Shown piece by piece: positions 1-64,000 of a stretch of 64,000 nucleotides of DNA; position 1 is the stretch's first letter; each line of letters opens with the position of its first letter. A program made the position numbers and the translations under genes. Below the pieces are notes generated by a model. That model saw only the letters and a list, made by a program, of their open reading frames with translations. It did not search any database and was not told the DNA's origin. The stretch is from contig NZ_CP017157.1 in NCBI RefSeq assembly GCF_001729485.1, positions 5,890,001 to 5,954,000 of the forward strand, written 5' to 3'. The stretch comes from Streptomyces lydicus. Its GTDB lineage: Bacteria > Actinomycetota > Actinomycetes > Streptomycetales > Streptomycetaceae.

Positions 1-1
1 G

Positions 2-523
2 TTCCCCGGTGCGCCCAAGCCGCCGTTCACCTCGATCGCCGACCACCCGCTGGCGGTCCTGATGCTGGCACTGACCTCCATCCCCACCGGCGACGTCAAC
101 AGCGCCGTCTACCGCTCGGCCGAGATCCCGGCGGGCAACGCGCACGCCTCCGCGCACGGGCTGGCGACCGTCTACGGGGCGCTGGCGAGCGGCCGGCTCG
201 TCGGGCCGGCGACCCTGGAGGCGATGCGCCGCTCCCAGAGCCTCCCCGGCGAGCCCGACCTGACCCTCGACGCGCTCGCGCCGGGGGGCGCCTCGCTGCG
301 CTGGGGTCTGGGCTACATGCTGAACCAGGGGCAGGCGGGACCCAACCCACTGGCCTTCGGGCACGGCGGCGCGGGCGGCTCGTACGCCTTCGCCGACCCC
401 GAGAACCGGCTGTCGTACGCGTACACCATGAACAGGTACGGCGGAGGCACGACCGGTACCGATCCGCGCAACGGCGGGCTGGTCGCCGCGGTCTACCGGG
501 CGCTGGAGCAGACCCGGAGCTGA
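2..523 (+). CDS. Serine hydrolase (class C beta-lactamase-like), C-terminal part
   Basis: The frame is open from the window edge, so the N-terminus with the SxxK nucleophile lies outside. The last ~173 residues show the layout of the EstB/class C beta-lactamase-related fold: a short helical region (HASAHGLATVYGALA) and, near the C-terminus, a GHGGAGGSYAF segment that corresponds to the family's third motif (HxG in place of KTG). Members act as esterases, D-aminopeptidases or penicillin-binding-like enzymes; the substrate cannot be told here. A GC-rich hairpin follows the stop directly. Family assignment is confident, function is not. Confidence 0.8.
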   Translation, partial: FPGAPKPPFTSIADHPLAVLMLALTSIPTGDVNSAVYRSAEIPAGNAHASAHGLATVYGALASGRLVGPATLEAMRRSQSLPGEPDLTLDALAPGGASLRWGLGYMLNQGQAGPNPLAFGHGGAGGSYAFADPENRLSYAYTMNRYGGGTTGTDPRNGGLVAAVYRALEQTRS

Positions 524-528
524 CCCCG

Positions 529-545
529 GGGCCCGGGTCGGGCCC
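529..545 (+). terminator. GC hairpin after the serine hydrolase gene
   Basis: GGGCCCG (529-535) and CGGGCCC (539-545) form a perfect 7-bp stem with a 3-nt loop, 5 nt after the TGA. There is no T tract, which is usual for actinobacterial terminators. Confidence 0.45.
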
Positions 546-655
546 GGCACCGCCCGGAGATCCGCGCCCGCGCTTGGCGTGGCACGGCGCGATAATGGGA
601 GGTGCGGCAGCATCCGGCCCCGCTGCGGGTGCGGCGGGTCCGGGGAGAGGGCGTG

Positions 656-913
656 GTGACCATGGAACGGGACACCGAGACGGTTCACGAGGCGTATGCG
701 TTCGTCTGTCTGCACTGCGGACACGGCTGGGAAGAGGCATACGAGATCCGGCACACCACGGATCTGGCCGGCCACCGGCGCGCCGACTACTTCACCCGCG
801 GCGTCCGGGTCCCCTCCCCGCTGACCCGGAACGACTGCCCGTCCTGCAACCTCGGCCCGATCCGGATCCTGCGTCCCGGCCGGGTGGACGCGGCCCGGAC
901 GTACCTGGCCTGA
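656..913 (+). CDS. Small zinc-ribbon protein, unknown function
   Basis: About 85 residues. Two Cys pairs, CLHC and CPSC, lie ~45 residues apart and would make a zinc ribbon; the region between is polar with aromatic residues (GWEEAYEIRH). No membrane segment or catalytic motif is visible. Start: GGGGAGAGG at 642-650 suits GTG 656 (about 8 nt from the GGAG core); ATG 662 is the alternative and removes only two residues. A GATAAT hexamer at 591-596 could be a -10 box, without a good -35. The gene stands alone between converging neighbours. I recognise it only as a conserved Streptomyces hypothetical. Confidence 0.7.
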   Translation: MTMERDTETVHEAYAFVCLHCGHGWEEAYEIRHTTDLAGHRRADYFTRGVRVPSPLTRNDCPSCNLGPIRILRPGRVDAARTYLA

Positions 914-938
914 CGCCCCCCGCCCGTCTGATACTCCG

Positions 939-2375
939 TCACCAGCCGGTGTACAGCAGGTGGTTGAGCAGCAGGGCCAGCACGGCCTGCGCCGCGAGCC
1001 AGGGCCGGTGGAGGGCCCGGGGCAGCAGTGCGCAGGCCGCCAGCAGCCACCAGGCGAAGGGCAGCCAGATCCGCTCGGTCTCCGCCTTGCTCATGCCGGA
1101 GAGGTCGGCGATCAGCACGGCGAGCAGCGCGGCCAGGACGAGGACGGTCAGGCGGCCCGCGGGGCCGGGCGGGGGCCCGGCGGAGGGGCGCAGCCGCCGC
1201 AGGGCGGCGGGTGCCGCGGCGAGGACGCGGCGCACCCCCGCGACGGTGGCCGGCCCGGTGATCAGTACGGCGCACGCGAGGTTGCCCCACACCCAGTACG
1301 CGTACGGGCGGACCCCGGCGGCCCCGCGGTAGTAGCGCTCGACCAGCAGGCGGTACCCCTCCCACCAGTCGAAACCGGCGAGGGTGAAGGCCACCGCGAC
1401 GGTCGCCGCGCCGGCCACCAGCAGCGGCACCGGGCGGGCGTTCCGGGCGAGCAGCAGCACCGCGGCGGCGAGCGGCACGATCAGGGTGAGACCGTAGGAG
1501 AGGTAGCAGGTCAGGCCGAGGAGGAGGCCCGAGGCCAGGGCCGCGGCGGCGGCGCCGGGGGCACTCCCGCGGCTGCCGCCGGGGCCGCGGGTGGCGGCGA
1601 GGGCGAGCAGCGCCAGGGACCAGGCGGCGACCGCGGCGAAGTAGCCGTCGGCGGAGGTGCCGACCCAGACGGCGGCCGGCGCCAGGGCGAGGAACGGCGC
1701 GGCCCGGCGGGCGAGCCGCTCATCGGTCAGCGCGCGCAGCGCGACCAGGACCGCGGCCGCGGCGGAGGTGCCCACCATGATGCACCAGACGCCGGCCCAG
1801 GCCCCGCCGCCCAGACCTATCCGGTCCAGGCCGACGAAGGTGAGCACCGCGGCCGGCGGGTGCCCCGCCACATGTGCCGGCCAGTGGTCCGGCGCGTTGT
1901 TGAGGATGTGTCCGGTGAAGCCGCGCAGCGCCGGCCCCAGGTCGTCGAAGCGGCGGATGACGGTCAGGTACTCGTACTCGGTGGTGAGACGGCGGGCGAT
2001 GCCGGTCTGCCAGCCGTCGATCAGGGCCAGCGACCACGTCCAGGCCATGGCCGCCGCCCAGCAGGCCGGGAGCAGGGCGCGCCAGGGCAGGCGGGCGGCG
2101 AGCGGCGGCCCGTAGCCGAGGACCAGGGCGGCGACGGCCAGGGCGGCGGGGGTGCCGGGCCCCAGGTGCGGGAACCAGGAGGCGTACAGCGGCGGCCAGT
2201 TGACGTGCAGGCTGCCGTTGGCACGCTCGATGACGGTGCCGATGGCCGCGGCGGCCACGACGAGCAGGAGCCCGGCCGCGGCGGCCAGCAGGTCGGCGCG
2301 ACGCGCCGCACGGTCCTCGGGACCGGCCCGGCGGGCCGCGGCGGCGGGGGCTTCGGAGGTCGGTCGGGGGGTCAC
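939..2375 (-). CDS. Polytopic membrane protein, glycosyltransferase-like
   Basis: 478 residues with about ten hydrophobic segments after a ~28-residue charged N-terminus (AARRADLLAAAAGLLLVVAAAA is the first). The longest outside loop (~130-170) holds Asp/Glu/His-rich stretches such as NNAPDHWPAHVAGHPP, similar in placement to the substrate loop of GT-C mannosyltransferase-type proteins that use polyprenyl-phosphate sugars. It is divergent from the molybdopterin oxidoreductase gene with ~110 bp between them. The GT-C idea is inferred from topology and from neighbouring sugar genes; no catalytic residue can be fixed by eye. Confidence 0.7.
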   Translation of the reverse strand: MTPRPTSEAPAAAARRAGPEDRAARRADLLAAAAGLLLVVAAAAIGTVIERANGSLHVNWPPLYASWFPHLGPGTPAALAVAALVLGYGPPLAARLPWRALLPACWAAAMAWTWSLALIDGWQTGIARRLTTEYEYLTVIRRFDDLGPALRGFTGHILNNAPDHWPAHVAGHPPAAVLTFVGLDRIGLGGGAWAGVWCIMVGTSAAAAVLVALRALTDERLARRAAPFLALAPAAVWVGTSADGYFAAVAAWSLALLALAATRGPGGSRGSAPGAAAAALASGLLLGLTCYLSYGLTLIVPLAAAVLLLARNARPVPLLVAGAATVAVAFTLAGFDWWEGYRLLVERYYRGAAGVRPYAYWVWGNLACAVLITGPATVAGVRRVLAAAPAALRRLRPSAGPPPGPAGRLTVLVLAALLAVLIADLSGMSKAETERIWLPFAWWLLAACALLPRALHRPWLAAQAVLALLLNHLLYTGW

Positions 2376-2487
2376 ACCGGCACGCTAGGCCGCGGGGCGG
2401 GCGCACGACGCCGCCGATCCGCTGACGTCAGACTTTCGTCATGGGTCGTAGCCCCTCGGCCCAGGGTGTCCGGCATACCTTCAGGGC

Positions 2488-3738
2488 ATGGGCGTCTCTC
2501 CCCGCACTCTCCCGACCTCGCCGTCCTTCTGGCGCAGCCCCGTGCGCGGCCCTCGGCTGACCGCGCTGCTCGGCGTGGTGCTGCTGGCCGGCATCACGCT
2601 GCTGTTCGTCACCGGCCTGCTGTCGTACGCCGCGTACAACCCCGATCTGGCCGGCGGCGTCAACGACGAGACGCCCGGCAAGGGCCTGCTCGGCTTCTAC
2701 CTCTTCAGCTGGCCGACCGGCCCGTACTGGCTCTACCGGCTCACCCAGGGCCTGCACGTCACCGTCGGCGTCGCGCTGGTGCCCGTCCTGCTGGCGAAGC
2801 TGTGGTCGGTGATCCCGAAGCTGTTCACGCTGCCGCCGGCCCGGTCGCCCGGGCACGCGGCGGAGCGGCTGTCCCTGCTGCTGCTGGTCGGCGGGGCGCT
2901 CTTCGAGTTCGTCACCGGCCTGCTCAACATCCAGCTGGAGTACGTCTTCCCCGGCTCCTTCTACCCGCTGCACTTCTACGGCGCCTGGGTGTTCATCGGC
3001 GCGTTCGTCGCGCACGTCGCGCTGCGGCTGCCGCGGACCGTGCGGGCGGTGCGGGAGCGCACCGACCCGGCGCCGGACGCCGACGACACCGGGCTCGTGG
3101 CGCCCCGCCCGGCCCCGCCGACGGTGTCCCGGCGCGGCGTGCTGGGCCTGGTCGGCGCCGGTTCGCTGCTGCTGCTCGCGACGACCGCCGGGCAGAGCAT
3201 CGGCGGGTGGTGGCGGCGTACCGCGCTGCTGGCGCCGCACGGCGGGCGCGATCCGGGCAGCGGGCCGAACGGCTTCCAGATCAACAAGTCCGCCGCGGCG
3301 GTCGGCATCCGGGAGCAGGACACCGGCGCGGACTGGCGACTGACGGTCGAGGGCGGCGGCCGCCGGGTGCGGCTGGACCGCGCCGCGCTGCTGCGGCTGC
3401 CGCAGCACACCTCGGCCCTGCCGATCGCCTGCGTGGAGGGCTGGTCCACCGACAATCAGCAGTGGGGCGGGGTGCGGCTGCGGGACCTCGCGGCACTGGT
3501 GGGGTTCGAGGGGCAGCCGCCCGGCGTGGTGGTGGAGTCGCTGCAACTGCGCGGCGCGTTCCGGCGGGCCGCGCTGAGCGCGCACCAGGTGCGCGATCCG
3601 CGGTCGCTGCTCGCCCTGCGGGTCGGCGGGGCCGAGCTGTCCGCCGACCACGGCCACCCGGCGCGGATCATCGTGCCGGCCGCGCCCGGGGTGCTCAACA
3701 CCAAGTGGGTCTCGCGGCTGACGTTCGGGGAGTGGTGA
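2488..3738 (+). CDS. Membrane-anchored molybdopterin-dependent oxidoreductase
   Basis: 416 residues in two parts. Residues ~22-185 form four to five membrane helices with His90, His162 and His176, a cytochrome b561-like bundle that could bind haem. Residues ~214-235 (SRRGVLGLVGAG then a hydrophobic stretch) look like an internal twin-arginine segment. Residues ~260-416 match the sulfite-oxidase/YedY Moco fold, with Cys315 in PIACVEGWS as the expected molybdenum ligand. The arrangement resembles MsrP and MsrQ joined in one chain, so electrons could pass from quinol through haem to a periplasm-side Moco centre. The substrate is unknown. The next gene starts 2 nt after the stop. Confidence 0.85.
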   Translation: MGVSPRTLPTSPSFWRSPVRGPRLTALLGVVLLAGITLLFVTGLLSYAAYNPDLAGGVNDETPGKGLLGFYLFSWPTGPYWLYRLTQGLHVTVGVALVPVLLAKLWSVIPKLFTLPPARSPGHAAERLSLLLLVGGALFEFVTGLLNIQLEYVFPGSFYPLHFYGAWVFIGAFVAHVALRLPRTVRAVRERTDPAPDADDTGLVAPRPAPPTVSRRGVLGLVGAGSLLLLATTAGQSIGGWWRRTALLAPHGGRDPGSGPNGFQINKSAAAVGIREQDTGADWRLTVEGGGRRVRLDRAALLRLPQHTSALPIACVEGWSTDNQQWGGVRLRDLAALVGFEGQPPGVVVESLQLRGAFRRAALSAHQVRDPRSLLALRVGGAELSADHGHPARIIVPAAPGVLNTKWVSRLTFGEW

Positions 3739-3740
3739 CG

Positions 3741-4313
3741 GTGGTACGCATGCGGGTGCGGTGGCGCGAACGGGCCCGGCGGGCACGGCAGTCGGTGTCC
3801 GGCCGGCACTGGTACGGCGAGGGACCGTTGCACCTGCTGCTGATGCTCGCCTCGTTCGCGCTCACCGGCTACGCGGGGGTGCGGCTGCTGGCCGGCGGGC
3901 AGTGGCCGCTGGTGGTGGTCTGGTTCGCCGGGGCGGCCCTGCTGCACGATCTCGTGCTGCTGCCGCTGTACTCGCTCGCGGACCGGGCGCTGGCCCGGTA
4001 CACGGCGGCCCGCGGCGGGCACCGGGCCTGGACCGGGTACGTCCGGGTGCCCGCCGCGCTGTCCGGGCTGCTGCTCCTGGTGTGGTTCCCGCTGATCGCG
4101 CCGACGGCGGGCAGCGCGGCGCACTACGAAGCCGCGACCGGCCTGCCCGCCGGGGTGTTCCTGGGCCGCTGGCTGCTGCTCACCGCCGCGCTGTTCGCGC
4201 TCTCCGCGGTGTGGCTGCTGTGCCGTACGGCCGCGTCCCGGCAGGCCGGGACCGGTGCGGGAGGCCGCCGGCGCAGGGCGACGAAGCAGCGTTCCGCGCC
4301 GCCCGGGGACTGA
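3741..4313 (+). CDS. Small four-helix membrane protein in the Moco operon
   Basis: 190 residues, four hydrophobic segments (HLLLMLASFALTGYAGV; PLVVVWFAGAALLHDLVLLPLY; ALSGLLLLVWFPLIA; GRWLLLTAALFALSAVWLL), Arg-rich termini. Two membrane His residues (GPLH, LLHD) would permit a haem role. GGGGAG at 3727-3732 fits GTG 3741; GTG 3735 and ATG 3750 are in frame. It follows the oxidoreductase by 2 nt, so a shared electron-transfer or assembly job is likely. Its 3' end overlaps the opposing methyltransferase frame by 190 nt. No family name is recognised. Confidence 0.75.
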   Translation: MVRMRVRWRERARRARQSVSGRHWYGEGPLHLLLMLASFALTGYAGVRLLAGGQWPLVVVWFAGAALLHDLVLLPLYSLADRALARYTAARGGHRAWTGYVRVPAALSGLLLLVWFPLIAPTAGSAAHYEAATGLPAGVFLGRWLLLTAALFALSAVWLLCRTAASRQAGTGAGGRRRRATKQRSAPPGD

Positions 4314-4966
4314 TCCGGCGGGCCGGCGTGGGACCACTGCTCGACGGCGGTCCAGCCGGTGGCGGCGGCGTGCCGCAGCAGGGCGGGAGTGCCGACCCGG
4401 GCCCAGGGGAACGGCTCGCCCGGGGTGCCGCGGCCGCCGGGGCAGCCGCGTTCGACCCGCACCTGGACGCGTTCGTCGACGTCCGCGGGGGTGGTCTCCA
4501 CGAGGAGCAGGCCGGGCCGGGCGACGAGTTGGGCGCTCCGGGCGAGGAGGGCGCGCGGGTCGCCGCCGATGCCGATGTTGCCGTCGAGGAGCAGGGCGGT
4601 GCCCCAACTCCCCTCGCCCGGGAGGGGGTCGAAGACCGAGCGGTGCAGTGCGGTGCCGCCGGTCGCGGCGGTGCGGGCCACCGCGGCCGGGCTGACGTCG
4701 ATGCCGAGCGCCCGCCGGCCCAGTGCGGCGAGCCCGGCGACCAGCCGTCCGGGGCCGCAGCCGATGTCGAGGACGGCGCCCTCGCAGCGGCGCAGCACGG
4801 CGCGGTCGGCGGCGTCCGGCCCGGCGCACCAGCGCTCGACCTCCAGCGGCAGCAGCCAGCCGTCGCTGCGGCGCAGGAAGAGCGGGCCGCGGCCGCTGCG
4901 GAGCGCCTCGGCGTACGGGTCGGCGCCCCAGGCGGCGGTGGCCGTGGCCGGCGCGGCGGCGCTCAT
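4124..4966 (-). CDS. Class I SAM-dependent methyltransferase
   Basis: 280 residues. The SAM-binding motif I is VLDIGCGPGRLVAGLAALG, followed by the acidic post-I strand (ALGIDVSPAAV). There is a conserved motif-III-like strand (LLLVETTPADVDER). The recognisable enzyme ends near CFVALRR; the last ~60 residues are low in family character and are coded opposite the 3' end of the membrane-protein gene. ATG 4966 overlaps the stop of the DUF2064 gene (ATGA), so the three leftward genes are translationally coupled. The acceptor is unknown; neighbours suggest a sugar or lipid-linked sugar. Confidence 0.85.
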   Translation of the reverse strand: MSAAAPATATAAWGADPYAEALRSGRGPLFLRRSDGWLLPLEVERWCAGPDAADRAVLRRCEGAVLDIGCGPGRLVAGLAALGRRALGIDVSPAAVARTAATGGTALHRSVFDPLPGEGSWGTALLLDGNIGIGGDPRALLARSAQLVARPGLLLVETTPADVDERVQVRVERGCPGGRGTPGEPFPWARVGTPALLRHAAATGWTAVEQWSHAGPPDQSPGGAERCFVALRRRPPAPVPACRDAAVRHSSHTAESANSAAVSSSQRPRNTPAGRPVAAS

Positions 4967-5637
4967 CGGCCGGTGTCCGGCCGCAGCCGGGCCAGGGTGG
5001 CGGCGAACCGGCCGTCGGGCGCGGCGGCCGCGACCCGCTCGGCGTCGTCCGCGGTGTCCACGTCGCGCAGCGCCGGCAGTTCCCGTACCCGGAGCCCGGC
5101 GGCGGTCAGCCGGGCGCGCTGGACGGCGCCGGTGCGGTCGGTGGACATGGGGACGCCCCGCAGCAGCCGGGGGTCGGGGACGGCCAGGCCGAGCGCCCAG
5201 AATCCGCCGTCCTCGGCCGCCCCGAACCAGGCGTCGCAGCCGTCCCAGGCGCCGCGGCACAGGGCGGGGGCGAGGAGGTCCGGGGTGACCTGGGGGGTGT
5301 CCATACCGATCAGCAGGGTCGGGCCGGCGCTGTCGGCGAAGGCCGCGGCGAGCCGCTGGTCGAGGCCGCCGGCGCACTGCGGCCGGACGTCGAACCCGGC
5401 CGGCAGCCACCGCCCGGGCCGGCCGTCGAGCACCACCACGCGCCGCCGGGCGGGCATGGCGCGCACGGCCCGCAGGGTGTCGTGCAGCGCGGCCTCGGCC
5501 AACTGGGCGGCCTCCTCGGGGGTGTAGGGCGGGGTGAGGCGGGTCTTGACCCGGCCCGGCACCGGTTCCTTGGCGATGACCAGGACCGTCGTCGGTCCGG
5601 TGGCGACCCCCGCGCGGCGCTCCGCGGCCCCGGTCAT
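4963..5637 (-). CDS. TIGR04282/DUF2064-type transferase (GT-A-like)
   Basis: 224 residues. The N-terminal VLVIAKEPVPGRVKTRLTP is the family hallmark (KxPxxGxxKTRL), similar to nucleotide-sugar and CofC-type nucleotidyltransferases. LLIGMDTPQ and EDGGFWALGL are the other conserved blocks; the Asp residues there would bind metal-nucleotide. It is coupled by ATGA overlaps both to the epimerase-GT2 gene upstream and the methyltransferase downstream. Family is confident; reaction is not known. Confidence 0.88.
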   Translation of the reverse strand: MTGAAERRAGVATGPTTVLVIAKEPVPGRVKTRLTPPYTPEEAAQLAEAALHDTLRAVRAMPARRRVVVLDGRPGRWLPAGFDVRPQCAGGLDQRLAAAFADSAGPTLLIGMDTPQVTPDLLAPALCRGAWDGCDAWFGAAEDGGFWALGLAVPDPRLLRGVPMSTDRTGAVQRARLTAAGLRVRELPALRDVDTADDAERVAAAAPDGRFAATLARLRPDTGR

Positions 5638-7412
5638 CGGGCCGCCGCCCGCCGCGTACGGGGCGGGAGCGGCGGCTGGTTGAGGACGCCGCGCATGTCG
5701 CGGACCGCCTGCCAGGTGCCGCGCCAGGTGCCGGTGACCTTCGAACGGCCGGTGCGCGGACGGTAGGGCACCTCGCGCTCCTCGATCCGCCAGCCGGCGT
5801 CGGCGGCCCGGACGACCATCTGCAGGGGGTAGCCGCTGCGCCGGTCGGTGAGCCCGAGGTCGAGCAGCGCGGTGCGCCGGGCGGCGCGCAGCGGTCCGAG
5901 GTCGCCCAGCCGCAGCCCGGTGCGCCGGCGCAGCATCCGGGTCAGTGCGAGGTTGCCGGCCCGGGCGTGCGGCGGCCAGGCGCCGCGGCCCTCGGGGCGG
6001 CGGCGGCCCAGCACCAGGTCGCTCTCGCCGGCGCCCACCGCGCGGGCGAAGGGGACGAGCAGTGCGGGGTCGAGCGAGGCGTCGCAGTCGCAGAAGCAGA
6101 CGATGTCCGCCTCGGCGGCCAGCAGCCCGGCGTGGCAGGCGGCGCCGAAGCCGCGGCGGGCTTCGTGGACGACGGTGGCGCCGAGGTCGCGGGCGAGTTC
6201 GGCGGAGCCGTCGGTGGAGCCGTTGTCGACGACGATCGCCCGCCAGCCGTGGGGGATGCGCGCCAGGACCCAGGGCAGTGCGGCGGCCTCGTCCAGGCAG
6301 GGCAGCACGACGTCCACCGGGGCGGGGCGGGCGGCGGCGGTCACGCGGGCGGCCGGACGGGCCGGCGCCCGCATCTCCTCCCGCGCGAACTCGGCCATGC
6401 CCGCGGCGAAGCCGGTCTCCGCCCGCCAGCCGAGGTCCTCGGCGATCCGCCGCGACGACGCGGTGATGTGCCGTACGTCGCCCAGCCGGTACTCCCCCGT
6501 CACCACCGGCGCCGGCCCGCCGTACGCGTCCGCCAGGGCGCGTGCCATCTCGCCGACGGTGTGCGGCTGCCCGCTGCCGGTGTTGTACGCGGTCAGGATG
6601 CCCGCCGCCCGGTCCGGCAGCGCCTCCAGCGCCACCGCGTTGGCCGCCGCGACGTCCCGTACGTGGAGGAAGTCCCGCCGCTGCCCGCCGTCCTCGTAGA
6701 CCGTCGGCGCCTCGCCGCGGGCCAGCGCCGAGCGGAAGAAGGAGGCGACGCCGGCGTACGGGGTGTCGCGCGGCATCCCGGGCCCGTAGACGTTGTGGTA
6801 GCGCAGCGAGACGGCCCGGCCGCCGGTCGCCCGTGCCCAGGAGGCGGCCAGGTGTTCCTGGGCGAGCTTGGTCGCCGCGTACACGTTGCGCGGGTCGGTG
6901 GGCGCGTCCTCGTCGACCAGGCCCGGCCGCAGCGGCGCGCCGCAGCGCGGGCAGCGTGGCTCGAACCTGCCGGCGTCGAGGTCGGTGACCGCCCGCGGGC
7001 CGGGCCGCACCGCGCGGTGCTCGGGACAGGTGTAGCGGCCCTCCCCGTAGACCACCATCGATCCGGCGAGCACCAGCCGGCGGACGTCGGCGGCGGCCAT
7101 TGCGGCCAGCAGGACGGCGGTGCCCAGGTCGTTGCAGCCGACGTAGCCGGGCGCGTCCGCGAAGTCCTTGCCCAGGCCCACCATCGCCGCCTGGTGGCAG
7201 ACCGCGTCGACGCCGGCCAGCGCCGCGTCGACGGCCGCCCGGTCCCGCAGGTCCGCGACGATCCGCTGCTCCCCCGGGGACGGCGGCGGGGGCTCGGGGT
7301 GGGCCGAGGGCAGCAGGGCGTCAAGCACGACGGGTTCGTGGCCGCGGGCCAGGAGCGCCTCGACGACCCGTGAACCGATGAATCCGGCGCCGCCGGTGAC
7401 CAGTACTCGCAT
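5634..7412 (-). CDS. NAD-dependent sugar epimerase fused to GT2 glycosyltransferase
   Basis: 592 residues. Residues 1-~345 form an extended SDR epimerase: GGAGFIG (7-13), Ser118 (GSMVVYG), Tyr178-x3-Lys182. Between Ser118 and Tyr178 sits a zinc-ribbon-like insert with Cys129, His132, Cys154 and Cys157, a feature I associate with some dTDP-rhamnose 4-epimerase-like enzymes. After an Ala/Arg/Pro linker (~348-365), residues ~366-592 form a DPM1-like GT2 domain with DNGSTD (396-401) and a second acidic site in FCDCDAS. ATG 7412 is chosen because MRVLVTGGAGF is the normal enzyme start. First gene of a three-gene coupled operon. It may make a nucleotide sugar and transfer it, probably to a polyprenyl carrier. 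Confidence 0.88.
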   Translation of the reverse strand: MRVLVTGGAGFIGSRVVEALLARGHEPVVLDALLPSAHPEPPPPSPGEQRIVADLRDRAAVDAALAGVDAVCHQAAMVGLGKDFADAPGYVGCNDLGTAVLLAAMAAADVRRLVLAGSMVVYGEGRYTCPEHRAVRPGPRAVTDLDAGRFEPRCPRCGAPLRPGLVDEDAPTDPRNVYAATKLAQEHLAASWARATGGRAVSLRYHNVYGPGMPRDTPYAGVASFFRSALARGEAPTVYEDGGQRRDFLHVRDVAAANAVALEALPDRAAGILTAYNTGSGQPHTVGEMARALADAYGGPAPVVTGEYRLGDVRHITASSRRIAEDLGWRAETGFAAGMAEFAREEMRAPARPAARVTAAARPAPVDVVLPCLDEAAALPWVLARIPHGWRAIVVDNGSTDGSAELARDLGATVVHEARRGFGAACHAGLLAAEADIVCFCDCDASLDPALLVPFARAVGAGESDLVLGRRRPEGRGAWPPHARAGNLALTRMLRRRTGLRLGDLGPLRAARRTALLDLGLTDRRSGYPLQMVVRAADAGWRIEEREVPYRPRTGRSKVTGTWRGTWQAVRDMRGVLNQPPLPPRTRRAAAR

Positions 7413-7558
7413 GCCGGTCACGCTAGGCGGACGGACGCCTTCCGGCGCGCGCCACGACCGTCGTGTCACGGCTCCGTAAGATCCGGCGGCACTGTGACCG
7501 CTCGATCACCGTGGCCACTGCGATTCGGTAACAGGGGCCCGCGAGGTATTTCGATACG

Positions 7559-7575
7559 GCATATGTTGCATATGC
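7559..7575. promoter_or_regulatory. 17-bp CATATG palindrome upstream of phosphatase gene
   Basis: GCATATG and CATATGC flank TTG, giving a perfect inverted repeat; GCATATG also recurs directly 9 bp on. It stands in the ~270-bp gap between divergent genes, ~105 bp before the phosphatase start, in AT-richer sequence. A regulator site or promoter element is likely; the binder is unknown. Confidence 0.5.
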
Positions 7576-7679
7576 TCAGCTCGGGGGCCTGGGGGCCGTT
7601 TCCGGACACTCCGACGGCCGAAAGCCCCCACCGAACGCCCTGACCCCAACGCCTCTTCAAGACCCCGTCGGAGAACCCC

Positions 7680-8753
7680 TTGGCCGTGGAGAACGGGGAG
7701 CACTGCACCGGCTCCCGTGTGCTGTCCGTGCTCCCCTACACGGTCATGGCCGTGGTCAGCGTCGTCGACCTCACCGCGGGGCCCGAAGTCGGCTTCCTGC
7801 CCCTGGTGTCCCTGGGGCCGGCCTTCGCCGGGCTGGTCGGCGGCTGGCGGCGGACCGCGCTGGTCGGGCTGACCGCGTTCGTGCTCTGCGTCGGTCTGGG
7901 CGTCTACAACGGGCTGTTCGAGACCCGGCGCGGGCTGACCGCGCTGCTGTCGGTGGCCGGGGTGACCGCGGCCGGCGTGGTCGCCGCGCTGATGCGGCAG
8001 CGCCGCGAGGCGGAGCTGGCCAGCGTCCGCTCGATCGCCGAGGTCGCCCAGCGCGTGCTGCTGCGGCCGGTCCCGCGCAGCGCGGGGCCGCTGCGGATCG
8101 CGGTCTCCTACACCTCGGCGGTGGCCGAGGCCCGGATAGGCGGCGATCTGTACGAGGTGGTGACCTCACCCGCCGGTGTGCGGATCATCGTCGGCGACGT
8201 CCAGGGCAAGGGGCTGGAGGCGGTGGAGAGCGCCGCGGTGGTGCTGGGCGCCTTCCGGGAGGCCGCGCACGACGAGCCGGACCTGTCCGCCGTCGGCGAG
8301 CGCGTCGAACGGGCCCTGAACCGCCATCTGTCCGGCGAACGCTTCGTCACGGCGGTCCTCGCCGAGATCGGCGACGGCCCGGACGCGACGCTCCTCAACT
8401 ACGGCCATCCGGCGCCGCTGGTCGTCCGCCCCGACGGCACCGTCGCCTTCGCCGCGCCCCCCGACCGCGCCCTGCCGCTGGGCCTGACCCTGCACGGCTC
8501 CGGGGCCGCCCCGCACCCCCACGAGGTGCCGTTCAGCCCCGGCGACCAGCTGCTGTTCTACACCGACGGGGTCTCCGAGGCCCGCGACGTGGCGGGCCGT
8601 TTCTACCCCCTCGACGAGCGCGCCGCCCACCTCAAGGAACCGGACCCGGAGACCGCGCTGCGGGCGGTCCGCGAGGACCTGGTCGAGCACGCGGAGGGCC
8701 CGCTGCACGACGACGCGGCGATGCTGCTGGTCCGCTACCGCGAGCGCCGCTGA
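7680..8753 (+). CDS. Membrane SpoIIE-type PP2C Ser/Thr phosphatase
   Basis: 357 residues. Three to four hydrophobic segments fill residues ~12-105, followed by a short helix with MRQRREAELASV. Residues ~130-355 are the SpoIIE/RsbU phosphatase: IGGDLYEV and VGDVQGKGLEA carry metal-binding Asp residues, and FYTDGVSEA and HDDAAMLLV close the fold. Such enzymes dephosphorylate anti-sigma antagonists. There is no sensor domain other than the membrane part. TTG 7680 has GGAG 6 nt upstream; GTG 7686 is the alternative. Single-gene unit. Confidence 0.9.
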   Translation: MAVENGEHCTGSRVLSVLPYTVMAVVSVVDLTAGPEVGFLPLVSLGPAFAGLVGGWRRTALVGLTAFVLCVGLGVYNGLFETRRGLTALLSVAGVTAAGVVAALMRQRREAELASVRSIAEVAQRVLLRPVPRSAGPLRIAVSYTSAVAEARIGGDLYEVVTSPAGVRIIVGDVQGKGLEAVESAAVVLGAFREAAHDEPDLSAVGERVERALNRHLSGERFVTAVLAEIGDGPDATLLNYGHPAPLVVRPDGTVAFAAPPDRALPLGLTLHGSGAAPHPHEVPFSPGDQLLFYTDGVSEARDVAGRFYPLDERAAHLKEPDPETALRAVREDLVEHAEGPLHDDAAMLLVRYRERR

Positions 8754-8760
8754 GCGGGCT

Positions 8761-9948
8761 TCACGGCAGGGGCACTCCGGTGTAGTTCTCGGCGAGTTCC
8801 GCCGCGGCGTGCGGGGAGCCGGCGATCCGGTCGAGCTGCGCGCGCTGCAGCCGGGTGTCGAACGGCGTCTGCCCGGGCGCGGTGTGCAGCGTCGTCGTCA
8901 TGAACCAGGAGAAGTGCTCGGCCCGCCAGACCCGGCGCAAACAGGTGTCGGAGTAGGCGTCGAGCAGTTCGGCCCCGCCGGTCCGGTGCAGCCGGTCCAG
9001 GGCACGGGCGAGGACGGTGACGTCGGCGACGGCGAGGTTGAGGCCCTTGGCCCCGGTCGGCGGCACGATGTGCGCCGCGTCGCCCGCCAGCAGCACCCGC
9101 CCGTAGCGCATCGGCTCGGTGACCGAACTCCGCATGGGCAGGACCGACTTCGCGGTGATCGGGCCGCGCCGCAGCTTCCACGGCGCGTCGACGGCGGTGC
9201 GGGCCTCCAGCTCGTCCCAGATCCGCTCGTCGGGCCAGGCCGCCGGATCGGTGCCGTTGGGGACCTGGAGGTAGAGCCGGCTGACGGCCGGGGTGCGCAT
9301 GCTGAGCAGGGCGAAGCCGCGTTCGGAGTGCGCATAGACCAGCTCGTCGGAGGACGGCGGGACCTCGGCGAGCACGCCGAGCCAGGAGTAGGGGTAGCCG
9401 CGCTCGTAGGTGCGGCGTTCGCTCTGCGGCACGGCCTGCCGGGTCACGCCGTGGTAGCCGTCGCAGCCGACGACGTAGTCGCAGTCGAGGGTGTGTGCGG
9501 TGCCGTGGTGCAGGTAGCGGATGACCGGGCGGTCGGTGTGCGCGCCCTCGACGGCGGTGGCCCGCGCGTCGAACAGCAGCGGCGGCCCGTCGGCGAGTTG
9601 CAGCGCGATCAGGTCCTTCACCACCTCGGTCTGTGCGTAGACCATGACCCGGCGGCCGCCGGTCAGCGCCGGGAAGTCGAGGCGGTGCGCACGCCGGTCG
9701 AAGCGCAGCTCGATGCCGTCGTGGGGCAGGCCCTCGCGGTCCATCCGCTCCCCCGCCCCGCCGGCGCGCAGGGCGTCCACGGTGGCCTGTTCCAGGATGC
9801 CGGCGCGCTGCCGCCGCTCGACGTAGTCGCGGTCGCGGCTCTCCAGGACGACGCAGTCGATCCCGGAGCGGTGCAGCAGGCGGGCGAGCAGCAGGCCGGC
9901 GGGTCCGGCGCCGATGATGCCGACGGTGGTGCGGCGGGGGTGGGTCAC
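8761..9948 (-). CDS. pobA: 4-hydroxybenzoate 3-monooxygenase
   Basis: 395 residues, the usual length. It hydroxylates 4-hydroxybenzoate to protocatechuate using FAD and NAD(P)H. The N-terminal GIIGAGPAGLLLARLL is the FAD dinucleotide fold; DYVVGCDGYHG is the DG motif; VLLAGDAAHIVPPTGAKGLNLAVAD is the GD motif. GTG 9948 overlaps the pcaL stop (GTGA). It is the last gene of the pca operon, so its product feeds the protocatechuate genes ahead of it. Confidence 0.95.
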   Translation of the reverse strand: MTHPRRTTVGIIGAGPAGLLLARLLHRSGIDCVVLESRDRDYVERRQRAGILEQATVDALRAGGAGERMDREGLPHDGIELRFDRRAHRLDFPALTGGRRVMVYAQTEVVKDLIALQLADGPPLLFDARATAVEGAHTDRPVIRYLHHGTAHTLDCDYVVGCDGYHGVTRQAVPQSERRTYERGYPYSWLGVLAEVPPSSDELVYAHSERGFALLSMRTPAVSRLYLQVPNGTDPAAWPDERIWDELEARTAVDAPWKLRRGPITAKSVLPMRSSVTEPMRYGRVLLAGDAAHIVPPTGAKGLNLAVADVTVLARALDRLHRTGGAELLDAYSDTCLRRVWRAEHFSWFMTTTLHTAPGQTPFDTRLQRAQLDRIAGSPHAAAELAENYTGVPLP

Positions 9949-11204
9949 TGCGGTGTTCCTTCCGCGGGGTGCGGGGGCGGGCCGTCCGGGCCCCGGAGGT
10001 GTTCGGTGACGATGCGGTCGGCGAGGGCGAAGGCGGTGTTGGCGGCGGGCACGCCGCAGTAGACGGCGGTCTGGAGGAGGACCTCCTGGATCTCCTGCGG
10101 GGTGAGGCCGTTGCGCAGCGCGGCCCTCAGGTGCATCGCCAGTTCGTCGTGGTGGCCGCGGGCCACCAGCGCGGTGAGGGTGATACAGCTGCGGGTCCGC
10201 CGGGACAGGCCGGGGCGGGTCCAGATCTCGCCCCAGGCGTAGCGGGTGAGGAAGTCCTGGAAGACCTCGGTCAGTGCGCCGGTCCGCGCCTGCGCCCGGT
10301 CGACGTGCGCGTCCCCGAGGACGGCGCGGCGGACGGCCGTTCCGGCGGCGCGCCGGGCGCGGTCGTCCGTGTCGGGGAGGTGCGGGGCGCCGGGCGGCGG
10401 GGCCGTCGACGACCCGTCGGACGGGTGGGCCGTCAGATGGCCGAGCAGCGCGGCCAGGACGGCCGCCGGGCGTTCCACGCTCGCCAGGTGCGCGGCGCCG
10501 GCGAGTTCGACGAGGCTCGCGCCCGGGATGCCGTCGGCGAGTTCGCGGGCGTGCGCGGGTGGGGTGGCCGGGTCGGCGCGGCCGGCGACGACGAGGGTGG
10601 GGGCGGTGATCCGGGCCAGTGCGTCCCGCAGGTCGTAGCCGGCGAGGGCGTCACAGCAGGCCGCGTAGCCGGCGGGCGCGACGGTACGGCGCAGGGTGTC
10701 GACCAGCGCCACGGCCCGCGGGGAGCCGGCGAAGGCGGGGGTGAACCAGCGGCCGGCGGTGGTGTCGGCGACCGGCCCCAGGCCCGCCTCGCGGACTCGG
10801 GCGGCGCGGTCGTGCCAGCCCGCCGGCTCGCCGAAGCGGGCGGAGGAGCAGATCAGGGTGAGCGAGGTGATCCGCTCGGGGTGGTGTGCGGCGAGCCAGG
10901 CGCCGACCGCGCCGCCGAGCGAGACACCGGCGTAGCCGAAGCGGTCGATGCCGAGGGAGTCGGCGAGGTCGAGCACCCGGCCCGCGAGGGCGGGGACGGT
11001 GGTCGTCCCCGTGGCGGGGGTGCCGCCATGGCCCGGCAGGTCCCAGCGGACGACGCGGAACCGCTCGGCCAGTGCCGGGAGTTGGGGGTCCCAGACGGCG
11101 CGGGTGGTGCCGAGGGAGGGGCCCAGGAGCAGGGGCGGGGCGGTGTCCGGGCCGTCGACGGTGTGGTGCGGCGGCGCGCCGGGGGCGGCGGGCGGGCGGG
11201 TCAT
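9945..11204 (-). CDS. pcaL: Bifunctional 3-oxoadipate enol-lactonase / 4-carboxymuconolactone decarboxylase
   Basis: 419 residues, the PcaD-PcaC fusion known in actinobacteria as PcaL. Residues 1-~260 are an alpha/beta hydrolase with nucleophile Ser in YAGVSLGGAVG, an acid Asp in GRADPATPP and His in GAAHLASVE. Residues ~290-419 are the carboxymuconolactone decarboxylase fold (TRSCITLTALVARGHHDEL, then EVLLQTAVYCGVPAAN). It takes 4-carboxymuconolactone to 3-oxoadipate. ATG 11204 overlaps the pcaB stop (ATGA). Confidence 0.95.
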   Translation of the reverse strand: MTRPPAAPGAPPHHTVDGPDTAPPLLLGPSLGTTRAVWDPQLPALAERFRVVRWDLPGHGGTPATGTTTVPALAGRVLDLADSLGIDRFGYAGVSLGGAVGAWLAAHHPERITSLTLICSSARFGEPAGWHDRAARVREAGLGPVADTTAGRWFTPAFAGSPRAVALVDTLRRTVAPAGYAACCDALAGYDLRDALARITAPTLVVAGRADPATPPAHARELADGIPGASLVELAGAAHLASVERPAAVLAALLGHLTAHPSDGSSTAPPPGAPHLPDTDDRARRAAGTAVRRAVLGDAHVDRAQARTGALTEVFQDFLTRYAWGEIWTRPGLSRRTRSCITLTALVARGHHDELAMHLRAALRNGLTPQEIQEVLLQTAVYCGVPAANTAFALADRIVTEHLRGPDGPPPHPAEGTPQ

Positions 11205-12658
11205 CCGGGCTCCTGTGGGTCGTGCGGGGTGCGGGCCAGCGCGCGGTCCACGAGCGCGCCGGCGGACCCCGTGTACGTGGTGGGGTCGAGGAGTTGACGC
11301 AGGCGGTCTTCGGGGAGGGCGGCGGACCGGCTCTCGTCCAGCTCCGCGCGCAGCGCGTCGTGGAGTGGCGTGCCGTCCTGCGCGGTCCGCCGGGCCGCCG
11401 CGTCCACGATGCGGCGGGCCTCGCCGCGGCCCGTCAGGGCGGTGAGGGCCGCGACGAGGCGTTCGGTGACGACCAGTCCGCCGGTCGCGTCGAGGTTGTG
11501 CCGCATCCGCCGCGGGTCGACCCGCAGGTCCGCGGTCAGTTCGGCGGCGTCCCGGGCGGCGCCGCCGACCAGCCGCAGGGCGTCCCGCAGCGGCTGCCAT
11601 TCGGCGTGCCAGGCACCGGCCGGGCGCTCGTCCTCGGCGGCGAGGGAGCCGTACAGCACGGCGGTGAGGGCCGGGACCTGACGGGCGGCGGCCGCGAGGA
11701 GCGTGCCGCGCACCGGGTTCGCCTTGTGCGGCATGGCGGAGGAGCCGCCGCCGCTGCCCTCGGCCAGCTCGCCGGTTTCCGTACGGGCCAGGCTCAGGAC
11801 GTCGGCCGCGAGCTTGCCGAGGGCACCCGCGGTGAAGGCCAGCGCACCGGCGAGGTCGGCGACCGGGGTGCGCAAGGTGTGCCAGGGCAGGGCCGGTTCG
11901 GCGAGTCCGGTCTCGGCGGCGTAGGCGGCGAGGAGGCGCGGGCCGAGGTCCGGTGCCGCGGGGGCGGCCGCCGCCGCGGCCTCCGCGTAGGCGTGGAAGG
12001 CCGCGAGGGTGCCGGCCGCGCCGCCCAGTTGGGCGGGCAGTGAGGACCGTACGGCCGCGAGCCGTGCGTGGGCGTCGAGCACCAGGCTGCGCCAGCCGGC
12101 CGCCTTGAGGCCGAAGGTGGTCGGCACCGCGTGCTGGGTCAGGGTGCGGCCGGCCATGGGGGTGTCGCGGTGCCGCTCGGCCGTACGGCGCAGCGCGTCG
12201 GCGGTACGGGCGAGGTCCGGCAGCAGGAGGTCCAGGGCACGGGCGCACACCAGCATGGTGGCGGTGTCGAGGATGTCCTGGCTGGTGGCGCCCCGGTGGA
12301 CGTGGGCCGCGGCGACGGGATCGTGCGCGGCGACCGCGGCGGTCAGGTCGGCGACGAGCGGGACGACGGGGTTCCCGGCCGCGCGGGCGCGCAGGGCGAG
12401 GCCGTGCGGGTCGGGGCGGGTCCGGGCGGCGGCCGCGGTGACCGCGGCGCCCGCCGCGGCCGGGGCGAGGCCCACCGCGGCCTGGGCCCGGGTCAGGGCG
12501 GCCTCGGCGTCGAGCAGCGCGCGCAGGTACCCGGCGTCACCGGTGGCGTCGGCCACCGCCGAGCCGGCCCGGGAGGGGGCGAGCAGCCCCACGTCGGCCT
12601 CGGGACACGGACGTGCGGGCGGGGTGTCGTCGGCGCCGGGCCGGTCAGCGGAAGGCAA
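11201..12658 (-). CDS. pcaB: 3-carboxy-cis,cis-muconate cycloisomerase
   Basis: 485 residues, fumarase/aspartase superfamily. The signature loop GGSSAMPHKANPV and the earlier HRGATSQDILDTA and TLTQHAVPTTFG segments are intact. It lactonises 3-carboxymuconate to 4-carboxymuconolactone. The ORF opens at TTG 12658, overlapping pcaG by 14 nt, with AGGAG about 10 nt upstream; the conserved part begins ~22 residues later (DVGLLAP), so a later start is possible. Confidence 0.93.
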   Translation of the reverse strand: MPSADRPGADDTPPARPCPEADVGLLAPSRAGSAVADATGDAGYLRALLDAEAALTRAQAAVGLAPAAAGAAVTAAAARTRPDPHGLALRARAAGNPVVPLVADLTAAVAAHDPVAAAHVHRGATSQDILDTATMLVCARALDLLLPDLARTADALRRTAERHRDTPMAGRTLTQHAVPTTFGLKAAGWRSLVLDAHARLAAVRSSLPAQLGGAAGTLAAFHAYAEAAAAAAPAAPDLGPRLLAAYAAETGLAEPALPWHTLRTPVADLAGALAFTAGALGKLAADVLSLARTETGELAEGSGGGSSAMPHKANPVRGTLLAAAARQVPALTAVLYGSLAAEDERPAGAWHAEWQPLRDALRLVGGAARDAAELTADLRVDPRRMRHNLDATGGLVVTERLVAALTALTGRGEARRIVDAAARRTAQDGTPLHDALRAELDESRSAALPEDRLRQLLDPTTYTGSAGALVDRALARTPHDPQEPG

Positions 12659-13307
12659 GGAAGACCGTCTCCTCGTGCGTGCCGTCCGCCGTCTGCTGCA
12701 GCTGGACGTCGAAGCGGTAGCGGCCGGGGCCGTCCGCGCGGGCGAGCAGGGTGCGGGCCCGCTCGGTGGGCAGCCGCGCCAGCAGCGGGTCGGCGGCGTT
12801 GGCCGTGGCGTGCTCGGGGAAGTAGACGCGGGTGGCGAGGTGGTGGAGCAGTCCGCGGGCGAAGACGCACACCGCGAGGTGGGGCGCGGCGTCCGGGCGC
12901 CCGGCGGGGGCGGTCGCGGGCAGGGTGTGCAGGACGTAGCGCCCGTCGGCGTCGGTCGGTACCCGCCCGAAGCCGGTGAAGTCCACGCCGTTGCGGCCGA
13001 TCGCGGCGCCGGTGACCGGGTCGCGGCGCAGTGAGCCGGGCGCCCCGGTGAGGCTGCCGTCCGGGCCCGCCTGCCAGAACTCCAGCAGCGCGTCGGGCAC
13101 CGGCGCGCCGGTGCCGTCCCGTACGAGGCCGTGCACGGTGACCGTGTCCGGGTGGCCGGCCGGGGCGATCTGCCCGCCGCCGGGGAGCGGCAGGGCGTAG
13201 CCGAAGAACGGCCCGATGGTCTGCGAGGGCGTCGGGGCGAGCGGTGCGGCGGGGGCGGCGCCCGGCTCCCGGCCGGCCGGCTGCGGGCGGGTGGTGGCGC
13301 GGGGCAT
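12645..13307 (-). CDS. pcaG: Protocatechuate 3,4-dioxygenase alpha subunit
   Basis: 220 residues. PSQTIGPFFGYAL near residue 30 is the intradiol alpha-subunit opening; the fold continues through VRDGTGAPVPDALLEFWQA and the aromatic-rich end. The alpha subunit lacks the full set of iron ligands, which sit in PcaH. ATG 13307 shares one base with the pcaH stop (TGATG), so the two subunits are made in step. Confidence 0.95.
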   Translation of the reverse strand: MPRATTRPQPAGREPGAAPAAPLAPTPSQTIGPFFGYALPLPGGGQIAPAGHPDTVTVHGLVRDGTGAPVPDALLEFWQAGPDGSLTGAPGSLRRDPVTGAAIGRNGVDFTGFGRVPTDADGRYVLHTLPATAPAGRPDAAPHLAVCVFARGLLHHLATRVYFPEHATANAADPLLARLPTERARTLLARADGPGRYRFDVQLQQTADGTHEETVFLAFR

Positions 13308-14167
13308 CAGCGGCCCTCCTCGGTCCAGGTGGCGGACGGGCCGTCCAGGACGATGTCCCAGCGGTAGCCCAACGAGCGTTCTGGGCACGTCAGTTGGTGG
13401 TCGTAGGCGGCCACCAGGCGGGCGCGCGCGGCGGGGTCGGTGACCGAGCCGAGGATCGGGTCGTACGGGAGGAGCGGGTCGCCGGGGAAGTACATCTGGG
13501 TGATCAGCCGCTGGGTGAAGGCCGTGCCGAAGAGCGAGAAGTGGATGTGGGCCGGGCGCCAGGCGTTGTCGTGGTTGCGCCACGGGTAGGCGCCGGGCTT
13601 GACGGTGGTGAACGCGTAGCGGCCCTCGTCATCGGTCAGGCAGCGCCCGGCGCCGGTGAAGTTCGGGTCGAGCGGGGCGGGGTGCTGATCCCGCCGGTGG
13701 GCGTACCGGCCGGAGGCGTTGGCCTGCCAGATCTCGACGAGCTGGCCGCGTACCGGCCGGCCGCCGCGGTCCAGGACGCGTCCGGTGACGGTGAGGCGTT
13801 CGCCGAGCGGCTCACCCGGGTGCTGCCGGGTCAGGTCGGCGTCGAGGTCGGTGAGGTCGGTGACGCCGAAGGCGGGCCCGGACAGTTCCACGGCCTCCGG
13901 GTCGGCCCGGTGGTCGATCTCGACCAGCGGCCGGTGCGGGTGGCGGGAGGTGCTGCTGCGGTACGGGGGGTAGTTCCGCGCGGGGTGCTCCGGGGCGGGG
14001 GCGCCCCCGTCGCGGTCCCGTTCGGCGGCGGCGTGCAGGGCGGCCATCTCACGGCTCACGGCGGCCTGGGTGGGCAGCGGCGGGGCGGCGGACAGCGGCC
14101 GGGAGCCGGTGAGCGGGGCACCGGGCACGAAGGCCGGCGGGGCCGGGGTGGGCGGGATACGGGTCAT
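13307..14167 (-). CDS. pcaH: Protocatechuate 3,4-dioxygenase beta subunit
   Basis: 286 residues. The iron-binding beta subunit: Tyr and His ligands lie in GRYAHRRDQHPAPLDPNF and the PWRNHDNAWRPAHIHFSLFG block. It opens the protocatechuate ring between carbons 3 and 4. The N-terminus carries ~45 residues of Pro/Ala-rich sequence, longer than in well-known homologues, before the conserved NYPPYRSS. ATG 14167 was chosen for its RBS (GGAAG ~10 nt upstream). A ~90-nt gap separates it from pcaF. Confidence 0.95.
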   Translation of the reverse strand: MTRIPPTPAPPAFVPGAPLTGSRPLSAAPPLPTQAAVSREMAALHAAAERDRDGGAPAPEHPARNYPPYRSSTSRHPHRPLVEIDHRADPEAVELSGPAFGVTDLTDLDADLTRQHPGEPLGERLTVTGRVLDRGGRPVRGQLVEIWQANASGRYAHRRDQHPAPLDPNFTGAGRCLTDDEGRYAFTTVKPGAYPWRNHDNAWRPAHIHFSLFGTAFTQRLITQMYFPGDPLLPYDPILGSVTDPAARARLVAAYDHQLTCPERSLGYRWDIVLDGPSATWTEEGR

Positions 14168-14258
14168 GGCTGCCGTCTTCCGTTGCGGTGGTGGTCGGGC
14201 GGTCCGGGGAGGCGCGGTGCCGGGCGTCGCGGGCCCGGCATGGTCCAAAAGGCACGGC

Positions 14259-15485
14259 CTAGCGTTCGAGGACGACGGCCAGGCCCTGCCCCACGCCGAT
14301 GCAGAGCGTCGCGAGCCCCGTGCCGGAGCCGGCGGCCGCCAGCCGGTGGGCGACCGCGCCCACGATCCGGGCACCGGACGCGCCCAGCGGGTGGCCGAGG
14401 GCGAGGGCGCCGCCGTGCGGGTTGACCAGGGCGGGGTCGAGCTCGGGCCAGCCGGCCAGACAGCCGAGGGCCTGCGCGGCGAACGCCTCGTTCAGTTCGA
14501 CGGTGTGCAGCGCGTCGAGGCCGCGGCCGGCCTTCGCCAGGGCCCGTCGGGCCGCCTCGACCGGGCCGAGCCCGAAGAGCTGCGGCTCGATGCCGGTGAC
14601 CGCGCTGCCGCGGATCCGGGCGAGCGGTGCGCAACCGGAGGCGCGCAGGCCCGCCTCGTCCATCAGGAGCAGGGCGGCCGCACCGTCGTTGAGCGGCGAG
14701 GAGTTGCCGGCGGTGACCGTGCCCCCGTCCGCGCGGAAGACCGGGCGTAGCGCGGCCAGCGCCTGACGCGAGGTGTCGGCGCGTACGCACTCGTCGCGCA
14801 CGGGTGCCCCGTCGGCGCCGTCGCCGCCCCGCACCCCGTCCGCGCCGTACGGCACGGTCTCCGCGTCGAAGGCGCCGTCCTCCCAGGCCCGCGCCGCCTT
14901 CCGGTGGCTGGCCAGCGCGTAGGCGTCCTGCTGTTCGCGGGTGAGGCCGTAGCGGTCGGCGATCAGCTCCGCGCCCTCGCCCAGCGACACCGTCCACGCG
15001 TCGGGCATCCGGGGGTTGGTCAGCCGCCAGCCGAGGGTGGTGGAGTGCAGGGTCTGCGGGCCGGCGGGGAAGGCCCGTTCGGGCTTGGGGAGCACCCAGG
15101 GCGCCCGGCTCATCGACTCCACGCCGCCGGCCACGGCCACCGAGGCGTCGCCCAGCGCGACGGCCCTGGCGGCCTGGATGACGGCCTCCATCCCGGAGCC
15201 GCAGAGGCGGTTGACGGTGACGCCGGGCACGGTCACCGGCAGCCCGGCGAGCAGCACCGCCATCCGGGCCACGTCGCGGTTCTCCTCGCCCGCGCCGTTG
15301 GCGTTGCCGAAGTGGACGTCGTCGATCGTGGCCGGGTCCAGGCCCGGCGCGCGGTCCACCAGGGCCCTGACGACGTGCGCGGCGAGGTCGTCGGGGCGGA
15401 CGCCGGACAGCGCGCCGCCGTATTTGCCGATCGGGGTGCGGACGGCGTCGACGACGTAGACGTCCCGGGGGCGGTCGGTGATCAC
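14259..15485 (-). CDS. pcaF: Beta-ketoadipyl-CoA thiolase
   Basis: 408 residues. Acyl-accepting Cys lies in VNRLCGSGMEAV; the C-terminal NPHGGALALGHPLGASGARI and CIGVGQG blocks hold the catalytic His and Cys. It cleaves 3-oxoadipyl-CoA to succinyl-CoA and acetyl-CoA. GTG 15485 overlaps the upstream CoA-transferase stop (GTGA). A short Gly/Asp-rich insert (residues ~200-215) interrupts an otherwise standard thiolase. Confidence 0.95.
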   Translation of the reverse strand: MITDRPRDVYVVDAVRTPIGKYGGALSGVRPDDLAAHVVRALVDRAPGLDPATIDDVHFGNANGAGEENRDVARMAVLLAGLPVTVPGVTVNRLCGSGMEAVIQAARAVALGDASVAVAGGVESMSRAPWVLPKPERAFPAGPQTLHSTTLGWRLTNPRMPDAWTVSLGEGAELIADRYGLTREQQDAYALASHRKAARAWEDGAFDAETVPYGADGVRGGDGADGAPVRDECVRADTSRQALAALRPVFRADGGTVTAGNSSPLNDGAAALLLMDEAGLRASGCAPLARIRGSAVTGIEPQLFGLGPVEAARRALAKAGRGLDALHTVELNEAFAAQALGCLAGWPELDPALVNPHGGALALGHPLGASGARIVGAVAHRLAAAGSGTGLATLCIGVGQGLAVVLER

Positions 15486-17212
15486 GGGGCTGCGGTGTCC
15501 TTCCGGGAGGGGGTGCTCCGGTGCGCGGTGGGTGCGGGGGCCGGCCGGCCGGCGGCGGCCTTCAGGGCACGCAGGGCGGCGAGTTCGTCGTCGGTGGGCG
15601 GCGCCGTGACGACCGGCCGGCCGGCCACCTTCAGCTCCCAGCCGGTGGCCGCCCGTACCTGATCGACCGTCACCCCGGGGTGGAGTTCGGTCAGGACGAG
15701 TTCCGCGGTGTCGGGGTCGGGGCGCAGTACCCCGAGGTCGGTGATGACGGCGGTGGGGCCGGCGCCGGGCAGGCCGAGCGCCGCGCGGTCCCGGGGGCCG
15801 CTGCCGTGGCCGAGGGTGGTCACGAAGTCCAGCCGGTCGACGAAGTTGCGGCGGCTGTGCCGCAGCACCAGCAGCACCCGGCCGCAGTTGGCGGCGATCT
15901 CGGGTGCGCCGCCGGCCCCGGGGAGCCGCCCCTCGGGCCTGCCGGGGCCACGGCGGACGGCGGTGGTGTTGATGTTGGCGAACCGGTCGACCTGTGCGGC
16001 GCCGAGGAAGCCGACGTCGATCCGGCCGCCCTGCAGCCAGTAGTTGAACATCTCCGGCACGGACACCACGGAGTCGGCGGTGTCGGCGAGCTCGCCGTCC
16101 CCGATGGACAGCGGCAGCCGGGTCGGCTTGGCGCCGATGGTGCCGGATTCGTAGATCAACACCAGGTCCGGATCGGCGGTGCGCCGGGCGAGGTTGGCGG
16201 CCGTGCTGGGGAGCCCGATGCCGACGAAGCAGGTGCGGGCACCGGCCAGCGCGCGGGCCGCGTTGACCTCCATGAGCTCGTCAGGTGTGCAGCGGGGGGC
16301 GGGGGCGGCGGTGGCGCGGGCCCGGGGCACCCCGGCCGGCTCCTGCGCCGGAGCCGGCTGCCGCGCCGCGTCCGGTTCCGCCGCCACCCCCGGTTCCGCT
16401 CCCCCCTCCCCCCGTACGCTCTCCGCGAGCCACCGGCCGAACGCCGCGCGGTCCCGCGCGATGCCGTCCCACTGCCGGTAGAAGGCGTTGTCGCGGACCG
16501 AGTAGCCGGCCGCGTAGGAGGGGTGGGCGCCACCGGGCACGACGGCGACCGCGTCGACGACCCAGCCGGGCAGGACGACCCCGCCGGGCCGCGGCTCCAA
16601 CGGGCCGTCGACGAGTTCCTCGACGGTGACCAGGACCCGGCGGGCGGCGAGCGCCGCCTCCTTCTGCACCCCCGTCAGGCCCCACAGCTGCACGTTGCCG
16701 TCCTTGTCGGCCTGCTGCGCGTGGATGACCGTGACGTCCGGGTTGAGCGCGGCGACGGCGGCCAGTTCCTCGCCGGTGAAGGGGCAGGTGACGGTGGCGA
16801 CGGTGGGCGTGCGGCCCGGAATGTCGCTGCCGCGGTAGCCGCGCAGCACCGCGAACGGGAGCCTGGCCGCGCCCGCCGCGTAGCGGTTGGCCATGCCGGC
16901 GTGGCTGTGCTCGTCGATCTCCAGCGGGGCGGGCCAGCCGTTCTCCACCGCGTCCCGGAAGCGGTGCAGCGAGCCGACGCCCGGGTTGCCGCCCCAGGAG
17001 AAGACCAGTTTGCGGGCCGCGCCGGCGCCGATCAGCTGGTCGTAGACCACGTCCGGCGTCATCCGGGCGAGCGTGAGGTCCTTGACGCCCTGCCGGATGA
17101 TCTCGTGCGCCGCCGCGAACGGGATGAGGTGGGTGAACCCCTCCAGTGCCACGGTGTCGCCGTCGTGGATCAGCTCCGCGACGGCGTCTCGCAGGGAACG
17201 GATAGCGGCCAT
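15482..17212 (-). CDS. pcaIJ: 3-oxoadipate CoA-transferase, subunits A and B fused
   Basis: 576 residues in one frame. Residues 1-~265 match PcaI (ALEGFTHLIPFAAAHEI; FSWGGNPGVGSLHRFRDAVE); residues ~320-576 match PcaJ, with the expected catalytic Glu in LIYESGTIG. A ~50-residue Pro/Ala/Glu-rich linker joins them. Known organisms mostly have two genes, so this is a natural fusion unless the linker hides a sequencing error. It transfers CoA from succinyl-CoA to 3-oxoadipate. ATG 17212 has GAGGG 7 nt upstream. First gene of the pca operon, 72 nt from a shared operator. Confidence 0.93.
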   Translation of the reverse strand: MAAIRSLRDAVAELIHDGDTVALEGFTHLIPFAAAHEIIRQGVKDLTLARMTPDVVYDQLIGAGAARKLVFSWGGNPGVGSLHRFRDAVENGWPAPLEIDEHSHAGMANRYAAGAARLPFAVLRGYRGSDIPGRTPTVATVTCPFTGEELAAVAALNPDVTVIHAQQADKDGNVQLWGLTGVQKEAALAARRVLVTVEELVDGPLEPRPGGVVLPGWVVDAVAVVPGGAHPSYAAGYSVRDNAFYRQWDGIARDRAAFGRWLAESVRGEGGAEPGVAAEPDAARQPAPAQEPAGVPRARATAAPAPRCTPDELMEVNAARALAGARTCFVGIGLPSTAANLARRTADPDLVLIYESGTIGAKPTRLPLSIGDGELADTADSVVSVPEMFNYWLQGGRIDVGFLGAAQVDRFANINTTAVRRGPGRPEGRLPGAGGAPEIAANCGRVLLVLRHSRRNFVDRLDFVTTLGHGSGPRDRAALGLPGAGPTAVITDLGVLRPDPDTAELVLTELHPGVTVDQVRAATGWELKVAGRPVVTAPPTDDELAALRALKAAAGRPAPAPTAHRSTPSRKDTAAP

Positions 17213-17283
17213 GTCCTCGCCCTCGGGTCGTTCTGCCTGGTACGCGCCGGCTCGTCCGTGCGGTCGGCCCGCAGACCACCGCC

Positions 17284-17308
17284 GTTCGCTCAGTGAACTA
17301 AAGTTCAT
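17284..17308. promoter_or_regulatory. Three-half-site operator in the pcaIJ/pcaR intergenic region
   Basis: Half-sites GTTCGC (17284-17289), GTGAAC (17293-17298) and GTTCAT (17303-17308) are spaced by 3 and 4 bp. TGAACT-AA-AGTTCA (17294-17307) is a perfect inverted repeat. The same 6-3-6-4-6 layout recurs upstream of pcaK at 20614-20638. IclR-family PcaU and PobR are known to use three-repeat operators, so the adjacent double-IclR protein is the natural binder. Confidence 0.8.
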
Positions 17309-17400
17309 CTCTGCGCGCTCCGAGTTTGGTCCCCGTCCCGGGCCCTGTCAACGGGCCGCCGGGTACCGTTCCGACGAGATCACCGCACGATGGAGAGGCC

Positions 17401-19095
17401 ATGACCCACCCCGCCCCGACCGCTCCCGCGTCGCCGGCCCCGCCACCGGAGGCGGTGGGCCCGCTGATGCGCGGCCTGTCCGTGCTGCGGGAACTGGCGG
17501 CCGGCGCCGGCCGCCGGTCGGTCGGCGACCTGGTGCGCACCACCGGCCTCGCCCGCTCCACCGTGGACCGCGTGCTGAGCACCCTGGCCCGGCTGGGCTA
17601 CGTACGGACCGAGGGCCGCGATGCAGTGGCGGCGCCGCGGCTGCTGGAGCTCGGCAACGCCTACCTCGCCGCGTCCGAACTCCCCGACCGGCTCGGCCCG
17701 CTCGCCGACCGGCTGGCCGACGAGCTGGACGAGTCGGTCTCGCTCGCGGTGCCCGACGGCGACGGTGTCCGCTTCGTGCACCAGGCGACCCGCCGCCGCG
17801 CGATGTCGCTCGCCTTCCGCATCGGCGATCTGCTGCCCGCCGAACGGGGCGCGCCCGGCGCGCTGTTCGCGGACACCTGGACGGCGGCGGACTGGCGGCG
17901 CTGGCGGTCGCGCCGGGCGGCCGACCCGACGGACGCCGGCTTCCCCGCCGTACCGCCGCGGCCCGCCGACGACGACCCGGCCGCCGCGGCCGCCGGCTTC
18001 GAGGCGCGGGTGTCCGCCGCCCGCACCGCCGGCTGGTCCCTCGACGACCAGCTCATCGAACCGGGGCTGGTCGCCGTCGCGGTGCCGGTCCGGGACGCCG
18101 CCGGCCGCACGGTCTGCGCGCTCAGCGTCGTCAGCCACACCAGCCGGCTGAGCGCGGCGGAGCTGCCCGACGCGGTGCTCCCCCGGCTCCGCGAGACGGT
18201 CGCGGCGATGGCGGACGCCCTCGCCGCACCCGGGGGCGGCCCGCCCGCGCCCGGCACCCCCGCGGGCCATCCGCCGCACGCCACCTGGATGCGCGCCTCC
18301 AAGCAGGAACTGGGGCCGGAGTTCGTGGAGTCGCTGGCCCGCGGGCTGCTCACGCTCACCGCGTTCGGCGCCGGCCGTGCCGAACTCCCGCTGACCGCCG
18401 TGGCGGAGGCCACCGGCCTGGCACGCGCCACCGCCCGCCGGGCCCTGATCACGCTGGCGCACCTCGGCTACCTCACCACCGACGGCAAGCTCTTCCGGCT
18501 CACGCCGAAGGTGCTGGAGCTGGGCTTCGCGCACCTGTCGGGCCTGACGCTGCCCGCCCTCGCCCAGCCGCACCTCGTGGCGCTGGTCGAGCGGGTGCAC
18601 GACTCCGCGTCGATGGCGGTGCTGTCCGGCGACGAGATCCAGTACGTCGCCCGCGTCCCCACCGTGCGCATCATGAGCGTCAACATCACCCTGGGCACCC
18701 GCTTCCCGGCGTACCCCACGTCCATGGGCCGCGTCCTCCTCGCCGGCCTGCCCCCCGCCGAACGCTCCGAACGCCTGGCCCGCACCGCCCGCACCCCGCT
18801 GACCCGGCACACCGTGACCGACCCGGAGCGGCTCGGCGCGCTCCTGGAGCAGGTCCGCGCCGACGGCTACGCGCTCGTCGACGAGGAGCTGGAGGAGGGC
18901 CTGCGCTCCCTGGCCGTCCCGGTCCACGACCGCACCGGCCGCGTGGTCTCCGCGGTCAACGTCTCGACGCACGCGGGCCGTTGCACCCCGGAGGAGGCCC
19001 GCGCCGCGATCCTGCCGGCGCTGCGCGAGGCCGCCACCGCCATCGAGGCCGACCTCCGCGTGGCGGGCCGGTACGCCCGCATCGCGCCCCTGTGA
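17401..19095 (+). CDS. pcaR: Tandem IclR-family regulator of the pca genes
   Basis: 564 residues made of two IclR units. Unit 1 has a winged helix at ~20-75 (RSVGDLVRTTGLARSTVDRVLSTLARLGYV) and an effector domain to ~260. Unit 2 has a second winged helix at ~315-370 (ELPLTAVAEATGLARATARRALITLAHLGYL) and an effector domain to the end (NITLGTRFPAYPTSMGRVLLAG is the conserved IclR block). Ordinary IclR proteins are ~260 residues. The gene is divergent from pcaIJ and convergent with pcaK. It probably responds to a pathway intermediate such as protocatechuate or 3-oxoadipate. The name is by context. Confidence 0.88.
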   Translation: MTHPAPTAPASPAPPPEAVGPLMRGLSVLRELAAGAGRRSVGDLVRTTGLARSTVDRVLSTLARLGYVRTEGRDAVAAPRLLELGNAYLAASELPDRLGPLADRLADELDESVSLAVPDGDGVRFVHQATRRRAMSLAFRIGDLLPAERGAPGALFADTWTAADWRRWRSRRAADPTDAGFPAVPPRPADDDPAAAAAGFEARVSAARTAGWSLDDQLIEPGLVAVAVPVRDAAGRTVCALSVVSHTSRLSAAELPDAVLPRLRETVAAMADALAAPGGGPPAPGTPAGHPPHATWMRASKQELGPEFVESLARGLLTLTAFGAGRAELPLTAVAEATGLARATARRALITLAHLGYLTTDGKLFRLTPKVLELGFAHLSGLTLPALAQPHLVALVERVHDSASMAVLSGDEIQYVARVPTVRIMSVNITLGTRFPAYPTSMGRVLLAGLPPAERSERLARTARTPLTRHTVTDPERLGALLEQVRADGYALVDEELEEGLRSLAVPVHDRTGRVVSAVNVSTHAGRCTPEEARAAILPALREAATAIEADLRVAGRYARIAPL

Positions 19096-19096
19096 C

Positions 19097-19112
19097 CCGC
19101 CGGCCCCGGCGG
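19097..19112. terminator. Short GC hairpin between convergent pcaR and pcaK
   Basis: CCGCCGG (19097-19103) and CCGGCGG (19106-19112) directly follow the pcaR stop. The loop is very short, so the effective stem is about 6 bp. Confidence 0.4.
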
Positions 19113-19146
19113 TAGCCGCGGCGGTTCCGGGGGCCGTTCCCGCGCG

Positions 19147-20523
19147 CTACTCGGCGCCCGCCGGGGCCGGTGACGGCGTGGCCGCCGGGCGGCCGGTCCG
19201 GCGGGCGAGCGGTACGAGTCCGATGGCGAGGGCGCCCAGGAGGCCGGCCGACGCGAAGGCGGTGAAGCCGAGCCGGTCGTTGCCGGAGGCGGCGAGGGCG
19301 CCGCCCAGCCAGGGGCCGACCACCGCTCCGGTGCGGCCGATGCCGGTGACCCAGCCCAGGCCGGTGGCCCGTTGGGCGGCCGGGTAGACGCGGTCGGCGG
19401 CCGCGTAGACCATCACCTGGGCGCTGAAGAGCCAGACGCCGGTGACCGCGACCACGACGTAGGTGAGGGCGAGTGGCAGCCGGGCGCCGAGGAGCAGGGC
19501 GCCGGCGGCGGTCAGCAGGAACCAGAGGGCGGAGACCTTGACCGGGCCGTAGCGGTCGGCGGTGCGGCCGGCGATCAGCATGCCGACGATGCCGCCGGCG
19601 TTGATGACGAGCAGGAAGCTGACCGAGGACGTCAGGCCGTAGCCGGCCGCGCGCATCATCTGCGGCAGCCAGGTGCTGACGCCGTAGACCAGCAGCAGGC
19701 CCGCGAACGAGGCGAGCCAGAGCAGCGGCGTCGCCCGGCGGACGCCGGGGCGGAAGAGGGCGCGCACCGCGTCCAGACGGCCCTTGGGACCGTGGGCCGG
19801 CGCGTCGGCGGGGGCCGGGCGGGGCAGGCCGTAGCGGTCGGCGACCGCGTCGGCCTCCGCGGTGCGGCCCCTGGCGAGCAGCACGCCGGGGGATTCCGGG
19901 AGCAGCCGCAGCAGCAGGGGCGCGGCGATGACGGCGGGCAGGACGCCGGCCCAGAAGACCCAGCGCCAGCCGAGGGTGGGGGCGAGCGCCAGGCCGAGGC
20001 CGGTCGCGGCCATGCCGCCCGCGTGGTACGAGGTCATCAGCAGGCCGGTGGCGAGCGCGGCCCGGCGCGGCGGGGCGAACTCCAGCACCACGGACAGGCA
20101 GAGGGGCATCAGGCCGCCGAGCCCGAGGCCGGCCAGGAAGCGGCCGGCGCCGAAGGGCGCGGCCGTGCCGGAGAGCGCGCAGACCGCCGAGCCCGCGGAG
20201 AACAGCAGCACGCTGGTGACCAGGACCGGGCGGCGGCCCAGCCAGTCGGTGAGGGTGCCGGTGCCGAGCGCGCCGATCAGCATGCCGAAGGTGGTCCAGC
20301 TGCCGATCGTGCCGGCCGTGCCGGGGGTGAGGCGGAGACCTGGGTCGTCGAGCAGGTGCGGCATGACGGCGCCGTAGACGTTGACGTCCATCCCGTCGAA
20401 GAAGACCGCGAGCCAGCACAGGGCGAGCACCGGCGCGACGGAGCGGAAGGTGTGGCGCCGGCCGGCGGGGGCCGCGGCGTTGCCGGACGTGCCGGGGGGC
20501 GGGGGCGGACCGGAGGGGGACAT
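19147..20523 (-). CDS. pcaK: Aromatic acid:H+ symporter (MFS, AAHS family)
   Basis: 458 residues, twelve membrane helices. Helix 1 holds WLAVFFDGMDVNVYGAVMP, the AAHS motif with the acidic residues needed for 4-hydroxybenzoate/protocatechuate uptake; the loop 2-3 motif is GTLTDWLGRRPVLV and loop 8-9 has AGRTADRYGPV. ATG 20523. Its promoter carries the same operator as pcaIJ, which supports import of the pathway substrate. Confidence 0.9.
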   Translation of the reverse strand: MSPSGPPPPPGTSGNAAAPAGRRHTFRSVAPVLALCWLAVFFDGMDVNVYGAVMPHLLDDPGLRLTPGTAGTIGSWTTFGMLIGALGTGTLTDWLGRRPVLVTSVLLFSAGSAVCALSGTAAPFGAGRFLAGLGLGGLMPLCLSVVLEFAPPRRAALATGLLMTSYHAGGMAATGLGLALAPTLGWRWVFWAGVLPAVIAAPLLLRLLPESPGVLLARGRTAEADAVADRYGLPRPAPADAPAHGPKGRLDAVRALFRPGVRRATPLLWLASFAGLLLVYGVSTWLPQMMRAAGYGLTSSVSFLLVINAGGIVGMLIAGRTADRYGPVKVSALWFLLTAAGALLLGARLPLALTYVVVAVTGVWLFSAQVMVYAAADRVYPAAQRATGLGWVTGIGRTGAVVGPWLGGALAASGNDRLGFTAFASAGLLGALAIGLVPLARRTGRPAATPSPAPAGAE

Positions 20524-20613
20524 GGGACCTCGGATTCACGAGTCACGGACGCGGCGCGCGGGTGCGGGTGCGGCCGGGGCGGCTGGGGCGCGGGCGGGTC
20601 CACGGGCGGCTGA

Positions 20614-20638
20614 GTTCGCCAGGTGAACTTTCGTTCGC
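20614..20638. promoter_or_regulatory. Three-half-site operator upstream of pcaK
   Basis: GTTCGC (20614-20619), GTGAAC (20623-20628) and GTTCGC (20633-20638), spaced 3 and 4 bp exactly as in the pcaIJ operator. GTTCGCC-A-GGTGAAC (20614-20628) is a 15-bp inverted repeat with one mismatch. It lies 91 nt from the pcaK start, in the same orientation to its gene as the pcaIJ copy. Confidence 0.8.
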
Positions 20639-20695
20639 AGCCCTGTGGGCAAGGATCATCGGCCCGGGGTCGCGGGCTGTCAATGGTTCCTGCGC

Positions 20696-21685
20696 TCAGT
20701 CGCCCTGCCCGTCGGCGTCGGCGCCCCGCTTCGCCGCCGCCCGGCGCGCCATCTCCTCGCGCGCCTCCGCGGTGGCGGCCGACGGCCACACCCGGTCCAG
20801 TGCCGCGTTCATCGCCGCGCCCACCAGGACCGCGAAGGCGGACACCCCGATCCACAGCAGCACCGCGACCGGCGCGGCCAGCGACCCGTAGATCGTGGGC
20901 CCCTCGACCGTCGAGGTGAGGTAGAGCCGCAGCAGGAAGCTGCCGAGCACCCAGATGCCGAGTGCGACCACCGCGCCGGGGATGTCCTCCGGCCAGGGCG
21001 AACGGACGGGCACGGACAGGTGGTAGAGGGTGGTGAGGAAGGCGACCGACACCAGCAGGACGATCGGCCAGTACAGCGCCCGGATGACGTGCTCACTGGC
21101 CGGCAGCAGGCCCACCACCGTGTCGGGGCCGGCCACCATCAGCGGCAGCGCGACGGCGCCGACCAGCAGCCCGGCGAGGTAGAGCACGAAGGACAGCAGC
21201 CGCGTCTTGACGATGCCGCGCCGGCCGTCGAGCCCGTACATGATCGTGATGGTGTCGACGAAGACGTTCAGCGCGCGCGAACCGGACCACAGCGCGAGGG
21301 CGAAGCCGATCGAGATGACGTCGGGGCGGCGGCCGGTGAAGACGTCGTTCAGCAGCGGCCGGGCGATCTCGTTCACGCCCTTGTCGGAGAGCACCGTGCC
21401 GGCCGCGCCGAGGATGTGCTGACGGACGTTGTCGAGGGTGTCGTGCCCGATCCACGCCTGCGTGTAGCCGAGGACGCCGAGCAGCCCGAGGATCAGCGGC
21501 GGCAGCGACAGCAGGCACCAGAACGCGGCCTCCGCGGCCAGACCGGTGACCCGGTACGTCATGCAGGAGTGCACGATGTCCTTGAGCAGGAGCCAGGCCA
21601 GCCGGCGCGTGGAGACATTGCGGTACAGAACGCGGGCCCTGGTCAGACGGCCCGCCCGCTCGGTTGGTTCGTTTGCCGGCTGCAC
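20696..21685 (-). CDS. YihY/BrkB-family membrane protein
   Basis: About 329 residues. Six hydrophobic segments and the family blocks AAEAAFWCLLSLPPLILGLLG near the start and NVFVDTITIMYGL in the middle; the C-terminus is a charged Ala/Arg tail. The family was once called ribonuclease BN; its true role is uncertain. Start is unclear: on the coding strand AAGGAG abuts GTG 21685; ATG 21721 is also in frame but lies inside the divergent dehydrogenase gene. Confidence 0.85.
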   Translation of the reverse strand: MQPANEPTERAGRLTRARVLYRNVSTRRLAWLLLKDIVHSCMTYRVTGLAAEAAFWCLLSLPPLILGLLGVLGYTQAWIGHDTLDNVRQHILGAAGTVLSDKGVNEIARPLLNDVFTGRRPDVISIGFALALWSGSRALNVFVDTITIMYGLDGRRGIVKTRLLSFVLYLAGLLVGAVALPLMVAGPDTVVGLLPASEHVIRALYWPIVLLVSVAFLTTLYHLSVPVRSPWPEDIPGAVVALGIWVLGSFLLRLYLTSTVEGPTIYGSLAAPVAVLLWIGVSAFAVLVGAAMNAALDRVWPSAATAEAREEMARRAAAKRGADADGQGD

Positions 21686-21703
21686 CTCCTTACCGTATCC
21701 GGC

Positions 21704-23347
21704 ATGGCAGCCACCACTCATACGGTCACCAACCAGCCCCCGCCGCTGGTCGGCTACGACGTCTTCGCCAACGACCCCGCCCTCACCGAAGGCATCGCCC
21801 GGTACGTCGCCGACGGCCGGCAGGACGAGGCACGGGAGGAACTGGGCCGGCTGGGGCGGGCGGCCGGCTCGGCCCACGCCCAGCAGTGGGGCGAACAGGC
21901 CAATCGCCACCCGCCCGTCCTGCACACCCACGACCGCTACGGCCACCGCGTCGACGAGGTGGAGTTCCACCCGGCCTGGCACCGGCTGCTGGGCCACGCC
22001 GTGACGGCCGGCCTGACCGACGCCTGGTCCCGCCCCGACGGCCATGTCCGCCGCACCGCCGGCTTCATCACGTGGACCCAGGCCGAGGCGGGCCACGGCT
22101 GCCCGCTGTCGATGACCCACGCGGCGGTCCCCACCCTGCGCGCCGAGCCGGAGCTGGCCGCCGTGTGGGAGCCGCTGCTGACCTCGCGGATCTACGAGCA
22201 GGAGCTGCGCCCGGCCGCCGAGAAGGGCGGGGCGCTGGCCGGCATGGCGATGACGGAGAAGCAGGGCGGCAGCGACCTGCGGGCCACCACCACCCGCGCC
22301 GAGCCGCTGGCCGCGCCCGGCGAGTACGCGCTGACCGGGCACAAGTGGTTCTGCTCGGCGCCGATGTCGGACGCCTTCCTGGTACTGGCCCGGGCACCCG
22401 GGGGGCTCACCTGCTTCCTGCTGCCGCGGGTGCTGCCGGACGGCAGCCGCAACTCCTTCCGGCTCCAGCGGCTCAAGGACAAGCTCGGCAACCGCTCCAA
22501 CGCCTCGGCCGAGGTCGAGTTCGACGGGCGGACCTGGGCCCGCCGGGTCGGCGAGGAGGGACGCGGGATCGCGACGCTCATCGAGATGGTGGCGGCGACC
22601 CGGCTGGACTGCGTCAGCGCCGCGGCCGCGGTGATGCGCCAGGCGGCGGCGCAGGCGCTGCACCACACCGCGTACCGCGAGGCGTTCGGCAGCCGGCTGG
22701 CCGACCTGCCGCTGATGCGCAACGTGCTGGCCGACCTGGCGCTGGAGTCGGAGGCGGCGACCACGCTGGCGCTGCGGCTGGCGGCCGCGTACGACGCGGA
22801 CACCGAGCAGGACCGGCACCTGCTGCGGCTGGCGGTCCCGGCGGCGAAGTACTGGGTGACCAAGCGGTGCACGCCGATGGTGACCGAGGCGCTGGAGTGC
22901 CTGGGCGGCAACGGCTACGTCGAGGAGTCGGGGCTGCCCAGGCTGCTGCGCGAGGCACCGCTGAACTCGATCTGGGAGGGCTCCGGCAACGTCCAGGCGC
23001 TGGACGTGCTGCGGGCCCTGCGCCGCGAACCCCCGGCGCTGCACGCCTTCCTGACCGAGATCGGTACGGCGCGGGGCGCGGACCACCGGCTGGACCGGGC
23101 GATCAAGGGGATGCTCACCGAACTCGCCGACCTGGAGGGCATCGAGGCGCGGGCCCGGCGCCTGGTGGAGCGGATGGCGCTGGTGCTGCAGGGCTCGCTG
23201 CTGGTGCGGTACGCGCCGCCGGAGGTCGCGGACGCGTTCTGCGCCTCGCGTCTGGGCGGCGACGCGGGCGCGGCCTTCGGCACGCTGCCGCACACACTGG
23301 ACCTCGCCGCGATCGTGGCGCGTGCGCGCCCGGTGCTCGACCGCTGA
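21704..23347 (+). CDS. AidB-like acyl-CoA dehydrogenase
   Basis: 547 residues, close to the length of E. coli AidB (541) and longer than ordinary acyl-CoA dehydrogenases. Diagnostic features are MAMTEKQGGSDLRATTT, LKDKLGNRSNASAEVEFD and LECLGGNGYVEESGLPRL followed by REAPLNSIWEGSGNV. AidB binds FAD and DNA and is linked to the adaptive response to alkylation; here no other alkylation gene is nearby. ATG 21704 has no clear RBS and may be leaderless. Only 18 bp separate it from the proposed start of the divergent BrkB gene. Confidence 0.9.
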   Translation: MAATTHTVTNQPPPLVGYDVFANDPALTEGIARYVADGRQDEAREELGRLGRAAGSAHAQQWGEQANRHPPVLHTHDRYGHRVDEVEFHPAWHRLLGHAVTAGLTDAWSRPDGHVRRTAGFITWTQAEAGHGCPLSMTHAAVPTLRAEPELAAVWEPLLTSRIYEQELRPAAEKGGALAGMAMTEKQGGSDLRATTTRAEPLAAPGEYALTGHKWFCSAPMSDAFLVLARAPGGLTCFLLPRVLPDGSRNSFRLQRLKDKLGNRSNASAEVEFDGRTWARRVGEEGRGIATLIEMVAATRLDCVSAAAAVMRQAAAQALHHTAYREAFGSRLADLPLMRNVLADLALESEAATTLALRLAAAYDADTEQDRHLLRLAVPAAKYWVTKRCTPMVTEALECLGGNGYVEESGLPRLLREAPLNSIWEGSGNVQALDVLRALRREPPALHAFLTEIGTARGADHRLDRAIKGMLTELADLEGIEARARRLVERMALVLQGSLLVRYAPPEVADAFCASRLGGDAGAAFGTLPHTLDLAAIVARARPVLDR

Positions 23348-23383
23348 CCAGGCCCCCGCCGGGGGTTCGGCGCAGCGGCGGCT

Positions 23384-23422
23384 CCCCGTCCCTCCGGGCC
23401 GTTGCCTCGCGAAGGGACGGGG
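23384..23422. terminator. Inverted repeat between convergent genes
   Basis: CCCCGTCCCT (23384-23393) and AGGGACGGGG (23413-23422) form a perfect 10-bp stem with a 19-nt loop, between the convergent aidB-like gene and the next leftward gene. A smaller CCCCC-GCC-GGGGG hairpin lies just before it (23353-23365). Confidence 0.6.
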
Positions 23423-23489
23423 ACAGGGGGTTGCCGCCGCCGCGCCGGCCGGGGAGCGGTGCCGCGCCGACCCGGCACCGCTCCCGGTC

Positions 23490-23948
23490 TCAGGGGCCGC
23501 CCGGGCCCGGGCCGGCCCGGCACACCTCGCCGGGCTCCGGCGGGGCCGGCGGGTCCGGCGCGGTGCGCCCGCGCAGCGCGGCGTCGACCGCCTCGATGAC
23601 CTCTTGGTCCGCGACCTGCGGCGGGAATCCGACCAGCACCCCGCGCGCCTCGTAGTAGCGCAGCAGCCGGCAGGTCTCGTCCGCGCCGGACCAGCCGGCG
23701 TCGCGCAGCAGCACCACGAGGTCGGCGAAGGCGAGCGCGGGCAGCAGACCACCGGAGCCGGCCACCCGGTCGAGCAGGTGCGGACTGCTGTCGACGACGT
23801 AGCCGTCGGCCGGCAGGGCGTGCCGATCGAGCAGGACGTCGACCGCGGGCATGCGCGGGACACCGTAGTGGGCGGCCAGCCGGGCGGCCCGGGCGCTGCG
23901 CACCCCTTCGCCCGCCGCGATCACCACGACGCGTGGACCGGCCACCAT
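23490..23948 (-). CDS. Conserved hypothetical protein
   Basis: 152 residues. The N-terminus VAGPRVVVIAAGEGVRSARAARLAAHYGV and later DLVVLLRDAGWSGADETCRLLRYYEARGVLVG alternate strands and helices in a Rossmann-like way, but I do not recognise a family. The C-terminal 25 residues are Pro/Gly-rich. ATG 23948 is preferred over the upstream in-frame start (24011) because GGAGG lies 9 nt upstream and similarity-like sequence begins there. No operon partner. Confidence 0.6.
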   Translation of the reverse strand: MVAGPRVVVIAAGEGVRSARAARLAAHYGVPRMPAVDVLLDRHALPADGYVVDSSPHLLDRVAGSGGLLPALAFADLVVLLRDAGWSGADETCRLLRYYEARGVLVGFPPQVADQEVIEAVDAALRGRTAPDPPAPPEPGEVCRAGPGPGGP

Positions 23949-24105
23949 GGCGAGCCCCCTCCCCCACACCCTGCGGACCGTCGTGCGCGGCCGATGGAAT
24001 CCCGGCGACAACCGGCGGGTTCGCCGACGGGTGACCGGCGCACCCCGCGGTGGCGAGAGGCCATCGGCCGCTTCGCTCAGCGTCCCCGGAGGGCGTCATA
24101 GGCCA

Positions 24106-24130
24106 CAACGGTTGCAGTGCGTTGCAGTGC
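24106..24130. repeat. Tandem 10-bp repeat upstream of GAF regulator
   Basis: GTTGCAGTGC occurs twice head to tail (24111-24120, 24121-24130), preceded by CAAC at 24106-24109, which pairs with GTTG across one base. It lies ~92 bp before the regulator gene. An operator for that regulator is the simplest reading. Confidence 0.45.
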
Positions 24131-24221
24131 GCCCCGGCGGATCGCCACAATGACGCTGCCCTGACGGCCCGGTGACGGCACGACGGGCACCGGCCGGCGG
24201 ACATGCACAACGGAGAGCAGC

Positions 24222-25523
24222 GTGAGCGACAGACCGATCGAGAGACCGCTCGACAGCGCCGTCCGGTCGGCCCAGGACATCCGGGTGACCGCTCGTCGGC
24301 TCGCGCACGTCCACGAGGCCGCGCTCGCCGACGACACGCCGCCCGAGGCGCCGCCGGCCGAGCCCCGCGCGGTGATCGGCGAGTCCTGGCGCCGGGTGCG
24401 GACGTCCGGCCTGGATCCGGACGGCGAACAGCCCCAACGTCTGCTGCCGGTGGCCGAGTTGGAGCACCGGCGGGGCACGTCGCAGCTGGCGGCGGTGCTG
24501 CCGGTGCTCAACGACGGGCTGCTGGCGAACGCCGACGCGGCGCAGCAGATCATGGTCGTCACGGACGCCGAGGGCCGGGTGCTGTGGCGGGAGGGCAGCG
24601 CCCCGGTCCGCCGGATGGCCGACCGGCTGGGCTTCGACAAGGGCGCCGACTGGACGGAGGACACCGTCGGCACCAACGCGATCGGTACCGCGCTGGTGGC
24701 CCGCCGTCCGGTGCTGGTGCACTCCGCCGAGCACTTCGTGCGCAGCCACCACCAGTGGACCTGTGCCGCCGCGCCGCTGCACGACCCGCGCGACGGACGC
24801 CTGTTGGGCACCGTGGACCTCAGCGGCCCGGCGCACACCTTCCACCCCACCACGCTCTCCCTGGTGTCCGCCGTCGCCCGGCTCGCCGAGGGCGAACTGC
24901 GCACCCGCCACCACCGGTCCCTTGAGCGGCTGCGGTCGAGCGCGGCGCCGGTACTGGCACGGCTCGACGGGCGGGCGCTGGCCGTCGACCCGCACGGCTG
25001 GGTGGTGGGCGTGACGGGCCTGACGCCACCGGACCGGGTGGCCCTGCCCAAGGTGCCCGAGGCCGGGCCGCTGTGGCTGCCCCGGTACGGGATGTGCGGT
25101 CTGGAGCCGCTGCCCGGCGGCTGGTTGATCCGGCTCGGCCGGCCGGCCCGGGAGGCCGGGCCGGGCAGCGTGGTGCTGGACGTCAGCGGGCGGGACGGCG
25201 CCGCCGTCACGGTCAGCGGCCCGGCCGGCAGTTGGTCGCACGAGCTGACCCCGCGCCACGCCGAGCTGCTGTTCGTCCTCGCCGTGCATCCGCAGGGGCG
25301 CAGCGCCGCGGAGCTCGCCCGGGACCTGTTCGGGGACGCCACCCGCACGGTCACCGTACGCGCCGAACTCTCCCGGCTGCGCCGCCATCTCGGGGGCGTG
25401 CTGGCGCACCGGCCGTACCGCTTCGCGGACGGGGTGGCGGTGGAGGTCCGGATGCCGCCGCGGCCCGTCCACCTGCTGCCGCAATCACTGGCACCGGCGG
25501 TGGTGGCGGCACGGCGGACGTGA
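24222..25523 (+). CDS. GAF-domain transcriptional regulator
   Basis: 433 residues. Residues ~50-235 resemble the sensory half of AcoR/DhaR-type activators (IGESWRRVRTSGLDP; GFDKGADWTEDTVGTNAIGTAL inside the GAF domain). The sigma-54 AAA+ domain of those proteins is absent. Residues ~345-415 form a winged-helix region (GRSAAELARDLFGDATRTVTVRAELSRLRRHLGG). So this is a one-component regulator of the type often found beside aldehyde or alcohol dehydrogenase genes, but no such gene is adjacent. GTG 24222 has GGAGAG 7 nt upstream. Confidence 0.85.
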   Translation: MSDRPIERPLDSAVRSAQDIRVTARRLAHVHEAALADDTPPEAPPAEPRAVIGESWRRVRTSGLDPDGEQPQRLLPVAELEHRRGTSQLAAVLPVLNDGLLANADAAQQIMVVTDAEGRVLWREGSAPVRRMADRLGFDKGADWTEDTVGTNAIGTALVARRPVLVHSAEHFVRSHHQWTCAAAPLHDPRDGRLLGTVDLSGPAHTFHPTTLSLVSAVARLAEGELRTRHHRSLERLRSSAAPVLARLDGRALAVDPHGWVVGVTGLTPPDRVALPKVPEAGPLWLPRYGMCGLEPLPGGWLIRLGRPAREAGPGSVVLDVSGRDGAAVTVSGPAGSWSHELTPRHAELLFVLAVHPQGRSAAELARDLFGDATRTVTVRAELSRLRRHLGGVLAHRPYRFADGVAVEVRMPPRPVHLLPQSLAPAVVAARRT

Positions 25524-25733
25524 GGCGGACGGGTCCGGGACCGCACCACCCGGGGCGGGTCCGGGACCGCGCCCGGCCCCGAGCGGAAAAACCGGGTGCG
25601 GCCCGCCGCCGCCCTTCGTAGGGTGAGGGCACTCTGACATCAGCTCTCCAGAAGGACGTCGCAGAACGGGAGCAGTCCGCGCGTACGGCACGCGCGTGAC
25701 CGAATGAGTGGGCGACAGCACGATCCGCGCTTA

Positions 25734-25765
25734 CTCATGCCCGCATGCGCTCATGCACCGCATGC
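25734..25765. repeat. Imperfect tandem repeat before the LLM oxidoreductase gene
   Basis: CTCATGC-CCGCATGC (25734-25748) is followed by CTCATGC-A-CCGCATGC (25750-25765). ATGAGT at 25704-25709 also pairs with ACTCAT at 25733-25738. The block ends ~20 nt before the start codon, so it would lie in the 5' leader or core promoter. Confidence 0.45.
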
Positions 25766-25784
25766 CCTTTCCGGAGGAGTTCCC

Positions 25785-26669
25785 GTGTCCGTAGGTCTCG
25801 GCCTTCCCATCGGCGACCCCGCCCAGCTGCTGAGCTGGGCCCGGCGCGCCGAAGCCACCCCCTTCAGCGCCGTCGCCCTGCTCGACCGGCTGGTGTTCGA
25901 CAACCCCGAGCCGCTGATCACGCTTGCCACCCTGGCCGGCGCCACGTCCCGGATCCGGCTGCAGACCGAGGTGCTGCTCGCCCCGCTGCACCGCACCGCG
26001 CTGCTCGCCAAGCAGGCCGCCACCCTCGATCTGCTCTCCGGCGGGCGCTTCACGCTCGGCATCGGCATCGGCGGGCGCGAGGACGACTATCTGGCCGCCG
26101 GCGTCGACATCCGTACCCGGGGCCGCCGGCTCGACACGCAGTTGGCGGCCCTGCGGCGGATCTGGTCCGGTGCGCCGCTCTCCGCGGACGTCGGCCCGAT
26201 CGGTCCCGCCCCGGCACGGCCCGGCGGGCCCGAGGTGCTGTTCGGCGGGTTCGTGCCCGCCGTGGTGGAGCGCGTCGCCCGCTGGGGCGACGGCTTCCTC
26301 GGCGCCGCGCTGCCGCCCCGGCACATGGACCGGATGTTCCGGGACGTGGCGGCCGCCTGGTCCCGCGCCGGGCGCACCGGCCGGCCCCGGCTGCTGGCCC
26401 AGGTCAATGTGGCGCTCGGAGCGGAGCCCGTCCTGGCCCGCGCCCGCGCGGACCTGCGCGCGTACTACGGACCGGACAACGGCCACACCGAGCACATCGT
26501 GAACGGTCTCCTCACCACACCGGCGCGGATCCGCGCCGCGGTGGCCGAGTACCGGGCCATCGGCGCGGACGAGGTGATGCTCTACTGCTGGTCCCCGGAC
26601 CCGGACCAGGTCGAGCGACTCGCGGAGGCGGCGTTCGGGGCCGACGGCGCCCCGGCCGGCACGGACTGA
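25785..26669 (+). CDS. LLM-class F420/FMN-dependent oxidoreductase
   Basis: 294 residues, TIM-barrel luciferase-like monooxygenase fold. Typical segments are VGLGLPIGDPAQLLSWARRAE, LQTEVLLAPLHRTALLAKQAATLDLLSGGRFTLG spread over residues ~60-90, GIGGREDDYLAAGVD and VLFGGFVPAVVERVARWGDGF. The cofactor (FMN or F420) cannot be fixed by eye. GGAGGAG at 25773-25779 sets GTG 25785 as start over the in-frame ATG 25704. Confidence 0.88.
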   Translation: MSVGLGLPIGDPAQLLSWARRAEATPFSAVALLDRLVFDNPEPLITLATLAGATSRIRLQTEVLLAPLHRTALLAKQAATLDLLSGGRFTLGIGIGGREDDYLAAGVDIRTRGRRLDTQLAALRRIWSGAPLSADVGPIGPAPARPGGPEVLFGGFVPAVVERVARWGDGFLGAALPPRHMDRMFRDVAAAWSRAGRTGRPRLLAQVNVALGAEPVLARARADLRAYYGPDNGHTEHIVNGLLTTPARIRAAVAEYRAIGADEVMLYCWSPDPDQVERLAEAAFGADGAPAGTD

Positions 26670-26696
26670 CGGGCCGTCATCTTTCCTGCCCCGTCC

Positions 26697-26736
26697 GCGG
26701 CCCCGCCCGTGCCCGGTGCGGCGCGGGCGGGGCCGC
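26697..26736. terminator. Strong bidirectional hairpin
   Basis: A perfect 13-bp stem (26697-26709 with 26724-26736) and 14-nt loop fill the gap between the LLM gene and the stop of the opposing STAS gene. Confidence 0.75.
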
Positions 26737-27072
26737 TCAGGAGCGGGTGGCCGCGCCGCTGTCGGGGAGCAGGGTGAAGACCTGGTCGAGGCCGACGATG
26801 CGCAGCACGCGCCGGGTGTTGGCGGGGACGGCGGCCAGGGCGATGTCCGCCCGGGCGGCGTGCGCGTGGTTGCGGGCGGCGATCAGGGCGGTGATGCCGC
26901 TGGAGTCGCAGAACTCCATGGCGGCCAGGTCCAGTACCAGGCACTGGCCCGGCTGGAGGGTGCGGGCGGCGACCAGTTCGCGCAGCTCGGCGGCGTGCGC
27001 GTGGTCGAGGTCGCCGGCGATCTCCAGGACGGGACCGGTCGCGGCGTCTCGGACGGTGATCTGCAAGCTCAT
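26737..27072 (-). CDS. STAS-domain anti-sigma factor antagonist (RsbV-like)
   Basis: 111 residues, a single STAS domain. The phosphorylatable serine lies in FCDSSGITALI (DSSG at 56-59). Such proteins bind an anti-sigma kinase when unphosphorylated. ATG 27072 overlaps the stop of the PP2C phosphatase gene (ATGA), so this is probably the direct substrate of that phosphatase. No anti-sigma kinase or sigma factor lies nearby, so the partner must be coded elsewhere. Confidence 0.92.
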   Translation of the reverse strand: MSLQITVRDAATGPVLEIAGDLDHAHAAELRELVAARTLQPGQCLVLDLAAMEFCDSSGITALIAARNHAHAARADIALAAVPANTRRVLRIVGLDQVFTLLPDSGAATRS

Positions 27073-28382
27073 CGGGTGTTCTTCGCGGCGGGGACGGGGG
27101 CGGGGGCGGCGGTCCCGGGTTCGGCCGGGACGCCGAGGGCGAGCAGCGCGGTGTCGTCGTCGAGCCCGTCGCCGAAGCCGTCCAGCAGACCGATGAGGGC
27201 GCGGATGACGGCCTGCGGGGGCTTTCCGGCGTGGCCGGCGGCGAAGGCGCGCAGCGCCTCGTCACCGTACAGGGCGGTCCGGTCCGCGCCGGTGCGCGCT
27301 TCGGTGAGCCCGTCGGTGTAGAGCAGGAGCGTGTCGCCCGGGGCGAGCGTGGTGGTGGCGGTGGTGAAGCGCGGGGCGGGCAGGATGCCGACCAGCAGGC
27401 CGCCGGGGGTGGGCAGGAAGTCGCTGGTGCCGCCGGAGCGCAGGACCAGCGCCGGGGGGTGTCCGCCGGAGGCCAGGCTCACGCTGACGTGGCCGCTGTC
27501 GGGGTCGGGTTCGACGACGCCGAAGATGGCGGTGCAGTAGCGCGGGTCGCCGCCCGAGTAGCGCTCGTGCAGCACCGTGTTGAGGGTGGACAGCGCGGCG
27601 ACCGGGTCGGGGTCGTGGAGGGCCGCGGCGCGCAGGGTGTAGCGGGTCAGCGAGGTCACCGCCGCGGCCTTGGGGCCCTTGCCGCACACATCGCCCAGGA
27701 AGAACGCCCAGCGCTTGCCGTCCACGGCGAACACGTCGTAGAAGTCGCCGCCGAGCTGGTCGGGGGACGCCGTGTGGTAGTGCGCGGCCGTCTCCAGGCC
27801 GGGCACCTCGGCCAGCGTCGAGGGCAGCAGGGACTGCTGGAGCGCGGCCAGGGCGTCCTGCAGCCGGGCGCGGTCGGCCTCGGCCTGCCGCGCGGCCTCC
27901 TCGGCGGCCCGCCGGGCGCGCAGCAGCTCCTCCTCGTAGGCGCGGCGGTCGCGGGCGTCGAAGAGGGTGGTGCGGATCAGCAGCGGCTCACCGGTGCTGC
28001 CGTGCTTGACCGCGGAGGACACCAGGACCGGCACCCGGGCCCCACCTGCCTGCTTGATCTCCAGGGCTATCCCGCTGATCTCGCCCTGCATGCGCAGCAG
28101 CGGCGCGAAGTGCGTCTCGTGGTAGAGCTTGCCGCCCACGGTCAGCAGGTCGGTGAACCGCATCCGGCCCACCACCTCGTCCCGCTCCCTCCCGAGCCAG
28201 TTCAGCAGCGTGGTGTTGAGCTTGACGACGGTGCCGTCCATCAGCGTGGACAGATAGCCGCACGGCGCGGTCTCGTACAGCTCCTCGGCGCTGTCCTCCA
28301 GCAGCGCCGCGAACGCCGCGTCCGGTGACCGCGCGTCATCCGCGCCCTGCGGGTCGGGCTCCTGCCCGATCCGGCACATCAT
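27069..28382 (-). CDS. rsbP: PAS-PP2C phosphatase, RsbP-like
   Basis: 437 residues. Residues ~32-145 form a PAS domain (APCGYLSTLMDGTVVKLN; WLGRERDEVVGRMRFTDLL). Residues ~146-188 are a heptad-rich coiled coil (YEEELLRARRAAEEAARQAE). Residues ~192-415 are the SpoIIE-type PP2C domain with GGDFYDV (211-217) and GDVCGKG (230-236), and DDDTALLALG near the end. PAS, coil and PP2C in this order match B. subtilis RsbP. ATG 28382 overlaps the hydrolase stop; ATG 28379 is equally possible. The C-terminal ~20 residues are Pro/Ala-rich. Confidence 0.88.
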   Translation of the reverse strand: MMCRIGQEPDPQGADDARSPDAAFAALLEDSAEELYETAPCGYLSTLMDGTVVKLNTTLLNWLGRERDEVVGRMRFTDLLTVGGKLYHETHFAPLLRMQGEISGIALEIKQAGGARVPVLVSSAVKHGSTGEPLLIRTTLFDARDRRAYEEELLRARRAAEEAARQAEADRARLQDALAALQQSLLPSTLAEVPGLETAAHYHTASPDQLGGDFYDVFAVDGKRWAFFLGDVCGKGPKAAAVTSLTRYTLRAAALHDPDPVAALSTLNTVLHERYSGGDPRYCTAIFGVVEPDPDSGHVSVSLASGGHPPALVLRSGGTSDFLPTPGGLLVGILPAPRFTTATTTLAPGDTLLLYTDGLTEARTGADRTALYGDEALRAFAAGHAGKPPQAVIRALIGLLDGFGDGLDDDTALLALGVPAEPGTAAPAPVPAAKNTR

Positions 28383-29191
28383 GTTCGTCCGGCCAGGAAG
28401 GCGGTGAGGGCCTCGTTGGTGGCCTCGGGGGCGGACAGCTGCGGGCAGTGCCCGGTGGCGTCCAGGGTGACCAGCGTCGAGCCGGGGATCGACCGGTGCA
28501 CGAAGGCGCCCACCTCCCGTGGGGCGATGACGTCCTCGGTGCACTCCAGCACCAGCGTCGGGACCGCGACGCTCTTCAGGTCGTCGCGGGAGTCCGACAG
28601 GAAGGTGGTGCGGGCGAAGACGCGCGCCATCTCCGGGTCGGTGGCACAGAAGCTGTTGGTCAACTCCTCGGCCAGTTCGGGGCGTTCGGGGTTTCCCATG
28701 ATCACTGGCGCCATCGCGGACGACCAGCCCAGGTAGTTCGAGTCCAGCGACGCCAGCAGCTCGTCGATGTCCTGCTCGTCGAACCCGCCGCGGTAGCCCT
28801 CGTCGTCGATGTAGCGCGGGGACGGGGCGACCATCACCAGTGCCCCGATGCGCTCCGGTGCCTGCCGGGCGGCGAGCACTCCGGTCATCGCGCTGACCGA
28901 GTGCCCCACGAACACCGCGTCGCGCAGGTCGAGCGCCTCGCACACCTCCACCACGTCGCGGGCGTAGCCGTCCAGGGACGCGTAGCGCTCCGCCGAGAAC
29001 GCGGAGAGGTCCGAGCGGCCCGAGCCGACGTAGTCGAACAGCACCACCCGGTAGCGCTCGGCGAGGGCCGGCACGGTCAGGCGCCACATGTTCTGGTCAC
29101 AGCCGAACCCGTGGGCCAGCACCACCGCAGGCCCGTTCGGGTTGCCGGTGACGGTGACGTTGTTCCTGCGGAGGATGTCCATGCGCGTCAT
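28379..29191 (-). CDS. rsbQ: RsbQ-like alpha/beta hydrolase
   Basis: 270 residues, about the length of B. subtilis RsbQ. Segments AHGFGCDQNMWR, VLFDYVGSGRSDL, YARDVVEVCEALDL and DEGYRGGFDE closely follow RsbQ. The triad is Ser98 (VGHSVSA), Asp220 (CTEDVIAP) and His248 (TGHCPQL), almost the same numbering as RsbQ. RsbQ is needed with RsbP to sense energy stress and is related to the plant KAI2/D14 receptors; its small hydrophobic ligand is not settled. First gene of the three-gene coupled unit. Confidence 0.88.
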   Translation of the reverse strand: MTRMDILRRNNVTVTGNPNGPAVVLAHGFGCDQNMWRLTVPALAERYRVVLFDYVGSGRSDLSAFSAERYASLDGYARDVVEVCEALDLRDAVFVGHSVSAMTGVLAARQAPERIGALVMVAPSPRYIDDEGYRGGFDEQDIDELLASLDSNYLGWSSAMAPVIMGNPERPELAEELTNSFCATDPEMARVFARTTFLSDSRDDLKSVAVPTLVLECTEDVIAPREVGAFVHRSIPGSTLVTLDATGHCPQLSAPEATNEALTAFLAGRT

Positions 29192-29340
29192 CCTGCCAGG
29201 TCCCGGCCCCTGCCGACCCCGTGGAGCACCCGGTTCCGCGCCGGCCGGGAGTCGGGTGCGCGGGCGGCTGCCGTCACCCGTTCGGAGCGCTGCCGTCGCC
29301 GCCGCGCCGGTCCGGGCCTAGCGTCCGGAGGGGACCCGTG

Positions 29341-29367
29341 CCTCCCGGGGCGCGCGGCACCGGGAGG
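29341..29367 (+). promoter_or_regulatory. Hairpin that includes the sortase RBS
   Basis: CCTCCCGG (29341-29348) and CCGGGAGG (29360-29367) pair perfectly over 8 bp. The right arm contains the Shine-Dalgarno sequence GGGAGG, 6 nt before the sortase ATG at 29374. Translation should be low unless the stem is opened. Confidence 0.6.
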
Positions 29368-29373
29368 TGAGCG

Positions 29374-30066
29374 ATGAGCCCCACGGAGCAGCCGGGGGCG
29401 CCGCAGCAGGCCGAGGCGTCCGCGCCGGCGCCGGCCGCCGCGGGCCGGCCCCGGTGGGGTGTGCTCGCCGTGGTCGGCCTGGCCGGCTTCGGCATGCTGC
29501 GGCACGGGCTGTCCGACGAGGCGGACGGGCCCCCGCAGCCGGGCGCCGCCGTCTCCCTCTTCCCCGGTGACGCCCCGCCCGCCGGCCCGCCCCCGGCGCC
29601 GCTGCCCCGCTCCGCGCCCTCCCGCGTGACGATCCCCTCGCTCGCGGTGTCCGCCCCGGTGCTGCCGCTGGGCCTGGACCGGGACGGCTGGATCGAGGCC
29701 CCGCCGGCCGAGGACCCCGATCTGGCGGGCTGGTACGAAGGCGCGCCGTCGCCGGGCGAGCGCGGCACCGCCGTCCTCGTCGGACACGTCGACAACCGCA
29801 GCGGGCCGGCCGTCTTCTACGGTCTGGGCGCCCTGGAGAAGGGCCGGATGATCCGGGTGACCCGCGAGGACGGGCGGACCGCGGTCTTCGAGGTCTACGG
29901 CGTCCAGGTCTTCGACAAGCGGAACTTCCCCGCCCGCAAGGTCTACGCCGACACCGGGCGCCCCGAACTGCGCGTCCTGACCTGCGGCGGCAGCTACTCA
30001 CCGGACACCGGTTACGCGGGCAATGTGGTGGTGTTCGCCAGGATGACAGCCGGGCCGGCCACCTGA
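29374..30066 (+). CDS. Class F sortase
   Basis: 230 residues. One membrane segment at ~27-45 (WGVLAVVGLAGFGMLRHGL), a Pro-rich stalk (~50-80), then the sortase barrel from RVTIPSLAVSAPVLPLGL. Catalytic His lies in VLVGHVDNRSGPAVFYGLG and Cys in RVLTCGGSY; the Arg lies in the last strand (VVVFARM). Class F enzymes of actinobacteria cleave or join cell-wall proteins; no LPXTG-like substrate gene is seen beside it. Confidence 0.92.
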   Translation: MSPTEQPGAPQQAEASAPAPAAAGRPRWGVLAVVGLAGFGMLRHGLSDEADGPPQPGAAVSLFPGDAPPAGPPPAPLPRSAPSRVTIPSLAVSAPVLPLGLDRDGWIEAPPAEDPDLAGWYEGAPSPGERGTAVLVGHVDNRSGPAVFYGLGALEKGRMIRVTREDGRTAVFEVYGVQVFDKRNFPARKVYADTGRPELRVLTCGGSYSPDTGYAGNVVVFARMTAGPAT

Positions 30067-30270
30067 TCCGGCCACCGCGCGGCGCCCGCCCACCCGGCCC
30101 GCGGCCGCCACTCCCGCACAGCCGGCCGCCGGGCGGAGCGCGACATTCCACACGGTGAGCCGATGTCTCACGATCCGGACGCCCCGGAACGGTCCGGCAG
30201 CCACCACCCCCGCCCGGGCGCCGCCGGGCCGGGCCCCGGGGGCCCCGCCCCGGTGTGATGTGCTGGCCGC

Positions 30271-30870
30271 ATGAGCATCTCGGTCACCACCTGGTACCTC
30301 GAACAGACCTCGCGAACCGACGTGCCGCCCACGCAGGAGCCGCCGGCCGAACAGGGCGTCCGTATCGTCCGGTCCGAGGCGCCCTCGCCGGAATTCAGCC
30401 GTTTCCTCTACACGGCGGTCGGCGGGGACGTGACCTGGACCGACCGGCTGACGTGGCCGTACGCACAGTGGGCGGAGTACCTCGGGCGGCCGGGCGTGGA
30501 GACCTGGGTGGCGTACGAGCGCGGCACGCCCGCCGGCTTCATCGAGCTCGCGGCCGGGCCGGACGGCTCCGTGGAGATCGTCTACTTCGGGCTCGTCCCG
30601 GCCTTCCGGGGGCGCCGGATCGGCGGCCACCTGCTGGCGTACGGGACCGAGCGGGCCTGGGACCTGGCCGAACGGTGGCCGGGCCACCCCCCGACGAAGC
30701 GGGTCTGGGTGCACACCTGCAGCAAGGACGGCCCGCACGCGATGGACAACTACCGGCGGCGCGGATTCCGGGTGTACGACACCACGGTGACCGAGGAGCC
30801 GGACGTGCCGACTCCGGGCCCCTGGCCAGGCGCGGGACCGCGCACGCCGGACGCGGACGGAACGCCGTAG
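30271..30870 (+). CDS. GNAT-family N-acetyltransferase
   Basis: 199 residues. The acetyl-CoA site is VEIVYFGLVPAFRGRRIGGHLLAYGTERAW (motif A, with RGRRIGG); NYRRRGFRVYDTT is the usual C-terminal motif. N-terminal ~40 residues and the last ~25 are low-complexity Pro-rich. The substrate is unknown. Confidence 0.9.
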   Translation: MSISVTTWYLEQTSRTDVPPTQEPPAEQGVRIVRSEAPSPEFSRFLYTAVGGDVTWTDRLTWPYAQWAEYLGRPGVETWVAYERGTPAGFIELAAGPDGSVEIVYFGLVPAFRGRRIGGHLLAYGTERAWDLAERWPGHPPTKRVWVHTCSKDGPHAMDNYRRRGFRVYDTTVTEEPDVPTPGPWPGAGPRTPDADGTP

Positions 30871-30901
30871 CCCTCCCCGGGGGCGTGACCCACACCACAC
30901 C

Positions 30902-30918
30902 GTCTCGCAGTGCGGGAC
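30902..30918. promoter_or_regulatory. Near-perfect palindrome upstream of the cys leader
   Basis: GTCTCGCA (30902-30909) and TGCGGGAC (30911-30918) form an inverted repeat with one mismatch around a single G. TATTCT at ~30930-30935 could be a -10 box just downstream. A repressor or activator site for the sulfur genes is inferred. Confidence 0.5.
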
Positions 30919-30980
30919 GATGATGTCCGTATTCTGGATGACGGTGGACTGGCCGGAGAGCGACATGCCAGGCTTCCGTC

Positions 30981-31064
30981 ATGTCTCGAGCTGGAATTGC
31001 CTTGGTGAGTCGGCGGCACGTCGACCTCGGCCGCATGTCCAGCGCCATTTGTCGGGCAGGCTGA
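30981..31064 (+). CDS. Sulfur-operon leader peptide (27 aa)
   Basis: A 27-codon ORF whose core RRHVDLGRMSSAIC matches the short actinobacterial leader peptides placed before sulfur-assimilation genes and annotated as putative leader peptides. The single Cys codon is the 24th of 27. The RBS is poor: GGAGAG lies 20 nt upstream. A hairpin (31077-31095) begins 12 nt after its stop. Together with the location 213 nt before cysI this suggests that translation of the Cys codon senses cysteine or cysteinyl-tRNA supply and controls read-through. Confidence 0.75.
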   Translation: MSRAGIALVSRRHVDLGRMSSAICRAG

Positions 31065-31076
31065 GGCTGTACCCAG

Positions 31077-31095
31077 GCGGGGCCCGTGGCCCCGC
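31077..31095 (+). promoter_or_regulatory. Attenuator-like hairpin after the leader peptide
   Basis: GCGGGGCC (31077-31084) and GGCCCCGC (31088-31095) form a perfect 8-bp stem with a 3-nt loop, 12 nt past the leader stop and ~180 nt before cysI. The remaining leader to 31277 shows no other obvious stem. Confidence 0.5.
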
Positions 31096-31277
31096 ACAGC
31101 ACCCAGCACCACCGATCACCCCGCCGTCCCCCTCGTCGCGGACGCGCCGAGACCCCCTTGCCCAGCAGACCTCCGACGCGTCGCCCACGCGCCGCTCTTC
31201 GGTGTGTCCGCACAGGTCAGCACGGGTCTCCGGCGCCGGTCCCGACCCCTTGAGCCCGCCCAGAAGGACGTACATCC

Positions 31278-32975
31278 ATGGCCGCCACCCCGGAATCCCC
31301 CGCAGCCGCCACGACCCGCCGCAAGGCCGGACGCCACCGCGGCGAGGGCCAGTGGGCCGTAGGTCACTTCACGCCCCTGAACGGCAACGAGCAGTTCAAG
31401 AAGGACGACGACGGTCTCAACGTCCGGACACGCATTGAGACGATCTACGCCAAGGCCGGCTTCGACTCGATCGACCCCAACGACCTGCGCGGGCGGATGC
31501 GCTGGTGGGGCCTGTACACCCAGCGCAAGCCCGGCATCGACGGCGGCAAGACCGCGGTCCTGGAGCCGGAGGAGCTGGAGGACAAGTACTTCATGCTGCG
31601 GGTCCGCGTCGACGGCGGGCAGCTGACCGTGGCGCAGCTGCGCGCCATCGGCGAGGTCTCCGACCAGTACGCCCGCGGCACCGCGGACATCACCGACCGG
31701 CAGAACATCCAGCTGCACTGGATCCGCATCGAGGACGTCCCCGCCATCTGGGAGAAGCTGGAGGGCGTCGGCCTCTCCACGACCGAGGCGTGCGGCGACT
31801 GCCCCCGAGTCATCATCGGCTCCCCGGTGGCCGGGATCGCGGCGGACGAGATCATCGACGGCACTCCGGCCGTGGACGAGATCCACCAGCGCTACATCGG
31901 CAGCAAGGAATTCTCCAACCTGCCGCGGAAGTTCAAGACCGCGATCTCCGGTTCGCCGGTGCAGGACGTGGTCCACGAGATCAACGACGTGGCGTTCGTC
32001 GGCGTCGTCCACCCCGAGCACGGCCCCGGCTTCGACCTGTGGGTCGGCGGCGGCCTGTCCACCAACCCCAAGCTCGCCCAGCGCCTGGGCACCTGGGTCC
32101 CGCTCGACGAGGTGCCCGATGTGTGGGCCGGGGTGGTCGGGATCTTCCGCGACTACGGCTACCGCCGGCTGCGCAACCGCGCCCGGCTGAAGTTCCTGAT
32201 GGCCGACTGGGGCCCGGCGAAGTTCCGCCAGGTGCTGGAGGACGAGTACCTGGAGCGCAAGCTGGTCGACGGCCCGGCGCCGGAGCAGCCGCTCTCGAAG
32301 TGGCGCGACCACATCGGTGTGCACCCGCAGCAGGACGGCCGTTTCTACGTGGGCTTCGCCCCGCGCGTCGGCCGGGTCGACGGCACCACCCTCACCAAGG
32401 TCGCCGAACTCGCCGGCGCGCACGGCTCCGACCGGCTGCGCACCACCGTCGAGCAGAAGATGATCATCCTCGACGTCGCGCAGGACCAGGTCGACTCGCT
32501 GGTCGCCGGGCTGGAGGCGCTGGACTTCCAGGTCAACCCGTCGCCCTTCCGGCGCGGCACGATGGCCTGCACCGGCATCGAGTTCTGCAAGCTCGCGATC
32601 GTCGAGACCAAGGGCCGCGGCGCGTCCCTCATCGACGAACTGGAGCGCCGGATGCCGGACTTCCAGGAGCCGATCACCATCAACCTCAACGGCTGCCCCA
32701 ACGCCTGCGCCCGCATCCAGGTCGCGGACATCGGCCTCAAGGGCCAGCTGGTGCTCGACGAGGACGGCCGGCAGGTCGAGGGCTACCAGGTCCACCTGGG
32801 CGGCGCGCTGGGCCTGGAGCCCGGCTTCGGCCGCAAGGTCCGCGGCCTGAAGGTCACCGCGGACGAACTGCCCGACTACGTCGAGCGGGTGCTGCGCAAC
32901 TTCGAGGCGCAGCGCGAGGACGGCGAGCGCTTCGCCACCTGGGCCGCCCGTGCGGAAGAGGGTGCCCTGAAGTGA
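31278..32975 (+). CDS. cysI: Ferredoxin-type assimilatory sulfite reductase
   Basis: 565 residues, two ferredoxin-like/siroheme half-repeats. The 4Fe-4S/siroheme ligands are Cys431, Cys437 (ACTGIEFCKLA), Cys473 and Cys477 (NGCPNACAR). Tyr80 (WWGLYTQRKPG) and Cys172 (TEACGDCPR) are 92 residues apart, the same spacing as the Tyr69-Cys161 cross-linked pair of M. tuberculosis NirA, which acts as a sulfite reductase. It reduces sulfite to sulfide with six electrons. The stop overlaps the next start (GTGA). ATG 31278 has AAGGA ~10 nt upstream. Confidence 0.95.
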   Translation: MAATPESPAAATTRRKAGRHRGEGQWAVGHFTPLNGNEQFKKDDDGLNVRTRIETIYAKAGFDSIDPNDLRGRMRWWGLYTQRKPGIDGGKTAVLEPEELEDKYFMLRVRVDGGQLTVAQLRAIGEVSDQYARGTADITDRQNIQLHWIRIEDVPAIWEKLEGVGLSTTEACGDCPRVIIGSPVAGIAADEIIDGTPAVDEIHQRYIGSKEFSNLPRKFKTAISGSPVQDVVHEINDVAFVGVVHPEHGPGFDLWVGGGLSTNPKLAQRLGTWVPLDEVPDVWAGVVGIFRDYGYRRLRNRARLKFLMADWGPAKFRQVLEDEYLERKLVDGPAPEQPLSKWRDHIGVHPQQDGRFYVGFAPRVGRVDGTTLTKVAELAGAHGSDRLRTTVEQKMIILDVAQDQVDSLVAGLEALDFQVNPSPFRRGTMACTGIEFCKLAIVETKGRGASLIDELERRMPDFQEPITINLNGCPNACARIQVADIGLKGQLVLDEDGRQVEGYQVHLGGALGLEPGFGRKVRGLKVTADELPDYVERVLRNFEAQREDGERFATWAARAEEGALK

Positions 32976-33154
32976 GCGAGCGAGCGGCGCCGTTCCACTG
33001 CCCGTACTGCGGGGACGAGGACCTGCGGCCTTCGGAGGAGGGCCACGGTGCCTGGGAATGCCGGTCCTGCAGCCGGGCGTTCCGGCTGAAGTTCCTGGGC
33101 CTGCTGGCTCCCGGGGCCACCGGGCCCGCCGCTTCCGACGGAGGTACCCCGTGA
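32972..33154 (+). CDS. 60-aa zinc-ribbon protein between cysI and cysH
   Basis: 60 residues with CPYCGDEDL and CRSCSRAF, a clean CxxC-CxxC zinc ribbon; the C-terminus is Ala/Gly-rich. GTG 32972 overlaps the cysI stop, and its own stop overlaps the cysH start (GTGA on both sides), so it is firmly inside the operon. A role as a redox or assembly partner of sulfite reductase is inferred only from position. Too short for many gene callers. Confidence 0.82.
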   Translation: MSERAAPFHCPYCGDEDLRPSEEGHGAWECRSCSRAFRLKFLGLLAPGATGPAASDGGTP

Positions 33155-33840
33155 CCACCACCACCGACCTTCAGCACCTCGCCGAGCAGGCGGGACGTGA
33201 CCTGGAGGACGCGTCCGCCCTGGAGATCCTGACCTGGGCCGCCGAGACCTTCGGTGCGCGCTTCTGCGTCACCTCCTCGATGGAGGACGCCGTCGTCGCG
33301 CACCTGGCCTCGCGGGCCTTCCCGGGCGTGGACGTGGTCTTCCTGGACACCGGCTACCACTTCCCGGAGACCATCGGGACGCGGGACGCGGTGGCCGAGG
33401 TGATGGACGTCAACGTCATCACCCTGACGCCGCGGCAGAGCGTGGCCGAGCAGGACGCCGAGCACGGGCCGAAGCTGCACGACCGCAACCCCGACCTGTG
33501 CTGCGCGCTGCGCAAGGTCAAGCCCCTCGAAGAGGGCCTGACCGGCTACGACGCCTGGGCGACGGGCCTGCGCCGGGACGAGTCGCCGACCCGGGCGAAC
33601 ACCCCGGTCGTCGGCTGGGACGCCAAGCGGCAGAAGGTGAAGGTCTCCCCGATCGCCCGCTGGACGCAGGCCGACGTGGACGCGTACGTCGCCGAGCACG
33701 GCGTGCTCACCAACCCGCTGCTGATGGACGGCTACCCCTCCGTCGGCTGCGCGCCCTGCACCCGGCGGGTGCTGGAGGGCGAGGACGCCAGGGCCGGCCG
33801 CTGGGCCGGGAGCAACAAGACCGAGTGCGGGCTGCACTGA
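33151..33840 (+). CDS. cysH: 4Fe-4S adenylyl-sulfate (APS) reductase
   Basis: 229 residues. Cys117-Cys118 (DLCCALRK) and Cys200/Cys203 (GCAPCTRR) are the cluster ligands that mark APS rather than PAPS reductases; Cys226 in TECGLH is the catalytic cysteine. It makes sulfite and AMP using thioredoxin. GTG 33151 has GGAGG 6 nt upstream. The stop shares one base with an in-frame ATG of the cysC frame. Confidence 0.95.
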   Translation: MTTTTDLQHLAEQAGRDLEDASALEILTWAAETFGARFCVTSSMEDAVVAHLASRAFPGVDVVFLDTGYHFPETIGTRDAVAEVMDVNVITLTPRQSVAEQDAEHGPKLHDRNPDLCCALRKVKPLEEGLTGYDAWATGLRRDESPTRANTPVVGWDAKRQKVKVSPIARWTQADVDAYVAEHGVLTNPLLMDGYPSVGCAPCTRRVLEGEDARAGRWAGSNKTECGLH

Positions 33841-33863
33841 TGACAGAGCATCAGGAGATATCC

Positions 33864-34397
33864 ATGACGGGCGCCACGATCTGGCTGACCGGTCTGCCGA
33901 GCGCGGGCAAGACGACCCTGGCGCGCGAGCTGGCCGCGAAGCTGCGCGGCGAGGGCCACCGGGTCGAGGTGCTCGACGGCGACGAGATCCGCGAGTTCCT
34001 CTCCGCCGGCCTCGGCTTCACCCGCGAGGACCGGCACACCAACGTCCAGCGCATCGGCTTCGTGGCCGAGCTGCTGGCCAGCAACGGCGTGAAGGCGCTG
34101 GTGCCGGTGATCGCGCCGTACGCGGACAGCCGTGAGGCGGTGCGCAAGCGCCACCAGACCGAGGGCACCGCCTATCTGGAGGTGCACGTGGCCACTCCGG
34201 TCGAGGTGTGCTCCGAGCGCGATGTGAAGGGGCTGTACGCCAAGCAGGCGGCCGGCGAGATCTCCGGTCTGACCGGCGTGGACGACCCGTACGAGGCTCC
34301 CGACTCGCCCGACCTGCGCATCGAGTCGCACACCCAGACCGTGCAGGAGTCCGCCGCGGCGCTGCACGCGCTGCTCACCGAGAGGGGACTGGCATGA
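33864..34397 (+). CDS. cysC: Adenylyl-sulfate kinase
   Basis: 177 residues. Walker A GLPSAGKTT near the N-terminus, then DGDEIREFLSAGLGFTREDR, the APS-binding block, and DVKGLYAKQAAGEISGLTGVDDPYE. It phosphorylates APS to PAPS; since the pathway reductase uses APS, PAPS is probably for sulfation or 3'-phosphate metabolism. GGAG 7 nt before ATG 33864 supports that start; ATG 33840, overlapping the cysH stop, adds eight residues. Confidence 0.95.
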   Translation: MTGATIWLTGLPSAGKTTLARELAAKLRGEGHRVEVLDGDEIREFLSAGLGFTREDRHTNVQRIGFVAELLASNGVKALVPVIAPYADSREAVRKRHQTEGTAYLEVHVATPVEVCSERDVKGLYAKQAAGEISGLTGVDDPYEAPDSPDLRIESHTQTVQESAAALHALLTERGLA

Positions 34398-35329
34398 CCA
34401 CCGTCGCCACCGTGCCCGGAGACATCGACAACCCGTACGCGCTGTCGCACCTCGACGCCCTGGAGTCCGAGGGCGTGCACATCTTCCGCGAGGTGGCGGG
34501 CGAGTTCGAGCGGCCGGTGATCCTGTTCTCCGGCGGCAAGGACTCCATCGTCATGCTGCACCTCGCGCTGAAGGCGTTCGCGCCGGCCGCGGTGCCCTTC
34601 TCGCTGCTGCACGTCGACACCGGGCACAACTTCCCGGAGGTCCTCGACTACCGCGACCGTGCGGTCGAACGGCACGGCCTGCGGCTGCACGTCGCGTCCG
34701 TGCAGGACTTCATCGACCGCGGTGAGCTGCGCGAACGCCCCGACGGCACGCGTAACCCGCTGCAGACCGTCCCGCTGCTGGACGCCATCGAGAAGAACCG
34801 CTTCGACGCGGTCTTCGGCGGCGGCCGCCGGGACGAGGAGAAGGCGCGCGCCAAGGAGCGGGTCTTCTCGCTGCGCGACGAGTTCGGCGGCTGGGACCCG
34901 CGCCGGCAGCGCCCCGAGCTGTGGCAGCTCTACAACGGCCGGCACTCGCCCGGCGAGCACGTCCGGGTCTTCCCGCTGTCCAACTGGACCGAGCTGGACG
35001 TGTGGCAGTACATCGCCCGCGAGAAGATCGAGCTGCCCGCCATCTACTACGCCCACCGGCGCGAGGTCTTCGCCCGCAACGGCATGTGGCTGGCGCCCGG
35101 TGAGTGGGGCGGTCCCAAGGAGGGTGAGCACCTGGAGACCCGGCAGGTGCGTTACCGCACCGTCGGTGACATGTCCTGCACCGGTGCCGTCGACTCCGAC
35201 GCCGACACCATCGAGGCCGTGATCACCGAGATCGCCGCGTCCCGGCTCACCGAGCGGGGCGCGACGCGGGCCGACGACAAGATGTCCGAGGCCGCCATGG
35301 AGGACCGCAAGCGCGAGGGGTACTTCTAA
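34394..35329 (+). CDS. cysD: Sulfate adenylyltransferase subunit 2
   Basis: 311 residues. The PP-loop VILFSGGKDSIVMLHL binds ATP; GGGRRDEEKARAKERVFSLRDEF and HVDTGHNFPE are standard. It forms APS from sulfate and ATP with CysN. ATG 34394 overlaps the cysC stop (ATGA); cysN starts 2 nt after its stop. Confidence 0.96.
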   Translation: MTTVATVPGDIDNPYALSHLDALESEGVHIFREVAGEFERPVILFSGGKDSIVMLHLALKAFAPAAVPFSLLHVDTGHNFPEVLDYRDRAVERHGLRLHVASVQDFIDRGELRERPDGTRNPLQTVPLLDAIEKNRFDAVFGGGRRDEEKARAKERVFSLRDEFGGWDPRRQRPELWQLYNGRHSPGEHVRVFPLSNWTELDVWQYIAREKIELPAIYYAHRREVFARNGMWLAPGEWGGPKEGEHLETRQVRYRTVGDMSCTGAVDSDADTIEAVITEIAASRLTERGATRADDKMSEAAMEDRKREGYF

Positions 35330-35331
35330 CG

Positions 35332-36726
35332 ATGAGCACCACCCATGCTGTTGAGGGCGATGGGGGTCCCCCCCGCTCGAGCGGAGCCGAGAGCTTGGGG
35401 GAAGACGCCGGTGCCACCTCGCTGCTGCGGTTCGCCACCGCCGGTTCCGTCGACGACGGCAAGTCGACGCTGGTCGGGCGGCTGCTGCACGACTCCAAGT
35501 CGGTGCTCGCCGACCAGCTGGAGGCCGTCGAGCGGGCCTCCCTGGGCCGCGGGCAGGAGACGCCGGACCTGGCGCTGCTGACCGACGGACTGCGTGCCGA
35601 GCGCGAGCAGGGCATCACCATCGACGTCGCCTACCGCTACTTCGCCACCCCGCGGCGCCGCTTCATCCTGGCGGACACCCCCGGGCACGTGCAGTACACC
35701 CGCAACATGGTCACCGGCGCCTCCACCGCCGAACTGGCCGTGGTGCTGGTCGACGCCCGCAACGGCGTGGTCGAGCAGACCCGCCGGCACGCCGCGGTCG
35801 CCGCCCTGCTGCGCGTCCCGCACGTCGTCCTGGCCGTCAACAAGATGGACCTGGTCGACTACGCCGAGCCCGTCTTCGCGGCCATCGCCGAGGAGTTCAC
35901 GACGTACGCGGCCTCGCTGGGCGTCCCGGAGATCACCGCGATCCCGATCTCGGCGCTGGCCGGCGACAACGTCGTCTCCGCGTCGGCGAACATGGACTGG
36001 TACGGCGGCCCGACGGTGCTGGAGCACCTGGAGACCGTGTCGGTCGTCGCCGACCCGTCGGAGGACCCGGCCCGCTTCCCGGTCCAGTACGTGATCCGCC
36101 CGCAGACCGCCGAACACCCCGACTACCGCGGCTACGCGGGACAGATCGCCTCCGGCGTGCTGCGCGTCGGCGACGCCGTGACGGTGCTGCCCTCGGGCCG
36201 TACGAGCACCATCGAGGCGATCGACGCGCTCGGCCAGGCCGTGGACGTCGCCTGGGCGCCGCAGTCGGTGACCGTCCGGCTCGCCGACGACATCGACATC
36301 TCGCGCGGCGACCTGATCGCGCCGGCCGCCACCTCGCCGGGCACCTCGCAGGACATCGAGGCGACCGTCTGCCATGTGGCGGACCGGCCGCTGACGGTCG
36401 GTCAGCGGGTGCTGCTCAAGCACACCACCCGCACGGTCAAGGCGATCGTCAAGGACATCCCGTCCCGGCTGACGCTGGACGACCTGTCCCAGCACCCGGC
36501 GCCCGGCGAGCTGGTCGCCAACGACATCGGCCGGGTGGTGATCCGTACGGCGGAGCCGCTGGCGCTGGACGCCTACGCCGACTCCCGGCGCACCGGCTCC
36601 TTCCTGCTGATCGACCCGGCGGACGGTACGACGCTGACCGCGGGCATGGCGGGCAACGCCTTCGCCGACGCGGCCGCGGAGGCCGCGCCGGCCGGCGCCA
36701 CCGACGACGAGGGATGGGACTTCTGA
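35332..36726 (+). CDS. cysN: Sulfate adenylyltransferase subunit 1 (GTPase)
   Basis: 464 residues, EF-Tu-like GTPase. G1 GSVDDGKST (38-46), G3 DTPGHVQYTRNM, G4 NKMD, then two beta-barrel domains. GTP hydrolysis drives APS formation on CysD. The N-terminal extension (residues ~9-26, Gly/Pro/Ser/Glu-rich) is coded by a palindromic repeat sequence inside the gene (35359-35404) that keeps the frame open. Conserved enzyme sequence begins only at ~residue 30, so the insert should be tolerated. Confidence 0.95.
   Translation: MSTTHAVEGDGGPPRSSGAESLGEDAGATSLLRFATAGSVDDGKSTLVGRLLHDSKSVLADQLEAVERASLGRGQETPDLALLTDGLRAEREQGITIDVAYRYFATPRRRFILADTPGHVQYTRNMVTGASTAELAVVLVDARNGVVEQTRRHAAVAALLRVPHVVLAVNKMDLVDYAEPVFAAIAEEFTTYAASLGVPEITAIPISALAGDNVVSASANMDWYGGPTVLEHLETVSVVADPSEDPARFPVQYVIRPQTAEHPDYRGYAGQIASGVLRVGDAVTVLPSGRTSTIEAIDALGQAVDVAWAPQSVTVRLADDIDISRGDLIAPAATSPGTSQDIEATVCHVADRPLTVGQRVLLKHTTRTVKAIVKDIPSRLTLDDLSQHPAPGELVANDIGRVVIRTAEPLALDAYADSRRTGSFLLIDPADGTTLTAGMAGNAFADAAAEAAPAGATDDEGWDF
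35359..35404. repeat. Palindromic repeat element inside cysN
   Basis: GGGGGT, a run of seven C, then CTCGAGCGGAGCCGAG and finally GGGGG at 35397-35401. C-run pairs with the final G-run and GCTC (35375-35378) pairs with GAGC (35391-35394), giving a stem-loop. It strongly resembles a repeat that I recall as common in Streptomyces intergenic regions. Here it is in frame within coding sequence. Confidence 0.7.
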
Positions 36727-36728
36727 CC

Positions 36729-36830
36729 GTGCTCAAAGACGTCTTTTCGACCTTCGCCAAGGAGGGCGGCCGCATCGGCAGCGGCGCCCTGGGGAGCGGC
36801 ACGGGCGGAGTCGGCCGATGTGTGTGCTGA
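36729..36830 (+). CDS. Possible 33-aa leader ORF ending in Cys-Val-Cys
   Basis: GTG 36729 opens 2 nt after the cysN stop; the 33-residue product is Gly/Ser-rich and its last codons are tgt gtg tgc before TGA. Two Cys codons at the very end, 108 nt before the sulfonate-binding gene, could form a cysteine-responsive attenuator. RBS is weak and I know no homologue; it may be chance. Confidence 0.25.
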   Translation: MLKDVFSTFAKEGGRIGSGALGSGTGGVGRCVC

Positions 36831-36937
36831 CGATGCCTGACTCCGTACCCCCCACGCCACCTTTCCGAAGATCGATAGCTCCGCCGGGCGCGCCGTAGAA
36901 GGGGCGCCACCCCGGCCCTCCGAGAGGAACTCCTCCC

Positions 36938-38047
36938 GTGTCTGCCGTTCGACACCGCCTGCTGGCGGCCGCCGTCACCGTCCCCGTGCTGATCGGCGCG
37001 CTGGGCGCCTGCGGCTACGGCTCCGAGGCCAAGAAGGACACCTCGGCCGACGTCGCCCCGAAGGGCGCCAAGATTGAAGGGCTCGACCAGGTCAGGATCG
37101 GGTTCTTCGGCAACACCACGCACGCCACCCCGCTGGTCGGCGTGCAGAACGGCCTCTTCCAGAAGGAACTGGGCGGCACCCGGCTGAAGACCTCGGTCTT
37201 CAACGCGGGCCCCGCCGAGATCGAGGCGCTCAACTCGGGTGCCCTCGACATCGGCTGGATCGGCCCCTCCCCCGCCATCAACGGCTACACCAAGTCGCAC
37301 GGGAAGAGCCTGAAGATCATTTCCGGCTCGGCGTCCGGCGGCGTCTCGCTCGTCGTCAACCCCAAGAAGATCAAGAGCCTGAGCGACCTCAAGGGCAAGA
37401 CGATCGCGACCCCGCAGCTGGGCAACACGCAGGACGTGGCGCTGCTGAACTTCCTGGCCGAGAAGGGCTACAAGGTCGACGCGACCACCGGCAAGGGCGA
37501 CGTCACCGTCCAGCGCACCGACAACAAGGTGACGCCGACCGCCTTCAAGGAAGGTTCCATCGACGGCGCGTGGGTGCCCGAGCCCACCGCTTCCAAGCTC
37601 GTCGCCGCGGGCGGCAAGTCCCTCCTGGACGAGAAGAAGCTGTGGAAGGACGGCAAGTTCGTCATCACGAACGTGATCGTCTCGCAGCGGTTCCTCAAGG
37701 AGCACCCGAAGGCCGTCGAGGCGGTGCTGCGCGCTTCGGTGAAGACCAACGCCTGGATCCGCTCGCACCCGGACGAGGCGAAGAAGGCGCTCAACGACCA
37801 GCTCGCCGACCCGCAGATCGCCGGCAAGGCACTGCCGGCGAACGTCCTCGACCCGGCCTTCAAGAACATCGACATCACCGATGACCCGCTGGCCGCCACC
37901 CTCCAGCAGGAGGCGGACCACGCCGTCAAGGCCGGTCTGCTGAAGTCGCCCGACCTCAAGGGCATCTACGACCTCACCCCGCTGAACAAGGTGCTCAAGT
38001 CCGAGGGCAAGCAGCCGGTCGACGACGCCGGCCTCGGCAGCAAGTAG
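36938..38047 (+). CDS. ssuA: Sulfonate ABC transporter substrate-binding lipoprotein
   Basis: 369 residues. Signal peptide with lipobox LGAC (Cys25). The mature protein is NMT1/SsuA-like: GFFGNTTHATPLVGVQNGLF, DIGWIGPSPAINGYTK, KTIATPQLGNTQDVALLNFL. Lys-rich compared with neighbours, as expected for an exported binding protein. GTG 36938 has AGAGGAAC 9-14 nt upstream. The next gene lies 34 nt on. It could bind aliphatic sulfonates or another organosulfur compound. Confidence 0.9.
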   Translation: MSAVRHRLLAAAVTVPVLIGALGACGYGSEAKKDTSADVAPKGAKIEGLDQVRIGFFGNTTHATPLVGVQNGLFQKELGGTRLKTSVFNAGPAEIEALNSGALDIGWIGPSPAINGYTKSHGKSLKIISGSASGGVSLVVNPKKIKSLSDLKGKTIATPQLGNTQDVALLNFLAEKGYKVDATTGKGDVTVQRTDNKVTPTAFKEGSIDGAWVPEPTASKLVAAGGKSLLDEKKLWKDGKFVITNVIVSQRFLKEHPKAVEAVLRASVKTNAWIRSHPDEAKKALNDQLADPQIAGKALPANVLDPAFKNIDITDDPLAATLQQEADHAVKAGLLKSPDLKGIYDLTPLNKVLKSEGKQPVDDAGLGSK

Positions 38048-38081
38048 CCCGCAGCACCGCACTCCCCAGGAGGTGACACCG

Positions 38082-38909
38082 ATGACGACCACCACGCTCA
38101 CCAAGCGGCCCGCCACGGCGGACACGGACACCCCCGTGCCGTACGCGGCTCGCATCGACCATGTCTCGAAGTCGTTCGGTCGCCCCGGCGCGCAGCAGCA
38201 CGTGCTGGACGACATCAGCATCGATGTGGCACCCGGCGAATTCGTCTGCCTCCTGGGGGCCTCGGGCTGCGGGAAGTCCACCCTGCTCAACCTCGTGGCC
38301 GGCCTCGACGTGCCGTCCGCCGGCGCCATCGACGCGCCCGGCGGCCGGCCGGCCCTGATGTTCCAGGAACACGCGCTGTTCCCGTGGCTGACCGCGGGCC
38401 GCAACATCGAACTGGCGCTGCGGCTGCGCGGGGTGCCGCGTGCCGAGCGCCGCGACGAGGCCGAGCGGCTGCTCGAACTCGTCCGGCTCAAGGGCGCGTA
38501 CGGCAAGCGGGTGCACGAGCTGTCGGGTGGCATGCGGCAGCGCGTCGCGATGGCCCGCGCGCTCGCCCAGGACAGCCAACTGCTGCTGATGGACGAGCCG
38601 TTCGCCGCGCTGGACGCGATCACCCGCGATGTGCTGCACGACGAGCTGACCCGCATCTGGCGCACCGCGAACGACAGTGGCTCCGGCACCGGCGGCCTCT
38701 CGGTCCTCTTCGTCACCCACAACGTGCGGGAGGCCGTCCGGCTCGCCGAGCGGGTCATCCTGCTGTCCTCCCGCCCGGGCCGCGTCGCCCGCGAGTGGCA
38801 GGTGGACATCCCGCAGCCGCGCCGCATCGAGGACGCCGCGGTCGCCGACCTTTCCATCGAGATCACCGAACAGCTCCGTGGGGAGATCCGCCGTCATGGC
38901 CAGCACTGA
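38082..38909 (+). CDS. ssuB: Sulfonate ABC transporter ATP-binding protein
   Basis: 275 residues. Walker A GASGCGKST, Q-loop FQEHALFPWLTAG, signature LSGGMRQRVAMARALA, Walker B LLLMDEPFAALD, H-loop FVTHNVREAV. AGGAGG at 38068-38073 sets ATG 38082; GTG 38073 is inside that RBS. The 3' end overlaps ssuC by 14 nt. Confidence 0.95.
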   Translation: MTTTTLTKRPATADTDTPVPYAARIDHVSKSFGRPGAQQHVLDDISIDVAPGEFVCLLGASGCGKSTLLNLVAGLDVPSAGAIDAPGGRPALMFQEHALFPWLTAGRNIELALRLRGVPRAERRDEAERLLELVRLKGAYGKRVHELSGGMRQRVAMARALAQDSQLLLMDEPFAALDAITRDVLHDELTRIWRTANDSGSGTGGLSVLFVTHNVREAVRLAERVILLSSRPGRVAREWQVDIPQPRRIEDAAVADLSIEITEQLRGEIRRHGQH

Positions 38910-39849
38910 GACCGAGGCCGGATCCGCCGCGCGGACCGGCGACGACCCAGCCACCGCCGGCACCACCACGGCCACCGACGAGGCCGGCGCCGCCTCCGAC
39001 CTCGCCGGTCTGGAGGCGGGGCTCGACGCCCTGGAGTCCACGGTCGTCGCCCGCCAGCCGTGGCTGCGCACCGCCGTCGCGAAGGCGTTCCCGCCCGTCG
39101 TCGCCGTCCTGATCGTGCTGGCGCTGTGGCAGCTCGCCTACCACTTCTCGCTCAAGCCGCACTACCTGCTGCCGAGCCCGGTGGAGGTCGCCCGTTCGCT
39201 TCAGCAGAAGTGGCTGGAGGGCACGCTGCTGGGCTTCGTGTGGACCAGCGTCTCGCGCGGCGCGCTGGGCTTCGTCGCCTCGGTCGGCCTCGGTACCGTC
39301 CTCGGCCTCGTCGTGGCCCGCGTGCGGGCCGTACGGGCCGCGATCGGCCCGATCCTGAGCGGTCTGCAGTCGCTCCCCTCGGTGGCCTGGGTCCCCGCGG
39401 CGATCATCTGGTTCGGGCTGAGCGACGCCACCATCTACGCGGTGGTGCTGCTGGGCGCCGTGCCGTCCATCGCCAACGGCCTGGTGGCGGGCGTCGACCA
39501 GATCTCCCCGCTGTACCTGCGGGCCGGCCGCACCATCGGTGCGACGGGGCTGGCCGGCGTGCGGCACGTCCTGCTGCCGGCCGCGCTGCCGGGCTACATC
39601 GCCGGTCTCAAGCAGGGCTGGGCCTTCTCCTGGCGCTCCCTGATGGCCGCCGAACTCATCGTCAACGCACCGGATCTGGGCACCGGCCTGGGACAGCTGC
39701 TGGAACAGGGCCGTGAGCTCCAGGACATGTCCTGGGTGCTCTCCGCGATCCTGCTCATCCTGATCGTCGGCATCGGCATCGAGCTGCTGGTCTTCGCGCC
39801 GATCGAGCGGCGGGTGCTGCGCAGCCGCGGCCTCCTCGTCAAGAGCTGA
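38896..39849 (+). CDS. ssuC: Sulfonate ABC transporter permease
   Basis: 317 residues. The first ~60 are acidic and Ala/Thr-rich with no counterpart in typical SsuC; six membrane helices follow, with the EAA loop ATGLAGVRHVLLPAALPGYIAGLKQG. ATG 38896 overlaps ssuB. cbiX follows 3 nt after its stop. Confidence 0.93.
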   Translation: MASTETEAGSAARTGDDPATAGTTTATDEAGAASDLAGLEAGLDALESTVVARQPWLRTAVAKAFPPVVAVLIVLALWQLAYHFSLKPHYLLPSPVEVARSLQQKWLEGTLLGFVWTSVSRGALGFVASVGLGTVLGLVVARVRAVRAAIGPILSGLQSLPSVAWVPAAIIWFGLSDATIYAVVLLGAVPSIANGLVAGVDQISPLYLRAGRTIGATGLAGVRHVLLPAALPGYIAGLKQGWAFSWRSLMAAELIVNAPDLGTGLGQLLEQGRELQDMSWVLSAILLILIVGIGIELLVFAPIERRVLRSRGLLVKS

Positions 39850-39852
39850 ACC

Positions 39853-40632
39853 ATGAACCCACGCCCCCCGCACCCCACGCTCCTCGTGATCGCCCACGGC
39901 AGCCGCGACCCGCGGCACGCGGCGACCGTGTCCGCGCTCTGCGCGCGGGTACGGGCGCTGCGGCCGGGGCTGCGCGTCGAGGTCGGCTATCTCGACTTCA
40001 ACGCGCCCCGGGTTCCCCGGGTGCTGGAGCGCCTGGCGGCGGAGGGGACGAGGGAGGTGGTGGCGCTGCCACTGCTCCTCACCCGGGCCTTCCACGCGAA
40101 GTCCGACATCCCGGCGGTGCTGCGGGAGGCCGCCGCGCGGCTCCCCCTGCTGACCGTCCGGCAGGCCGAGGTGCTGGGACCCTCCGCCCTCCTGACCGGC
40201 GCCCTGGAGCGCCGGCTGGCGGAGGCCGGGCTGCGGCCCGGCGACCGCCGCTCGACCGGGGTCGTACTGGCCTCGGCGGGCTCCTCCGACCCGGAGGCGA
40301 TCGCAGTGATCGCTGAAATCGCGCGGGAGTGGCGGCGCACCACTGGTTGGTGTGCCGTGCGACCTGCGTTCGCCTCCGCATCCCTTCCCGGCACGGCCGA
40401 CGCCGTGCGGGAGCTGCGCGCCGAGGGCGTGCAGCGGGTGGCCGTCGCGCCGTACGTCATCGCGCCCGGCTTCCTGCCCGACCGCATCGCGGCCGGCGCC
40501 CGCGAGGCCCGCGCCGACCTCCTCGCCCCGGTCCTGGGCGCCGCGCCCGAACTGGCCCGGCTGCTGCTGCGGCGCTACGAGCAGTGCGTACCGGCCGGCG
40601 CCCGTGGTGAGACGCCGGCGCTGACCGCCTGA
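39853..40632 (+). CDS. Sirohydrochlorin chelatase (CbiX/SirB type)
   Basis: 259 residues, two CbiX-like halves. VIAHGSRDPRHAATV holds the metal-site His in half 1; LPLLLTRAFHAKSDIPAVL holds the second conserved His; the second half repeats in VLASAGSSDPEA and VAPYVIAPGFLPDRI with its HGS-type motif degenerated. It would insert ferrous iron into sirohydrochlorin for the siroheme of the operon's sulfite reductase. Position 3 nt after ssuC supports co-transcription. Confidence 0.88.
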   Translation: MNPRPPHPTLLVIAHGSRDPRHAATVSALCARVRALRPGLRVEVGYLDFNAPRVPRVLERLAAEGTREVVALPLLLTRAFHAKSDIPAVLREAAARLPLLTVRQAEVLGPSALLTGALERRLAEAGLRPGDRRSTGVVLASAGSSDPEAIAVIAEIAREWRRTTGWCAVRPAFASASLPGTADAVRELRAEGVQRVAVAPYVIAPGFLPDRIAAGAREARADLLAPVLGAAPELARLLLRRYEQCVPAGARGETPALTA

Positions 40633-40651
40633 GGTCCGGCGCCCCGTGCCG

Positions 40652-40683
40652 GGTCCCGCCGGCCGCTGCGGTCCGGCGGGACC
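40652..40683. terminator. Hairpin ending the sulfur operon
   Basis: GGTCCCGCCGG (40652-40662) and CCGGCGGGACC (40673-40683), perfect 11-bp stem and 10-nt loop, between convergent cbiX and the alpha-glucosidase gene. Confidence 0.7.
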
Positions 40684-40689
40684 GGCCGC

Positions 40690-42360
40690 TCAGCCGGCCC
40701 GGGTGCGCAGCCAGGCCGTCGTCCACGGTGGCAGCTGCGCAGCGGAGACGGGGGCGGAGGACACCAGCAGCTCACCGGGCGGCAGCGGCCGTGGCTCGTC
40801 CGACAGGTTCGTCACGCAGCTCCAGCCGCCGGTGCGGCGGAAGTGCAGCACTCCGTCGGCCGCCGTCCGGGAGTCGCCGACCCACTCCAGCGCCTCGTCC
40901 GCCACCAGCCGGCGGCGCAGCCGCAGCGCCGTGCGGTACAGCTCCAACGGCGTGCCGGGCACGCCCTGTTGGGCCGACACGGACAGCTCGCCCCAGCCCG
41001 GCGGCTGCGGCAGCCAGGACCCGCCGCTGCCGAAGCCGTACGAGCTGCCGCCGCGCTGCCACGGCAGGGGCACCCGGCAGCCGTCGCGTCCCTTCAGCCG
41101 GCCGCCGCTGCGCGTCCACACCGGGTCCCTCAGGTCCTCCCGGGCCAGGTCGGCGACCTCGGGCAGGCCCAGTTCCTCGCCCTGGTACAGGTAGCCGGAG
41201 CCGGGCAGCGCCAGCATCAGCAGCGTCGCGGCCAGCGCCCGGCGTAGTCCGAACTGCCGGTCCAGCGGCGGCTTCTCCCCGTCGGCGAGCAGCCACGCCT
41301 CCTCGTCGCAGCCGTCCGGGAGGCCGTGCCGGGAGGCGTGCCGGATCACGTCGTGGTTGGAGAGCACCCAGGTCGCGGTCGCCCCGGCCGCCCGGGCGTC
41401 GGCGAGCGCGGTGTCGATGGCGGACCGCAGCTCCTCGGCGTGCAGCGACGCCTTGAGGAAGTCGAAGTTGAACGCCTGCCCCAGCTCCTGCGGCGTGGCG
41501 TAGGCGGCGCGGCGGGAGTTGCGCACCCATGCCTCGGCGACGGCGATCCGCGGCGGGTCGTACTCGTCGAAGACCCGGCGCCAGTCGCGGAAGATGTCAT
41601 GGACCTCGTCCCGGTCCCAGAACGGGTGGCTGCCGTCCTCGGGCAGGTCCTCCGGCTGGTAGCTCTCGACGGTGCCGAGGTCGCGCAGCGGCGCCGCCAG
41701 GTCCTTGGCGAGGCCGTGCGCCACATCGACCCGGAACCCGTCCACGCCCCGGTCGGCCCAGAAGCGCAGGGTCGTACGGAAATCCTCGCGGACCTCGGGG
41801 TTGTCCCAGTTGAAATCGGGCTGCTGCGGGGCGAAGAGGTGGAGGTACCACCAGCCGTCGGGCAGCCGGGTCCAGGCCGGGCCGCCGAAGCAGGAGACCC
41901 AGTCGGTGGGCGGCTGCTCGCCGTGCTCGCCCCTGCCCGCGCGGAAGACGTAGCGCTCCCTGGCGGCGGATCCGGGGGCGGCCCGCAGCGCTTCCCGGAA
42001 CCAGACGTGCCGGTCGGAGGAGTGGTTGGGGACGATGTCCACCATCACCTTGAGGCCGAGGCGGTGCGCCTCGGCGACCAGGGCGTCGAAGTCGTCGAGG
42101 GTGCCGAGCCGGGGATCGACGGCGCGGTAGTCCGCCACGTCGTAGCCGCCGTCGGCCAGTTCGGAGGGGTAGAAGGGGCTGAGCCAGACGGCGTCCACAC
42201 CGAGTCCGGCGAGGTGGCCGAGCCGGGAGGTCACACCGGGGAGGTCACCGATGCCGTCGCCGTCGGAATCGGCGAAGCTGCGCGGATACACCTGGTAGAC
42301 GACGGCCTGCCGCCACCAGTCGGTGGCGCCGTGCCCTGCGCCGAGGCGCTGTGCGGTCAC
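40690..42360 (-). CDS. aglA: GH13 alpha-glucosidase
   Basis: 556 residues. Family 13 blocks in order: DIVPNHSSDRHVWF, GFRVDVAHGLAKD (nucleophile Asp), IAVAEAWVR (acid Glu) and WVLSNHDVIRHA (stabilising Asp). Length and PPTDWVSCFGGPAWTRL fit oligo-1,6/alpha-1,4-glucosidases. No signal peptide, so it acts inside the cell on imported maltose or isomaltose-type sugars. GTG 42360. Divergent from a LacI regulator with two operator-like sites between; no transport genes are attached here. Confidence 0.93.
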   Translation of the reverse strand: MTAQRLGAGHGATDWWRQAVVYQVYPRSFADSDGDGIGDLPGVTSRLGHLAGLGVDAVWLSPFYPSELADGGYDVADYRAVDPRLGTLDDFDALVAEAHRLGLKVMVDIVPNHSSDRHVWFREALRAAPGSAARERYVFRAGRGEHGEQPPTDWVSCFGGPAWTRLPDGWWYLHLFAPQQPDFNWDNPEVREDFRTTLRFWADRGVDGFRVDVAHGLAKDLAAPLRDLGTVESYQPEDLPEDGSHPFWDRDEVHDIFRDWRRVFDEYDPPRIAVAEAWVRNSRRAAYATPQELGQAFNFDFLKASLHAEELRSAIDTALADARAAGATATWVLSNHDVIRHASRHGLPDGCDEEAWLLADGEKPPLDRQFGLRRALAATLLMLALPGSGYLYQGEELGLPEVADLAREDLRDPVWTRSGGRLKGRDGCRVPLPWQRGGSSYGFGSGGSWLPQPPGWGELSVSAQQGVPGTPLELYRTALRLRRRLVADEALEWVGDSRTAADGVLHFRRTGGWSCVTNLSDEPRPLPPGELLVSSAPVSAAQLPPWTTAWLRTRAG

Positions 42361-42464
42361 GTGACTGCCTTTCGGTCGGGTGCGAAGGGCGTCGCCCGGT
42401 GTCCTCCGGTGTCGTCCTCGACCGCCCCGGAGGCCAGGTGCTCCGCACGTTCGTGACGTTCTTC

Positions 42465-42481
42465 ATGACAGCGCTTGCAGG
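42465..42481. promoter_or_regulatory. LacI-type operator 1
   Basis: ATGACAGCGCTTGCAGG, with AGCGCT at its centre. The same 17-mer with one difference is found in inverse orientation at 42543-42559. It lies ~105 nt from the glucosidase start. Confidence 0.75.
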
Positions 42482-42542
42482 CTAGAAGTGGGCTCTCGCT
42501 CGGGTCAACGGTCGGCACCCCACGGGTTTCGGAGCCAACCTC

Positions 42543-42559
42543 CCTGCCAGCGCTGTCAT
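42543..42559. promoter_or_regulatory. LacI-type operator 2
   Basis: The reverse complement reads ATGACAGCGCTGGCAGG, 16 of 17 identical to operator 1. It ends 25 nt before the LacI gene, so autoregulation is likely. The two centres are 78 bp apart, suited to looping. Confidence 0.75.
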
Positions 42560-42584
42560 CGCGCCTCTGTGCTAGCGTCCCGCC

Positions 42585-43619
42585 ATGCCCTCAGCTCGGA
42601 GCGAGGCCACGATGGCCGATGTGGCCCGGCGGGCAGGGGTTTCGGTGTCCACCGTCTCGCGCACCCTGCGCGGACTGTCGACGGTCTCGGCCCCGACCCG
42701 CGCCCGGGTGGAAGCGGCGGCCCGCGAGCTCTCCTTCGCGATCACCCGCAGCGCATCGAGCCTCGTCACCGGCCGCACCGGCCGCGTCGCCGTACTGCTC
42801 CCGGACCTGGAGTCGTGGTTCCTGGGCGCCGCGCTCTCCGGCATGGCGCCCGCCCTGCGCGACGCCGGCCTGGAACTGCTCGTGTACAGCGTCACCGACG
42901 TCCGCGAACGTGCCGACTTCTTCGACCGGTTGCCGGCCCGCCGCAACGCCGACGCCCTCCTCGTCGTGAGCTTCGCGCTCTCCCCCGCCGAACGTGCCCG
43001 CCTGGACGACCTGGGCATGCCGCTCGTCTTCGTCAGCCAGCACGCCCCGGGCCGCCCCAGCGTCTACGTGGACGACGAGGACGCCGCCCTGCGCGGCACC
43101 CGCCACCTCCTCAACCTCGGCCACCGGCGGATCGCCTTCCTCCAGACGGCCGACGGGACCGGCTTCACCTGGAGCAGCAAGAGCCGCCTCGCGGGCCATC
43201 TGCGGGCCCTGACCGAGGCGGGCATCGAGCCCGACGACGCACTCGTCCTCAGCGTGCCGGACTGGAAGGGCAACGGAATGGCCGCGGCGGTCGGACGCCT
43301 GCTGTCCCTGCAGGACCCGCCCACCGCCCTCTTCACCGAGACCGACGACCTGGCCTTCCGCCTGCTCGCAGCGCTACGGGACGCCAACATCCCGGTCCCC
43401 GGGCGGGTTTCGGTCATGGGCTTCGACGACCACGTCATGGCCGGCGTCATGGGCCTGACGACGCTGGCCCAGCCCGCCGTGGAAATCGGCCGCGCCGCGG
43501 TGCACCTCGCCCGCTCGGTGATCGACAACTCCGACGGCACCCACCCCCGCCACATCGTCCTCCCCACCGAACTCGTCCCCCGCGGCACCACGGCACCACC
43601 ACCGCCGGCGGGGCTCTAG
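42585..43619 (+). CDS. LacI-family regulator of the alpha-glucosidase
   Basis: 344 residues. Helix-turn-helix and hinge MADVARRAGVSVSTVSRTLRGLSTVSAPTRARVEAAARELSF begin at residue 10; the sugar-binding domain runs to the end (VMGFDDHVMAGVMGLTTLAQP is the conserved block). Split from aglA by 224 bp holding two matched operators. The inducer is presumably a glucoside. ATG 42585 gives nine residues before the HTH; an internal ATG 42612 is possible. Confidence 0.92.
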   Translation: MPSARSEATMADVARRAGVSVSTVSRTLRGLSTVSAPTRARVEAAARELSFAITRSASSLVTGRTGRVAVLLPDLESWFLGAALSGMAPALRDAGLELLVYSVTDVRERADFFDRLPARRNADALLVVSFALSPAERARLDDLGMPLVFVSQHAPGRPSVYVDDEDAALRGTRHLLNLGHRRIAFLQTADGTGFTWSSKSRLAGHLRALTEAGIEPDDALVLSVPDWKGNGMAAAVGRLLSLQDPPTALFTETDDLAFRLLAALRDANIPVPGRVSVMGFDDHVMAGVMGLTTLAQPAVEIGRAAVHLARSVIDNSDGTHPRHIVLPTELVPRGTTAPPPPAGL

Positions 43620-43976
43620 ACCCTCCCGGCTACGCCCCACCGCCCCGCGGCCGCACCGGAGTTCACCGCCGCGCTGCAACCGACAGCGACGGGCCCGGTC
43701 GCGTGATCATCCTGGCCTGCACCGAGCAGACGAGCGTCTCGATCCAGCCAACACCCTCTCCACCCCTACGACCGACACGTTGTGGTGGAAATCAGCCCGG
43801 ACACTCCGCTGGCCGCAAAGAACATCGGCGTACGCCTCCTCCAGGACGCGCCGCACGACTTCCTCGGCAACCGCATCCCCACCGCGCACCCGAACCCGGG
43901 GGCGTACCAGGCGGCCGACCGCTCCCGAACGGCAGCGGGCTACCTTAGTTGCCCCCAAATTAGTAACCTGGCAACT
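43620..43976. other. 357-bp gap without a supported gene
   Basis: The plus frame upstream of padR stays open from 43782 (segments such as AAKNIGVRLLQDAPHDFLGNR) but has no recognised homologue and no RBS. It could be remnant coding sequence. GC is lower just before padR, where the operator-like repeat lies. Confidence 0.4.
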
Positions 43977-43977
43977 A
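43946..43977. promoter_or_regulatory. Inverted repeat at the padR start
   Basis: TAGTTGCC (43946-43953) and GGCAACTA (43970-43977) pair perfectly over 8 bp with a 16-bp spacer, and the right arm touches the start codon. TTAGTAAC between them is a partial third copy. Expected site of PadR autoregulation. Confidence 0.65.
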
Positions 43978-44591
43978 TGATCTACAAGCGCTCAACGTTG
44001 GCTCTGGCGGTGCTCTCCCTGCTGGCCGAGGTGGACCACCAGCAGGAGCCCGGCATGCACCCCTACCGGATGCAGCGGTTGATGAAGGACCGCGGCAAGG
44101 GCGAAGTGGTCAACGTGGGACAGCGGGCCAGCCTCTACCGCACCATCGAGCGGCTGCACCGCAAGGCCCTGATCGAGGTGCGGGAGAGCAGCCGCGAGCA
44201 CAACCGCCCCGAGCGGACGCTCTACGCCCTCACCGACGAGGGCCGTGCCGTGTGGCGGGGCTGGATGCTCGACGCGCTGGCGGCACCGACCCGCGAGTAC
44301 CCGGAGTTCCTGGCCGCCATGGCGTTCGTCCCGCTCCTCGAACCGGGCGAGGTGGCCGAGCAACTGGAGAAGCGCCGGGCGAACCTCGCCACCGAACTGG
44401 CCCGCCTCGACGCGCAGATCGCGGCGTCCGGGGAGTGGGGCAGGTTGTTCACCCTGGAGATGGAGTGCATGCGGGCCACGACCGCCGCGGAGCTGGACTG
44501 GGTCGCATCCGTCATCGCGGACCTGCGCTCCGGTCGCATCACCTGGACCAAGGAGTGGCTGGCCGCCATGGCGGCCGCGCACGCCCGCTGA
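43977..44591 (+). CDS. PadR-family transcriptional regulator
   Basis: 204 residues. PadR winged helix in STLALAVLSLLAEVDHQQEPGMHPYRMQRLMKDRG and RASLYRTIERLHRKALIEVRE, followed by a C-terminal Vir-like helical dimerisation domain. ATG 43977 fits the family start (MIYKRSTLALAVL); an in-frame start at 43782 would add 65 unrelated residues. The flavin monooxygenase gene follows 91 nt later and is the likely target, as PadR proteins commonly control detoxification or efflux genes. Confidence 0.9.
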   Translation: MIYKRSTLALAVLSLLAEVDHQQEPGMHPYRMQRLMKDRGKGEVVNVGQRASLYRTIERLHRKALIEVRESSREHNRPERTLYALTDEGRAVWRGWMLDALAAPTREYPEFLAAMAFVPLLEPGEVAEQLEKRRANLATELARLDAQIAASGEWGRLFTLEMECMRATTAAELDWVASVIADLRSGRITWTKEWLAAMAAAHAR

Positions 44592-44682
44592 GCCGCCCAC
44601 GCGCCCGGGCGGACCACGTCCCGGGCAGCGCCCGGGACCACGGCGCCGACGCGCCTTCCACATGAGGAAATGGGAGACCGAA

Positions 44683-46056
44683 ATGCCCGGTTTACCTTTG
44701 CATGTCATCATCATCGGCGCCGGCACGGGCGGGCTCTGCCTCGCCCAGGGCCTCAAGCGAGCGGGCGTCGGCGTCGCGGTGTACGAGCGCGACCGCACCC
44801 GCCGCGACGGTCTGCAGGGCTACCGGGTCGGCATCGACGCCGACGGCAAGCGGGCACTGCGGGCCAACCTGTCGCCCGAGCTGTACCGCACCTTTCTCAC
44901 CACCTGCGCCCAACGGCCCCTCTACGGCAACCAGATGACGCACGAGAAGAAGTTCCTCTTCTCGGCCGGGCCGGAGGTGCTGAAGCCCGAGGACCAGCCG
45001 TCGGAGGACGACGCCGACGAGTCGGTGAGCCGTATGACGCTGCGGCAGGTGCTGCTGACCGGGGTGGAGGACATCGTCCACTTCGACAAGCACTTCACCC
45101 ACTACGAGCAGCACGACGACGGCCGGGTCACCGCGTTCTTCTCGGACGGCGGCTCGGCGACCGGCGACCTCCTCGTGGGCGCCGAGGGGGCCAACTCCCC
45201 CGTCCGCCGGCAGTACCTGCCGCACGCCAAGCTGGTCGACACCGGGCTGATCGGCATCACCGGCAAGACGCCGCTCACCGACGAGACCAGGGCCCTACTA
45301 CCCAAGGAGGTGACGGAGGGCGTCACCATGGTGCACGGCCCCAAGGGGTTCATGTGCATCCTGCACGTGATGCGCTTCAAGTGGGACGAGGACGGCAAGC
45401 CGAAGCAGGGCATCGGCAGCACCGACGCGGAGGCACTGCGCGCCTGGCCGGGGATGCTGTACGACAACAGCCGTGACTACATCATGTGGGGGCTCGCGGC
45501 CTCGGAGCAGTGGCTACCGAAGGACGTCACGCGGATGCGCGGCGCCCGCATCCAGCAGCTCGTACAGGAGAAGACCGCGTCATGGCACCCCGACTTCCGG
45601 CGGATCTTCTCCCTGGGCGACCCGAACAGCAGCTTCCCCCTGGTGATCCGGACGTCCGAGCCGATCAACCCGTGGACGCCGAGCAATGTCACGCTCATCG
45701 GCGACGCCATCCACACCATGACGCCGGGCCGCGGGGTGGGCGCCAACACCGCGCTGCGCGACGCCCGACTGCTCACCCGCAAGCTGGTCGCCGCGCATGC
45801 CGGGGAACTCCCCCTCCTCGACGCGGTGGGCCAGTACGAGACCACCATGACCTCCTACGCCTGGGACGCCGTCATCACGTCGCGGGCCCAGATGGACGGG
45901 CACTCCGTCATGCACAAGGGTGACCTGATCGGCACCCTGGCCCGGACCGGCATGCGCACCGCGATGCGCACGATGAACCATCTGCCCCCGGTCAAGCGCA
46001 AGATCGTGCTCGCGGAGAGCTCGTTCCGCGGCGCCGGCCGCGAGGACGAGGACTGA
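44683..46056 (+). CDS. FAD-dependent aromatic monooxygenase
   Basis: 457 residues. FAD fold VIIIGAGTGGLCLAQGL, DG motif DLLVGAEGANSPVRRQYLP, GD motif VTLIGDAIHTMTPGRGVGANTALRDA. Related to the group that hydroxylates aromatic polyketides or inactivates antibiotics. GGGAG 6 nt upstream sets ATG 44683; ATG 44662 is in frame. Probably transcribed with padR. Confidence 0.9.
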   Translation: MPGLPLHVIIIGAGTGGLCLAQGLKRAGVGVAVYERDRTRRDGLQGYRVGIDADGKRALRANLSPELYRTFLTTCAQRPLYGNQMTHEKKFLFSAGPEVLKPEDQPSEDDADESVSRMTLRQVLLTGVEDIVHFDKHFTHYEQHDDGRVTAFFSDGGSATGDLLVGAEGANSPVRRQYLPHAKLVDTGLIGITGKTPLTDETRALLPKEVTEGVTMVHGPKGFMCILHVMRFKWDEDGKPKQGIGSTDAEALRAWPGMLYDNSRDYIMWGLAASEQWLPKDVTRMRGARIQQLVQEKTASWHPDFRRIFSLGDPNSSFPLVIRTSEPINPWTPSNVTLIGDAIHTMTPGRGVGANTALRDARLLTRKLVAAHAGELPLLDAVGQYETTMTSYAWDAVITSRAQMDGHSVMHKGDLIGTLARTGMRTAMRTMNHLPPVKRKIVLAESSFRGAGREDED

Positions 46057-46082
46057 TCCACCGCGCTGTTGAACGCCTGGCG

Positions 46083-46193
46083 ATGGAGACCGAACTACTT
46101 CAGATATTCGACTCCGCCTACTCCGATCAATTGGAAGCGGCACGCAAACGCCTGATTGCGGACCTCGGCGATTTCGGACAGCCGGCACCCTGA
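46083..46193 (+). CDS. Possible 36-aa ORF or gene remnant
   Basis: The frame reads METELLQIFDSAYSDQLEAA and continues to a stop at 46193. It is helical, charged and less GC-rich than nearby genes, and stays open back to the monooxygenase stop. There is no RBS. It may be a fragment of a lost gene. Confidence 0.25.
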   Translation: METELLQIFDSAYSDQLEAARKRLIADLGDFGQPAP

Positions 46194-46204
46194 TGGCCAA
46201 CGGT

Positions 46205-46233
46205 CGGCCTGCCGACGGACTGTTGGCAGGCCG
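46205..46233. terminator. Hairpin between convergent genes
   Basis: CGGCCTGCC (46205-46213) and GGCAGGCCG (46225-46233): perfect 9-bp stem, 11-nt loop, between the monooxygenase and the leftward GT2 gene. Confidence 0.6.
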
Positions 46234-46306
46234 GCCCCGCCGGCGGTCCACCCGGCGAGGCATGACAGCTGTCGGTGCGTCCACGTCGGGCCCGCGCTTG
46301 TCGGCG

Positions 46307-47398
46307 TTATCCCGTCCCGGCCAGCGCTGTTCGGGTGGTGGGGGTGTCGGCGCGGCCCTTCTCGTAGACGGTCAGACCTCGGGCCAGATGAAGGGGTACC
46401 AGCAGCAGTTCCACGATGAGGGCCTTCCAGGCGTAGACGAGGTTGACGGCCTTGGTGGCGTAGACGCAGGGGATGTTCAACAGGACTTGGGCGAAGGAGA
46501 GTTTGCGGCGGTGGGCGGCGTAGAGGAGAGGTGGGGTCGTGAGCAGGAGTTCGGCGCCTGTCCACCAGAGGAAGGTGAGCCAGGGTGGCTGGTCGGTGGT
46601 GGCGGCGGCCACGAAGGGGGTCGCCCACCAGAGGGGCGCGGTGAGGATCTCCATGAGGGCGAGCAGGACCCAGAGCGCGAGCAGGGGTTTGCGGAGGATC
46701 AGGCGGCCCAGGTGGAGCCGGACGTTCTGACAGAAGCCGGCCATCCAGCGCCAGACCTGTTTGCGGAGGTAGGTGAGGTCTTCCGGGTCGGCGGCCAGGG
46801 CCACCGCGTCGGGGACGTAGACCGCGCGTCTGCCGGCGATCTGCTGGGACCAGGTGTAATCCATGTCCTCGACGATGGTGCGTTCGGGGAAGCCGCCGAA
46901 GGCCATCAGGTCGTCGCGGCGGAAGACGGAGCAGCAACCCGAGCAGACCATGGGGCTGTTGGCGCGTGCCTGAATGGGGCGGTGCCAGTGAAAGCCGAAG
47001 AGGTACTCGGTGGAGCGGCCGCGTTCCCAGAGGGTGCGGGTGTGGCGGGTGCGGACCGTGCCTGCCGCGACCGAGACGGCCGGGTCGCGGAAGACCGGAA
47101 CGACGGTCTCGATGTAGTCGGGCGCGAGGACCGTGTCGGCGTCGACGGCCAGCACGAGGTCGGTGGTGCAGTGCGGAAGGGCGTAGTTCTGGGCTCTGGC
47201 CTTGCTGCCGAGGTTGCGGGGTGGGCGCAGTACGGTCACGCCGTGTGAGGCCGCCACCTCGCCCGTGCGGTCCGTGGAGGCGTCGTCCACGACGAGGACG
47301 CGGTCAGGCGGCACCGTCTGCCGGGCGAGAGCTTCCAGCGTGGCCGGCAGGCCCTCCTCCTCGTTGTGAGCAGGCACGATGACGGTGATGGTGTGCAT
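46307..47398 (-). CDS. Membrane GT2 glycosyltransferase (processive type)
   Basis: 363 residues. Catalytic set: VVDDASTDRTG, VDADTVLAPD (DxD), IVEDMDYTW (catalytic Asp) and KQVWRW, the QxxRW motif of cellulose, chitin, hyaluronan and poly-GlcNAc synthases. Three to four hydrophobic segments at ~220-345. There is no N-terminal helix pair and no partner genes of known exopolysaccharide operons, so product is unknown. ATG 47398 has GGGGGAAC ~6 nt upstream. Confidence 0.9.
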   Translation of the reverse strand: MHTITVIVPAHNEEEGLPATLEALARQTVPPDRVLVVDDASTDRTGEVAASHGVTVLRPPRNLGSKARAQNYALPHCTTDLVLAVDADTVLAPDYIETVVPVFRDPAVSVAAGTVRTRHTRTLWERGRSTEYLFGFHWHRPIQARANSPMVCSGCCSVFRRDDLMAFGGFPERTIVEDMDYTWSQQIAGRRAVYVPDAVALAADPEDLTYLRKQVWRWMAGFCQNVRLHLGRLILRKPLLALWVLLALMEILTAPLWWATPFVAAATTDQPPWLTFLWWTGAELLLTTPPLLYAAHRRKLSFAQVLLNIPCVYATKAVNLVYAWKALIVELLLVPLHLARGLTVYEKGRADTPTTRTALAGTG

Positions 47399-47504
47399 GT
47401 CGAGTTCCCCCTGTGGTGCGGATCGTGCTGACGACGACGGCGATCAGTCCGATCAGGCCGTAGACGATGGTGCTGATGCCGATGAACGGCAGTCCTCCGT
47501 GCAT
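47304..47504 (-). CDS. Candidate small membrane peptide overlapping the GT2 start
   Basis: 66 residues from ATG 47504. HGGLPFIGISTIVYGLIGLIAVVV contains one clear membrane helix, then a basic His/Arg tail. It overlaps the GT2 gene by 95 nt in another frame. The helix is more convincing than a chance ORF, and small hydrophobic partners do occur with GT2 synthases, but RBS is weak. Confidence 0.35.
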   Translation of the reverse strand: MHGGLPFIGISTIVYGLIGLIAVVVSTIRTTGGTRHAHHHRHRACSQRGGGPAGHAGSSRPADGAA

Positions 47505-47620
47505 GTCACCGACGGTAGGGGGAACGGCTCCCGGATGGTTTCGGAGGCTGCCTCCTGTGGATAAGTCGCTTGGCGGGGGGCGTGCGTTGCCTCCTCTGCG
47601 CGCATGCGGGGGGGGAGCTG

Positions 47621-49033
47621 CTAGCGCGTCGTGGTGGGTGTGGCGGGTGTGGCGGATGGCGTGCGGGAGCGGGTGGGGAGGGTGGTGGCGCACAGGGCGC
47701 CGAGGGCGGCTGAGGCGGCGAGGGGAAGGAGGGCGGACCGCAGGGTCGGGGTGTAGGTGAGCAGCATGGTCGCGGTGGCGACGCCCAGGACGGGGCCGAC
47801 GTTCATGGCGGTCTGCTGGAGTCCGCCGGCGACACCGGCGTTGTCCACGGGGGCGTGGCGCACGATGACCGCGGTGGCGGTGACCATCACCGTGCCGAAC
47901 CCGGCGCCCAGGAGGAGGAAGCCGGTGCCGGCCTCCAACGGGCTCGACTTGGCGTCGAGTTGGGAGAGGATGAGGGTCCCCAGGGTCAGGAGGATCATGG
48001 CGACCGTGGTCGTGCGGCGGGGGCCGTACCGGCGTTGCAGTACGGCAGAGGTGGGGGCGCTCAGCACCATCAGCAGGGGCAGCGGCAGGACTTGGAGGCC
48101 GCACCGGAACGGGTCCAGGTGCCGGACGTTCTGCAGGTAGTAGCTGCTGACGAAGAGCGTGCCGAACAGGGCGGCGGAGGCGGCCAGGAGTATGGCCAGG
48201 GATGCGGCGACCGCCTTGGAGGCGGCCACGCGTGGGGGCACCAGAGGGCTCGCGGTGCGGCGTTCGTGGCGGACGAACACCGCGAAGGCGACCACGGCGG
48301 TGAGCACGGCCACCGTGGTGGTGGTCGCCCAGCCGTGCGTGGGCAGCGTGACCAGGGTGTGCACGAGGCACACCAGGGTGATGCCGAGCAGGCCGGCGCC
48401 CGGAAGGTCGAGGCCGGTCGGCGGGCGGCCCAGGGGCGTCGGCAGCGGTGCCGGCGGTACGCGCACGGCGAGCGCCAGGACGCCGATCAGCAGGGCGGGG
48501 GGAACGTTGAGGAAGAAGACCGCGCGCCAGCCCAGTTGGGTGACCAGTGCGCCGCCGAGAAGCGGGCCTGCCGCGGCCGCGAGACCGATGGCGCTGGTAC
48601 GCAGCGCGAGCGGCATGCCGAGGCGGTCGGGCGGGTAGGCCGCGCGCAGCATCCCGAGGGTGGCCGGCTGCAGCAGCGCGCCGAAGACGCCTTGGGCTAT
48701 GCGCAGGGCGATGACCCAGCCGACACCGGGGGCCAGGCCGATCCCCGCCGAGGCGGCGCCGAAGCCGAGGATTCCGAGGGCGAACATGCGCTGGTGCCCG
48801 TAGCGGTCACCGAGGCGGCCGGCGAAGACGAGCAGGCTGGCCACGGCGATGAGGTAGCCGGTACTGGTCCACTGGACCTGCGCGAACGTGGCGTGCAGGG
48901 TGCGCTGCAGCGTGGGCTGGGCGACGGTCAGCACGGTGCCGTCCAGGGCGACGATCACGGCGCCGGTGATGCTGCCGATGAGGACGAGCCGCTGGTGGCG
49001 CCGTGGGGTCACCTGCTCTCCGGTCAGGGTCAC
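47621..49033 (-). CDS. MFS drug efflux transporter (DHA2, 14 TM)
   Basis: 470 residues, fourteen hydrophobic segments. Motif A GRLGDRYGHQRMF, motif C region in GLAAAAGPLLGGALVTQLGWRAVFFLNVP, and VALDGTVLTVAQPTLQ in helix 1. Family exports antibiotics, dyes or biocides by proton antiport. GTG 49033 overlaps the tetR stop (GTGA), so repressor and pump are co-transcribed. Confidence 0.93.
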   Translation of the reverse strand: MTLTGEQVTPRRHQRLVLIGSITGAVIVALDGTVLTVAQPTLQRTLHATFAQVQWTSTGYLIAVASLLVFAGRLGDRYGHQRMFALGILGFGAASAGIGLAPGVGWVIALRIAQGVFGALLQPATLGMLRAAYPPDRLGMPLALRTSAIGLAAAAGPLLGGALVTQLGWRAVFFLNVPPALLIGVLALAVRVPPAPLPTPLGRPPTGLDLPGAGLLGITLVCLVHTLVTLPTHGWATTTTVAVLTAVVAFAVFVRHERRTASPLVPPRVAASKAVAASLAILLAASAALFGTLFVSSYYLQNVRHLDPFRCGLQVLPLPLLMVLSAPTSAVLQRRYGPRRTTTVAMILLTLGTLILSQLDAKSSPLEAGTGFLLLGAGFGTVMVTATAVIVRHAPVDNAGVAGGLQQTAMNVGPVLGVATATMLLTYTPTLRSALLPLAASAALGALCATTLPTRSRTPSATPATPTTTR

Positions 49034-49665
49034 CGGCCCTCCGGTCCCAGGTGCGCGTCCAGGGTGGCGCGCAGCAGCGGTTCGACGTCGTCGGCTCCGG
49101 TGGCGAGCTGGAGGCTGCCCCATTCCCAGAGCTGGGCGATGCCGTGCAGGTTCGCCCACAGCGTGCCCGCGATCACCGGGGGCGGCGCCTCGGTTCGCGG
49201 CTCCACTTGGCGGACGAGGTCCACGAGCACGGTGAAGAGCGGCAGGCTGGTCTCCCGCAGGCCGAGCTGATTGCTCTCCAGCAGGTCGTGACGGAACATC
49301 AGCTCGTACATTCCGCGGTTGGTCCGCGCGAAGTCCAGGTAGAGCCGCGCCAGGGTCATGAGCCCGGCGCGGGGATCCGGCCGGCCGGCGTCGAGCACCG
49401 CGGTGACCCGGGCGGCCAGGTCGGCGAAGCCCTGGCGGGCGATGGCGGAGAGCAGCGACAGGTGGGTCGGGAAGTAGCGGCGCGGCGCGCCGTGCGAGAC
49501 CCCGGCGCGGCGGGCGATCTCGCGCAGGGACAGCGCCTGCACGCCTTCCCTGCCGACCAGTTCGACGCCGGCCTGGACCAACCGGGCGCGCAGGCCGGTG
49601 TCCTGGGGTGGTTCCGCCGGCTCGCGGTGCTGCGCGGCTTCTTCCGCGTGTGCGTTCATAGACAC
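49030..49665 (-). CDS. TetR-family repressor
   Basis: 211 residues from GTG 49665, or 209 from ATG 49659. HTH: LSLREIARRAGVSHGAPRRYFPTHLSLLSAIA. C-terminal domain is TetR_C-type (RGMYELMFRHDLLES). The first palindromic operator overlaps the start codon itself, the second lies 10 bp further upstream. Controls its own operon with the MFS pump. Confidence 0.92.
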   Translation of the reverse strand: MSMNAHAEEAAQHREPAEPPQDTGLRARLVQAGVELVGREGVQALSLREIARRAGVSHGAPRRYFPTHLSLLSAIARQGFADLAARVTAVLDAGRPDPRAGLMTLARLYLDFARTNRGMYELMFRHDLLESNQLGLRETSLPLFTVLVDLVRQVEPRTEAPPPVIAGTLWANLHGIAQLWEWGSLQLATGADDVEPLLRATLDAHLGPEGR

Positions 49666-49671
49666 TGTCTA
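49659..49671. promoter_or_regulatory. TetR operator 1
   Basis: TAGACACTGTCTA, perfect 13-bp palindrome around a central C, covering the repressor start codon. Confidence 0.8.
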
Positions 49672-49680
49672 CCAGGTCAC

Positions 49681-49697
49681 CGTAGACAGTGTCTACG
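49681..49697. promoter_or_regulatory. TetR operator 2
   Basis: CGTAGACAGTGTCTACG, perfect 17-bp palindrome. Same TAGACA-n-TGTCTA core as operator 1; centres 24 bp apart, a little over two helical turns. Confidence 0.85.
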
Positions 49698-49716
49698 CGA
49701 GTCGGCGCACAAAGAG

Positions 49717-49757
49717 GCCGGCCGCCGCGCCCCGTGGGGGCGAGCGCGACGGCCGGC
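49717..49757 (-). terminator. Terminator of the subtilase gene
   Basis: GCCGGCCG (49717-49724) pairs with CGGCCGGC (49750-49757), and inside it CGCCCC and GGGGCG form a further stem. It lies 23 nt past the protease stop on the leftward strand. Confidence 0.65.
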
Positions 49758-49779
49758 GTACAGCTGAGGGGTCAGGTGG

Positions 49780-50988
49780 TTACTCGACGACCTTCAGCAG
49801 CTTGTTGGGAGTGCCCTCACTCGGGTTGGTGATCTTGTCGGCGGTGGCACCGGCGGTCAGCGCCTTCTCCACGTCAGCCGGCTTGGCGTCCTTGTGGCCG
49901 GCCAGGTAGACCGCGGCGGCACCCACGACGTGCGGGGTGGCCATGGACGTACCGGAGATGGTCTTGGTGGCGTCGTCGCCGGTGTTCCAGTCCGAGGTGA
50001 TGTCGGAGCCGGGGGCGTACAGGTCCACCACGCTGCCGTAGTTGGAGAAGTCGGACTGCTCGTCCTTGTTGGTGCTGGAGGCCACGGTGATGGCCTCCTT
50101 GACGCGCGCCGGGGAGCCCTGGCCCGCGTCGGTGGACTCGTTGCCTGCCGCGACACCGAAGGTGACACCGGAGTCGATGGCCTTCTTCACGGCGGCGTCG
50201 AGCGCCTCGTCGGCGCCGCCACCGAGCGACATGTTGGCGACCGACGGGCCCTTGTGGTTCTTGGTGACCCAGTCGATGCCGGCCACGACCTGCTCGGTGG
50301 TACCCGAGCCCTGGCCGTCCAGGACCTTGACGGCCACGATCTTGGCCTTCTTGGCGACGCCGTGCGCCTCACCGGCGATGGTGCCGGAGACGTGCGTGCC
50401 GTGGCCGTTGTCGTCCTCGGCCTTGTTGCTGCCGTCGACGGCGTTGAAGCCGTACGACGCGCGACCGCCGAAGTCCTTGTGGCTGATGTGCACGCCGGTG
50501 TCGATGACGTACGCAGTGACGCCCTCACCCGCGCTGTCGGGGTAGTTGTACTTCTTGTCGCCCTGCGTGTCCGCCTGGTCGATGCGATCCAGGCCCCACG
50601 ACGGCGGGTTGTCCTGGGTGGCGTCGATGTGGAACTTCTTGTTCTGCACGACCTTGTCGACCGCCGGGTCGGCGGCGAGGCGCTTGGCCTCCTCGGTGCT
50701 CAGACCGGACGCCGAGAAGCCGTCGATGGCGGAGGAGTACTTCCGCTTCACCTTGCCGCCGTACTTGGCGGCCAGGTCGCCGCTCTCGGCGGTACGGACC
50801 GACTTCTTCAGCATGACGATGTAGCTGCCGTTCACGGCGCCCTTGACCTCGGCGCCGAAGATCTTGCCCTCGGCCGGGGCGGGTGAGGCACCCGCGGTGA
50901 CGGCCGTGACGGTGGCGATACCAGTCGCGGCCACCGCGGCGGCTATCGCCGTGACGAGCCGCTTCTTGCTGGAACGCTTGTGAGCCAT
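49780..50988 (-). CDS. Secreted subtilisin-like serine protease (S8)
   Basis: 402 residues. Lys-rich Sec signal peptide (KRSSKKRLVTAIAAAVAATGIATVTAV), I9 propeptide (~50-120: NGSYIVMLKKSVRTAES to VDKVVQNKKFHIDA), then the catalytic domain: Asp in AYVIDTGV, His in NGHGTHVSG, Ser in GTSMATPHVVG. Oxyanion Asn in GVAAGNES. Lower GC and many Lys residues compared with neighbours, typical for an abundant exported enzyme. No C-terminal extra domain. ATG 50988. Confidence 0.95.
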   Translation of the reverse strand: MAHKRSSKKRLVTAIAAAVAATGIATVTAVTAGASPAPAEGKIFGAEVKGAVNGSYIVMLKKSVRTAESGDLAAKYGGKVKRKYSSAIDGFSASGLSTEEAKRLAADPAVDKVVQNKKFHIDATQDNPPSWGLDRIDQADTQGDKKYNYPDSAGEGVTAYVIDTGVHISHKDFGGRASYGFNAVDGSNKAEDDNGHGTHVSGTIAGEAHGVAKKAKIVAVKVLDGQGSGTTEQVVAGIDWVTKNHKGPSVANMSLGGGADEALDAAVKKAIDSGVTFGVAAGNESTDAGQGSPARVKEAITVASSTNKDEQSDFSNYGSVVDLYAPGSDITSDWNTGDDATKTISGTSMATPHVVGAAAVYLAGHKDAKPADVEKALTAGATADKITNPSEGTPNKLLKVVE

Positions 50989-51297
50989 TGCGAGGGTTCT
51001 CCTCGTTTTGTGGTGTGGGGGGAAAGCGTTGCGCCAACAGCCCCTGAACGCAGGAAGATCTGCGTCGGGCTGGCTCGAAACCCTGTCTGATTGATGAGTT
51101 CAATTCAAGGGCGGCCCGGCCGTGTGAGATAAGCAACAAGGCTGCAAATTGCGCGAAGTTGCTACAGAACCGGTCAAAAAAACCGGGGGGTTGAACCTCA
51201 GGGGCTCAACTCCGTTTACATACGGGCAACAGAGGGTTACAAGCGGTTCCGGAGTGGCGGCCCCGGGTCCGTTCACCGTCCGAAGCCCGGCGCGGGC
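50989..51297. other. AT-richer gap upstream of the subtilase
   Basis: 309 bp without a gene, with runs such as seven A near 51175 and ATTCAATTC-like stretches. GTTGAACC and GGGCTCAAC around 51190-51212 form an imperfect hairpin that could end the sugar-transport operon. The subtilase promoter must lie here; I cannot fix its boxes. Confidence 0.5.
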
Positions 51298-52626
51298 TCA
51301 GCGCTGGTAGCGCGCCAGCACCAGATTGCCGTCCCGGACCACCCGCTTGCGCAAGGCGGCCAGACCGATGGCCCCGCTGTAGTACTCCTGCAGACCGGGG
51401 GTCGCGATCTTGTCCTTCCACTCCGGGTAGCCCCGCACGGACTGGGCCGGAGCCGAGCGCAGCGACCCGGCGAGCGCCGTGCCCGTCGCCCAGTCGTGCT
51501 TCGCCACCCGCAGCGCGGGGTCCCGCAGCGCCTCCTGACCCGTCGGCAGCAGCCAGTCCCCCAGGGCGAGCCGGACCATGTTCGGCGGCCGGAGGAGGAA
51601 GTCGATGAAGGCCATCGCTTCCTCCTTGTGCGGGCAGTCCTCGGCGATCGAGAGGGTCTGCGGGCTCACTCCCTGCGCTGTCGAGGTGCCCCGGGGCGCG
51701 GGCAGCACCGTCCAGTCGAACCCCTCGGGCGCCTGCTGGACGATCTGCTGACGGTACGAGAACCCCAGCGGCACCATCGCGTAGCGTCCGGCGAAGAAGC
51801 CCGGGAGCGTGTCGGCACCGCCCATGCCGAGAGTCGTGCGCGAGGCGCTGCGGTCGACGTTCACCTGGTCGTGGATGGTGCGCGGCACCACCTGGTCGAC
51901 GGCGTCGAAGCGGACCTCCACCTTGCCGTCCGGGCGGCGGTGGAAGAGCCGGCCGCCGGTGGACAGTGCGAGGTTGAGGGTGGCCGAGACCGGCTCCTTG
52001 AGCGGCCAGGCGACGCCGTAGTCGGAGCCACGCGTCAGGCGCCTGGCGGCCTCCGCGAACTCCTCCCAGGTCCAGGGGCGTTCGGGGGTGGGGAGGCGGA
52101 CGCCGGAGCGCCGCAGTTTGGCGCGGTTGGCGATCAGCACCCGTGGTTCCTGGAGGAACGGGACGCCGTACACGCGACCGTTGAAGGTGGCGGTCTCCCA
52201 GCTGTGCCGCGGGATGTCCTGCCGCAGGCGCGCCGGCAGCAGGGCGGTGAGGTCGGCGAGATCGCCGCCGTAGGCGAAGTCCGCGAGGTCGTCGGAGGCG
52301 TCGTGGATGATGTCGGGTGCCTCGCCGCCCTCGAAGGACGTCAGCAGCTGGTCGTGGACGGTGGCCCAGGCCCCCTGTACGTAGCGCACCTGGATGTCGG
52401 GGTGGTGGGCGTTCCACTCGGCGACCAGCTGTTCGTTCGCCTTGAGGGAGTCCCGCTGCCAGGCCAGCGACTGGAAACGCAGGGTGATCCGGCCGCCGGA
52501 CGAGCGGCGCCGGCGCTCCCCGGAGCAGCCCGGCAGCAGGGCCGCGGCGGGCAGCGCGGCGGCGGCCGCGAGCAGTCCCCGACGGTTCCAACGCCCCGGT
52601 GCCGTCGCTTCGTTCCCGTCCCGCAT
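51298..52626 (-). CDS. Sugar ABC transporter substrate-binding lipoprotein
   Basis: 442 residues. Twin-arginine start (WNRRGLLAAAAALPAAALLPGC) with lipobox LPGC. The mature part is a family 1 solute-binding protein (ITLRFQSLAWQRDSLKANEQ; ATFNGRVYGVPFLQEPRVLIANRAKLR; PWTWEEFAEAARRL). ATG 52626 shares a base with the permease stop (TGATG). Last gene of the operon, which is unusual as the binding protein is commonly first. Ligand unknown. Confidence 0.9.
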   Translation of the reverse strand: MRDGNEATAPGRWNRRGLLAAAAALPAAALLPGCSGERRRRSSGGRITLRFQSLAWQRDSLKANEQLVAEWNAHHPDIQVRYVQGAWATVHDQLLTSFEGGEAPDIIHDASDDLADFAYGGDLADLTALLPARLRQDIPRHSWETATFNGRVYGVPFLQEPRVLIANRAKLRRSGVRLPTPERPWTWEEFAEAARRLTRGSDYGVAWPLKEPVSATLNLALSTGGRLFHRRPDGKVEVRFDAVDQVVPRTIHDQVNVDRSASRTTLGMGGADTLPGFFAGRYAMVPLGFSYRQQIVQQAPEGFDWTVLPAPRGTSTAQGVSPQTLSIAEDCPHKEEAMAFIDFLLRPPNMVRLALGDWLLPTGQEALRDPALRVAKHDWATGTALAGSLRSAPAQSVRGYPEWKDKIATPGLQEYYSGAIGLAALRKRVVRDGNLVLARYQR

Positions 52627-53528
52627 CAGCTCTTCACCGCCCCGGCGAGCATCCCGCCGGTGATGCGCCGCTGGATGACGGCGAAGACCAGCAGGCTGGG
52701 GAGGGTGGCGAGCAGCGCGGCGGCAGCGAGCGGGCCCAGGTCGGCGACGCCCTCCGTTCCGATGAAGTGGGTCAGCACGACCGGCAGCGTCTGTTTCTCC
52801 GGCGATTTCAGCAGGACCAGGGCGAAGAAGAACTCGTTCCAGGCGGTGACGAAGGCGAACAGCGCGGTGGCGGCGATGCCCGGCGCGAGCAGCGGCGCGG
52901 TGACCGAGACGAGCGTACGGACCCGTCCGGCACCGTCCACGGCCGCGGCCTCCTCCAACTCCGGTGGCACCGCCCGGACATAGCCGGTCAGCATCCACAG
53001 CGCGAACGGCAGCGACCAGACGACGTAGACCATGATCAGGCCGGTCCGGGAGTCCACCAGGTGCAGCCCCTTGAGGATCAGGAACAGCGGGATGATCACC
53101 AGCACCAGCGGGAACGCCTGGCTGACCACCACCCAGCCGGTGGCCGCCCGCGATAGCCGGCCGCGGTAGCGGGCCAGGATGTACGCCATGGGCGTGGCCA
53201 GCGCGATCGCGACCAGCGCGGACGCCGCCGCGGCCAGCAGGCTGTTGCCGGCGGCGGCCAGCAGCGGCTGCTGCTCGAAGGCCAGCCGGAAGTTCTCCAG
53301 GGTCGGCGCCTCCGGTATCCAGGTGGGGTGCAGACTGCCCAGCTCGCGCGGCGGCTTGAAGGCGGTGGAGACCAGCCAGAGGAAGGGGAAGGCGAGGAAG
53401 AGGAGGTAGGCCAGCAGCGCGGTGTACTGGCCGGTGCGGGTGGCGGCGCGTCGCGCGCCGCCGGGGCGCCCCGTCCGGCGCCCGGCCTCCGCACGCCTCC
53501 CGCCGGCCGGCCTCTCGGTGCCGCTCAC
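52626..53528 (-). CDS. Sugar ABC transporter permease 2 (MalG-like)
   Basis: 300 residues, six membrane helices after a ~33-residue basic extension. The EAA loop PPELEEAAAVDGAGRVRTLVSVTAPLLAPGI is standard CUT1. GTG 53528 overlaps the stop of permease 1 (GTGA). An ATPase gene is missing; a shared MsiK-type ATPase is the rule in Streptomyces. Confidence 0.93.
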   Translation of the reverse strand: MSGTERPAGGRRAEAGRRTGRPGGARRAATRTGQYTALLAYLLFLAFPFLWLVSTAFKPPRELGSLHPTWIPEAPTLENFRLAFEQQPLLAAAGNSLLAAAASALVAIALATPMAYILARYRGRLSRAATGWVVVSQAFPLVLVIIPLFLILKGLHLVDSRTGLIMVYVVWSLPFALWMLTGYVRAVPPELEEAAAVDGAGRVRTLVSVTAPLLAPGIAATALFAFVTAWNEFFFALVLLKSPEKQTLPVVLTHFIGTEGVADLGPLAAAALLATLPSLLVFAVIQRRITGGMLAGAVKS

Positions 53529-54460
53529 CGTTCGTCGTCCCCCTTCAGCCGGCCGACCAGATAGAGGGCCAGCAGGACGGAGATCACCGCGACCATCGCC
53601 AGCCCCATCGCCGCGGCGTACCCGAACTGGCCGTAACGGAAAGCCTCTTCGTATGCGAAGAGCATCGGCAGCCTGGTCCGCCCGCCGGGGCCGCCGTCGG
53701 TCAGCACGAAGACCAGGGCGAAGGAGTTGAAATTCCAGATGAAGTTGAGCGCGGTGACGGCGAGCGCGACGGGCCGGAGGGCGGGCCAGGTGACCGCGCG
53801 GAAGCGGCGCCAGGCGCCCGCGCCGTCCATGGCGGCGGCCTCGTGCAGTTCGCCGGGGACGTTCTGGAGCCCGGCGAGCAGGGTGACGGTGGTCTGCGGC
53901 ATACCGGCCCAGACCCCGACCAGGATGACCGCGGGCAGGGCGGTGGCCAGCCCGCTCAGCCAGTCCCGCCCGTCGGCGCCGGACAGACCGAGGTCGCGCA
54001 GTGTCTCGTTCAGGACGCCGGCGTCCGGGTGGTAGACCAGCCGCCACATGATGCCGACCACCACCTCCGGCATCGCCCACGGGATGATCGCCAGCGCGCG
54101 GGCCAGCCAGCGCAGCCGCAGATCCAGATTGAGCAGCAGGGCCAGGCCGAGCGCCAGGAAGAACTGCGGGACGGTGACACCGAAGGCCCAGACCAGGCCG
54201 ATCCGGAAGGAGTCCCAGAAGAGGGTGTCCCGGAACAGGTCGGAGAAGTTCAGCAGCCCCACGAACCCGGTGGCCTGGGTCCGGCCCGACTGGGCGTCGG
54301 TGAACGCCAGCCCGATGCCGTACAGCAGCGGCCCCAGGCTCAGCACCAGGATCGGGAGCAGCGCGGGCAGCACCAGGAACCACGCGCCGTGGTCGCGCCG
54401 GGGCCCGGCGGCGCGGGCGACGGCCGGAGCCGAGCGCCGCGGAGCGGACGTCAGGGTCAC
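53525..54460 (-). CDS. Sugar ABC transporter permease 1 (MalF-like)
   Basis: 311 residues, six to seven membrane helices, EAA loop PGELHEAAAMDGAGAWRRFRAVTWPALRPV. GTG 54460 is the first codon of the three-gene operon. No regulator gene is adjacent. Confidence 0.93.
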   Translation of the reverse strand: MTLTSAPRRSAPAVARAAGPRRDHGAWFLVLPALLPILVLSLGPLLYGIGLAFTDAQSGRTQATGFVGLLNFSDLFRDTLFWDSFRIGLVWAFGVTVPQFFLALGLALLLNLDLRLRWLARALAIIPWAMPEVVVGIMWRLVYHPDAGVLNETLRDLGLSGADGRDWLSGLATALPAVILVGVWAGMPQTTVTLLAGLQNVPGELHEAAAMDGAGAWRRFRAVTWPALRPVALAVTALNFIWNFNSFALVFVLTDGGPGGRTRLPMLFAYEEAFRYGQFGYAAAMGLAMVAVISVLLALYLVGRLKGDDER

Positions 54461-54690
54461 GACAGCGCCTCCTCGCCTGGTACCGGTGCCGTCGGCCCTG
54501 CTGCCATCGCACTCCCCCCGTCCCCCGTGTCGGCTCCCCGTCAGCCGCCGTCATCGTCGTGACGGCGGCCACAACAGTCAAGGTCCCGGGCGGTTTCCCC
54601 GGAGGATCGCCACATCAGGCAGGTCCCGGTGGGCGGCCGGACGGGGCCCTGGGACACTGGTCGCGAGCACGCACCGCAGGAGGCATCACC

Positions 54691-55581
54691 ATGACCGAAC
54701 CGAGCCCCGTCGCCTTCACGGAGGCGCGCGCCCGGGACGTGCTGGCCGCGGCCGGGCGGCCGGACGCGGCAGCCGACGCCCGGCTGCTCTCGCTCGGCGA
54801 GAACGCCGTCTTCGCCCTCGGCGACGGCGGCCCGGTCGTACGGGTGGGCCGCAGCGCCGAACTCCTGGAGCGCGCCGAGCGCGAACTCCGCGTGGCCCGC
54901 TGGCTGGCGGCCGAGGGCGTGCCGGCCGTTCGGGCCGCGGAGCCCGGCGCGACGCTGGTCGACGGGCATCCCGTGACCTACTGGGAGCGGCTGCCGGAGG
55001 CCGTCCGGCCCGCCGGGCCGCACGATCTCGCCGCGCTGCTGAAGCTGGTGCACACCCTGCCGGAGCCGCCGTTCGCCCTTCCCCGGCGCGAGCTGCTCGG
55101 TGGCGTGGAGCGCTGGCTGCGGCTGGCGGGCGACGCCGTCCCGTCCTCGGACGCGGAGTATCTGCGCGGCCGGCGGGACGCCTTCGCCTCGGCCGCCACG
55201 GCCCTGGAGCCGCATCTGCCCCGCGGTCCGATCCACGGCGACGCGCTGACCCGCAACGTGCATGTCGGGCCCGACGGGCCGGTGCTGGTGGACCTGGAGA
55301 CCTTCTCCTCCGATCTGCGTGAGCACGACCTGGTCGTGATGGCGCTGAGCCGGGACCGCTACGGCCTGGCCCCGGACGCCTACGACGCCTTCGTGTCGGT
55401 CTACGGATGGGACGTACGGGACTGGGAGGGCTGCGCCGTGCTGCGCGGGTCCCGGGAGACGGCGAGCTGCGCCTGGGTGTCGCAGCACGCGCCCGGCAAC
55501 CCGGCGGCGCGAGACGAATTCCGGCGCCGGATCGCCTCCCTGCGGGAGAAGGACGCGACGGTGCGGTGGTACCCCTTCTGA
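54691..55581 (+). CDS. APH-family phosphotransferase
   Basis: 296 residues, protein-kinase-like fold. LSLGENAVFAL at the N-lobe, the catalytic loop GPIHGDALTRNVHVGPDGPVLVDLE with Asp of HGD and the metal Asp of VDLE. It phosphorylates a small molecule such as an aminoglycoside, choline or homoserine-like substrate; which one is not clear. GGAGG 7 nt before ATG 54691 decides that start. Confidence 0.88.
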   Translation: MTEPSPVAFTEARARDVLAAAGRPDAAADARLLSLGENAVFALGDGGPVVRVGRSAELLERAERELRVARWLAAEGVPAVRAAEPGATLVDGHPVTYWERLPEAVRPAGPHDLAALLKLVHTLPEPPFALPRRELLGGVERWLRLAGDAVPSSDAEYLRGRRDAFASAATALEPHLPRGPIHGDALTRNVHVGPDGPVLVDLETFSSDLREHDLVVMALSRDRYGLAPDAYDAFVSVYGWDVRDWEGCAVLRGSRETASCAWVSQHAPGNPAARDEFRRRIASLREKDATVRWYPF

Positions 55582-55657
55582 CGCCGTGCGCCCGAGCCGG
55601 TACGGGTGGCCGGCACGGCCGGCCGGTGCCGGTGACCGGCGCCCGTGCGGGTGACGG

Positions 55658-56377
55658 TCAGGATCCGGCCTGGTACGGAATCAGCGGCCAGGCCGGCTCG
55701 ACTCTCGCCTCCGGGTCCCCGGAGCGCCGCAAATACGCCTGGAACGAAGCGGCTTGTTCGGCGGCCGCCTGCTCCTGCAGGGCGTGCAGGGCGCGGGGGG
55801 AGGGAATCGCGACCGCGGGGTACGCGGCCCCGATCCGCCGGGCGACACCGGCCGCGGCCGCCGCGTCGGCGCCCGCCTCATGGGCGCCCTCCAGCCGTAC
55901 GCCGTAGTGTCCGCACAGCGCCTGGAGTGCGCGCTTGCCCTTGCGGTAGCGGTCCACGTGCTTGTCGAGCACGAGCGGATCGATGACCGGCGCCGGCTCC
56001 CGCCCCAGCCGCTCGCTCAGGGTCCGCACGCCGTGCCGCCGGCACTCACGGTCCAGGAGCGAGAGGTCGTACCGGGCGTTCATCACCACCAGCGGTATGT
56101 CCGCGCGCAGTGCCTCGGCCAGCGCCTCGGTGATCTCGTCTATCGCCGTCGCGGGCGGTCGGCCGTGCTCCTGGACATATGCGGTCGAAATGCCGTGAAT
56201 CGCCGCAGCTTCCTCGGGTATCGGCACCCCTGGGTCCAGCAGCCAGGTCTGCTGCCCGGCCGCCCGGCCGTCCCCCTCCAGCCGGATCACGGCGGCGGTG
56301 ACGATGCGGTCCTGCTCGACGTCGGTGCCCGTGGTCTCCAGGTCGAAACTGACCAGCAGCTCCTGATGCCAGCTCAT
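55658..56377 (-). CDS. DEDDh 3'-5' exonuclease
   Basis: 239 residues. Exo I VSFDLETTGTD, Exo II NARYDLSLLDRE, Exo III GAHEAGADAAAAAGV (His and Asp 5 apart). Similar to DNA polymerase III epsilon and to oligoribonuclease-like trimming enzymes. It has no BRCT or helicase part. ATG 56377 is the conserved start (MSWHQELLVSFDLET). Monocistronic. Confidence 0.92.
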   Translation of the reverse strand: MSWHQELLVSFDLETTGTDVEQDRIVTAAVIRLEGDGRAAGQQTWLLDPGVPIPEEAAAIHGISTAYVQEHGRPPATAIDEITEALAEALRADIPLVVMNARYDLSLLDRECRRHGVRTLSERLGREPAPVIDPLVLDKHVDRYRKGKRALQALCGHYGVRLEGAHEAGADAAAAAGVARRIGAAYPAVAIPSPRALHALQEQAAAEQAASFQAYLRRSGDPEARVEPAWPLIPYQAGS

Positions 56378-56661
56378 GCCGATACCTCGCTTCGCCCGGC
56401 CTCGCACCCGCCGGCCCGGCACCCTGCAACGACGATCCCCCGGCTTCCGGCCGGGGGGACTTGCCTGCCGCGCTCGCTCATACGGCCTCCTTCGGTGGTA
56501 CTTCCCCCGTCGATCGCCACTCTCCCACGCACCACTGACAACGGGCCGGGCGCCCGTCGCGGCCCGGCGACCGGCGGCACCCGGGTGCTCCGGGGAGTGT
56601 CTTTCCGACCGTGCCCCGTGTGCCCGGCCCGATCCGGACGACACCCCCTAGGCTGACCGCC

Positions 56662-57507
56662 ATGGACCTACGGCTGGCAGGACACGGCGCGCTGGTGACG
56701 GGCAGCAGCTCGGGTATCGGCACGACCATCGCCGAGACGCTGGCGGACGAGGGGTGCGACGTCCTCGTCCACGGCCGCGACGCCGGGGCCGCCGCGGCGG
56801 TCGCCGAACGCGTCGCCGCCCGCGGCGTACGGGCCGAAGTGGTGCTCGGCGATTTGACGGAACCCGGCGTCGCCGAGCAGGTCGCCCTCACCGCACGGGA
56901 CTTCGGCGCCCACATCCTCGTCAACAACGCCGGCCCGTTCGCCGAGCACGACTGGGACAGCGCCCAGCCGTCCGACTGGCGGGCCGCCTTCGAGGGGAAC
57001 GTGCTGCCCACGGTGCGGGTCAGCCAGACGCTCCTGCCGTCGCTGCGCGCGAACGGCTGGGGCCGGGTGATCACCATCGGCAGCCGCGCCGTGCGGACCC
57101 CGCTGCCCAACATGGTGGCCTACTCCGCGGCCAAGGCCGCCGTGGTGAACATGACCACGAGCCTGGCCCGGCACCTCGCCGGCACCGGCGTCACCGCGAA
57201 CTGCGTGAGCCCGGGGGTGATCGTCAGCCCGTCGATGTTCCGGATACTCCAGGGCCAGACGGACGAACAGGGGCAGGCGGACGAACAGGGCCGGGCGGAC
57301 GGAGCGAACGGCGGCGGCGACACCACAGGTCACCGGGACGGCCCGGACGAGGCGGACATCGTCGCCGAGTACGCGCCCAACCCGACCGGCCGGCTGGGGC
57401 GCCCGGAGGACATCGCCTCCGCCGTCGCCTACCTGGCGAGCCCGCGCGCCGATTACGTCAACGGGATCGAACTGCGCGTCGACGGAGGGATCACGGGGAC
57501 GCCGTAG
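56662..57507 (+). CDS. Short-chain dehydrogenase with repeat-expanded loop
   Basis: 281 residues. Cofactor motif GSSSGIG (TGxxxGxG), NNAG, Ser in TIGSRAV, Tyr-x3-Lys in YSAAKAA. The loop between the catalytic helix and the C-terminal strand, which closes over substrate, carries three six-residue repeats (QTDEQG, QADEQG, RADGAN) and more Gly/Asp sequence, making the protein ~30 residues longer than usual. Substrate unknown. ATG 56662. Confidence 0.9.
   Translation: MDLRLAGHGALVTGSSSGIGTTIAETLADEGCDVLVHGRDAGAAAAVAERVAARGVRAEVVLGDLTEPGVAEQVALTARDFGAHILVNNAGPFAEHDWDSAQPSDWRAAFEGNVLPTVRVSQTLLPSLRANGWGRVITIGSRAVRTPLPNMVAYSAAKAAVVNMTTSLARHLAGTGVTANCVSPGVIVSPSMFRILQGQTDEQGQADEQGRADGANGGGDTTGHRDGPDEADIVAEYAPNPTGRLGRPEDIASAVAYLASPRADYVNGIELRVDGGITGTP
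57256..57309. repeat. 18-bp tandem repeat within the SDR gene
   Basis: Three in-frame 18-bp units start at 57256, 57274 and 57292. Units 1 and 2 differ at two positions; unit 3 is degenerate. They code for the hydrophilic repeats of the substrate loop. Confidence 0.75.
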
Positions 57508-57538
57508 GACGCCCGGGACGCCGGAGCAGCGCCCGTAC

Positions 57539-58789
57539 TCAGGAAACCGGCCGCGAGTCCGCCCAGATGCCTTCGAACTCCTCGCGGTAGGTCTCGAACA
57601 GCCCGTGGTCGCCGTCGCGGCCGTCCCGGCCGTCCTGGCGGACGACCTCGCGGGCGCCGCCGCGCAGGACGAGGACCGGGGACTCCATCCCGCGGCTCTT
57701 GCGGAGGTAGGACTGGACGACGGCTATGCCGTCGGGGCCGTCGCCGTCGACGAGGTAGGCGGTGAAGCGCGGGGTCTCGTCGAAGACCTGGATCTCGAAG
57801 GCGCCGGGATCGCGCAGCCGGGCCCGCACCCGCCGCATGTGCAGGATGTTCATCTCGATGGAGCGGCTCATCTCGCCCTTCTTCAGGCCGATTTCGCGCT
57901 CCCGGCGGCGGACCGCGCTGCTGGCGGGGTTGAGGAAGAGCAGCCGGACCCGGCAGCCGGATTCGGCGAGCCGGACCAGCCGGCGGCCGGAGTAGTTCTG
58001 CACGAGGAGGTTGAGGCCGATGCCCACGGCGTCGAGGCGGCGGGCACTGCCGAAGAGGTCCTCGGCGGGGAGCTGGCGCTGCAGCCGTACCCGGTCGGGG
58101 TGGACCCCGATGACGTCGGCGTAGCGGTCGCCGACCAGGTCCTCCACCGCGTCGATGGGCAGCCGCCCGGAGATCCGGGTGCCGATGCCGGAGCCGAGGA
58201 TGTCCAGGAGGCGGGCGGAGGCGCGCTCGGCCTGGGCGAGGACGGTCTCGGACAGCGCGCGGTTGCGGGAGACGATGTTGCGGGCGACCTCCAGCTCGTC
58301 GAGGGCCAGCTCGACCTCGCGGCGGTCGTCGAAGTACGGCTCGAAGCACGGCCAGTGCTGGACCATCAGTTCGCGGAGTTGCGGCAGTGTCAGAAAGCTG
58401 ACGATGTTGTCGTCGGCGGGATCGAGCAGGTACCCCTTGCGCCGGCTGACCTCGCGTACCGCGACGGCGCGCTGCACCCACTCCTGGCCGGCGGGGCCGG
58501 CCGCGGCGATCACCCATTCGTCGCCGTGCACCGGCTCGTAGATCGGCCGCAGGACGGCCGAGACCACGGCACGCAGCCGCTGCTCGACGAGATTCAGCCA
58601 GATGTAGGCACGACCGGCCCGACGGGCACGGGTACGCACCTCGCTCCAGGCGTCGGCGCCCCAGTCCAGCTCCGCCCCGATCTCCAGCGGTCGTGCCAGG
58701 GACACCGCGCCGGGCGGTGCGTCGACGGAGCCGCCCTCATGGCCCTCATGACTCTCGTCACCAGGGGGCAACTCCAGCCCGCCGCTCAC
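57539..58789 (-). CDS. SAV2148-family HEPN domain protein
   Basis: 416 residues. The sequence strongly recalls the Streptomyces SAV2148 family (IGAELDWGADAWSEVRTRARRAGRAYIWLNLVEQRLRAV split over residues ~38-75). Arg139-x5-His145 in LRELMVQHW fits the HEPN ribonuclease motif Rx4-6H. The C-terminal half (VRLAESGCRVRLLFLNP; FDETPRFTAYLVDGDGPDGIAVVQSYLRK) resembles a phospholipase-D-like fold lacking HKD. GTG 58789 with GGAAGG 9 nt upstream is preferred over TTG 58819. Role unknown. Confidence 0.85.
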   Translation of the reverse strand: MSGGLELPPGDESHEGHEGGSVDAPPGAVSLARPLEIGAELDWGADAWSEVRTRARRAGRAYIWLNLVEQRLRAVVSAVLRPIYEPVHGDEWVIAAAGPAGQEWVQRAVAVREVSRRKGYLLDPADDNIVSFLTLPQLRELMVQHWPCFEPYFDDRREVELALDELEVARNIVSRNRALSETVLAQAERASARLLDILGSGIGTRISGRLPIDAVEDLVGDRYADVIGVHPDRVRLQRQLPAEDLFGSARRLDAVGIGLNLLVQNYSGRRLVRLAESGCRVRLLFLNPASSAVRRREREIGLKKGEMSRSIEMNILHMRRVRARLRDPGAFEIQVFDETPRFTAYLVDGDGPDGIAVVQSYLRKSRGMESPVLVLRGGAREVVRQDGRDGRDGDHGLFETYREEFEGIWADSRPVS

Positions 58790-58889
58790 CTGCCACCGCC
58801 TTCCGAACCCCCGTGCCAACGATCAAGGCAGACTACTGCGGTGCGGGAGGCGGTGCAGCCGGATGGGTCGAGTCGTCTACCAACTCCCC

Positions 58890-60245
58890 TTATTCATAGT
58901 GCCCGTTGTGACCGGCCAGCGCGGGCGGAGTGAGCGGATTCATAGCCGTGACGTCACGCGGCACCAGCTGGAAGCCCTGCCAGTGAACGGGCATCGGCTC
59001 CTGGTCCTCGTCCCTGGCGATGTGGTGGAAGCCGATGTTGACCCACGCGATGGGGTGTTTGAGGGGCTGGCCGTTGACCCAACTGTCCACGCTTCTCCCG
59101 GTGCCCGCACCGCAGTTGGCCAGGTTGTTACTGGCGAACTGTTCACACTTGTTGTACTCCGTGACATACACATCGTGCTTGGTGTACCCGCGGCCGCTGT
59201 ACTTGCTGGTGTGCCCCGGAACGATCTCGTACGAGCGCGGATGACCGTCCCTGTTCTTGCCGGCCGCGCTCACCACCCGCCACCAGCGCAGCGGCCCGGC
59301 GTCACCGGCCAGTTCCTTGGTGACCGGGGTGCGGGTGGTGCGGATGGTCGGGGTCTGACCGCCGGGGCGGGTGGTGAGGGTGGAGTCGAACTGCTCGAAC
59401 TTGTTGGCGGGCGAGCCGTCCAGGCCGAAGTTCAGCCGCCAGAAGACATTGTGGCTGTGGCTGGTCGCGTAGTCCTTGGCCCCCTTGCCGAGCGGCATGC
59501 CGCGGCCGTCGCCGGCGTCGTAGTCGTTGGGCGAGACGGTCCCGGTGGCGCCGACCTGGAAGGTCATGGTGCCGTCGCCGGAGAACCGCCATTCGGTGAT
59601 GTATTCGTACCAGCCCACCTTGTTGACGGTGTAGAGCAGCAGGTCCTTGCCCTGGAGCTGGTAGGTCTTGGTGTCGCTGCCGGGGTACGTGCCCATCCGG
59701 TAGGCGTGGCCGCGGGCGCGGGTGGTCGCGCACAGGCCGCTGACGTCGGGGTGCGCGGGGTCCCAGGCGCCGGGCACCCGGACGGTCTTGATGGTGCCGC
59801 CGGGGCATTCGGCGGGGTCGAGCCGCTGGAGGCCCTGGGCGAAGCCCTGGCCGGTGAGGTCGTCGTACTCGGTCCTGCCGTCGTCGTAGGGAACGTGGAT
59901 CTGGGCGAGCTTGGCGGTGGTGAGCACCTTGATGGGCGCGCGCTCGCCCCTGGGCTGGTACGAGACGTCGTCCAGGACGAGGCCGGCGTTGCCCTCGTAG
60001 TGCCAGCACATCCGCCATACGGTGCCGCCGTCGAGCGTCTGGGTGACGCGGTAGGCGGGGCTGCAGGCGGGCGCCGGGGCGGGCGCGGCGGTGGTTTCCG
60101 GGGCGGCCTGTGCGGCCGGGCCGGTGGCCAGGGCGCCGGCGGCGAGCAACAGCGGGGCGGTGAGGAGGAGCGCGGCGCGGCGGTACGGGCGGCGGGCGGA
60201 CGTTCCCCGGCGGGGCAGGGCGCCGGTGGTGCGTGGTGCGGACAT
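58890..60245 (-). CDS. Secreted copper amine oxidase-like catalytic domain protein
   Basis: 451 residues. RRPYRRAALLL plus a hydrophobic stretch and AQA is a Tat-type signal. The rest aligns by eye to the copper amine oxidase catalytic domain: copper ligands His263 and His265 (TSHSHNVFWRL) and His407 or His408 (GFHHIAR), candidate base Asp128/129, and MPVHWQGFQLVPRDVTAMNP at the end. The cofactor tyrosine would be Tyr213 in VGWYEYITEWRF, where the usual Asn before it is Trp212. The N-terminal D2/D3 domains are missing but a separate gene upstream may supply them. Confidence 0.8.
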   Translation of the reverse strand: MSAPRTTGALPRRGTSARRPYRRAALLLTAPLLLAAGALATGPAAQAAPETTAAPAPAPACSPAYRVTQTLDGGTVWRMCWHYEGNAGLVLDDVSYQPRGERAPIKVLTTAKLAQIHVPYDDGRTEYDDLTGQGFAQGLQRLDPAECPGGTIKTVRVPGAWDPAHPDVSGLCATTRARGHAYRMGTYPGSDTKTYQLQGKDLLLYTVNKVGWYEYITEWRFSGDGTMTFQVGATGTVSPNDYDAGDGRGMPLGKGAKDYATSHSHNVFWRLNFGLDGSPANKFEQFDSTLTTRPGGQTPTIRTTRTPVTKELAGDAGPLRWWRVVSAAGKNRDGHPRSYEIVPGHTSKYSGRGYTKHDVYVTEYNKCEQFASNNLANCGAGTGRSVDSWVNGQPLKHPIAWVNIGFHHIARDEDQEPMPVHWQGFQLVPRDVTAMNPLTPPALAGHNGHYE

Positions 60246-60290
60246 CGGGGCGGCTCCCGGTCGAAGGAGGGGTGGTGGGGCGGGCGCGCG

Positions 60291-61100
60291 TCAGCCCAGT
60301 CGGGAGACGGTGCGCGCGCTGAGGTCGATGACGAAGCGGCGGGTGTCGATCCAGCGGCCACCGGTGACCTGGGTGAAGAGGCGGACGCAGCGGTGCTGCC
60401 CGCAGGCCGCGAGGGCGCCCGGCGCGGCGCCTTCCGCGCGGCCCCGGTAGACGAAGCCGGTGACGGTGAGCGGTGCGGGCCCGGTGAGGTCGCGGCCGGT
60501 GGCGTCCCGGTAGTCCTGCCGCAGTCCGGCGCCGAGCGGCGCGGCGATCAGCAGCCGGGCGGCCTCGACGGCCTCGTCGTGTCCGGGCGGCGGCTGGACG
60601 CCGTGCTGGACGTCCGTGGCTTCCACCTTCGAGGTGGTGAGGTTGACCGTCGTACGGACGTAGCCGTCGCCGCGGTAGTCGTAGAAGGAGACGACGGCCC
60701 GGCGCGGCGGGTCCGCGGCCCCGGCCTCCGACGGGTCGGGTTCGGCCAGATCGGTGGTGAGCGGCTCGGGCCCCGGTCGGCCGGTGACGTCCCGCACGGC
60801 GGCGCGCGGGGTGCGCGGCAGCGCCAGGTCCCGGGCGCGGCGCAGCTCGTCGTCGGTGAGCGGGTCCCGCCCCACACCCCGGGCGCCCTGGGCGTGGGCG
60901 TTCTCGACGACGCCGGGCGGCGGCTGCCCGGGGTCGCGGCCCGCCGCGGAGGCGCCGGCCGCGGCGGGCCGGCCGTCCGCGGTACCGGCGGCGCCGGCGC
61001 CCGCGGGCAAGGTGATCGCGGCCATCGCGGCGGTGCCGGTCAGGGCCAGTGCGGCGCCCGCCACGAGCTTGCCGAGGTGGCGGTGCATCAGTCGGTGCAC
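60291..61100 (-). CDS. Secreted protein resembling amine oxidase N-terminal domains
   Basis: 269 residues with a Sec signal peptide (KLVAGAALALTGTAAMAAITLPAGAGA). After a ~35-residue Gly/Ala/Pro region the sequence LTDDELRRARDLAL, RRAVVSFYDYRGDGYVRTTVNL, TTSKVEATDVQHGVQPPPGHDEAVEAARLL and WIDTRRFVIDLSARTVSRL follows the order of copper amine oxidase D2 and D3 domains. It ends 45 nt before the catalytic-domain gene, in the same direction. GTG 61100 has GGGGGGAACC directly upstream; ATG 61088 is the alternative. Confidence 0.7.
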   Translation of the reverse strand: MHRLMHRHLGKLVAGAALALTGTAAMAAITLPAGAGAAGTADGRPAAAGASAAGRDPGQPPPGVVENAHAQGARGVGRDPLTDDELRRARDLALPRTPRAAVRDVTGRPGPEPLTTDLAEPDPSEAGAADPPRRAVVSFYDYRGDGYVRTTVNLTTSKVEATDVQHGVQPPPGHDEAVEAARLLIAAPLGAGLRQDYRDATGRDLTGPAPLTVTGFVYRGRAEGAAPGALAACGQHRCVRLFTQVTGGRWIDTRRFVIDLSARTVSRLG

Positions 61101-61240
61101 GGTTCCCCCCTGCTGTCACTGAGCGTGACACGCATTCCTGGATCCCCCGTGGGTCCCCCAATGGGACGACCTGTAGGACGATCCGACATCGCGACAGGTT
61201 GCCCACCATTCAGCGGAGATCTCGCGAAAAGCCCGCTGTG

Positions 61241-61260
61241 TGCGACAAGTTGCGACAAGT
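61241..61260. repeat. Tandem 10-bp repeat upstream of glgX
   Basis: TGCGACAAGT occurs twice in tandem (61241-61250, 61251-61260) with a related GCGACAGGTT at 61191-61200. It lies in the 242-bp gap between the divergent amine-oxidase and glgX genes, ~80 bp before glgX. Confidence 0.45.
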
Positions 61261-61342
61261 TGGGGAAGGATTTCCCTTCGGTCCGCGGACGTGTGTCGTG
61301 GAGTCGCCGCAGCGCCCGACGAGAAAGTGGAAGAGTCAACGC

Positions 61343-63562
<2,220 letters not shown>

Positions 63563-63656
63563 CGGCGGGGGCGGCGGTACGGGTGGCGGTGCGGTGCGGA
63601 GGATCGGTGCGGCGAGCGATGACGAAACGACCCGCCGACGGGGTACGGGTGTTCCC

Positions 63657-64000
63657 ATGACGCAGCCCTCGAGTCCGTCGCCGACCGCCACCTACCGGCT
63701 GCAGCTCCAGCCGGACTTCCCGTTCGCCGCGGCCGAGCGGGCGGTCCCCCATCTGGCCGAGCTGGGCGTGTCGCACCTGCACCTCTCGCCGGTGCTGGAG
63801 TCGGTGCCCGGCTCGACGCACGGTTACGACGTGGTCGACCACGGGGCGGTACGGGCCGAGCTGGGCGGTGAGCGGGGCCTGCGGCAGCTGGCGGCGACGG
63901 CCCGGGCGCACGGCCTCGGGCTGGTCGTCGACCTCGTGCCGAACCACATGGCGGTGCCGCAGCCGGCGGCGCTGAACGGGCCGCTGTGGGAGGTGCTGCG
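63657..64000 (+). CDS. treY: Malto-oligosyltrehalose synthase, N-terminal part
   Basis: The first ~114 codons are in the window; the rest lies beyond. [53 protein letters not shown] and [15 protein letters not shown] are the typical TreY opening and the first GH13 block. It turns the reducing end of maltodextrins into a trehalose linkage. Placed 94 nt after glgX, same strand, as in many glgX-treY-treZ loci. Confidence 0.93.

Follow-up and report, generated by a model that had tools for sequence, protein, structure and literature searches.

The pca locus and its double-IclR gene

The window, by which we mean the whole 64,000-nucleotide stretch of Streptomyces lydicus DNA analysed here, carries seven genes that run one after another along the - strand: a fused pcaIJ, pcaF, pcaH, pcaG, pcaB, a fused pcaDC and pobA. 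These genes would be expected to form one transcript. More specifically, the run begins with pcaIJ (15482..17212), tentatively a fused 3-oxoadipate CoA-transferase, which matches Pfam CoA_trans in two stretches and stays below the cut-offs of the NCBIfam pcaI and pcaJ models. The pcaF-like thiolase (14259..15485) scores 461.6 bits with TIGR02430, below the cut-off of 597, and passes the cut-off of the general thiolase model TIGR01930. Both protocatechuate 3,4-dioxygenase subunits score above cut-off, the beta subunit PcaH (13307..14374) with TIGR02422 over residues 130-353 and the alpha subunit PcaG (12645..13583) with TIGR02423 over residues 118-310. The pcaDC fusion (9945..12248) reaches 556.4 bits with NF051488 (cut-off 390), with family matches from residue 361 on. 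For pcaH, pcaG and pcaDC, the real start probably lies inside the open reading frame. The gene for 3-carboxy-cis,cis-muconate cycloisomerase, pcaB (11201..12658), scores 384 bits with TIGR02426 (cut-off 355.75); the same gene scores higher, 565.8 bits, with a nitrosuccinate lyase model, whose cut-off is 650. The run ends with pobA (8761..9948), a 4-hydroxybenzoate 3-monooxygenase gene with 610.4 bits for NF006091 (cut-off 351) and 495.7 bits for TIGR02360, below the cut-off of 538.7.

A pcaK-like gene for an aromatic acid/H+ symporter of the MFS type (19147..20523, - strand) matches MFS_1 and scores 283.5 bits with TIGR00895, below the cut-off of 418.55. The names pcaF, pcaIJ and pcaK are thus given by likeness, since none of the three genes reaches the cut-off that NCBIfam sets for the model in question. 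Beyond pcaK lie genes for a BrkB-like membrane protein (20696-21706) and an AidB-type acyl-CoA dehydrogenase (21704-23347).

Between pcaIJ and pcaK, on the + strand, lies a regulator gene (17401..19095) encoding 564 amino acids. The protein scores 468.1 bits with TIGR02431, the model of the PcaR/PcaU/PobR family (cut-off 284.75), and matches it in two stretches; a single chain carries two complete helix-turn-helix (HTH) and effector halves, the architecture of the double-IclR PobR. The earlier note had called this neighbour a double IclR protein, and the family match bears this out. The regulator is 62% identical across 494 aligned residues to PDB 5w1e, which we take to be S. coelicolor PobR, a double IclR whose structure has been solved. 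Judged by its sequence, it is of the same kind as Streptomyces PobR, an already known double IclR, with which it shares the double architecture and the link to aromatic-acid catabolism. In contrast to S. coelicolor PobR, the regulator here adjoins the pca genes, and operators stand before the whole pca run and before pcaK. Among open-licence PMC papers, we recognised none on this locus.

Two probable 25-bp operators and their conservation

The regulator gene lies between two 25-bp elements, each made of three boxes. The first, at 17284..17308, reads GTTCGC TCA GTGAAC TAAA GTTCAT and precedes pcaIJ (box 1 17284-17289, box 2 17293-17298, box 3 17303-17308); the second, at 20614..20638, reads GTTCGC CAG GTGAAC TTTC GTTCGC and precedes pcaK (box 1 20614-20619, box 2 20623-20628, box 3 20633-20638). 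The common element is GTTCGC-N3-GTGAAC-N4-GTTC, an exact match at both places. As the earlier note had described, the half-sites are separated by identical spacers of 3 and 4 bp and are oriented alike relative to their genes, which are both on the - strand: box 1 is on the gene side, 72 bp from the start codon of pcaIJ (17212) and 91 bp from that of pcaK (20523). The same note had assigned the first site to pcaIJ; the site does precede this gene, yet it serves not pcaIJ alone, since it heads the seven-gene run. We consider it very probable, from the sequence evidence set out below, that the neighbouring double-IclR protein, a repressor of the PobR type, uses the two elements as operators and that they join uptake and catabolism.

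The layout is rare. Base composition predicts 0.0014 exact matches per whole genome. A scan of the 8.2-Mb genome allowing up to three mismatches, the kind of scan proposed with the original observation, returned 41 matches, namely the two window sites with no mismatch and 39 with three, against 12 for the reversed pattern used as a control. Besides the sites at 17284 and 20614, the genome held no match with one or two mismatches.

To compare promoters among related loci, we took the best 80 of 176 loci from a search with the regulator, so that all 80 were chosen by the regulator gene; they are mostly from Streptomyces, with one Actinacidiphila and two Streptosporangiaceae. At up to three mismatches, 42 of these 80 have an operator no more than about 450 bp upstream of the regulator, and they include nearly every locus with pca or pob genes. 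Operator and pca/pob genes occur together in 38 loci, the operator by itself in four, pca genes by themselves in one and neither in 37. The sole pca locus counted without an operator (L075) is an artefact of a misplaced start, and its operator is present at 5013. Fourteen loci gave a pcaK match; the operator recurs before pcaK in 10 of them, and the other four have no more than a short fragment as their best pcaK match.

A second sample consisted of 12 genomes with a double-IclR gene, in which a relaxed pattern gave 32 matches, 30 of them with a locus. Nine of these 30 stand directly before pobA (in nine of the 12 genomes) and two before pcaK. In the same nine genomes, the listed double-IclR gene either sits on another contig than that pobA or is at least 150 kb away from it. 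Box 1 points toward the catabolic gene in all 36 placed cases in the related loci and in all 11 cases at unlinked pobA or pcaK genes. A scan of 150 relatives at two mismatches, in which 137 gave a match, reflects mostly background and provides leads only. The operator is thus found again before pcaK and before pobA genes elsewhere in the genome. The proposal that uptake and catabolism belong to one regulon is supported.

In S. coelicolor, the pca genes are regulated by PcaV, a MarR-type protein. That such a different protein binds the sites described here is highly improbable, as the operator adjoins a double-IclR gene in the 42 loci (from a sample chosen by that gene) and fits the group 1 consensus of IclR sites given by Suvorova and Gelfand (2021; PMC8222616).

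Promoter position and mode of control

A promoter-like sequence stands on the far side of each operator from its gene, also on the - strand. Before pcaK, TTGACA-N17-GATGAT (20655..20683) was reported by a default promoter scan and lies 16 bp from the operator. Before the pcaIJ run, TTGACA-N17-CAAACT (17323..17351) lies 14 bp from the operator and was recognised by consensus match and conservation; the default scan listed nothing before this operator, and CAAACT, which agrees with the second hexamer at three of six positions, is a poor fit to the E. coli consensus for a -10 element.

The arrangement is nearly fixed among related sites. The pattern TTGAC[AG]-N16-18-[CG]ANRMY, which was composed after viewing the sites, is present in 48 of 54 sites, ending 9-17 bp ahead of the operator, compared with 10 of 10800 shuffles. 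Applied unchanged to the 30 relaxed-pattern matches, it was found at 11 of 11 sites before pobA or pcaK and at one of the 19 others, this single positive being a site that adjoins a double-IclR gene. In the whole window the pattern occurs four times, twice at these operators. The six of 54 sites that are without it comprise two near-misses (L032, L080) and four loci (L040, L043, L053, L071) in which an operator stands upstream of the regulator and no pca gene was found; the operators of these four perhaps serve autoregulation only, or are decaying. Compared with the passages seen of PMC8222616, where it is unmentioned, the near-fixed promoter-operator arrangement is new.

If transcription starts about 7 bases after the -10 hexamer, the operator spans approximately +8 to +35, and a protein bound there would most simply repress. 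Acinetobacter PcaU and PobR, in contrast, are single IclR proteins that act as activators, and PcaU-type activator sites lie upstream of the activated promoter. The regulators share the IclR family, the pathway and, according to PMC8222616, three half-sites, and the third box is cited there as needed for PcaU binding. An activator bound upstream of its promoter at a three-repeat site would suit both the protein family and the three boxes. It would not suit the near-consensus promoter on the far side of the operator, which places the operator downstream of the predicted start and so unlike a PcaU-type site, nor the nine unlinked pobA genes, where 3-78 bp separate the end of the operator from the predicted start codon. 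We therefore regard activation as quite unlikely. An operator 9-17 bp downstream of a TTGACA-type promoter points instead to a repressor that blocks transcription start. This position agrees with S. coelicolor PobR, which a 2018 study by Zhang and colleagues reportedly described as a repressor released by 4-hydroxybenzoate.

Operator geometry and its possible reading by two heads

Suvorova and Gelfand (2021; PMC8222616) predicted three-box IclR sites for 32 orthologous groups and 199 factors; such sites have alternating boxes that combine a group 1 pair with a group 2 pair, and tandem sites are 18-22 bp apart. Both window sites show this layout. Boxes 1-2 fit GKTYCRYW3-4RYGRAMC except for its A/T spacer, and boxes 2-3, compared by eye, fit the group 2 pair loosely. 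This comparison supports an IclR-type three-box operator, as first suspected. The main text of that paper does not contain the words 'fused', 'fusion' or 'two HTH'; its factors may include double IclR proteins.

The earlier note had further suggested that the double protein might hold three half-sites in a new way. No new binding geometry is needed: the same spacing is seen in some single-IclR relatives, and a double IclR has been described before, in PobR. We used 20 single-IclR loci for comparison and scanned them for four boxes. In five (L205, L206, L208, L211, L214), the equally spaced GTGCGC-N3-GCGCAC-N4-GTGCGC stands upstream of the single-IclR regulator. These loci are closely related, their surroundings being conserved as well, and the case for their sites is the exact spacing together with conservation; by four-box score they do not stand out, with 13-20 of 40 shuffles equally good. 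In the same five loci, the site lies between the single-IclR gene and a divergent gene whose product, judged by eye, begins like a lipoprotein, with a TTGACC- or TTGCCC-like hexamer upstream.

The four-box score exceeded all 40 shuffles in only six of the 20 loci (L204, L209, L210, L216, L218, L220). Four-box sites with 6-3-6-4-6-3-6 spacing occur in two single-IclR pca loci: in L218 (4958-4991) between the regulator and pcaIJ, and in L221 (2272-2305) elsewhere in the locus, outside the stretch scanned for four boxes. In the remaining single-IclR loci of the 20, a three- or four-box site of such spacing was not seen. The four-half-site form of L218 and L221 is a candidate for the ancestral form of the three-box operator, which would most simply have arisen from two palindromes in tandem, 19 bp apart, by loss of one box. 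We considered and rejected a fourth box concealed in the double-IclR operators: at the position where it would be expected, two of 42 reach three of five matches and none more, which is at or below background. By eye, a 6-3-6-4-6-3-6-like pattern was also seen about 4.5 kb upstream of the double-IclR gene in L056 and L066 (~2481-2514) and in L062 (~2441-2474), with the boxes GTTCGG..GCGGAC..GTTCGC..GCGCAC in L056. In G049, a second IclR-like match directly adjoins the double-IclR gene.

A weaker form of the suggestion survives, in that box 1 seems to be read in one way and boxes 2 and 3 in another. Box statistics were taken over 66 sites: 52 from related loci, the two window sites and 12 from a by-eye pick of 16 of the 32 relaxed-pattern matches. 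Box 1 is GTTCG in 65 of 66, and the fifth base is A in 61 of 66 for box 2 and 57 of 66 for box 3; the counts for boxes 1 and 2 are partly built in by the search patterns. Within 42 sites, box 3 has an intact TTC in 41 (again partly built in by the search), followed by an A in 40, a base that was not part of the search.

These figures bear on whether the functional operator could be the 15-bp inverted pair GTTCGC-N3-GTGAAC alone, box 3 being incidental or part of the start-site region. C. glutamicum PcaR is a single IclR. In Table 1 of PMC8222616, it is listed with GTTCGC-N3-GCGAAC only, the same half-site and 3-bp spacer in a symmetric two-box motif as against three boxes here. Box 3 is also the most variable at its first base. 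The near-constant TTCA of box 3 nevertheless argues against the shorter operator, as does the information content of at most 0.58 bit in the outer columns on either side, except for a T right before box 1 (1.14), and we find it unlikely that the pair acts alone.

The first base is constant in box 1. In boxes 2 and 3 it varies, mostly in sites whose regulator has E45 in its N-terminal HTH. Where box 2 has GAAG, which is the case in eight linked loci, residue 45 is E without exception (LER), whereas loci with GAAC have V or A; the window regulator has V45 (LVR) in contrast to the E of 5w1e (LER). By eye, the C-terminal recognition helix is alike in both classes. This suggests that N-terminal heads sit on boxes 2 and 3 and a C-terminal head on box 1. 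The tree of regulators (77 of 81 proteins) allows only one or two independent events, so that the covariation with the N-terminal HTH was set aside as a test and is kept as a lead. An alignment of regulators covers 41 of the 81, picked by hand. At unlinked sites, a change in the first base of box 2 is not strictly matched by one in box 3.

The unequal boxes, GTTCG once and NTTCA twice, may thus reflect two different DNA-binding heads. In a tentative and rather doubtful version of this idea, the C-terminal HTH, which is close to the single PcaR, would bind box 1 and the N-terminal HTHs of two chains boxes 2 and 3; the fusion would have shrunk a tandem palindrome to three boxes and thereby fixed its direction relative to the gene.

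From the observed sites, their conservation and orientation, the promoter position and the protein family, we infer a model of binding, repression, effector and protein-DNA stoichiometry. Each chain would place its two linked HTHs on one inverted pair (boxes 1-2, 15 bp), with a second chain 19 bp further on boxes 3-4, where the sequence of box 4 would have been lost while staying visible in some single-IclR relatives. From its place just past the predicted start, the repressor would block initiation or early elongation. When the effector domain takes up an aromatic acid, presumably 4-hydroxybenzoate and perhaps protocatechuate, the repressor would leave, and pcaK uptake and the pcaIJ-to-pobA run would be switched on together.

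The operator pair is real and conserved, and is mostly a new example of the known PobR system. As the regulon of a probable double-IclR repressor it is clean and testable, with near-identical operators at uptake and at a seven-gene catabolic run and a promoter-operator spacing that is nearly fixed in Streptomyces and relatives. The system is also a possible aromatic-acid sensor part for lignin-related work. Should different boxes prove to be read by the two heads, the system would be a natural example of a fused regulator making a symmetric operator directional.
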